Shown here one piece after another: positions 1 through 33,922 of a DNA stretch of 33,922 nt. The DNA comes from Clostridiaceae bacterium. GTDB taxonomy: Bacteria > Bacillota > Clostridia > Acetivibrionales > Acetivibrionaceae. The notes under the pieces were generated by a model. The model did not search any database, was not told the DNA's origin, and saw only the letters and a program-made list of their open reading frames with translations. The DNA lies in NCBI GenBank assembly GCA_012519925.1, contig JAAYPF010000085.1, forward strand, positions 1 through 33,922, given 5' to 3'. Each line of letters begins with the position of its first letter. Position 1 is the first letter of the stretch. The translations under genes were made by a program, and so were the position numbers.

Positions 1-2455
1 CTCTTTGACAGCATATCATGAACTCTGTCTTCAACCGAGTCCTTATATCTCATATTATAAACATATACTTTTTCATTTACTTGTCCTATACGCTGTATAC
101 GTCCTTTTCTTTGCTCAAGCCTTGTAGGATTCCATGGCAAGTCAAGATTTATTAATGTTCCGAGCGTTTGCAGATTCAAACCTTCCGACGCAGCATCGGT
201 ACCTACAAGTATTTTTATTTCACGGGTTTTCACTTTTTGTTTTATGTCCTCTTTCGTACACTTCTTAAGTATTCCGTCAACCACTACTCCGGACTTATCG
301 CCACCAGCATATAGACCAACTACAGTATTTTTTAAATCCTTTGAAACTTCGGATGCAACCCATAATGCCGAGTCGTAGTACTGTGAAAATATTATACATC
401 CCTTTTGTGCAAATTCTTTTTCTTTAAGAAGAGTAAGCACCAGTTCATATTTGGGGTCTTTATCTCTATTGGCTTCAAGTTTATTAACAAATCTACGCAG
501 GCATCCTCTTTCTTCTTCAGTTAAATCCTTAACCTCACTGTACTTTTCATCTTCAGCATTTGGCTTTTTTCTCCCTTTGCCATAAGTATCTTCTTCGTAT
601 TCATCATCCTCTTCAAATATTGCTTCCGACTCTATTCCCCAACTAAGCATCTTTTGCGCAGTAGAAAGCCCTGCAACCATAGTGCTTCCAACTCTTTTTA
701 AAAGTAAAGTCTTAATAAAACCTCCACCTTTAACTCTTTTGCTTAGAAGCTCACAGAATTCCTCAGCACATTCATAGGCCTCTTTTAGATAAGGCGTTAG
801 CTTAATAGACTCCTTTTCATCCTCTCCCATTAAAACCAATTCAATCTTTTTTAAATAGGGTTCACCAGTCTCAGGGTTATTGTTACTTTCTAAATACTCT
901 CTTGTACGCCTTATAATATGGCGAATAAACGGGTTATGGTTTTGCATAAAGCCATTTTCCAATATCCTTCCAACCCTTCGACTATCTGGACCTCCGCTGT
1001 TTATTATATTTCTGAATACATCGGGTTTAATTACAAAACAATTCTCCGAAAGTCCAACATTCCTTCTTAAAATTCCAAAATTCATTGGATCTTCATCCGC
1101 TGGTGGAAATGGATTTCGAAGCCATTCGCACTGTTCAATTAGACCATAATTATTCGAATTAATACGTTCTTTGTCCATAATTAATTTTAATGCTTTCTCG
1201 GGATTTGTACGCCATTTTGACAGTTCACTACCAAGTACACTGTCATTTTTCTGAGACAGAATATATAGTAAATCCCATGCCTCTATAGGATACATTTGAA
1301 CTGGCGTTGCTGTTGCAAGCAGCATACTATGTGTATTTTTTGAAATTTCCAGCAGAAAAGCCATCAAATTATTGGACTGGGGCTTGTCATTTTCTTTTCC
1401 CTCACCAAGATTTTTACGTCTTGACCTATGGGCTTCATCAACAATTACACATTCATACTTCATTGATAAAAGCTGTGCTATGTAATCTTCACGTCCATTT
1501 ACAATAAGCCCTTGCGAAATAATGCCTACTTTTCTAGGGCACTTCCTTATATCTTCTGTTGGAGGATATTTTATCTCGTTTTCATCCTGCCACTCTCTTC
1601 CTGTCCACACTGCGGATGGCATACCGAGAAGATTTTTCATTTCATCCTGCCACTGCCAAATCAAGGTCTTCGGCACAATTATCAATATGGGTTTACTTCC
1701 GTTCAAAGCCATTAACTGTGCCGATAGAGCAAGTTGTATTGTCTTCCCTAATCCAACCTGATCTGCCAGTACGTATCTTGCACCATAACTCTTTTGATGG
1801 TCACGAAATACTGTATTTACAAAATACTTCTGATGTTCCCAAAGCCCAAGTTCCTTTCGGTAAACCGGAGATTCAACAATCACCTGTGCCGCATCAGGAG
1901 CAGATTTCCATTTCGTTATATCATCAATAACCTTACGATCTGAAATACGTCCAATGTCCTCAATAACAAAATCGGATAAAGGAATAGCCGATGGATGATT
2001 CCAAAAATAATCAAACTCCTCCTGTACCCAATTAACCGCCTCATCACTGTCATCTTCCCAAAGTATTTCATAATTTAATTTCCATGCTGATTATGTTTCG
2101 TTTACACTTCCGATGAAAGATGTTTTTCGTTTATCTGAAAGTGTTATAACTCCTGCTTTTCCGTGGATTAATCCAAATACATCATTGGGCAAAACCCTCA
2201 CTATAAGCTTTTTGCTTTTCAATAAATCATATAATTTTTTTAGTATTGGTGAGTTGTTTGAAAAGTTCTGTTATGGCTCGCTTGCACACCATTCCTTACG
2301 CAATGAATTTGCGGCTGCTGTTGCTGTTATAACATCATCCTTCTCAAGGCATGAATTGCAAATAAGCCTCACAGTACCGGATATCGATTCAATTTCCTCA
2401 CCGGCAATTTCAAGAATGGAAGAACTAAAAAATCCTGCAATACGGTCATAACTTT
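1..2455 (-). pseudogene. PLD-like/SNF2 family helicase, N-terminally disrupted, runs off left edge
   Basis: On the minus strand one frame is open from 2090 to the window edge (about 696 codons) and reads as a superfamily 2 SNF2-type helicase: motif I ADQVGLGKT (near 1745-1775), motif II VDEAH with RSRRKN (near 1420), motif III LLATATPVQ (near 1310), then the C-terminal RecA lobe with TDAASEGLNLQ, LPWNPTRLEQRKGRIQR and IGQ (1-200). The same frame continues upstream as a phospholipase-D-like N-terminal domain (AGFFSSS, then IHGKAG and FIGSVNET), but TAA codons sit at 2091-2093 and 2271-2273, and the usual start is missing: at about 2445-2462 it is joined to a subtilase fragment. Family knowledge: such PLD-SNF2 helicases often sit in defence or mobile islands. 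The core could still be made from an internal start (first in-frame ATG at 1710-1712), but that would drop motif I. The C-terminus lies outside the window. Confidence 0.85.
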
Positions 2456-2965
2456 CAAAGGCATAATTTTTACATTAAATTCTTCTGACACAAGTTTAAT
2501 AATTCCTGCACATTGAGTTCCATGCTTATCTATGCTAAAATAATCAAAAACAGTATTATCGTTATTCACAAAATCCCAACCATTTATATCATCAATATAG
2601 CCGTTTTTATCATCGTCAATCCCATTATCCGGTATTTCATTACTATTTACATAAATGTGCTCCCTTAAATTTATATGGTTAATATCTATGCCACTATCTA
2701 TAATTCCCACAATAACCTCTTCTTTCTTTGTTATATCAATTTCTTCTTTTTTAGGCATATTTATACTAAATGAAATCTCATCTTTATTAATATTATTCAA
2801 TGCCCACTGTTCTTTATAGTTTGAATCATCATGTAAGAAATTAGCAGTTGACATTATTTGAGACATTTTACTACAATCAGAAATATTATTAACTGGATAG
2901 ACACATATATTAAAGATAAATATAATAAAGATTATTGACAATATTATTTTTACAATTATCTTCAT
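2455..2965 (-). pseudogene. Subtilase (S8 peptidase) N-terminal fragment
   Basis: The frame starts at 2965 after a GGAGAAG site with an N-terminal hydrophobic signal segment (residues 1-24), then a short propeptide-like stretch and the first part of an S8 catalytic domain. The catalytic Asp lies in IVGIIDSGID (Asp90), the calcium/loop region reads NGYIDDINGWDF, and the catalytic His in DKHGTQCAGI (His148). Homology stops at VKIMPLK (about residue 171), where a full subtilase would continue for more than 150 residues to its Ser box. From there the open frame runs out of phase into helicase DNA and ends at 2369, so the listed end is the inferred breakpoint. Without the catalytic Ser it cannot be an active peptidase. 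The truncated protein might still be secreted; I judge it a remnant. Confidence 0.85.
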
Positions 2966-3168
2966 TTTTCTTCTCCAAAAACTTTATTTTCCCATTTATC
3001 TATATAATTTGTAAATTTTATATTGTTTCAAAATCAAAATCTTCGAAATAGAAAAACTTGGTTATTCCAAAAGTGGTATCCGGTACGGAAAGAAATGTGA
3101 TAGAAACTAATATGAAGTGTTCAAAGTCGAAAACAGTTTCTTTCCATAAAACTTAGTATAGGCTATTT

Positions 3169-3196
3169 TAAAAAATAACCTATAAAATATTTAGGT
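3169..3196. repeat. AT-rich inverted repeat
   Basis: The two arms TATAGGCTATTTT and AAAATAACCTATA face each other across a 2-base centre with one mismatch. It lies in the 411-base gap between the subtilase fragment and the next gene, just beside copy A of the dispersed repeat. It has no U-tract typical of a terminator. Its role is unknown; it could be a leftover transposon end or an operator. Confidence 0.5.
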
Positions 3197-3264
3197 CTCA
3201 AAGCCCATTAAATTAGATTTTTTGAAATAGCAATCGACCAGTTGTTTTTTGGGAATCACCTTAT
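3183..3264 (-). repeat. Dispersed intergenic repeat, copy A
   Basis: Minus-strand reading begins AAGGTGATTCCC, then six A, CAACTGGTC and a tail with TTTCAAAAAAT, and continues into a segment containing ATATTTAGGT (plus-strand sense). The outer segment is shared with copy B (13165-13243). Copies C (9359-9403) and D (29889-29937) share only the inner 45 bases. The same gap also contains an AGGAGG-like site (near 3270-3277) and a short hairpin around 3296-3313 (CCCACGCT / AGCGTCGGG), with no open frame following either. Confidence 0.55.
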
Positions 3265-3376
3265 ATAAAACACCTCCTAAAATTTCGAATTATCCCACGC
3301 TTAGCGTCGGGTTTAATGTGATTAATTAGAGAGTTTCTTTACAATAATACATCAATTGCTATTTAATACTTCACAC

Positions 3377-4501
3377 TTAAAAACTACCACACCCGTAAGG
3401 AAAAGTTAAATATTCCCCTAATTGTGGTTCTAAATCTTTTTTACTAAAGTCTATAGTTGAAACAATTTCTTTTTTATGATTTATTATGTCCCATTTTTGA
3501 TCTCTTTTTAAGTGTACTCCTCCAACAAACTTGTTATTTTTATAAGCACACATTAAAAATTCCAAACTTGTATCTGAACATACTGGAACGCTTAATATCA
3601 AAATATCTTTAAATACTCCAACAGGTCTTATTCCTTCTTGATAACCCGTATCAAAACTACCCTCTTTAACGATGTTTTTACATTCATTTTCAACTTCAGT
3701 CAACAAACGAAACTTATTTCTTTCAATATCAACTTCTGCTAACCCATTATCAGTTTGAATATAGTATTTATTTCCTACAAGTATGCTGTTTGTAAAATCT
3801 GGAGAATAATTGCCTCTAGAAGTAACTTTTTTGGGAAAGGAAATTTTTGTCCAATTTATATCTTCTGTATTTTTAATATTGCTTCTTGCAACATATAAAT
3901 TAGACCCTGAAATTCTATCCATGCAAAGATTAATTATATCACCTGTTTCTTGGTCAAAGTCAACACATGAAGAATCTTCTCCAATAATAAACTCGTTTCC
4001 AAACTCATCTTTTGTTTTTTTATATAAATATAATGCTTTATTTTTTATAATACCGTCTTTAGTTTTTAAGGACATCATATGTTCTTTAATTTGACCACTC
4101 TTGTCTAATATGGTCTCCATTTTAATATTTCGGCCCCATGTATTACACATAGTAAAACTTTTAGCTATTTCATAATTTTTCTTGTCAATACCATTTACTT
4201 TAACACTTTTATGCAAAACAAAATTAGTTCCATCCCAAGCTATCGGCTTCACAAAATCACTAGGTGAATTTTCAGAGAAACTAACTGAATACAATTCATC
4301 TTCTAAATCTATCTTCCCGTCCACTAAACTCCAATATGCTAGTTTCGATTTTAATAATTTTAAATTAGTATCATTTTCGTATAACAGAAATGGAATCTGT
4401 ATTCCCTCTATTTCAGTAACATTAGTTTCTCTTGAATACTCACAACTACAAAATACTAACAAAAAAAATGTAACAGAAATTGCACATAAAATTTTTCTCA
4501 A
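3377..4501 (-). CDS. Secreted lipoprotein-like protein of unknown family
   Basis: The 374-residue protein begins at a TTG (4499-4501) placed five to six bases after AGGGGAAG; a longer ATG reading from 4546 has no comparable site. The start gives MRKILCAISV followed by a hydrophobic run ending FCSCEYS, a plausible though imperfect lipobox with Cys as the anchored residue. The rest is soluble and beta-rich looking, with repeated charged strands such as DGIIKNKALYLYKKT and VGNKYYIQTDNGLAEVDI, suggesting a propeller-like extracellular domain (inference). I do not recognise a family or active site. It stands alone between decayed genes: the amidase pseudogene ends about 140 bases upstream and a repeat-bearing gap follows. 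Confidence 0.75.
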   Translation of the reverse strand: MRKILCAISVTFFLLVFCSCEYSRETNVTEIEGIQIPFLLYENDTNLKLLKSKLAYWSLVDGKIDLEDELYSVSFSENSPSDFVKPIAWDGTNFVLHKSVKVNGIDKKNYEIAKSFTMCNTWGRNIKMETILDKSGQIKEHMMSLKTKDGIIKNKALYLYKKTKDEFGNEFIIGEDSSCVDFDQETGDIINLCMDRISGSNLYVARSNIKNTEDINWTKISFPKKVTSRGNYSPDFTNSILVGNKYYIQTDNGLAEVDIERNKFRLLTEVENECKNIVKEGSFDTGYQEGIRPVGVFKDILILSVPVCSDTSLEFLMCAYKNNKFVGGVHLKRDQKWDIINHKKEIVSTIDFSKKDLEPQLGEYLTFPYGCGSF

Positions 4502-4638
4502 TATATCTTCCCCTTTCTCAATAAACAATTTATAAATAGAAAACAAAAATCAATTAAAATAATTACTTTTTGCTTTCTAATTTTAACTAAAGTAGTACGC
4601 ACTTTGATATAGAAGAAATCAAATATGCACACAAATTC

Positions 4639-5790
4639 TTACCAAAGAACATAATATTTATAAGCCGAATTATTTGAATATGCAACTTTTAACCTATCGT
4701 TAGTGTGTGCACTATATAATCTTTCTACTGTATCATTCTTTACTATCATTACGACATGACCTGAACTTGTATATAACACTCCGCCTGCAGCAGCTGAAGT
4801 ATAATTAGATGTCTACCAGTATGATTTGTTTACCATATAAGTCTTTAAACTCACAGTGTTAGCCCATTCACTACGATAGTATTTCCAATAATTATCTTTT
4901 GGAATACCGCCAGCATTAAGAGATTGAGAAACATAATTAGCACAATCATTATGACAAAGAGCATCATAATAAGGATATTCCGCTAAATTCCACTTACTTC
5001 TATTTTGTACTACATTTGCTGGGCAACTCGAACCATGAACATCACATGTTGTTGCATTTGAAGTATATGTATTGGCATAGTCCCTTGCTGCAATTCTATT
5101 ATAATTTGTATATAAACTAGGTGAATACCCTTCATCCACAGAATCCATTTCTAGTTGCATATCTGTACTGCCTGAAACCTCCATTTCTTCTGATGATTTC
5201 GGTAGAAGGTCTTCTACTGGAATAAATGTATCAATGTTTTCTGCCATAATTGTTATTGAATCTTCTACAATTATATCATTTGAAGTATCAGCAGAAACTT
5301 TGAGAATTAAACTAGTATCGTCCTCCTTTCCTATATACCCATTCAAATCATTAAATTTCTTTTCAATAAATTTTGAAGCTTTGGCAATACTTGAATTGTT
5401 CATTTTCCCGTTATTTACTTTTACAAGAGTTTCATCAGTTTTAGCTTTAGATTCATAGCTAAAATTATCTACCCCTACTTTCTTTAACATACCCTTTACA
5501 TATGGAAGTTCTTCTACCTTTTTTGCTTTTAAGGTTTTTGTTACTGTTGCTAAAACATGTGCATCAATTTTCTTGTCATCTTTATGAATGCAATCAAATT
5601 GAACCTTTACATTATTAACTTTATAATACTTTGAATACTGTTCTGTCAGAACATCTTTAACCTCTTGTTCAATAGATTTTTCATAAATCTTCGTACTGTT
5701 ATTGTCCTTAGAATGAGCTACAGCTGAAATCGAAGCAGTAAGTAAAGACAATGAAATGACAATAGTTCCTACTTTTTTTGAAAAAATCAC
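4639..5790 (-). pseudogene. Secreted amidase-domain protein with in-frame amber stop
   Basis: Translation starts at GTG (5788-5790), nine bases after GGGAGG, with a signal peptide (MIFSKKV... to about residue 26). A long lysine-rich middle (residues 30-220) precedes a putative amidase (Amidase_6-like) domain: YNRIAARDYA, then HNDCANYVSQSLNAGG, which carries the probable catalytic Cys. The frame stops at TAG (4813-4815) after 325 residues, yet the same frame continues without interruption for 57 more residues, including AAAGGVLYTSSGHVVMIV (the expected His strand) and ending KYYVLW at TAA 4639-4641. The lost tail therefore contains the predicted His. A single nonsense change, or a sequencing error, explains this. 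The family acts on peptidoglycan or other amide bonds outside the cell. Confidence 0.85.
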
Positions 5791-5974
5791 TGTAAAATAC
5801 CTCCCTAGTGTAATTATTAATTTAATTAATATCTTAACTTTAAATAACCTTCAAATAATATCACTAATTAGCAAAATTATCAAAAATAAACGCTTATTAC
5901 AATTACTTAAAATAGATTATATACACAATACTGCTAAATTCTTCAAATAACTAACATTAGCTAATTTCTCAGTT

Positions 5975-6240
5975 TTAGTCTCTGAAGCCTTTTCTCTTCT
6001 TTTCATGTCCATAGCTTTTAATCAGTGCAATAATTCTTGACACTGTAGGTACTTACTGAGGTTCCACTCAACATAACCGTATTTGTTCTCCTGAAGTGTA
6101 CTCATATGTTAGAAACCAAAGCAGCTATATAGGCATAATTACCATAGCTCAAAAACTACATAAAGTTTCCGTTATTGTCTGTCGCAGCTACAGATATAGA
6201 ATAGATTATATATTTAAATTGAATCTCTACTCTCTATAAA
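5975..6240 (-). pseudogene. Subtilase (S8) C-terminal remnant with frameshifts
   Basis: Minus-strand reading gives, in successive frames, SVAATDNNGNFM, stop, FLSYGNYAYIAALVSNI; then STLQENKYGY; then MLSGTSVST; then VSRIIALIKSYGHEKK and a stop at 5975-5977. In order these match the end of a subtilase catalytic domain: VAA-D-NG, FSNYG, the APG loop, the STL-NKYG segment, the GTSMA box holding the catalytic Ser, and the following helix. At least three frame changes and a stop codon make it a dead remnant. It cannot simply be the missing end of the fragment at 2455-2965, because on the minus strand it lies upstream of that fragment. Confidence 0.75.
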
Positions 6241-6277
6241 AATACAAAGTATTGTTTATTTATTTAGCTTATGAAGT

Positions 6278-6495
6278 TCAAAGCCTCCATTCTTTCCGGT
6301 AAGTGCTTTGAACATATACATTTTTTATCGCAATCCTTTTTAGCTCTGCATTTCCAATTGCAAATTGCGTACATTATACTTTGCCAGAAAACAAGAATTT
6401 TGTTGTGTTTTCAGATATGGCAAATGTCCTTTTGAGTTCTCCAGTTAATTTTAGCGAAATTTTTGTTTGGTTTTGTCGCAAGGCACAAGGAGTTT
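6278..6495 (-). pseudogene. Unidentified coding remnant
   Basis: One minus-strand frame reads TKISLKLTGELKRTFAISEN and on through FLFSGKV, a TAA, then QFAIGNAELKRIAIKNVYVQ and ends at TGA 6278-6280. The reading looks protein-like and is broken by one stop, with no start or ribosome binding site. I do not recognise the family. It lies just upstream of the decayed subtilase end and may be part of the same degraded block. Confidence 0.35.
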
Positions 6496-6546
6496 TCAGT
6501 TAGTTTATTCAACTTCCTTATTGGTATAAGTGTGTATATAAGTTAA

Positions 6547-6582
6547 AAGGCTGATACACTAATTTCTTAGTGCACCAGCCTT
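6547..6582 (-). terminator. Hairpin terminator after decayed frame
   Basis: Arms AAGGCTGATACACTAA and TTAGTGCACCAGCCTT pair over 16 positions with two non-Watson-Crick pairs (wobble in one strand sense) around a TTTC loop. On the minus strand the stem ends in CCTTTTAACTT, a weak U-rich tail. It directly follows the minus-strand stop at 6589, so it probably terminated that former gene. Confidence 0.55.
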
Positions 6583-6588
6583 ACTTGG

Positions 6589-6720
6589 TTAAATTTGACC
6601 ATTCAATTTCTTGAGTTTACTTAGTCCTCCTGATGGTATTGTTACATTTATAAATTCAGATAACATTTTCCTAGTTCTAATGTTATATAAAAGACTTCAT
6701 TTGATATAGTCATAACTTTT
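6589..6720 (-). pseudogene. Unidentified coding remnant ending before terminator
   Basis: The minus strand reads MLSEFINVTIPSGGLSKLKK and LNGQI to TAA 6589-6591. A neighbouring frame just upstream reads VMTISNEVFYITLELGK, as if a frameshift separated the two. No start site was found. The family is not recognised. Between 6720 and 6938 further minus-strand fragments such as DNDKANCWYVVEK and DSFERFKYILEH occur in different frames, so this stretch also looks like degraded coding DNA. Confidence 0.35.
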
Positions 6721-6938
6721 AACTTATTTATTATTTATTTCATCTTTTTTATCAAACATAATAAACTAGATGTCAGCATTTCTACACTCCGATATTGTTT
6801 TTTGCAAACATTTCCATTAGTGCTCCAGAATATATTTAAATCTTTCAAAACTATCTACACTATGTTTTTCTTTTCCACTACATACCAACAATTGGCTTTG
6901 TCATTATCTAAAAAATCTATACACATAAATACAATTTA

Positions 6939-7676
6939 TTACCTGAAAGCTTTCAAAACAAGCATGTAGGAATCCTCTTTGTAGGGAGAATACTTAAAAT
7001 CCCCATAACACTCATACCTCTTAAACCCTGCCTTATTAACAATAGCTATGAGCTCATCACTCAATAAAGGCAGAAGTTCCACAGTGTTCTTAAAGGTATT
7101 TATATCTCCCTTATTCTTAACAATTAGCGTAGTATTAAAATCAATTGTTTTCAGCTCAGGTTTATAGTCATACTCCCGTATAAACTCTATTCCTGCTTCC
7201 TCATTAATTATTGTTGGAAGCTCCTTTAAGCCAAGCCTTATAATCCTGTCATAATTCATTATCTGTATAATAACAGTTCCATCAGGTTCGGCAAGGTTGT
7301 ACATTTGCTTGAGAGCATCCTCTATTTCTCCAAGATCCTTTAGATGTACCAAGGAATTACCTATACAAAATAACACCTGATACTTTTGAGCCAACCTGTC
7401 TTCCAGCTCCGTAATACTGCAAACCAAAGCTTCTATATCAACCTTATCTCTGTCAGCCTTATCTTCTAACTTTCTTATCATTTCAGCTTCAATATCCACC
7501 GCTGTTACTTTATAGCCTTCCTTTGCCAATGCAACAGAATAAGTCCCAGAACCACAGGCAATGTCTAAAACTTTAGCAGCCTTATTTCCTGCTGCTTCCA
7601 CTATAAAACTCACCTGTTCATCTCCTGCTGGAAATATTTCATCATAATATTTGCTTATCTCATTATAAAAACTCAT
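6939..7676 (-). CDS. Class I SAM-dependent methyltransferase
   Basis: The 245-residue protein has the Rossmann methyltransferase fold signature: motif I VLDIACGSGTYSVAL (about residues 35-50), the acidic end of strand 2 in VTAVDIEAEM, and a motif IV-like FCIGNSLVHL with a following helix. These residues bind S-adenosylmethionine; the acceptor is not evident. It resembles small cytosolic ubiquinone/glycine-sarcosine type methyltransferases by layout only. It starts at ATG after AAGGTG and lies 15 bases after the FAD-oxidoreductase stop, so it is the last gene of the ridA operon. A common substrate pathway is not deducible from the sequence. Confidence 0.85.
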   Translation of the reverse strand: MSFYNEISKYYDEIFPAGDEQVSFIVEAAGNKAAKVLDIACGSGTYSVALAKEGYKVTAVDIEAEMIRKLEDKADRDKVDIEALVCSITELEDRLAQKYQVLFCIGNSLVHLKDLGEIEDALKQMYNLAEPDGTVIIQIMNYDRIIRLGLKELPTIINEEAGIEFIREYDYKPELKTIDFNTTLIVKNKGDINTFKNTVELLPLLSDELIAIVNKAGFKRYECYGDFKYSPYKEDSYMLVLKAFR

Positions 7677-7691
7677 TTATTCACCTTCATT

Positions 7692-8924
7692 TCAGGTCAT
7701 AGATTTATACTTTTGCACAAAATCCTTTTCAAGAAGGATATTTCTTATCTCTGATATATCTTTTCCTTTTCTTACGAAATCACTCAATATATTCGCAGAG
7801 GAAGTATCACCAAGCAAGATTAATCCTTTAATTATATTATCCTTTAAAACCACCTTCCTATATACCTTAGCTTCCTTATCGCAGAACACCAGCGATTCGT
7901 AGTCTTCCTCAACGGGATTTATCATTCCCATAGAAAGAAAAGGTATGTCCCTGAGTCTTACTGCATTGCTTAAACCTCCATCACTAGAGAATTCCTGTGT
8001 CTGTCCTACCATATTAGAAGCTGCACATTTTCCTTGCAACAGAGCATTAGGCCATATATAACTCGAAACAGTACCAACATCATTATTGTCCTGAAGTTCG
8101 GCTGTGTCCCCTGCTGCATATATATCCTTTATGCTTGTCTCCAAACAATTATTAACAAGAATACCTCTGTTGATTTTTATGTCTAGTCCTTTGACAATAT
8201 CAACATTTGGTTTTGTACCAATACAAACCACTACCATGTCAAAATCAATTCTTTCTCCCTTGGACATTTCAACCCAAAATCCATTGTCCTTTATAAACCT
8301 TTGAATATCCCTTTCGAGAAAAAGTTCTATATCTTCTTTTTTTATCATTTCTACCAACATTTGAGCAGATTGTTCATCTAACTGCCGTGGTAAAATTCTT
8401 GCACCTTTTTCAAGTATAGTCACTTTCATTCCTAGCCGTTTAAGGGCAAATGCCGTCTCAATTCCTGTTAATCCTGCACCTATAATAACTGCTTTTTTTC
8501 CCTTTTGTGCTTTCTTTATAATATTATCTGCATCTCTAACCGAATTTAGTGTAAAATAGCCAATCTCTTTCAAGCCTTCTATATTAGGAACTACACAATT
8601 ACCTCCTACAGCAATTAGCAGCTTGTCATATTCAATAATACTTCCGCTTTCAAGCTTGACTACTTTTTGATTGCTGTCAATACTCTCAACTCTCTCACTG
8701 AGCATAAGTTTGATTCTGTTTTTATCATAGTAATTTAAGTCCCTCAAGATAAGCTTATCCCTAGCAATCTTACCACCAATGTAATCAGGAAGCATAAACT
8801 TTGTATAGACAGGTATATCTTCGATACTTACAACTGTAATTTCACTGTCCTCATCTAACTGTCGCAACTTTTCAGCAGCAGATATTCCAGCTGCACCATT
8901 TCCAATAATCACGAATTTCAACAA
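7692..8924 (-). CDS. FAD/NAD(P)-dependent pyridine nucleotide-disulfide-type oxidoreductase
   Basis: This 410-residue flavoprotein has an N-terminal FAD-binding GxGxxG (IIGNGAAGISAA, residues 6-17), a second dinucleotide site for NAD(P)H (VIIGAGLTGIETA, near 145-157), and the FAD-closing motif IYAAGDTAE (near 270). There is no CxxxxC redox disulfide, so it resembles the NADH:rubredoxin reductase / NirB-like branch of the family, which passes electrons to a partner protein. The start is TTG (8922-8924) preceded by GGAGGGG. It lies 34 bases after ridA and 15 before the methyltransferase, with no terminator between, indicating one transcript. The electron acceptor is not visible in the window; no rubredoxin gene is adjacent. 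Confidence 0.88.
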   Translation of the reverse strand: MLKFVIIGNGAAGISAAEKLRQLDEDSEITVVSIEDIPVYTKFMLPDYIGGKIARDKLILRDLNYYDKNRIKLMLSERVESIDSNQKVVKLESGSIIEYDKLLIAVGGNCVVPNIEGLKEIGYFTLNSVRDADNIIKKAQKGKKAVIIGAGLTGIETAFALKRLGMKVTILEKGARILPRQLDEQSAQMLVEMIKKEDIELFLERDIQRFIKDNGFWVEMSKGERIDFDMVVVCIGTKPNVDIVKGLDIKINRGILVNNCLETSIKDIYAAGDTAELQDNNDVGTVSSYIWPNALLQGKCAASNMVGQTQEFSSDGGLSNAVRLRDIPFLSMGMINPVEEDYESLVFCDKEAKVYRKVVLKDNIIKGLILLGDTSSANILSDFVRKGKDISEIRNILLEKDFVQKYKSMT

Positions 8925-8958
8925 ACCTCACCCCTCCATTACTAATAGTTTTTGCTTT

Positions 8959-9342
8959 TTAAGGTACAATTGCCACTGCTTCAATTTCTATCAGGACATC
9001 TTTTGGTAATCTTGCCACCTCAACGCACGACCTTGCAGGGTAAGGCTCTTTAAAGTATTGTCCATAAATATTATTCACTAAAGCAAAATCCTTCATATCC
9101 TTAATAAATACCGTTGTCTTAATTACATTTTCAAGCCCTGTTCCTGCCTCAAGCAAAACGGCTTTAAGATTTTCCAATGCCCGTTTTGTTTGGTTTTCAA
9201 TACCCCCATCGACTACTTCACCACTCAATGGGTCAACAGGTATCTGTCCTGAAGTGTAAACCATATTTTGCACTCTAATAGCCTGCGAATATGGTCCTAT
9301 GGCTTTAGGAGCATCCTTAGTCGATATTACCTCTATTTTCAT
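8959..9342 (-). CDS. ridA: RidA family enamine/imine deaminase
   Basis: The 127-residue protein matches the Rid (YjgF/YER057c/UK114) family over its full usual length. It shows the N-terminal AIGPYSQAI, the central [10 protein letters not shown] and the C-terminal [12 protein letters not shown], whose Arg is the residue that binds the substrate carboxylate in RidA enzymes. RidA hydrolyses reactive 2-aminoacrylate and related imines made by PLP enzymes, in the cytosol. The ATG lies seven bases after GGGGG. It is the first gene of a three-gene minus-strand run with the oxidoreductase and methyltransferase. Copy C of the dispersed repeat lies immediately upstream (9359-9403), between it and the hydrolase gene. 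Confidence 0.93.
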
Positions 9343-9358
9343 AACATATCCCCCTTGC

Positions 9359-9403
9359 TATTTTTGAGATGGTCATAGACCAGTTATTTTTTGAAAATCA
9401 CCT
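9359..9403 (-). repeat. Dispersed intergenic repeat, copy C
   Basis: Minus-strand reading TAGGTGATTTTC, six A, TAACTGGTC, then TCTCAAAAATA matches the inner 45 bases of copy A closely. It occupies almost the whole short gap between the stop of the serine hydrolase and the ridA ribosome binding site, so transcripts of the hydrolase that read on would carry it. Confidence 0.55.
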
Positions 9404-9416
9404 AAATCGCTTAAAA

Positions 9417-11354
9417 TCAATTTCTATTAATAATACTTATTGCTTTCTGAGGATATTCTTTAATTGAATAAGTACACTTATTATCTCTTACCAATGAATC
9501 TAACGAAATATAGTTTTCTTTTCCAATCATCTTACCCTCTGCTAAACAACCTTCAAACCAACTATATTCTTTGACAAAAGGTCTGTTGTCTATAAACCTA
9601 AGCCCTGCTCTATCCTGTACTAAATCCCCATCAATGTATAGTAAAGGACCATTCTCTGACCTATAATAGTTTATTATCTCTTTTGAAAGAGTGCCGATTA
9701 GTTCATTCGCTTTAGTCTCATTTATTCCTTTTCGGTTATTACTTTCAACTACAACTGCCATAGCTATAGGCTCCCTATCCGGATAATAAACCAATGCCAT
9801 ATCACCGGAAAAGCGGCTCAAACACCCTGTTTTATTTGCTATCACCACATCTTCTGGTGCATATAGAGCTATCTTATTCTTATTTACCGTTTCCTTCATA
9901 AATTCAATAGCCTTAATTGCTAAGCTATTTTCCACAGATACTCTATTTTCCAATAATACAAGCATCTTGGTAAGATCCTCAGTTGTGGTATGATTACTTG
10001 GGAAAGCTTTGTTTCCATCATAATATTTTTTATAAATCTTAGTGTCGTTTATTCCATAGCTTTCACAAAAAGAATTCAGTTTCGAGCTACCTAACGCATC
10101 AAAAATGATATTGGCAGCTATGTTGTCACTCAAACTAATCATTCTAGACAAAATATCGTTGTATGTATATTCCGTCCCATTTGCTTGGAATTGCAAGTTG
10201 CCTGTTCCAGCCACCTTAGTATTTCTTATATATTTATCACTTTGCTTGAGTGTATAGGTATTATCTAGAGAAAAATCACCTTTTTGTACTCCTTCGAGAA
10301 AGCATAGGAGATTTGCTACCTTAGTCAAACTCGCTGGATAAAAACGTTCTTGTCCATTATAACTTACTATTGTTTCGGTAGCAAAATCGTAAACACTTAT
10401 TCTTATTAGGTCGGTCTCATTTTTAATTATCTCATTAATAATAGATAACAAATCTCTTTTATACTCACTGGTATTAGTAAAATTCAAATCCGGTTCCTTT
10501 TTAAGCATTTCTTCAAATCTTAATAGTGCTTGATCTATTTCAGTATCTGTCAAGCTTTTATACGGTTCAAAATCACCCTTTTCCACTTCTAGCAGTTTTA
10601 AATATGCTGATAAACCACAGTAGTAGTATACCTCTTGGGGAATTTCCTTATAATCTGGAAAATAGTAAAACTCAACATGTGGTATGTTTTTGTCATGGTA
10701 CGCTAAAATATGTTCCACCAAATAAGCAGCTGCTTCCCATTTAGCAACAGCCTTAATTTTATGTTGACTTATAACTTCGCTCCGCACAAAATTAAAATAC
10801 GTTTTTGCAAATTCTTCATTGCTATAATCTTCAATAGATATATCGTCATCAGATACTAATATGATTCCATTCCTATAAGTCACTTTCTTCCCAATTATCT
10901 CACATATATTTCGTAAAGGAACATGTACTCGATTTTGAATAAGCCTCGCTACTGTATCTAATTGAACTTCACTATTGTTAACTTTTATTACAGCACTATC
11001 AGGCTTTAATCGTATTGTTTTGTCCTTTTTAACCATAATAGCAGTTCCTTCGTTTGCATCCCATTCTACTTCAAAACCCAAGTTTTCTGTAAAAAATCTT
11101 AATGGGATTAGGGTACGACCGTCTATTATTATAGATTTTATCTCAGTATTTTCAGAGTCAAGCAAATGTAATTCACCATTGACCTCTGCATAAGGGCTAT
11201 TAACCATAAATAGAATACTGCTCTTCGCTACCTCTACCTTTTCCTCTACTGCTTCCTCTTCCTTTTCATAAAAAAACAGTTCTGCCATGGAAAAATTGCT
11301 TGTAATAAAAATATTAATAAAAAAAATAAGTATTATTGCTATTGTCTTCTTCAT
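9417..11354 (-). CDS. Secreted stalk-domain serine hydrolase (beta-lactamase/PBP-like)
   Basis: I start it at ATG 11352-11354, seven bases after AGGAAG, giving 645 residues and a clean signal peptide (MKKTIAIILIFF...). A longer reading to 11420 lacks such a site. Residues about 50-170 form a copper-amine-oxidase N-terminal-like stalk, with the two repeats IDGRTLIPLRFF and RVHVPLRNICEI. Then comes a penicillin-recognising serine hydrolase: PASLTKV (nucleophile Ser342, Lys345), SDN (409-411) and KTG (508-510). The ExxLN segment that supplies Glu166 in class A beta-lactamases is not visible between SDN and KTG. The protein may therefore be a DD-peptidase, esterase or ligand-binding relative instead of a beta-lactamase. 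About 75 extra residues follow the domain. It is probably exported to act at the cell wall. Confidence 0.85.
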   Translation of the reverse strand: MKKTIAIILIFFINIFITSNFSMAELFFYEKEEEAVEEKVEVAKSSILFMVNSPYAEVNGELHLLDSENTEIKSIIIDGRTLIPLRFFTENLGFEVEWDANEGTAIMVKKDKTIRLKPDSAVIKVNNSEVQLDTVARLIQNRVHVPLRNICEIIGKKVTYRNGIILVSDDDISIEDYSNEEFAKTYFNFVRSEVISQHKIKAVAKWEAAAYLVEHILAYHDKNIPHVEFYYFPDYKEIPQEVYYYCGLSAYLKLLEVEKGDFEPYKSLTDTEIDQALLRFEEMLKKEPDLNFTNTSEYKRDLLSIINEIIKNETDLIRISVYDFATETIVSYNGQERFYPASLTKVANLLCFLEGVQKGDFSLDNTYTLKQSDKYIRNTKVAGTGNLQFQANGTEYTYNDILSRMISLSDNIAANIIFDALGSSKLNSFCESYGINDTKIYKKYYDGNKAFPSNHTTTEDLTKMLVLLENRVSVENSLAIKAIEFMKETVNKNKIALYAPEDVVIANKTGCLSRFSGDMALVYYPDREPIAMAVVVESNNRKGINETKANELIGTLSKEIINYYRSENGPLLYIDGDLVQDRAGLRFIDNRPFVKEYSWFEGCLAEGKMIGKENYISLDSLVRDNKCTYSIKEYPQKAISIINRN

Positions 11355-11658
11355 TACCTTACTTCCTGATAAATCCATTAATTTTTTGATGCTTATATTA
11401 TATATCATCCTATTAGCCACTACAACCCAAAATTTACCTCAGTCTTAATATATAATGCTAACTATATCTTAGTATTGCCCATTTTCAAATTTCATTACTA
11501 TAATTTTTAATAAATCACCGGGAATTTTGCATTGATTTTTCGCTTGGTCTACATTCCCTATTGTTGTTCACAGCGTTCTTTCTGTAATAATGCCTTTACA
11601 CTGCTGTGAATTGTGCTTTCATTTGAAGGTTATTGATGAAATCAATGTACTTTCTTTT

Positions 11659-11699
11659 ATAAAAAAAACAGAACACCGCAATAAATGCGATATCCTGTT
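11659..11699 (-). terminator. Rho-independent terminator of the wall-binding protein gene
   Basis: On the minus strand AACAGGATATCGCA pairs with TGCGGTGTTCTGTT over all 14 positions (three G-U) around a five-base loop, followed by eight T. It lies 75 bases after the stop at 11775 and would end that transcript. Confidence 0.85.
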
Positions 11700-11774
11700 C
11701 ATTTCTTTAATCAGGTCTTTTCAAAAAAACTATTTATCAAATCAATTTTTTGAATTACCTTATTATAATCTCTT

Positions 11775-12860
11775 CTAAAAGCCATTCTTTTGAGACCAAT
11801 TTGCGGCCTCTTTTATTGCCTTTTGATGATTTGAATCCACCTTGTTAGTGCCATGGGTTCTGCTGTTTAAAAAGTGAATATCAAATACACCGCTCATATT
11901 GTTTCCTTTAACTGCATCAAGATTATCTCCACCGCCATATCCACCGCTTCTCTTGCTTACATATGTATTAGCGGGTGAACCTTCTACTCCGGCATGAGGC
12001 ATTCCTGCCATTGAAGCTGCTAATTTACGTCCGTTTACAGTTATAATAACAGGTCTTCTTTCCCAACTCCAATCGCCGCCGTAAATACTTTTCATTATTT
12101 TGGTATCTTCTGCGGTAAGTGTCTCACAATCCGCATGGTTGTAACCATATGTTCTTTTTATTTTAAAAGTGCGCCCGGTCCTGATATCGTATACTTCTGC
12201 GATATCACCTTTTTTAAAAATATTTTCCGCTCCTCCATACCACGAAACAAGATAATTACCGTTTCTGTCAGTACCACCTCTTGATAAGGTCTCTTCTGTA
12301 GTAGAAGCTTTTGTTCCTAATAACTTGCTTATCTTAGTTAAAGTCACATTCCCTGCTATTCCATCCTGTGTGAGTCCATGAGCCTTTTGAAACTTCTTAA
12401 CCGAATCCTTTGTAAGACTCCCGTAATAGCCTGTAGGATTTACACTAAAATAGCCAAGCTTCTTTAGGTCCTTCTGCAGTTGTGTTACTCTAGTTCCATT
12501 CATACCTTCTTTTAAAGCACCTGTACTGCTTTCTGCTCTAGAAACAGTAGTGGTTCTTGCATCCAATAGCTTGCTGATTAAAGAAAAGGTTTTACTTCCA
12601 GCGATGCCATCACTATCTAAGCCGTTGCTTTCCTGAAGTCTTTGAACTGCTGACTTTGTAAGACTTCCATAATAGCCTGTCGAACTAACTTTCAGATAAC
12701 CTAAAGTTCTTAAGTTATCCTGAAGTAATGTAACATCGTTTCCTTCCATTCCTTCCTTTAATACTCTTGATGCTGCGAAAGTCTGAATTGAGCATAAAGA
12801 AAATATACTCACAAAACAAACTACTAAGGCTGTCAATAACACTGCCTTTTTCTTTAGCAT
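11775..12860 (-). CDS. Secreted protein with two peptidoglycan-binding domains
   Basis: The 361-residue protein starts at ATG after GAGGGGGG and has a signal peptide ending near FAA (residue 30). Two PG_binding_1 repeats follow at about 33-100 and 114-182, each with the pattern LQ..L..LGY, TGYYGSLT and DGIAG. A serine/threonine-rich linker leads to a C-terminal domain (about 200-361) with WYGGAENIFKKGD, YNHADCETL and a GVFDIHFLNSRTHG segment. That domain occurs beside PG-binding repeats in other clostridial proteins and may be a wall hydrolase or binding unit; its His/Asp/Cys residues are suggestive, but no reaction is proven. The 5' leader is a c-di-AMP riboswitch, placing this wall protein under second-messenger control. 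A strong terminator follows, so the gene is monocistronic. Confidence 0.88.
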   Translation of the reverse strand: MLKKKAVLLTALVVCFVSIFSLCSIQTFAASRVLKEGMEGNDVTLLQDNLRTLGYLKVSSTGYYGSLTKSAVQRLQESNGLDSDGIAGSKTFSLISKLLDARTTTVSRAESSTGALKEGMNGTRVTQLQKDLKKLGYFSVNPTGYYGSLTKDSVKKFQKAHGLTQDGIAGNVTLTKISKLLGTKASTTEETLSRGGTDRNGNYLVSWYGGAENIFKKGDIAEVYDIRTGRTFKIKRTYGYNHADCETLTAEDTKIMKSIYGGDWSWERRPVIITVNGRKLAASMAGMPHAGVEGSPANTYVSKRSGGYGGGDNLDAVKGNNMSGVFDIHFLNSRTHGTNKVDSNHQKAIKEAANWSQKNGF

Positions 12861-12865
12861 TTAAT

Positions 12866-12985
12866 CCCCCCTCAAAGCTTACGAGGTTAGTTGACGGGTT
12901 AGGTGGAAGAGACACCCTTCCGAACTTCCGGAATTAACCCCAAGAAAATATCCCCCGTTTCTCTATATTTTATATAGAGAATTCA
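12866..12985 (-). promoter_or_regulatory. Cyclic di-AMP (ydaO-yuaA) riboswitch
   Basis: The minus-strand leader carries the core blocks of the ydaO class in order: CGGGGGA (12952-12958), TTCTTGGGGTTAAT, the variable GGAAGGGTGTCTC arm, ACCCGTCAACTAACC and CTCGTAAGC (12877-12885). A perfect CTCTATA/TATAGAG hairpin precedes it (12961-12979). ydaO riboswitches bind two c-di-AMP molecules and usually turn off wall-hydrolase or potassium/osmolyte genes. No terminator lies between the aptamer and the start. The aptamer's 3' CCTC can pair with the GAGG of the Shine-Dalgarno only nine bases away, so control is probably at translation (inference). Confidence 0.9.
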
Positions 12986-12990
12986 GCAAC

Positions 12991-13516
12991 ACAAGTGTAT
13001 CATTATTTGCAATAAAAATAAATACAAAAATAATACCAAGAGTATTAACTTATGTACAATTCAAGTGTGCGCCTTTCTCTTGCCTCTATATTTTATACAA
13101 TTAATTAGGATATGTAAACACTTTGATTGAATTTGACACCCTTTTAGGTCATTTCAAAAAACAGCATATAGTATATTTAGGTAACTAAGCTCATAATATC
13201 TAGTTTTTAAAGGATGATTTACCCGTTGTTTTTTGGAGACTTTTTTACTTTAATCAAACTATCGTAGTGTTTACATGGAATATTTAGGATTCATAACTTA
13301 TAATAATGAAGAAAATAATATTTGAATACCGAATAATATAATTCTGAGTTCTTGAGACTAAGTCGTGGTATGTTATATTTTTTCCATAATATATAAAGGA
13401 TTTTTTTAAACAGTATTGAATATAAATAAATAGTACTCGAACAATCACCTATGTATTTCTTAGAAATGGCTAAGCAACTTACATAATGACAAGAATTGTG
13501 AAAGGATGGTCCTTAT
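12991..13516. other. Divergent intergenic region between riboswitch gene and nucleotidyltransferase
   Basis: This AT-rich 526-base gap separates divergent transcripts. It must hold the promoter of the riboswitch leader (leftward) and that of the nucleotidyltransferase (rightward). Copy B of the dispersed repeat lies inside. TATAAT-like hexamers occur near 13300 and 13340, but I found no convincing spaced -35/-10 pair. No open frame looks real. Confidence 0.5.
13165..13243 (-). repeat. Dispersed intergenic repeat, copy B
   Basis: In plus sense it reads TATATTTAGGT, AACTAAGCTCATAAT, TAGTTTTTAAAGG and CCCGTTGTTTTTTGGAGA. It aligns with copy A over about 80 bases with many substitutions and with copies C and D only over the inner part. 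It is the most diverged copy in the CCAGTT core (here CCCGTT). Confidence 0.5.
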
Positions 13517-15961
13517 ATGAAAGCAATTATAATGGCTGGTGGCGAAGGATCACGATTGCGTCCTCTTACATGTGACATGCCTAAGCCTATGGTACCAGTG
13601 ATGAATGTACCAATAATGGAACACATAATCAATTTACTAAAATCACACGGTATAACCGAGATAGGTGTCACTTTAATGTATTTGCCCCAAAAAATAAAGG
13701 ACTATTTTGGAAACGGATCTCACTTTGGAGTTAATATCCATTACTTCACAGAAGATACCCCCTTAGGAACTGCGGGCAGTGTTAAAAATGCCAATGATTT
13801 TCTTGATGAAACTTTTATCGTAATTAGCGGTGATTCACTCACAGATATGGATATTACCAAAGCCGTAGAATTCCATAGATCAAAAGAATCAAAAGCCACT
13901 CTGGTTTTAACAAGGGTTGACGTACCCTTAGAATATGGTGTCGTCATTACTGACAAAAAGGGTGCAATAACCGGTTTCCTTGAAAAACCAAGTTGGAGTG
14001 AGGTTTTCAGTGATACAGTAAATACCGGTACTTATATACTAGAACCGGAAATAATGGATTATCTTGAGCAAGGAAAAAAGACAGATTTCAGCCAGGATTT
14101 ATTTCCCTTATTGCTTGAAAAAAAGGATCCTATGTTTGGGTACATCATGTCTGATTACTGGTGTGATATCGGAGACCTTCAGGCGTATCTTCAAGCTCAC
14201 TACGATGCTCTTGAGGGTAAAGTAAAGCTAAATATAGATTTAACTGAGATCAAAAAAGGTGTTTGGGTGGGCTCTGGTACCATTATTGATTCTCAAGCAG
14301 TACTAAATACTCCCTGTTTAATAGGTGACAATTGCCGTATCGGAAGTAAGGCTGTAATTGATAGCTTCAGCATTTTAGGTAACAATAATGTGATAGAAGA
14401 TGAAGCAAGTATTAAAAGAAGTGTGCTGTGGAACGGAAACTATATTGAATACGGTTCTGAAATAAGAGGAGCCATACTTTGTAATAAAGTTAATCTAAAG
14501 CATTATGTGCGTATATTTGAAAACGCAGTAGTAGGAGATAATTGTATAATAAATGAAAGAGCTATTATAAAGCCCAATATAAGCATTTGGCCCCAAAAGA
14601 CGGTGGATTCATTGGCAATTGTTGACAGAAATATCATCTGGGGTTCAAGACATTCTAAAACAATTTTCGGTGAAAACGGTCTGTCGGGTATAATTAATGT
14701 TGATATTTCACCTGAGTTTGCAACCCGTTTAGGAGCGGCTTATGGTTCTATATTCAAGAAAGGTTCAAAGGTTATCGTAAGTTCAACAACTTCTAACTCT
14801 GCAAGAATGTTCAAACATGCCTTTATTTCCGGAATGCTCTCTGTTGGGGTGGAGGTATTTAACATGAGTAGTTTGCTGACCCCCATTTCTAGGCATGCTA
14901 TCAGTTTCCTCTCTGTTGAAGGAGGAATACATATAAAGCTAAGCGATGACAATCCAAACAAACTTAGAGTAGATTTTATGGACGCAAAAGGTGCAAGTAT
15001 AAGTAGGGTTATGGAACGAAAAATCGAAAACTCCTTTTTCCGTGAAGATTTTAAGCGCTGTTCCGGTGAGGAAATCAGCCGGTTAAATAATATAACTGAT
15101 TTCAAAAATTACTATGTAAGGTCCATTCTTAATGAAATTGATACCGATGCAATTAGGAGCAATTCTCCTAAAATTTGTATAGTTTCACCTTCGGATTTTG
15201 TTATATCTATAGTGGTTCCTATGCTCACCGATCTTGGATGTAAAGTTGCAAGTTTCTCATCTTCTAACTTGAATGAAATTGACACCATCGTGGATGAAAT
15301 CAAAAGTAGCGATGCAAACTTTGCAGCCTTTATAGACAGTAATGGGGAAACCCTTGTCCTAATTGACAAAAACGGTAAAATAGTAAAAGATGATCTATTC
15401 ATCTCACTTACTTCCCTTATTTCTTTTAAGACTAATCCTGGTTCAAAAGTAGTTGTGCCCATAACTGCTCCATCAGTTATAGAGATTATGGCTGAGAAAC
15501 ACAAAGGAAAAGTTGTACGTACAAAAACTTCACCTCAAGCCGTTATGGAGCAAATGCTAAATCACAATCTTTTTAAGAACAGGGATAACATGGATCAATT
15601 TCTACTAAACTTCGATGCTCTTGCAGGACTTATTAAAATTCTTGAATTCTTATGCATGAAAAATACAACTTTATCTGATATACTTAAAGAAATCCCAGAT
15701 TTCTATGTGAGCAAGAAGAAAATCTTCTGTCCTTGGGAATTAAAAGGGCGAGTAATGAGAACTCTAATAACCGAGAAAAGTGGTGAAAAGGTAGAGTTGC
15801 TCGACGGTGTAAAATTTATACTAGAAAACGGCTGGGCACTTGTTCTCCCAGATGCCGATCTTCCATTGTGTAGGATATATTCGGAGGGAGACACACCAAA
15901 TGTCGCCGATATAATTTCGGAAAAATATCTAGAAAAGATAAAGGCGATTATTAATTTATAA
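13517..15961 (+). CDS. Sugar-phosphate nucleotidyltransferase with hexapeptide repeat and degenerate phosphomannomutase-like domain
   Basis: The 814-residue cytosolic protein has three parts. Residues 1-235 are a nucleotidyltransferase: [18 protein letters not shown] and PKPMVPV bind NTP and catalyse transfer, GDSLTD supplies the metal-binding Asp, with FLEKP and NTGTYIL further on. Residues about 250-370 are left-handed beta-helix hexapeptide repeats. Residues about 380-814 resemble phosphoglucomutase/phosphomannomutase. The family is annotated as mannose-1-phosphate guanylyltransferase-like and makes NDP-sugars for glycans. In the third part the phosphoserine loop reads KLSDDNP in place of TASHNP, and the metal loop normally DGDxDR reads IDSNGET, so mutase activity is doubtful. 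An AAAGGATGG site precedes the ATG. A terminator follows, 11 bases before the next start. Confidence 0.88.
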
Positions 15962-15971
15962 ACAACTAAAG

Positions 15972-15995
15972 ACTCTCCTTTAGGAGAGTTTTTTT
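15972..15995 (+). terminator. Rho-independent terminator after nucleotidyltransferase
   Basis: ACTCTCC and GGAGAGT form a perfect seven-pair stem around TTTA, followed by seven T. It starts ten bases after the stop codon and ends 11 bases before the rluA-type start, overlapping that gene's leader. It should reduce, not wholly prevent, read-through into the pseudouridine synthase gene. Confidence 0.9.
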
Positions 15996-16006
15996 GAGGG
16001 AGTAAT

Positions 16007-16978
16007 ATGCAAAAACTGATTATAGAAAAAGATAGTGCTGATAAACGTATCGATAAAGTTTTAAAAGATAAGTATCCTAAAATGCCTCACAATTTTATGT
16101 ATAAGGCTTTTAGAAAAAAAGATATAAAAGTAAACGGTATACGTATTAAGGATGACTATATCACTAGCTTAGGTGATATAGTTGAAATATATATCATTGA
16201 TGATATTCTCTACGGCAGGAATTCACCTAAGCTTTTAGACCCTACTGAGGCTTTTACCATCGTATTTGAAGACCAAAACATCCTTATAGTTAACAAAAAG
16301 CAAGGAATACCTGTTCATCCCGATAAAGACAATACTGACAATACTTTAATAGACCTTGTCACAACCTATATACGAAATAATGAAAACAAAACAGCATCAC
16401 AAGTTTCTACACCTGCTCTATGCCACAGACTTGACCGCAATACAGGCGGTCTTGTAATAATTGCCAAAAACAATGAAGCCTTAAAGATAATGCTAGAGAA
16501 AATAAAAAATAAGGAAGTAAAAAAGTATTATCAGTGTATTGTCAAAGGCAAAATGGATAAACCTCAGGCAGTACTTAAAGCCTTTCTTGAAAAGGATGAA
16601 CATAAAAGCAGGGTGTACATTAACGACTATAAAACAAGAAACTCCTTAGAAATAATCACCAAATACAAAACCCTCTCTACCATTGAGAACATAGTAGCCG
16701 GCGAAACCGCAAGCTTGTTAGAAGTTGAATTGGTAACAGGTCGGACTCATCAAATTCGAGCTCATATGAACTATATAGGTCATCCAATAGTAGGTGACGG
16801 GAAATATGGTGATAACGCATTGAACCGTGCACTAAAGCTTAAATTTCAAGTTCTCTGGGCTTATAAGCTTAAGTTTGAATTTTCTAAAAAAAGCGACCTT
16901 TTAAGTTATCTTAATGGGAAAGAATTTAGCGTGACGCCAGACTTTAACAGTATTATTCCTACAGTCAAAAAAACTTAG
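16007..16978 (+). CDS. RluA family 23S rRNA pseudouridine synthase
   Basis: This 323-residue enzyme has an N-terminal S4 RNA-binding domain (about residues 1-70, with RIDKVL and DIKVNG) and an RluA-type catalytic domain. The catalytic Asp lies in CHRLDRNTGGLVI, and the family motif GRTHQIRAHM with GHPIVGDGKYG follows. It isomerises uridine in large-subunit rRNA in the cytosol. The RluC/RluD subtype cannot be fixed from motifs. The ATG lies seven bases after GAGGGAG. Only a terminator separates it from the upstream gene, so it may depend partly on read-through or on a promoter inside that gene. Confidence 0.92.
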   Translation: MQKLIIEKDSADKRIDKVLKDKYPKMPHNFMYKAFRKKDIKVNGIRIKDDYITSLGDIVEIYIIDDILYGRNSPKLLDPTEAFTIVFEDQNILIVNKKQGIPVHPDKDNTDNTLIDLVTTYIRNNENKTASQVSTPALCHRLDRNTGGLVIIAKNNEALKIMLEKIKNKEVKKYYQCIVKGKMDKPQAVLKAFLEKDEHKSRVYINDYKTRNSLEIITKYKTLSTIENIVAGETASLLEVELVTGRTHQIRAHMNYIGHPIVGDGKYGDNALNRALKLKFQVLWAYKLKFEFSKKSDLLSYLNGKEFSVTPDFNSIIPTVKKT

Positions 16979-17027
16979 TGCTTTTTATCTTACTAAAATG
17001 AGACAGTCAATGCCTTCTTAGGAAATA

Positions 17028-17068
17028 AAAAAGTCACCAGTAGCAATTGCACTATCTGGGGACTTTTT
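17028..17068. terminator. Bidirectional terminator between convergent genes
   Basis: AAAAAGTCACCAG pairs with CTGGGGACTTTTT (one mismatch) around a 15-base loop. A runs on one side and T runs on the other serve both strands, matching its position between the convergent pseudouridine synthase and CAP-protein genes. Confidence 0.85.
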
Positions 17069-17156
17069 ATGGATATAGTAGTGTTTTACAAGTTATTATT
17101 CTACTGTTTTCCGAAAGTAGATATAAGTTTCATTGTAGCTTCAGCAATAAGCGTTA

Positions 17157-17990
17157 TTACTTACCAATAAATTGCTGCACTAGCATTTTGCCATATTTTG
17201 AGCTCTCCACAATTCCAATTCCTGTGTAATTAAATCCAGAATTTAGAATATTCTTTTTATGTCCTTCTGAATTCATCCAAGCCTTAAATGCTCCTTCTAC
17301 AGTTCTATTCCCTGCTATGTTTTCTCCTGCTGTTTTGAAACTTATGCCAAACTGTCTCATCATATCAAAAGGTGAACCATAAGTTGGGGACTGGTGGGAA
17401 AAATAATTGTTGTCCACCATATCTTGTGCCTTTGTTTTTGCTACTTTCATAAGCTCTTCATCAAATTGAAGCGGTCCCACACCTGCTTCTGCCCTAGCCT
17501 TGTTCACCAGTTCAAGTAAGGTTTGGTCATCTTGACTTACACCTTTAATAGGCGTAGTAATAACAGCCGACGGTCCCTTTGGCGTAGTTACAACCTTCGG
17601 TGCCGAAGTCTTCGTGGTTCCTGTTGTGCTTTTCGGTGGAGTTGTTGCCTTTACCGAAGTTGTATTCTTTGAATTTGCTGATGCCGACTTTATATACTGC
17701 CCTGATACTGTACCTACACACCTTGTCTCCGGTTCATAAATCGCATACCAATCCCCTATTTTTCCCAAAACATTTACCCACTGATTTTTCTTAAGTACAC
17801 ATATAATAGGAAAATTTGTAGAAGGTCCCTGCCTAACATTTAAAAGCGATGCCGTCACAACCGCTGAAGTAAAATCAACACTTTCAAAAGTCGGAGCAGC
17901 ACAAATCCTACCGGTATCAAAGGCTGTAAAGCCCAACCCCATTGTAAATACAAATGCTAAAATAATCAATACGACCAATTTCCTATTCAT
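17157..17990 (-). CDS. Secreted SH3-CAP (SCP/PR1, YkwD-like) domain protein
   Basis: The 277-residue protein starts at ATG six bases after GGAGGG and has a signal peptide (MNRKLVVLIILAF..., to about 31). A bacterial SH3 domain follows (about 40-105: ASLLNVRQGPSTNFP, W near VLGKIGDWYAIY), then a Thr/Pro/Lys-rich linker, then a CAP domain (about 150-277). The CAP domain carries LVNKARAEAGVGPL, the His of YFSHQSP, AGENIAG and the WMNSEGHKKNIL motif with the second His and a Glu. SH3 domains of this kind bind peptidoglycan. CAP domains in spore-formers are surface proteins of uncertain chemistry. It is monocistronic and shares the downstream terminator with the convergent gene. Confidence 0.9.
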   Translation of the reverse strand: MNRKLVVLIILAFVFTMGLGFTAFDTGRICAAPTFESVDFTSAVVTASLLNVRQGPSTNFPIICVLKKNQWVNVLGKIGDWYAIYEPETRCVGTVSGQYIKSASANSKNTTSVKATTPPKSTTGTTKTSAPKVVTTPKGPSAVITTPIKGVSQDDQTLLELVNKARAEAGVGPLQFDEELMKVAKTKAQDMVDNNYFSHQSPTYGSPFDMMRQFGISFKTAGENIAGNRTVEGAFKAWMNSEGHKKNILNSGFNYTGIGIVESSKYGKMLVQQFIGK

Positions 17991-18163
17991 AATAATCCCT
18001 CCAAATCTGCATAATTTTCTTTTCAGGTGATTCTATTCTTTACAAATTACCTTATAAAAATAGTATTGACATATTTAAGCGAATTATTTACAAATAAATG
18101 CTGCAATGCAACTTTTTTTATTTTACTATTAGACTTAACCACCCATTATGATAAAAAAGTACC

Positions 18164-18192
18164 TTGTCTTTTTTTCAGTGATAATGTATAAT
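18164..18192 (+). promoter_or_regulatory. Predicted sigma-A promoter for the ispF-like gene
   Basis: TTGTCT (18164-18169) and TATAAT (18187-18192) are separated by exactly 17 bases, about 92 bases before the start codon. The leader that follows contains an ATTTCAT/ATGAAAT inverted repeat (near 18206-18232) and a CTCGA...CTCGA direct repeat, with no clear known riboswitch. Confidence 0.65.
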
Positions 18193-18283
18193 TCCCATGT
18201 GATATTTCATTTAGAAACCTAATATGAAATGTAATTCTCGAGGGTTTGATGCTCGAAGTTTTATAGAAAAGGACTTTGATTAG

Positions 18284-18754
18284 ATGATAGTTGGAATTGG
18301 TCAAGATAGCCATAGATTTGATTTTGAGGACAGTGAAAAAAAATTAATTCTTGGAGGAGTCGTTTTTGAAGATGCTCCTCCTCTTGAAGGCAACAGTGAC
18401 GCTGATGTAATCCTTCATTCTATTACAAACGCTATTTCCGGAGTAACATGTGTAAATATTTTAGGTCCGGTAAGCGATGATTTATGCCTTAATAAAGGAA
18501 TAAAAGACAGCAGGGTATATTTAAAGGAAGCACTTAAGTATCTAAATGAGAAACGCATTGTACATCTTTCTATTTCTATAGAATGCCTTAAACCAAAAAT
18601 CACCCCAAAAATCCCCGAACTCCGAAGGAGTATATCCGAACTACTTAATATACCAGAAAATTCCATAGGCATCACTGCAACTACTGGTGAAGAACTTACC
18701 CAATTCGGGCAAGGTAAAGGGATTCAAGTTTTTAGTTGCATTACTGTAGAATAA
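18284..18754 (+). CDS. IspF-like protein with altered substrate-site residues
   Basis: The 156-residue protein spans the whole IspF (2-C-methyl-D-erythritol 2,4-cyclodiphosphate synthase) fold. IspF closes MECDP in the non-mevalonate isoprenoid pathway. The Zn ligands are kept: GQDSHRF gives Asp8 and His10, and VILHSI gives His45. Other conserved positions differ from the E. coli enzyme: His34 is Asn37, Asp46 is Asn49, the LGDIG Asp is replaced (VNILG), FPDTDP reads VSDDLC, and the third Thr of the ATTTE motif is Gly. It may be a paralogue with changed function, a very diverged synthase, or a regulatory relative. It has its own promoter and a shared terminator, and sits apart from ispD. Confidence 0.8.
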   Translation: MIVGIGQDSHRFDFEDSEKKLILGGVVFEDAPPLEGNSDADVILHSITNAISGVTCVNILGPVSDDLCLNKGIKDSRVYLKEALKYLNEKRIVHLSISIECLKPKITPKIPELRRSISELLNIPENSIGITATTGEELTQFGQGKGIQVFSCITVE

Positions 18755-18788
18755 GGCATTTTTATAAGAACATACAATATTTATGATA

Positions 18789-18830
18789 AAAGCTACACAT
18801 GAAATCTTATAAGCTTTCATGTATAGCTTT
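18789..18830. terminator. Bidirectional hairpin between ispF-like gene and histidine kinase
   Basis: AAAGCTACACATGAAA and TTTCATGTATAGCTTT form a 16-position stem with one mismatch around a ten-base loop, followed on the plus strand by TATTTATT. It lies between convergent genes and can serve both. Confidence 0.8.
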
Positions 18831-18895
18831 ATTTATTAATGCAGAAAACGTACATAGGATTTTTATTAAATATCCATTTAAGTAATACTACCACT

Positions 18896-20725
18896 TTACT
18901 TTTTCGGTAAAGGTATAATAATTTTTATTGATGTCCCTTTACCTTCTTCACTTTCAATACGCATATTTCCTGCAAATTTACCCTTAATTGTCGAATAGGA
19001 CATATAAAGTCCTATTCCGGTTCCCTTTTCGCCTTTTGTGGTAACCATTTCTTTTAAAAGCTTGTGTTTTATCTTTTCGGGTATTCCAAGCCCATAATCT
19101 TTAATTGTTATCTCGAGAGCTTTTGTAGTATTTTCTATTATAATATCTATGTTCCCCGGATTCCCACCATATGACTCAATGGAATTCGAAATAAGATTGT
19201 TCAATACCTGAACAAGATTATTTATTTCTCCCTTTATTTCGGTGAGTTCATCCACTCTAAGATCTATATTCATTTGGCACTTATATTTTTTCAGTTCATG
19301 GTTCATTAGTATTTTAACCCTATTAATCAAGTCTTTTAGTATAAAGCTTTCTACTGAGGATTCATTACAATTGACAACCTGCCCTTTAACAGCCGAAATG
19401 ATATCCGACATATACGAACAATAGGACCTTGTTTTTTTAATCCATTGTCTCATTTCTGCAGCAATTTCGTGGTGATCTTCCTGCTTAACACTTTCATCCT
19501 CTATAGAGCTGTCATATTCTAAAGCAAGCTCCTTTATTGCTTCTAAGCCTCCTGCTATAGACATTATAGGAGTTTTAAAATTATGGGCTATTCCTCCTAT
19601 TAATTGACCAAGAGAGGCTAAGCGTTCCTGCTCCATCAAAATACGATGCCTTTGAGTATATTTTTTATCCACCGAAAAACTGTATCTTCTTATTAAAAAC
19701 ACTGAAAAGATAAATCCAAGAGTCACACCGGCAAGCCCTAGGAAAAATATCAACATACCCACATCAGTTATACCTTTAGTAATAGCTGCTGTTGGCGTAA
19801 TCAAAAGAATTCTCCATTCAAGAGGTGTTTCATTAATCTGTTTTATCAAATCAAAAGTCAAAATATATTCATTTTTTCCGATTTTACTACTAATACTGCT
19901 TTCATCAATTTTGGTGCCTTCTTTGAAATATACGTCATAGGGTGAATAATAGTCATTTAAAGCTCTGTTATATATGTTCATTACATAATTCCCTTTATTG
20001 CCTAGTATATAGATTTTACTTTCATCTGTCACTCTGATATCTGAAATCAATTTATGTAAATACGCCTCTTTATAATTTGTAATCATTATTCCATAACTCT
20101 CTGAATCTTCTGGGTTATGTATTTTTCTAACAAAGGATACGACCTGACCAAAAGAACCTGTACTTGAATAGGTCCAATTAGCATCTGCAACATGAGTATC
20201 AACCCACAACGAATCTCTATCACTATCTTTGAATAATTTAACGGCCTTGTGCGACAGTACATTCTTTGTTTCGGCATTGTTCAAATCCCCGGAAGTGATA
20301 TATTCCATTGAATTTGTTACAATTGCCACATCGGCTATATCATCTCTGTTTACTATATATGTATTAATAATTTCTTTTATTTGACGAGAATACTGAGCTT
20401 TTTCATGTTCATTATTTGATATACTATATTTTCTAACAAGCTCAGGTAACTCTCCATCGGAAGTCATCTCAAGAGTAAGGTTATCAATATTAGAAAGTAC
20501 TGTTTCAATATTTTTTGCTGTCTGCCTTACAAGCTGAATGGAACTAAAAGTCGAATTATTTAGTATGGATGTTGAAATCATTTTAAATGAACTAAGTCCA
20601 ACAAAGGATATGGAAAATATAACCACAAGCATTATCCCAATATTCAACTTCCAAGCAGCTTTTAGTTTTTTTTCACTAATATCGCTCAAATAATCCAGCG
20701 ATTTTTTCTCTCGAATTTTTATCAT
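18896..20725 (-). CDS. Membrane sensor histidine kinase (tandem paralogue 1)
   Basis: The 609-residue kinase has a cytosolic N-terminus, a first membrane helix (about 28-50), an extracellular sensor of about 270 residues of the Cache-like type, a second helix (about 321-345) and a cytosolic kinase core. The phosphoacceptor box is unusual: GGIAHNFKTPIMSIAGG, with His381. The ATPase domain shows the N box NNLISNSIESYGG, G1 DYGLGIPE, and G2 TTKGEKGTGIGLYM. It is 25 bases downstream of a paralogue of the same length and is probably co-transcribed with it. No response regulator gene is in the window, so its partner is unknown. The ATG follows GGAGAG. Ligand unknown. Confidence 0.9.
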   Translation of the reverse strand: MIKIREKKSLDYLSDISEKKLKAAWKLNIGIMLVVIFSISFVGLSSFKMISTSILNNSTFSSIQLVRQTAKNIETVLSNIDNLTLEMTSDGELPELVRKYSISNNEHEKAQYSRQIKEIINTYIVNRDDIADVAIVTNSMEYITSGDLNNAETKNVLSHKAVKLFKDSDRDSLWVDTHVADANWTYSSTGSFGQVVSFVRKIHNPEDSESYGIMITNYKEAYLHKLISDIRVTDESKIYILGNKGNYVMNIYNRALNDYYSPYDVYFKEGTKIDESSISSKIGKNEYILTFDLIKQINETPLEWRILLITPTAAITKGITDVGMLIFFLGLAGVTLGFIFSVFLIRRYSFSVDKKYTQRHRILMEQERLASLGQLIGGIAHNFKTPIMSIAGGLEAIKELALEYDSSIEDESVKQEDHHEIAAEMRQWIKKTRSYCSYMSDIISAVKGQVVNCNESSVESFILKDLINRVKILMNHELKKYKCQMNIDLRVDELTEIKGEINNLVQVLNNLISNSIESYGGNPGNIDIIIENTTKALEITIKDYGLGIPEKIKHKLLKEMVTTKGEKGTGIGLYMSYSTIKGKFAGNMRIESEEGKGTSIKIIIPLPKK

Positions 20726-20750
20726 TATCTCACTCTCCGTGATTAAGGGT

Positions 20751-22559
20751 CTAATAATGTGATGGAATTATTATTTTTACTGAGGTTCCTTTCCCTTCCT
20801 CACTTTCAATATCTATTGTCCCTCCAAACTTACCTCTAATTGTTGAATATGACATGTATAAACCTAACCCAGTGCCATTTTTGCCTTTTGTTGTTATCAT
20901 AGACTTCAATACTTTTTCCTTTACCTTATCAGGCATGCCACAACCATAATCCTTGACAACTATCTCGATATTGTCAGCCTTCTTTTGTATTACTAAATCA
21001 ATTTTTCCACTTTCACCGTTGTATGACTCTATTGAATTTGATATAAGATTGTTCATTATTTGAACAAGATTATTAATTTCACCCTTTATTTTTATATTCT
21101 CTTTTACTTTCAGGTCAATATCTAATTCGCATTTGTTCTTTTTAAGTTCATGACTCATCAGTATCTTTACTCGTTTTGCCAACTCTCCAACAGTAAAACT
21201 TAATGTTGTTGAATCGCTCATATTTGCTGTTTGTCCTTTTACTGCTGATATTACATCTGACATATATGAACAATATGGTTTTATTTTATCCACCCAATTC
21301 AAAATTTCCGATGCAATTTCATGGTGATCTTCATTATTTACTTCCTCATCACCTATTGAACTGTCATATTCATCAACAAGATCATTAATTGCTTCAAGAC
21401 CGCCTGCTATGGACATAATAGGTGTCTTTAAATTATGGGCGATTCCACCTATCATCTGTCCTAACGTCGCAAGCCTTTCTCTCTCCATAATAATCGAATG
21501 CTTTTCGGCATATCTTTTATCTAAATTCGAATTATATAGCTTTGTAATTAAAAATGATATTATCAAACCAAAGACAATGCACAAAATACCTATAAACAGA
21601 ATATTTTGCATTGCCTTTGAAATACCTTTCGTTATAGAAGATACAGGTGTTATATCTACAATGGTCCAATTCAATTCAGTTCCTTTTATATCATAAATAG
21701 TATTATATGTGACGAGGTATTCTATTGTATCGATCTCTTTAATATATTCGCCTCTTTTTTTCTCTAATATTTCGCTTACAAAATCATACGGTACAGGCTG
21801 TCCATTCAATTTATTATCCTGGATATTCATCACATATTTTCCATCACTACTGATAATAAAAATGTTACTTTGGTCTAAAATTTTTACATCGGCTATCAAA
21901 CTATGTAGAAATGCTTCCTTAATATTTATTGAAATAATCTCTTGACTCTTTAGGGTACTAATAGAGTATATACCTTTAATAATTGAAAACACTCTACCAT
22001 TTTCAGAAGTTGATATCTGAGGATCTATATTTGATTCATAGGTATTGAGCCATAAAGATTTTTTATTACTTTCCCTAAACCCCTTAACATCGAACCCTAA
22101 AATGCTTAAATCCTCTATCAACTTTTGCTGGTATTCGTTTATGATATGTAAATTTTCTCTTGTAATAATAGAAATGTAATCTATTTCTTCTCTTGTACTA
22201 CAATAGTTGTTTATGATTTCATTAATACGCTTAAGGTTTTCTGATTTCTCATTCTCATCCTCTATATCATCATGTTGTAAGACACAAGTTGCAAGTTTAT
22301 TATCCCTAGAAACAGTCATTGCAAAGTCATCCAATTGTTCAAGTTTTGTCTGAATATTATTGGAGGTCTGCTTTATCAGTTCTCTAGAGCTTTCTGTTGC
22401 ATGCTGCAACATGGATATTGACATTATTTTAAAAGTCGCCCAAACTACTATTGATATACATACTATAACAATAGCTGCAAAGGCAATGTTTAACTCCATT
22501 GCGTTAAGAATTTTGTTGTTTTTTGAATGAGAGGGTACCTTTTTAGACCTAAAAAACAT
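20751..22559 (-). CDS. Membrane sensor histidine kinase (tandem paralogue 2)
   Basis: I start it at ATG 22557-22559, seven bases after GGAGGG; an ATG at 22580 would add seven residues and lacks a site. The resulting 602-residue protein has the same plan as its neighbour: first helix near 27-45, extracellular sensor, second helix near 320-345, H box GGIAHNLKTPIMSIAGG, DHHEIASEI, N box NNLISNSIESYNG, G1 DYGCGMPD and G2 TTKGKNGTGLGLYM. Kinase cores of the two are strongly alike while the sensor parts differ more, as expected from tandem duplication followed by sensor divergence. The product would autophosphorylate at the His in response to an external signal. No adjacent response regulator is seen. 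Confidence 0.9.
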   Translation of the reverse strand: MFFRSKKVPSHSKNNKILNAMELNIAFAAIVIVCISIVVWATFKIMSISMLQHATESSRELIKQTSNNIQTKLEQLDDFAMTVSRDNKLATCVLQHDDIEDENEKSENLKRINEIINNYCSTREEIDYISIITRENLHIINEYQQKLIEDLSILGFDVKGFRESNKKSLWLNTYESNIDPQISTSENGRVFSIIKGIYSISTLKSQEIISINIKEAFLHSLIADVKILDQSNIFIISSDGKYVMNIQDNKLNGQPVPYDFVSEILEKKRGEYIKEIDTIEYLVTYNTIYDIKGTELNWTIVDITPVSSITKGISKAMQNILFIGILCIVFGLIISFLITKLYNSNLDKRYAEKHSIIMERERLATLGQMIGGIAHNLKTPIMSIAGGLEAINDLVDEYDSSIGDEEVNNEDHHEIASEILNWVDKIKPYCSYMSDVISAVKGQTANMSDSTTLSFTVGELAKRVKILMSHELKKNKCELDIDLKVKENIKIKGEINNLVQIMNNLISNSIESYNGESGKIDLVIQKKADNIEIVVKDYGCGMPDKVKEKVLKSMITTKGKNGTGLGLYMSYSTIRGKFGGTIDIESEEGKGTSVKIIIPSHY

Positions 22560-22790
22560 ATCCCATCCCTCCACACACAAGGTGTTCTATAATACAAATC
22601 CTTCAATACGATCATTAAATATACAAACATAATTCTGGATTTTAAGGTATTTCTAAAACACACTAATATATTTCACCAAATATATTGAGTAGATAAAAAG
22701 ACATGAAAACTATTAACCTTTTTATAATTCAACATTTATCACAAAATTCCTTCTTTATTTATTTCTTAAGCTCTTTTAGAAAATGCCTCA

Positions 22791-24005
22791 CTAGCTTCTA
22801 AACAGTACCTTCTCCTTGTTAAAAAGAGTTACCGCTATTTTTAACGAAATAATAACATACACCACCGATGAGGCAAGAGCTATTGTAAGGTAAGTATAAT
22901 TGATATTTAATCCTAGCACTATCTTAAATGCAGATATAGTATTAAGTATAGGAACTATAAACATATACAAGGGCATTTCATTAGGCGGCATTAAAATGGT
23001 TGCATATCCAGGTATCATCGCAATTATTATAAGAAATGACAAATAAGTCTGTGCCTCTCGGAAAGATTTTGCGTAAGTACTCAATGCAATTTGAATTCCC
23101 GCAAAGGTCATCCCCATTAATACAGAAATTATTAAGATCATTAAAATCGCAGCACCTGGAAGGCTAAATCCCGAAAGCTGTGTGCCCGTGCCCATTGTGA
23201 TTGATTCAGGGGCTATAATATACCCTAAAAACATGCCAAAGATTGAAGCTATTGCCGAAACAAATGAAAAAAGAGTTACTGTTAGATATTTACCTATCAA
23301 CAGTGAAGATCTCCCTGCCTTAGTTGTAAGCAACGGTTCAAAAGTATTTCTTTCTTTTTCACCTGCAACCAAATCAGTAGCAGGTGCTGTCCCTCCCGCA
23401 GATATAAGAATTACTATCATAATAGGAAGAATCATAGCTAGCATGCTCAAGCTAGTCTTTTCATCATCAGCAATATTAGTTTGCTCAATCTCAACAGGTT
23501 TAAGAATTTTGTCATCAATACCCATTTTCTCAAGCCTTTGTACAATAACTTTCTTGTTAAACTGATTAATTGCATTAGAAACAATATGCATGCTTCCTTC
23601 GGATTTTGTCTGAGATTTGTCATATATAATCTCAATAACAAAGGGTTCTCCTTGTTCTAATTTCTCTTTATAATTCTCTTCAACCCCAAGAACAATACGA
23701 ACTTTTGAATCGTTTATTGCCTCAATTGGGTCTTCAATATCTATAAGATTTATATTTGGAAAATCAGCTATTATATAGCTCTTTATAAGTTCTCGAATGT
23801 GTGCCGTATTAGACTCTTGTGTCAAACCTATTGTAACATTCTGCTCTATATCATTTTGCATATTTTGCACACTTCCTCCTGCTATCATGCTCAATAGAGG
23901 AATAATAATCATAGGAACGACAATACTTGTGATTATTGTTTTTTTATCTCTTAATATATCCTTTACTTCTTTAGAAAATACAATCCATACATGCCTAAAA
24001 TTCAC
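22791..24005 (-). CDS. ABC-2 type exporter permease (NatB-like)
   Basis: The protein starts with MNFRHVWIVFSKEVKDI at GTG 24003-24005, eight bases after GGTAGG; an earlier GTG at 24012-24014 is too close to that site. It is 404 residues long, with one N-terminal membrane helix (near 25-45), an extracellular domain of about 140 residues, and five or six C-terminal helices (from about 185), plus the cytosolic segment VAGEKERNTFEPLLTT typical of NatB/ABC-2 permeases. It overlaps the end of the ATPase gene, showing translational coupling. The NatAB family exports Na+ or other cations or drugs; the substrate here is not deducible. About 230 bases without a clear terminator separate it from the kinase pair downstream. 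Confidence 0.88.
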   Translation of the reverse strand: MNFRHVWIVFSKEVKDILRDKKTIITSIVVPMIIIPLLSMIAGGSVQNMQNDIEQNVTIGLTQESNTAHIRELIKSYIIADFPNINLIDIEDPIEAINDSKVRIVLGVEENYKEKLEQGEPFVIEIIYDKSQTKSEGSMHIVSNAINQFNKKVIVQRLEKMGIDDKILKPVEIEQTNIADDEKTSLSMLAMILPIMIVILISAGGTAPATDLVAGEKERNTFEPLLTTKAGRSSLLIGKYLTVTLFSFVSAIASIFGMFLGYIIAPESITMGTGTQLSGFSLPGAAILMILIISVLMGMTFAGIQIALSTYAKSFREAQTYLSFLIIIAMIPGYATILMPPNEMPLYMFIVPILNTISAFKIVLGLNINYTYLTIALASSVVYVIISLKIAVTLFNKEKVLFRS

Positions 24006-24753
24006 TTTTGACACCTACCAATCGAATAAATATGTCTTCAAGATTATCACAACTGTATTTGTTCTTTAGTTCTTCAATCTTTCCTTTTTCCACAAGTTCT
24101 CCTTTGTTTATAATAGCTATCCTGTCACAAAGCTTTTCCACTTCACTCATAGTATGGCTTGAGAACACTATGGTTTTCCCATCCTTCTTACATGTTCTGA
24201 TAAACTCATGTACATCCCTAATTGCACTTACATCAAGTCCTGAAGTCGGCTCGTCAAAAAGCATTATGTCAGGGTCGTGAATAATTGCTCTTGCAAAGGC
24301 AACTTTCTGCTTCATTCCTTTAGATAATTTACCTGCTCTTCTTTTAATATACTCTTCCATACCAAAAACTTTTGCCATGGTCTTGACTCTGTCATCTATT
24401 TTATCTCTACTCATATCATTGAGATGCCCAAAATAAGCAATATTTTCTTCACAAGATAGTCTATCATAAAGACCTGTCTCTCCACCAAAAAGGATTCCTA
24501 TCTTTGACCTAACCTTCTCTGGATCTTTCATAATATCAAAACCAGCCATTATTGCAGTCCCCTTAGTCGGTCTTAACATGGTTGCAAGCATTCTCAAGGT
24601 GGTTGTCTTACCTGCTCCATTTTCACCTAACAAGCCAAATATTTCACCTTTTTCGACCTCAAAACTTAATTCTTTAACAGCGGCAAAAGCACCGAATTGT
24701 TTAGTTATATGTTCAACCCTTATCAATTTTGAAACACATCCTCCCAAAGTCAT
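23995..24753 (-). CDS. ABC transporter ATP-binding protein (NatA-like)
   Basis: This is a 252-residue nucleotide-binding subunit: Walker A GLLGENGAGKTTTLRML, Q-loop replaced by FGGETGLYDRLS, signature KLSKGMKQKVAFAR, Walker B IMLFDEPTSGLD, and switch His in VFSSHTMSEVE. It energises export through the overlapping permease. The ATG directly abuts the TAG of ispD with no ribosome binding site; a TTG nine codons later (24724-24726) gives the more typical start MIRVEHITKQFG with GGGAGG 13 bases before it. The true start is therefore uncertain. The close abutment suggests co-transcription with ispD. Confidence 0.9.
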   Translation of the reverse strand: MTLGGCVSKLIRVEHITKQFGAFAAVKELSFEVEKGEIFGLLGENGAGKTTTLRMLATMLRPTKGTAIMAGFDIMKDPEKVRSKIGILFGGETGLYDRLSCEENIAYFGHLNDMSRDKIDDRVKTMAKVFGMEEYIKRRAGKLSKGMKQKVAFARAIIHDPDIMLFDEPTSGLDVSAIRDVHEFIRTCKKDGKTIVFSSHTMSEVEKLCDRIAIINKGELVEKGKIEELKNKYSCDNLEDIFIRLVGVKSEF

Positions 24754-25458
24754 CTAGCATGTTTTAACAATAGCTTCTGCAAAGTTCAAATCTTCCCTTG
24801 TGGTTATTTTAATATTGTTGTAAGTTCCCATAACAAGCCTTGTCTTATTGCCTATCCTTTCTGCAAGGACAGTATCATCGGTTCCAATAAAACCATCAAG
24901 CCTAGCCTGCTTGTGAGAATCCATAATTATGTCGTATTTAAAAGCCTGTGGTGTCTGAATAGACCATAATATACTTCTGTCTAAAGTTAAATTAACAAAA
25001 CCCTCCTTATCTGAAGATTTTATCGTATCCTTAACCGGAACAGCAACAGTAGCTACACCACATTGTTCTGCTCCCTCTATACAACGGATAATACTATCTT
25101 CATCAATAAAGGGTCTTGCTCCATCATGTATCAACACAATATCTGCTTTTTCTGTAACTTCCTTTAGTCCATTAAAAACAGAATCCTGTCTTGTTGCTCC
25201 TCCAACCAAAACACTCTTTATTTTCATATAATTGCGTCCATGAATAATGTTTTCCTTACAGTATAGAATATCGTCAGAATGAACCACTAAAATGATTTCG
25301 TCTATGTAATTCAAACAATCAAATTTTTCTATAGTTCTTGCCAATATAGGAATTCCGCCTACATTGATGTACTGCTTATTAACTTCCATATTCATCCTAG
25401 TCCCCTTACCCGCCGCAACTATAACCACGCTAACATAGGACTTATTTTCACGTTTCAT
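24754..25458 (-). CDS. ispD: 2-C-methyl-D-erythritol 4-phosphate cytidylyltransferase
   Basis: I place the start at ATG 25456-25458, six bases after GGAGTG, giving 234 residues (family usual 230-240) and MKRENKSYVSVVIVAAGKG. A longer reading adds a spurious hydrophobic leader. IspD motifs are clear: VAAGKGTRMN (CTP loop), NKQYINVGG, VLIHDGARPF, VAVPVKDTIK with the catalytic Lys, LWSIQTPQAF and TDDTVL. The enzyme couples MEP with CTP to form CDP-methylerythritol in the non-mevalonate isoprenoid pathway. A terminator-like hairpin separates it from carD upstream, and the NatA-like gene follows without a gap. Confidence 0.94.
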   Translation of the reverse strand: MKRENKSYVSVVIVAAGKGTRMNMEVNKQYINVGGIPILARTIEKFDCLNYIDEIILVVHSDDILYCKENIIHGRNYMKIKSVLVGGATRQDSVFNGLKEVTEKADIVLIHDGARPFIDEDSIIRCIEGAEQCGVATVAVPVKDTIKSSDKEGFVNLTLDRSILWSIQTPQAFKYDIIMDSHKQARLDGFIGTDDTVLAERIGNKTRLVMGTYNNIKITTREDLNFAEAIVKTC

Positions 25459-25548
25459 ATACAACACTCCAATAGAAAAAGATATTACCATAATAATAGA
25501 AAGTAAATAAAAAGTAAATATTTCAAATAGTCCAAAAAATACAATAAA

Positions 25549-25591
25549 GGGGCATTGCACTACGATTTTTAATCAATAATGCAACAGCCCC
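25549..25591 (-). terminator. Hairpin terminator between carD and ispD
   Basis: On the minus strand GGGGCTGTTGCA pairs with TGCAATGCCCC (one bulge) around a loop of about 20 bases, followed by a T-rich tail. It lies 117 bases after the carD stop and would terminate or attenuate transcription into ispD. Confidence 0.65.
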
Positions 25592-25707
25592 TCTTATAAT
25601 TCCCTTAATAGAGTTTGCTTATGAAATATTTTCCTTCTAAATGCACAACAAGAAAGTACAAAAGTTAAAACATATGTAAATTGTCGCCACAAAATATATT
25701 CAAAATC

Positions 25708-26187
25708 TTAAACATTCATATTCTTGCCTATTATTTTCTCAATCTCTTTAGCATTCATATTCTTTGCCAATACCAATTCACTTACAAGGATCTGTTTGGC
25801 ACTATTAAGCATTTTTCTTTCTCCGGTAGACAGCCCTTTTTCCTTTTCTCTCAGCATTAAAGACCTTACGACCTCAGCTACCTCATATATATTTCCACTT
25901 TTTATTTTCACCATATTCTCCCGGTAACGTTTGTTCCAGTTACTCGTTGAATTGCTTTTATCATTTCCAAGCACCGAGAAAACCTTATCCGCATCCTTTT
26001 CACTAATTACATCCCTTATGCCTATCCCTTTAACATTCTCTGTGGGAATCATAACTTTCATATCTCCGACTGGTATCCTAACAACATAATAATTTTGTTT
26101 GTTGCCTAGTATTTCTTTCTCTTCAATAGACTCTATTATTCCAGCCCCATGCATGGGATAAACAATCCTATCACCTACATTATACAT
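25708..26187 (-). CDS. carD: CarD family transcription regulator
   Basis: Start is ATG 26185-26187, seven bases after GGGAGG, giving 159 residues that begin MYNVGDRIVYPMHGAGII. This is the RNA polymerase-binding Tudor-like N-terminal domain (about 1-60: YPMHGAG, YYVVRIP, MKVMIPTENV). The all-helical DNA-binding C-terminal domain follows (about 85-159: WNKRYRENMVKIKSG, LSTGERKMLNSAKQILVSEL). CarD/CdnL proteins bind the RNAP beta subunit and stabilise open complexes, often at rRNA promoters. In Clostridia carD commonly neighbours ispD and radA/disA, as here. An intergenic stretch of more than 500 bases lies upstream, so it has its own promoter there. Confidence 0.93.
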   Translation of the reverse strand: MYNVGDRIVYPMHGAGIIESIEEKEILGNKQNYYVVRIPVGDMKVMIPTENVKGIGIRDVISEKDADKVFSVLGNDKSNSTSNWNKRYRENMVKIKSGNIYEVAEVVRSLMLREKEKGLSTGERKMLNSAKQILVSELVLAKNMNAKEIEKIIGKNMNV

Positions 26188-26750
26188 ATTCTCTCCTCCC
26201 GTAGATAAATAGCACAAACTATTTTATCTTTGTACAAGTTTAACTTCTATATTTCTATTAAATATTAAAATCTAAAATTTTCGAACTGTAAAACAAGTTA
26301 CTTCCTTAAAACTTTAATTTGATAACCTCTTCAAACTTAAAATGGTGCATCACTTAATGAAAAGGCATAAACTAAAAACTCTACAAAGTGAAAAAACAAC
26401 TGCTGTAAATATTAAATTCATTTTGTAAAATTTGCTAATTAGATATTTTTGAAAACCCTGAAATATCCCAACTAATTCCTACACATTAAGTATACTACAA
26501 CAAAAATGCAAAGTCAAAAATTTTTATTCTAGCATGTGCCTATATTTATGTCAATAGTAATTTTTTACTTTTAATAATTTCTTAATTTAAAATACACCTT
26601 GAAGCTATATTATATGTAACCCCCAACTTCTCTACCATGTTTATCCATCGTATTTTTAATTGACAAAGTCCCGTTTTTACAATTATAATAGTAATATCAA
26701 AAGAACTTCTGATTTTTATATTAATGAATACATCTAAGGAGTGAACCATA
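26188..26750. other. Divergent intergenic region upstream of carD
   Basis: The gap is AT-rich and holds no convincing gene. Apart from the predicted rightward promoter at 26660-26689, it contains stretches such as 26270-26500 with no clear hairpin, riboswitch or repeat that I can recognise. The carD promoter must lie here on the minus strand. Confidence 0.5.
26660..26689 (+). promoter_or_regulatory. Predicted sigma-A promoter for the Cys-pair protein gene
   Basis: A consensus TTGACA (26660-26665) and TATAAT (26684-26689) are separated by 18 bases, 61 bases upstream of the TTG start at 26751. AAGGAGTG lies seven bases before that start. Confidence 0.7.
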
Positions 26751-27146
26751 TTGAATGACATTATGGTAGATCAATTCCAATACACTGTAGCTGAACTTCT
26801 TGTAAGAAACAAAAGCATTCTAGATCAAATTACTAAGTTTCAGGATTCAAACGGGCGAGTAAACCGTGGGATTGTTAAGTCTGTCACCCAATGTGGCTGT
26901 GTTAAGATTAATGCAGAGAAACAGGCTCTACCCCTTGATTACAGCTTTGAAGAAATCCAGAATAGTATGAAAACCCATTTGGAAGGAAAGCTATGCGAGA
27001 ACTGTAGAGATCTTATTGAAAAAGATATTGGAAGAAATCTCTTTTATCTAGCTTCAATATGTAATACTCTAGATCTTAATCTATATGACATAATTTTGAA
27101 AGAACTTGAAAGAATTAAAATGCTCGGAAAATACAATTTAAGATAA
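26751..27146 (+). CDS. Small conserved-looking protein with CxC and CxxC pairs, MazG-like C-terminus
   Basis: The gene starts at TTG, seven bases after AAGGAGTG, and encodes 131 residues with no signal or membrane segment. Cys48 and Cys50 (TQCGCVKI) and Cys82 and Cys85 (LCENCRDL) could bind a metal, probably Zn (inference). The helical C-terminus DIGRNLFYLASICNTLDLNL resembles the last helices of MazG-type nucleotide pyrophosphohydrolases, but the EExxE catalytic helix is not evident. It may be a regulatory or degenerate relative. It is the only plus-strand gene in the carD-radA region, with its own promoter and strong terminator, so it is an independent unit. Confidence 0.8.
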   Translation: MNDIMVDQFQYTVAELLVRNKSILDQITKFQDSNGRVNRGIVKSVTQCGCVKINAEKQALPLDYSFEEIQNSMKTHLEGKLCENCRDLIEKDIGRNLFYLASICNTLDLNLYDIILKELERIKMLGKYNLR

Positions 27147-27147
27147 A

Positions 27148-27178
27148 ACAAGAGGTTGTATTTCAACCTCTTGTTTTT
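27148..27178 (+). terminator. Rho-independent terminator of the Cys-pair protein gene
   Basis: ACAAGAGGTTG and CAACCTCTTGT form a perfect 11-pair stem with a TATTT loop, followed by TTTTT. It begins two bases after the stop codon. Confidence 0.93.
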
Positions 27179-27213
27179 GTTACGCATCTTTCGAACGAAG
27201 TGAAAGAGGCAAA

Positions 27214-27240
27214 AACGAAGGGACTCGATGCCCCTTCGTT
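27214..27240 (-). terminator. Terminator for disA (works in both directions)
   Basis: AACGAAGGG and CCCTTCGTT pair perfectly around a short loop, with A5 on the left and T5 on the right. It lies 83 bases beyond the disA stop on the minus strand and also downstream of the convergent gene's own terminator. A smaller hairpin CTTTC/GAAAG lies beside it (27189-27207). Confidence 0.8.
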
Positions 27241-27322
27241 TTTATTGAGAACTTTTAAGCTTTCATGATTGGTTTTGTGATTTAACTATTGTATAAACTG
27301 TATTTTAAATAAGCTTATTATG

Positions 27323-28405
27323 TCAGATCCTTCTTGTATCTAAGAAAAGTTGTTCCTGTACCCTTCTTAGACCTTCTTTTATCATTCTCGCTCTTACTTC
27401 TCCGATTCCTTCAACTTCATCAAGCTCATCTATTGTAGCATTTATTATACCTTGGAAGTTGAGAAATCTGTCCACTAAATTCTTTATAACCGATAGAGGT
27501 ACTCTTGGAATTTTGCTAAGTAGTCGATATCCCCGTGGAAATATAGCCGTATCAAAGGCATTTGCTCCCGGGTCAAAACCTAATATCTTGCATATGTTTG
27601 ATATCTCCATAAGTTCATCAAAAGAAAGTCGTCTTAAATTTTCTTGCATTTGTTCCGACGTACTGTTGGAGTTTTGCACCATATAATCTTCAATAATAAG
27701 AATTTCATCACCATCAACATTTGCCAAAAGTTCATCTAACTGCATAGTTAAAAGTCTAGCTTCATTTCCAAGTTCACATATGTATTTTTCCATCTCTGCT
27801 GCAACCCTCATAACCATCTCTATTCTCTGAATTACAAAAGCCACATCATCTAGCGTAACTATATCTTCAAATTCCAACACGCTTAGGTTGTTCACAGCAC
27901 TATCCAAAACATTTCTGTACTTTTCCATTGTCTGCAAAGCTTGATTAGCCTTCGTCAAAATCGCGGAGCTCTCTTTTATAATATATTTTCTAGCCCCTTT
28001 ATATAGAGTAATAATATTTCTTCTCTGCGAAATACTTATTACAATTTCTCCAGTTTGCTTTGATACCCTATGTGCAGTTTTGTGTCTTGTACCCGTTTCA
28101 TCGGTATAAATTGAAGTATCCTGTATAAGCATGGCATTTGCGTAAAGTATCTTCTTGAGATCTTTACTCAATACTATTGCTCCATCCATTTTGGCCAATT
28201 CATAAAGATATGCTTGGGAGTACTCTTTATTTATAAAAAAGCCTCCATCCACAAGTTTCAATATCTCTTGAGAATCTCCAACAACTATAAGTGCTCCAGT
28301 TCTTGCTTTCAAAATGCTTTCTAAGCCTTCCCTAAGAGGTGTTCCTGGAGCAACCATACGCAACACTTCAAGAAATTCAAAATCATTATTCTTATCTTTG
28401 CCCAT
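27323..28405 (-). CDS. disA: DNA integrity scanning diadenylate cyclase DisA
   Basis: Start at ATG 28403-28405, seven bases after GGAGGG, gives 360 residues, the usual DisA length. The N-terminal DAC domain holds KMDGAIVLS (DGA motif) and GTRHKTAHR (RHR motif), the residues that condense two ATP into c-di-AMP. A helical linker follows (about 150-280), then a C-terminal RuvA-like helix-hairpin-helix domain that binds branched DNA ([18 protein letters not shown]). DisA forms octamers that scan DNA and slow c-di-AMP synthesis at Holliday-like junctions. It is 55 bases after radA with no terminator between, so they are probably co-transcribed. A c-di-AMP riboswitch in the same window provides a candidate target. 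Confidence 0.97.
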
Positions 28406-28460
28406 TAACAGACCCTCCATAAAGCCATACTATGGCATTGATGATATAGTCGTAGAAGTA

Positions 28461-29825
28461 TTACAAAAGAATCCCTAATGCTTCTACAACATTTTCCACA
28501 GGCTTTATATTTATTTCTTTTAGCTCCTTAACTTGTTTTAATACCTTAATATTTCCTGCTGGTACAATGCAGTTTTTAAAACCCATTCTTGCAGCTTCAA
28601 TAACTCTCTTTTCTATCTGATTTATTGCCCTAACTTCGCCCGTCAACCCTACCTCACCTATAAGCACTGTACTTAAATCTATCGGCTTGTTTCGAAAGCT
28701 AGAAGCGATTGCCATTACAACACCTAGGTCACATGCAGGTTCATCAACTTTTAGACCTCCAACCACATTTACATAGGCATCATAGTTATGAAGTTGCATA
28801 CCAACACGTTTTTCTAATACAGCCATTAGTAAAGTTATTCTATTATAATCAATCCCTGTTGCCATTCTACGCGGCATTCCAAAATTGGTAGGGCACACAA
28901 GAGCTTGAATCTCTATAAGCATTGGTCTTGTTCCCTCAAGGCTTGACACAACCACCGACCCTGGAACGCTCTCTTTTCTATCTGAAATCATCAACATTGA
29001 AGGGTTCTCAACCTCAATAAGTCCTACATCCTTCATTTCAAATATGCCAATTTCATTGGTTGACCCAAATCTATTCTTTACAGCTCTCAATATTCTGTAG
29101 CTTAGGTGCCGTTCTCCTTCAAAATATAAAACGGTGTCAACCATGTGCTCTAAAACCCTTGGTCCGGCTAAAGAGCCTTCCTTTGTCACATGTCCTACTA
29201 TAAAAACTGCTATATTGCTGCTTTTTGCGATTTGCATTAGACCTGCCGTAATCTCCCTAACCTGACTTACGCTACCCGGTGCAGAGGAAAGCTCCTCGTT
29301 AAACATGGTTTGTATGGAGTCAACAATTATAAGAGCAGGGTTCTCCCTCTCACTTATAACTTGAATAGCTTTAAAATTTGTTTCTGAGACCATTAACAGA
29401 TTCGGATTCCTTACACCTAATCTATCGGCTCGAATCTTGATTTGCTTTATAGATTCTTCACCGGATATATATATTATTTTGGAATCAATTCTAACAGTAT
29501 CACAAATTTGCAGGATCAGAGTGGATTTACCAATACCCGGATCACCACCCACGAGCACAAGTGAGCCTTTCACAATACCGCCACCTAATACGCGGTCCAT
29601 CTCCTTAATACCCGTAGAATATCGCTCTTCATTGTCTATTTCAATATCATTGATATTAACAGGCTTTACATCAAACAGCACATTTTTATTTTTTGAACCT
29701 ACAGACGCGTCTTGGATTTCTTCGGCAAAAGTGTTCCAATTATTACATGCTGGGCACTTCCCGAGCCACCCGTTACTTTCATATCCGCAATCCTGACATA
29801 CAAAAACTGATTTTCGTTTTGCCAT
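28461..29825 (-). CDS. radA: DNA repair protein RadA
   Basis: The 454-residue protein has the N-terminal four-Cys Zn finger (Cys10, 13, 24, 27: CQDCGYES, KCPACNNW), a RecA-like ATPase core with Walker A GGDPGIGKST, the RadA signature VKNRFGSTNEIG, and a Lon protease-like C-terminal domain (from about 290, with DYNRITLLMAVLEKR, NVVGGLKVDEPACDL and GEVGLTGEVRA). RadA is a hexameric helicase promoting branch migration in recombination. In Bacillus it interacts with DisA and limits c-di-AMP output, and the gene order radA-disA matches that. The ATG is preceded by GGGAG. Copy D of the dispersed repeat lies just upstream. Confidence 0.97.
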   Translation of the reverse strand: MAKRKSVFVCQDCGYESNGWLGKCPACNNWNTFAEEIQDASVGSKNKNVLFDVKPVNINDIEIDNEERYSTGIKEMDRVLGGGIVKGSLVLVGGDPGIGKSTLILQICDTVRIDSKIIYISGEESIKQIKIRADRLGVRNPNLLMVSETNFKAIQVISERENPALIIVDSIQTMFNEELSSAPGSVSQVREITAGLMQIAKSSNIAVFIVGHVTKEGSLAGPRVLEHMVDTVLYFEGERHLSYRILRAVKNRFGSTNEIGIFEMKDVGLIEVENPSMLMISDRKESVPGSVVVSSLEGTRPMLIEIQALVCPTNFGMPRRMATGIDYNRITLLMAVLEKRVGMQLHNYDAYVNVVGGLKVDEPACDLGVVMAIASSFRNKPIDLSTVLIGEVGLTGEVRAINQIEKRVIEAARMGFKNCIVPAGNIKVLKQVKELKEINIKPVENVVEALGILL

Positions 29826-29888
29826 TTATATCTCCCATTAGGCATTTTATAATTAGTCAATATTTATATCATCTATTCGATATAATCC

Positions 29889-29937
29889 TACTTTTTTGAA
29901 AGGGAAAAGTGGTCAGTTATTTTAGAAACCACCTTAT
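29889..29937 (-). repeat. Dispersed intergenic repeat, copy D
   Basis: Minus reading AAGGTGGTTTCT, AAAATAACTG, ACCAC and a tail TTTCAAAAAAGTA aligns with copies A and C. Here GTGGT and ACCAC can pair to form a small hairpin. It occupies the gap between the GH15 gene and radA. Confidence 0.5.
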
Positions 29938-29955
29938 CTAGTTTTGCCTGTGTCT

Positions 29956-31890
29956 TTAAAAGGCACCTGCTTCAATTAATTTGGCCAATACTAAAACAAA
30001 CATAGCATGGGACCATGTTAGAGGAATAACCCAACAAGGCTCACCAGTATCTTTATTTACCTGTTCTGGCAACAAGCCTAGTTCAGTATTAGACTTCGCT
30101 GCCCAATATAAATAACTTTTTGCTTTTTCCAAATTCCCCACTTCAATATGATAAAGTGCAACCCAAAGCGTTGTTAACACCCATGGGTTTCCACCAATAT
30201 AATTATCATTCTCATATCTTTTTATTCCCCCGGCAGGTTGAGATGTAAGAGCTCTTTCAATAGCTTCAACAGTAGCTGCAACTCTTTTATCTTTTGCATC
30301 AAATACTTCAAAAGGAATTGTCACACCCAACAAACTTACATCAATTGTCCAATCTTCTAAAGTAACATCTCTTCGATAGCCTTTTGAATTCACTTCTATA
30401 ATAGTTGTGTGGTGAGAATGTTCACTTCCCCAAGGATTAAGCTTTGTCCTTACACTCCGGATAAACCTGCCTGCCTCATCCTTCCACAGAATAGTTTCCA
30501 TTGCTTTTTTAATATCTTCGGCAACTACGTCCCAATGATTAACATTTTCCTTAGGAACTGCCAATATTTCGGCTATTTTAACTCCCGCCCTAATACCAGC
30601 ATATACCGCTGCACACGAATAGGTGTGCTCGCCTACTCTTTCTTCCCAAAGGTCATAGCTTGGCTTTGGAAGTCCTGTCTCAGAATCTATAAACTTCACA
30701 AGAAAGTCTACACCCTTCTGTACAGTATTCCACATGTTTTCAAGGAAGGTCTTATCCTTCGTAACCTCATAGTGCTTTAATACTCCCCAGATAAGTGTAC
30801 CTGTTTCATCAATCTGCATCCCCCATGAAGGAGCAAGATTACCATCCATATAATATCTCTGGTGCCATGAACCATCATCATCTTGAGTCTGTGCAGCCCA
30901 ATCATAAAACTTATCTACGGCTTTTGTGAGTCCTGCCGCATCTAAAGCACTAATAATAAAAGCCGCATCTCTTCCCCAACAATAAGCATATCTCCCACAT
31001 TTGGTAAAGCCCTCATCAATCTCCGCCGAGGCTAAAAGCCCACCTGTCTCTTCATCGGACATAAGCTTAAAAACCAGCAGTGACCTTTTGTATAAGTTAT
31101 CAATGGCGGTCTCACCAGTTCTAAACTGTTTGGCTTCCCTTAAAAACTCCAACCAATATTTTTTGGTTTTTTCATATTGTTCATTTACGTTTATTGCTCT
31201 ATATTCTCTATTTAGCTTTTTTACTCCCTTTAGCGTGTGGGAAGCACATAAAAACAAATTAAAACTCTTTTTTTCGCCAGGTTTAACAGTACCTATCTTC
31301 CATGACATGGCTCCATCTTTCATCATACCGATACTGTCAAAACCATTCAAATAGGTATGTCTTGCCGAGTCAATAGCATTATTGCCTAATTGAAATTGAA
31401 AAACTTCAATATCCGAAAAAATAGAGATGTAATAATTATGCTTATAATGAATCAATGAATCGGTATCAAAATCAAAAAGTATGCTCCTTAAATCAGGAGT
31501 AGTTGTGATCATTGACGAATACTGCATAAAACCCAATTCAAAATCTTGAGTACCTATATTTTCAATCTCATATTGCCTTATATAGACATCATCATCGGGT
31601 AAGACAAAATCCAGCTGTTCAATACGTAGTCCCCAGTTAGTGTCTGTCAAAATAGTCTTGAGTATATTGGTATCTTCAATATAGGCTTGGACTATTTGCC
31701 AATTGTCTTCACCAAACCACGATGTACTATTATTGTGACGCATATCAAAAATACCGGTCATAAAACGCTCAACGTGCTGAGGATAATCAATGTGCGGCCA
31801 AAACAGCCTTTCTAATTCACCTTTTTTGTTTAAGCATGCAAGCATACGCGAATTTCCGATTACTGCATCGTTATAATAGGTCTTCGTCAT
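29956..31890 (-). CDS. Glycoside hydrolase family 15 (glucoamylase-like)
   Basis: ATG 31888-31890 follows GGGGG by eight bases; a TTG one codon earlier is also possible. The protein has about 644 residues and no signal peptide, so it is cytosolic. An N-terminal beta-sandwich domain (about 1-250, beginning AVIGNSRMLACL) precedes the (alpha/alpha)6 barrel. Substrate-site motif YCWGRDAAF lies near 305, the general acid Glu in SYDLWEERVGEHTYS near 417, and the general base Glu in GLLPEQVN near 610. The family removes glucose from the ends of alpha-glucans or splits trehalose or dextran oligomers. An intracellular role in glycogen, maltodextrin or trehalose turnover is likely; the exact substrate is not resolved. 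It is divergent from the glycosyltransferase gene and has no partner operon gene. Confidence 0.92.
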   Translation of the reverse strand: MTKTYYNDAVIGNSRMLACLNKKGELERLFWPHIDYPQHVERFMTGIFDMRHNNSTSWFGEDNWQIVQAYIEDTNILKTILTDTNWGLRIEQLDFVLPDDDVYIRQYEIENIGTQDFELGFMQYSSMITTTPDLRSILFDFDTDSLIHYKHNYYISIFSDIEVFQFQLGNNAIDSARHTYLNGFDSIGMMKDGAMSWKIGTVKPGEKKSFNLFLCASHTLKGVKKLNREYRAINVNEQYEKTKKYWLEFLREAKQFRTGETAIDNLYKRSLLVFKLMSDEETGGLLASAEIDEGFTKCGRYAYCWGRDAAFIISALDAAGLTKAVDKFYDWAAQTQDDDGSWHQRYYMDGNLAPSWGMQIDETGTLIWGVLKHYEVTKDKTFLENMWNTVQKGVDFLVKFIDSETGLPKPSYDLWEERVGEHTYSCAAVYAGIRAGVKIAEILAVPKENVNHWDVVAEDIKKAMETILWKDEAGRFIRSVRTKLNPWGSEHSHHTTIIEVNSKGYRRDVTLEDWTIDVSLLGVTIPFEVFDAKDKRVAATVEAIERALTSQPAGGIKRYENDNYIGGNPWVLTTLWVALYHIEVGNLEKAKSYLYWAAKSNTELGLLPEQVNKDTGEPCWVIPLTWSHAMFVLVLAKLIEAGAF

Positions 31891-31893
31891 CAA

Positions 31894-32197
31894 ATCTACC
31901 CCCGTAGTTTTAATTTGGTAGCAATCTTAAAAAATAAGAACCTCTGTAATAAGCAGAGAAAACTTTACATCAAAAGTTTCAAAAACGACTTTTCATAGAA
32001 GAATACAATCTACCCGATTATTAACTCCAAAAACAATTGCTTGCAACACATTTTAAATAATTTCATATTTTACTATATTATTATAACATATTTTATTATT
32101 TATTTATCATAAATATTTTTCCTTATTAAGAGCAAAATAAAACTGAGAACTAAATTTAATTAAAGTTCAATATATACATTTCATATGGAGGAATCAA
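31894..32197. other. Divergent intergenic region between GH15 and glycosyltransferase genes
   Basis: The 304-base AT-rich gap must contain back-to-back promoters. A small hairpin CTCTG/CAGAG lies near 31942-31958 in the GH15 leader. A possible plus promoter TTGCAA-17-CATATT occurs near 32042-32070. GGAGGAATCAA directly precedes the glycosyltransferase ATG. No open frame looks real. Confidence 0.45.
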
Positions 32198-33454
32198 ATG
32201 TTATCACTACTGAATAATGTAGTATACCATACTACACAATTAATACAGGTGATAATTTTTATTGCAGGGTGCTACTTTTTTGGCATTTCCATTTTTGGCT
32301 GGGTAAAGCGAAAGGATACCGACTCAAAAAATTATGCTCCCAAAAAGAAATTTGCTTTAATTATTGCCGCCCATAATGAGGAAAAAGTTATTGCTCATGT
32401 AATTGAAAGCCTTTTTAAACAGAACTATCCTAAAGATCTTTATGATGTTTTTGTAATAGCTGACAATTGCACGGATAACACCGCTCAAATTGCTGCTGAT
32501 CATGGTGCATTAGTGTACAAAAGAACTAATAATGAACTGCGTGGTAAAGGTCATGCTTTAGAGTGGATGTTTTCAAAAATATTTTCCATGCAGGAAAAAT
32601 ATGATGCAATAAGTGTTTTTGATGCAGATAATCTCGTAACTTCAAATTATCTTCTTGAAATGAATGCAAAACTTTGTCAAGGGCACAAAGTAGTTCAGGG
32701 CTATATTGATAGTAAAAACCCCTATGATTCGTGGATAACCTGCTCCTATTCTATTGCATTCTGGCTATCAAACAGGATATTCCAACTTCCAAGATACAAT
32801 CTTGGATTAAGCTGTAGTCTGTGCGGAACAGGTTTTTGTGTAGATGTGGATATTTTGAAGCAAATTGGTTGGGGTGCTACATGTCTTACAGAAGACTTGG
32901 AATTTACAATGAAACTTGCTCTAAGTGACTTAAAGGTAGCATGGGCACATAATGCTGTTGTATATGATGAAAAACCTCTTACTTTAAAGCAATCTTGGAA
33001 TCAACGTATACGATGGATGCAAGGACATGCAGATTGTGCAAGCCGTTTTTTAGGTCCACTTTTTAAAAAAGCTTTTAAGGATAGCGATTTGACCTCCTTT
33101 GACAATGCAATATACCTGTTTCAACCTATAAGATTTATTTTTATAGGTTTAATAACTATTATGATGTGGATTCAAACCATATTCCCTCAGTCCCCTTTTT
33201 TCAGCTTGAAGTATGTTTTTCCTGTTGGTGTATGGTATATATTTGGGACATTACAGTTTTTCTATGGCCCAATAGTAATACTTATAGAAAAGAAATTTTC
33301 CCCAAAAGTTTTGGTTGCTTTTATAATATATCCGCTTTATTGTTTGACTTGGATGCCTATAACTATTCAAGGCTTTTTGAGAAAAAACAACAAGGATTGG
33401 ATGCATACCCACCATTCTAGAGAGATAAGTATCAACGATTTAGAGAAAGCATAA
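32198..33454 (+). CDS. Membrane family 2 glycosyltransferase
   Basis: The 418-residue protein has an N-terminal membrane helix (about 13-35), a cytosolic GT-A domain and two to four C-terminal helices (about 305-400). GT2 motifs are complete: ALIIAAHNEE, FVIADNCTDNT, the DxD sugar-nucleotide/metal site FDADN (about 142-144), the acceptor-base motif TEDLEF and the QxxRW motif QRIRWMQGH. Such processive-type enzymes make polysaccharides or glycolipids from NDP-sugars at the inner membrane face. The start ATG follows GGAGG. It may use NDP-sugars of the type made by the nucleotidyltransferase at 13517, but that link is only inference. It is monocistronic, followed by a structured region. Confidence 0.9.
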   Translation: MLSLLNNVVYHTTQLIQVIIFIAGCYFFGISIFGWVKRKDTDSKNYAPKKKFALIIAAHNEEKVIAHVIESLFKQNYPKDLYDVFVIADNCTDNTAQIAADHGALVYKRTNNELRGKGHALEWMFSKIFSMQEKYDAISVFDADNLVTSNYLLEMNAKLCQGHKVVQGYIDSKNPYDSWITCSYSIAFWLSNRIFQLPRYNLGLSCSLCGTGFCVDVDILKQIGWGATCLTEDLEFTMKLALSDLKVAWAHNAVVYDEKPLTLKQSWNQRIRWMQGHADCASRFLGPLFKKAFKDSDLTSFDNAIYLFQPIRFIFIGLITIMMWIQTIFPQSPFFSLKYVFPVGVWYIFGTLQFFYGPIVILIEKKFSPKVLVAFIIYPLYCLTWMPITIQGFLRKNNKDWMHTHHSREISINDLEKA

Positions 33455-33479
33455 AGTAAGACTTAACTGAACAAAAAAG

Positions 33480-33548
33480 GGGGGGGACCAAAGCCTCGCT
33501 TAAACCCATGTAGTAGATTGCTATTTGTGGGAAAGGCGAGTACTCGCC
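33480..33548 (+). other. Structured sequence with competing GC-rich helices
   Basis: After a run of eight G, the GCGAG part of GGCGAG (33535-33540) can pair either with upstream CTCGC (33495-33499), enclosing a CCCA/TGGG stem, or as the perfect hairpin GGCGAG-TA-CTCGCC (33535-33548). These choices exclude each other, like a switch or a transposon end. The text GGGACC, AAAGCC and TAAACC resembles part of a c-di-GMP-I aptamer, but the 5' half is not present. No plus-strand gene follows in the window. Confidence 0.4.
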
Positions 33549-33588
33549 GCCGTTCAAATGCGTATTATTCAAAAAAACAAGTTGCAAA

Positions 33589-33625
33589 CCTAAGAGAATG
33601 TCCAGTTATTTGACATTCCCTTAGG
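33589..33625. terminator. Long hairpin between glycosyltransferase and transposase fragment
   Basis: CCTAAGAGAATGTC pairs with GACATTCCCTTAGG (one mismatch) around CAGTTATTT. Outer GCAAA/TTTTGC bases extend it. It is a likely bidirectional terminator for the convergent genes, or an insertion element end structure. Confidence 0.65.
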
Positions 33626-33922
33626 CTTTTGCCCATTCTCTTTTTTTAGTACTCATTAAGGTCATTATATCATATGATATAATATGTATATTAAATGACT
33701 GTCCTGCATTCGTCTGTGCCAAAGTACCCAATACTTTTCCCCAATCACTGCTTATAAACATGTTTGGAAGTATCGCAATTGTACTCAGTAATATAATGAA
33801 CATATCCATACCACCATATTCTCGTAGATCACCGCTTTTATTCCTATAAACTACTTTATATAAAAGCATTTCTCCTCCGCAATCACTACATTTTAAAGGG
33901 TCTTTGCCCGTATACTCTTTTA
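33621..33922 (-). pseudogene. Transposase-like C-terminal fragment, cut by right edge
   Basis: The minus frame is open from the window edge to the stop at 33621. Its start reads TGKDPLKCSDCGGEMLLYKV and then GDLREYGG. The PLKC-CGGEM zinc-ribbon segment resembles the end of IS91-like (Y2) and related transposases. After YGG the sequence turns hydrophobic (FIILLSTIAILPNMF) and no longer looks like the family, suggesting a diverged or broken end. An internal ATG at 33869 gives only 82 residues and is not taken as the start. The N-terminal part and catalytic domain lie outside the window, so the family is tentative. Confidence 0.5.

Follow-up and report, generated by a model that had tools for sequence, protein, structure and literature searches.

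The leader of a gene for an export-like, peptidoglycan-binding protein in Clostridia DNA is confirmed, by its match to a covariance model, as a predicted c-di-AMP-sensing riboswitch of a known type. This leader is likely to be an OFF switch at the level of translation. Its loop-tail pseudoknot has the Shine-Dalgarno sequence (SD) in the tail strand, and since tail strand and SD coincide, a ligand-stabilized aptamer would hide the SD. As judged from a comparison of leaders across the order and the class, it appears to mark a widespread translational version of the c-di-AMP riboswitch that is used for exported wall proteins. A broader statement is less certain and still fairly probable as a whole: the genome would show both modes of this riboswitch, orthologs in sister genera would have eroded or lost the aptamer, and the product would carry an unnamed, possibly catalytic wall-associated domain. 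The leader lies in a stretch of 33,922 nucleotides from a Clostridiaceae bacterium, which we call the window.

A cmscan search of the whole window gave a single above-threshold Rfam match, to RF00379 (c-di-AMP, ydaO/yuaA), at positions 12998-12861 of the minus strand. It scores 78.9 bits (gathering score 38) with an E value of 6.1e-17. The alignment spans model positions 1-134 of 134, and the conserved core blocks GGGGU.AA and ACCCGUCA.CUAACCUCG are visible in it. An earlier sequence-only reading had placed a c-di-AMP riboswitch at 12866-12985 and had named a search with the ydaO family model as the check; the search supports it, as this interval falls inside the match. The parts of the leader and the neighboring features are listed in Table 1.

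Table 1. Features of the c-di-AMP riboswitch leader and its surroundings in the window
Feature	Position	Strand	Basis
c-di-AMP riboswitch aptamer (RF00379), full length	12861..12998	-	78.9 bits, model 1-134
Predicted pseudoknot loop strand GUCUCUUCC	12905..12913	-	GUCUCUUC is the loop side of the best-scoring loop-tail helix
Predicted pseudoknot tail strand GAGGGGGGAU, contains the SD	12864..12873	-	GGGGGGAU is the tail side of the best helix
Conserved aptamer 3' block ACCCGUCAACUAACCUCGUAAGC, includes the CCUC of the alternative pairing	12877..12899	-	RF00379 alignment
-10-like AUGAUACACU / ATGATACACT element	12994..13003	-	Alignment of 11 leaders
Regulated gene: export-like N-terminus, two PG_binding_1 stretches, uncatalogued C-terminal domain (361 aa)	11775..12860	-	ORF and profile matches
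C-terminal 175-aa stretch with the uncatalogued domain, invariant R, H, D, E	11778..12302	-	40-member alignment A3, AlphaFold2
disA, c-di-AMP synthase; a neighbor, not part of the switch	27323..28420	-	NF010009 497.5 bits, cut-off 201

The -10-like AUGAUACACU aligns with AUGAUACAAU or similar sequences in sister genera (11 leaders). If the element at 13003-12994 is read as a -10 box, the transcript would begin at about the first aptamer base. The element is absent from the list given by a consensus promoter scan, which found 8 sites against 7.6 expected, i.e., no excess over chance. The promoter-like region is still alignable across the intact, eroded and missing leaders described below.

On the other side, the ATG of the regulated ORF directly adjoins the aptamer: its first base, 12860, is next to 12861. 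The product matches PG_binding_1 with 127.4 bits (cut-off 23). The suggestion that the switch controls a wall protein thus held, as an export-like protein with two PG_binding_1 repeats is encoded right behind the aptamer. A second exported protein, with SH3_3 and CAP domains (YkwD family), is encoded nearby at 17157-17990 and has no RF00379 match.

The window's own genome (3.9 Mb) has three RF00379 matches. Besides the window copy, one aptamer stands directly before the gene of a protein with PG_binding_1 and NLPC_P60 (L003; 57 and 128.3 bits, cut-offs 23), and another precedes dapB (TIGR00036, 219.8 bits, cut-off 122); a terminator-like hairpin separates this aptamer from its gene. We compared these leaders with those of the order, for which 58 genomes were tallied. 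A match was present in 56 of them; 144 of the 182 matches, mostly the best-scoring ones, were examined, and 143 leaders were counted (L069 has no anchor and was excluded). Distances were measured from the CTAA block of the aptamer to the gene start. Gene starts were called by a simple rule based on ORF and SD, which seems to have mis-called two leaders, L127 and L134, that resemble the dapB type.

The distance from aptamer to gene start is bimodal in these 143 leaders: 81 lie at 25-40 nt (abutting leaders), 57 at 71 nt or more, and five have no called gene. An export-like N-terminus was found in 78 of the 81 abutting targets vs five of the 62 others by a crude hydrophobicity rule, which also accepts membrane proteins and is not specific to secreted ones, since 8 of the 22 window ORFs pass it. 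L110 is an abutting leader whose target lacks an export-like start. Ten abutting targets, hand-picked from the 81 and mostly represented by their first 220-235 residues only, were scanned against Pfam, and all are wall-associated (PG_binding_1, NLPC_P60, LysM with Hydrolase_2, or SH3_3). A start pattern like that of DapB is matched by 31 of the 57 long-distance targets; several others read similarly without matching it. One NlpC-type gene (genome G002) has a leader, L050, that carries an insert, as its aptamer match is 244 nt long vs 142 nt in the window's genome; the end that abuts the SD is kept.

The two groups also differ in terminators. Terminator-like hairpins within 160 nt of the aptamer occur in 3 of the 81 abutting leaders vs 41 of the 62 other order leaders. 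In the window, a scan of 11600-13600 revealed no minus-strand terminator-like site between aptamer and gene; the sole site on this strand, 11700-11666, is past the gene end. The lack of a terminator reported by the sequence-only reading is therefore upheld.

These data bear on the possibility that the window leader acts at the level of transcription, i.e., that the ligand favors termination or Rho access and the SD overlap is secondary. The class does work in this way at the kdp operon of Bacillus thuringiensis, where a c-di-AMP riboswitch is described as acting via termination (in the part of PMC6488665 used here), and the dapB copy of the window's own genome has its terminator-like hairpin. 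Given the empty interval in the window and the rarity of such hairpins in abutting leaders, two of the three being the seemingly mis-called dapB-type leaders, we regard transcriptional action as improbable.

A draw of genomes at the class level gave a similar picture. It comprised 148 genomes, 49 with a match, and yielded 83 places outside the order, of which all but the three weakest (80) were used. The script was nearly the same as for the order, with the anchor searched 3 bases further. Export-like N-termini were found in 34 of 36 abutting leaders vs 7 of 44 others. Terminator-like hairpins were found in 4 of 36 abutting leaders (L201, L210, L214 and L229) vs 13 of 44 others, which also speaks against transcriptional action; with only these 13 of the 44 non-abutting leaders having such a hairpin, the class set gives weaker backing to the terminator side of the split. 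The four leaders, as well as L127 and L134, were kept in the counts. The p-values of Fisher tests are extreme, but we do not lean on them since the leaders are related.

The split suggests that one RNA sensor is used for wall-active secreted proteins at translation and for precursor synthesis (dapB) mostly at transcription. In this way c-di-AMP would be linked with both the turnover and the supply of the wall.

In the window leader the SD sits 5-6 nt upstream of the ATG, and five of its six bases fall within the best loop-tail helix. This helix joins GUCUCUUC of the loop (12913-12906) with GGGGGGAU of the tail (12871-12864) by 8 pairs, several of them G-U, and the G run in the tail permits alternative registers of the pseudoknot. 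We assessed the pairing by scoring the best helix between the loop segment of each leader and its own tail, and then permuting the tails among leaders. The abutting leaders of the order score 6.37 vs 5.53 permuted (71 distinct leaders), and the other order leaders 7.07 vs 6.13 (50 distinct). In the class set the scores are 6.31 vs 5.41 for abutting leaders (35 distinct) and 7.00 vs 5.74 for the others (43 distinct). The observed score was reached by 0 of 2000 permutations in each of the four groups. At least three of the six SD bases are covered by the best helix in 57 of 71 abutting leaders of the order and in 19 of 35 of the class; the remaining 14 and 16, respectively, fall short of three.

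The permutation result is inflated because the leaders are related to one another. As a control of kinship, the leaders were thinned greedily by aptamer identity, with loop and tail excluded; single-linkage clustering had no power as a control, as nearly every leader fell into the same cluster. With the leaders thinned to less than 75% identity outside loop and tail, each mode had a median of 0 of 1000 permutations. A limit of 70% (n 13-18) gave medians of 5 and 2.5 per 1000 for the two modes, with worst draws of 39 and 36. For the abutting leaders, this strictest thinning (n 14-18) corresponds to a median of 5 and a worst draw of 39 per 1000.

According to PMC5393176 (in the part used here), the crystallized ydaO RNA contains a stable pseudoknot. 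Of its sequence as printed there, CUCCUUCG lies in a loop and CGAAGGAG in the tail; in our reading, these two segments are the pseudoknot strands. In the proposed mechanism, binding of c-di-AMP would stabilize the aptamer together with its loop-tail pseudoknot. With the SD locked in the pseudoknot, the 30S subunit would be kept away and the secreted wall-binding protein would not be made. When c-di-AMP falls, the tail would be freed and translation could begin. The contrast between on and off could be small, since much of the SD is base-paired even before ligand binding: in the nested fold of the ligand-free window leader the mean unpaired probability of the SD is 0.18, and 0.32 is paired with the CTAACCTCGT segment. 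The mean unpaired probability over nested ensembles of 79 abutting leaders (L127 and L134 omitted) is 0.42.

The sequence-only reading had likewise favored translational control, and this part is likely to stand. It had pointed to the closeness of the CCTC of the 3' block to the GAGG of the SD, and this pairing shows little or no covariation. The corresponding model has the opposite sign: in the absence of the ligand the CCUC would pair with the SD, and the ligand would lock the CCUC into the aptamer and free the SD. The two segments are indeed complementary, the hairpin is present in the predicted nested fold of the window leader, and the mean pairing probability of CCUC and SD is 0.32 in this leader, 0.49 in L049 and 0.44 in L050. 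This probability exceeds 0.5 in just 7 of the 79 leaders (nested ensembles). By permutation, the abutting leaders of the order score 3.99 vs 4.02 (1509 of 2000 reach the score and 322 of 2000 the duplex energy), while the class set is weakly favorable to the pairing (3.97 vs 3.82; 65 of 2000 reach it). Covariation can reveal little about the CCUC, which is nearly invariant, and the evidence it gives against the pairing is weak. Two further points argue against translational ON control: the ligand-bound aptamer would keep the SD inside the loop-tail pseudoknot anyway, and published accounts treat c-di-AMP riboswitches as OFF switches (parts of PMC9960051 and PMC6488665). We consider the ON model unlikely, if slightly less so than transcriptional action. 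The CCTC:SD hairpin as a switch was dropped, given its little support by permutation and partition function and the limit that CCTC invariance sets on the test. The aptamer's own loop-tail pseudoknot seems to explain the masking of the SD better than CCTC pairing.

The type of the window riboswitch is already known. In comparison with the ydaO/yuaA class (RF00379) in general, the window leader has the same full-length, above-threshold match, the conserved core blocks and the loop-tail pseudoknot. The prototype of Bacillus subtilis and the kdp copy use a terminator, as far as the consulted parts of the literature go, whereas in the window leader tail and SD overlap, and the scan gave no terminator between aptamer and gene. 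The leader is also close to the nlpC riboswitch of Corynebacterium glutamicum, which has no canonical terminator and a cell-wall target and for which translational OFF control by c-di-AMP is published: c-di-AMP represses a reporter through it with an unchanged mRNA level (PMC9960051, consulted in part). Its authors suggest that a CTCC pairs with the GGAG of the ribosome-binding site (RBS) in a pseudoknot. That system differs from the window leader in phylum and gene, and in the consulted part of the paper the pseudoknot is a suggestion for future work, to which the question of how the riboswitch acts on translation is also left, whereas for the Clostridia leaders the pseudoknot is backed by the permutation tests above. 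A review of 2024 counts ydaO among the classes in which the aptamer, once bound to its ligand, docks with the expression platform and conceals the RBS. It also describes SAM-II, preQ1-II, preQ1-III and cobalamin riboswitches, which keep the RBS in a pseudoknot or a docked helix when the ligand is bound (PMC10907184, consulted in part). The latter have other ligands and folds; the likeness is in the mode of action only. Thus the translational mode is known in principle, and the OFF sign of the window riboswitch is what we infer.

Among the papers listed for c-di-AMP riboswitches, other than the founding ones of 2013-2014, none states the split between targets and modes in its title or abstract opening. 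The comparison of leaders yields a direct prediction that can be addressed by mutation, namely the pairing of the loop strand 12905-12913 with the SD tail 12864-12873.

The sequence-only reading had drawn a loop from DisA and RadA through c-di-AMP to the wall protein, as disA lies 15 kb away. The neighbor is indeed DisA by the NCBIfam equivalog cut-off, and RadA adjoins it at 28461-29825 (TIGR00416). The sequence-only reading gave the DisA motifs as DGA and RHR; DGA is present and the second motif reads RHK. The loop itself is unsupported. The same genome encodes a second synthase, CdaA (TIGR00159, 273 bits, cut-off 188.8), and the proximity to DisA is seen only inside the genus. The gene and DisA are about 15-16 kb apart in the window genome (G000) and in G001, and about 29 kb apart in G002. 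Elsewhere on one contig the distance is about 97 kb (G007), 229 kb (G013) and more than 1 Mb (G003 and G004, each); in the remaining family genomes they do not share a contig or one of them is absent. As the distance is far larger in sister genera, the 15 kb look like local gene order and not like evidence of a circuit. Outside the window, DisA was assigned from the score group of DAC matches, and CdaA-type synthases were inferred likewise.

Of the 13 family genomes that have an RF00379 match, seven (G003, G004, G007, G008, G009, G012 and G013) encode a CdaA-type synthase at a distance of 4-8 kb from one. Six of these seven leaders precede a dapB-like gene; the first called gene of G004 is not dapB. 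If any synthase keeps company with the c-di-AMP riboswitch in this family, it would be the CdaA-type one.

Orthologs of the regulated gene with the C-terminal domain are present in 12 of the 14 family genomes, the window's own included, with at least 69% identity. A set of named genomes has 26 loci of the gene; the two sets overlap, since seven named loci share their leader with a family genome. The named relatives are the basis for calling the group Clostridia. In the three genus members examined (g1) the aptamer is directly before the gene, with 72-79 bits. Four orthologs of a sister genus (g2, L011-L014) have no RF00379 match at E 0.1 and retain TTG(C/T)TG(A/G)ATTCT and the first hairpin; in two of these four leaders CTCGTAAGC is found near a G-rich SD. 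In G011 (L015), which belongs to g3, CTCCGTAAGC is kept near the SD and only parts of the aptamer remain. The other g3 orthologs (L007-L010) have neither an RF00379 match nor a visible remnant; L007-L009 were also aligned.

At the named loci, 20 of which were scanned at the gathering score and six at E 0.1, RF00379 matches were found in 8 of 26. Six of these, including those of Clostridium tunisiense and C. punense, are within 7 nt of the called start. L181, L182 and L186 come from a separate lineage of this gene: L186 matches with 40.4 bits, L182 retains the 3' block only, and L181 has no match and carries extra sequence before its CCTCGTAGGC block.

Aptamer loss in the sister genera seems to be the simpler reading of this distribution. 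One could then view the window aptamer, too, as a non-functional remnant heading to the eroded state, as in the four g2 orthologs and G011, which keep aptamer parts only, and beyond them the four other g3 orthologs. The window copy has its core blocks intact and scores 78.9 bits, within the 72-79 bits of its genus, which makes a remnant highly improbable. The orthologous genes, with leaders that are intact, eroded or missing, form a series for studying riboswitch loss; of the papers that a search on riboswitch loss or decay listed, none concerns the RF00379 class by title and abstract.

The C-terminal domain of the regulated protein has no name in the databases searched. The stretch of the window member has no Pfam match at E 0.1, and among the 40 members of alignment A3 the Pfam matches are only weak (three members, best E 0.024; two members, best E 0.0033), as are those to PHROGs (one or two members). 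NCBIfam likewise gives the region no name. A search of PDB by sequence found nothing for the single domain sequence, and the profile reaches E 1.4 only. The AlphaFold2 model of the domain has a pLDDT of 91.9; an earlier model built on 12 sequences (pLDDT 67.5) was set aside. Foldseek found no match to the model at E 0.001 in PDB or BFVD. The best Z values of VIA-align, 6.4 and 6.2 (NP_954075.1 and the c-di-GMP-binding VCA0042), are uninformative, being under the Z of 8 that its notes treat as possibly only a common arrangement. Eight residues are invariant in A3 (R50, H56, D58, E60, D66, H103, H150 and H159, in the numbering of the 175-aa stretch), and our guess is that the domain may be an enzyme. 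One or two additional matches to the domain are present in 11 of the 14 family genomes.
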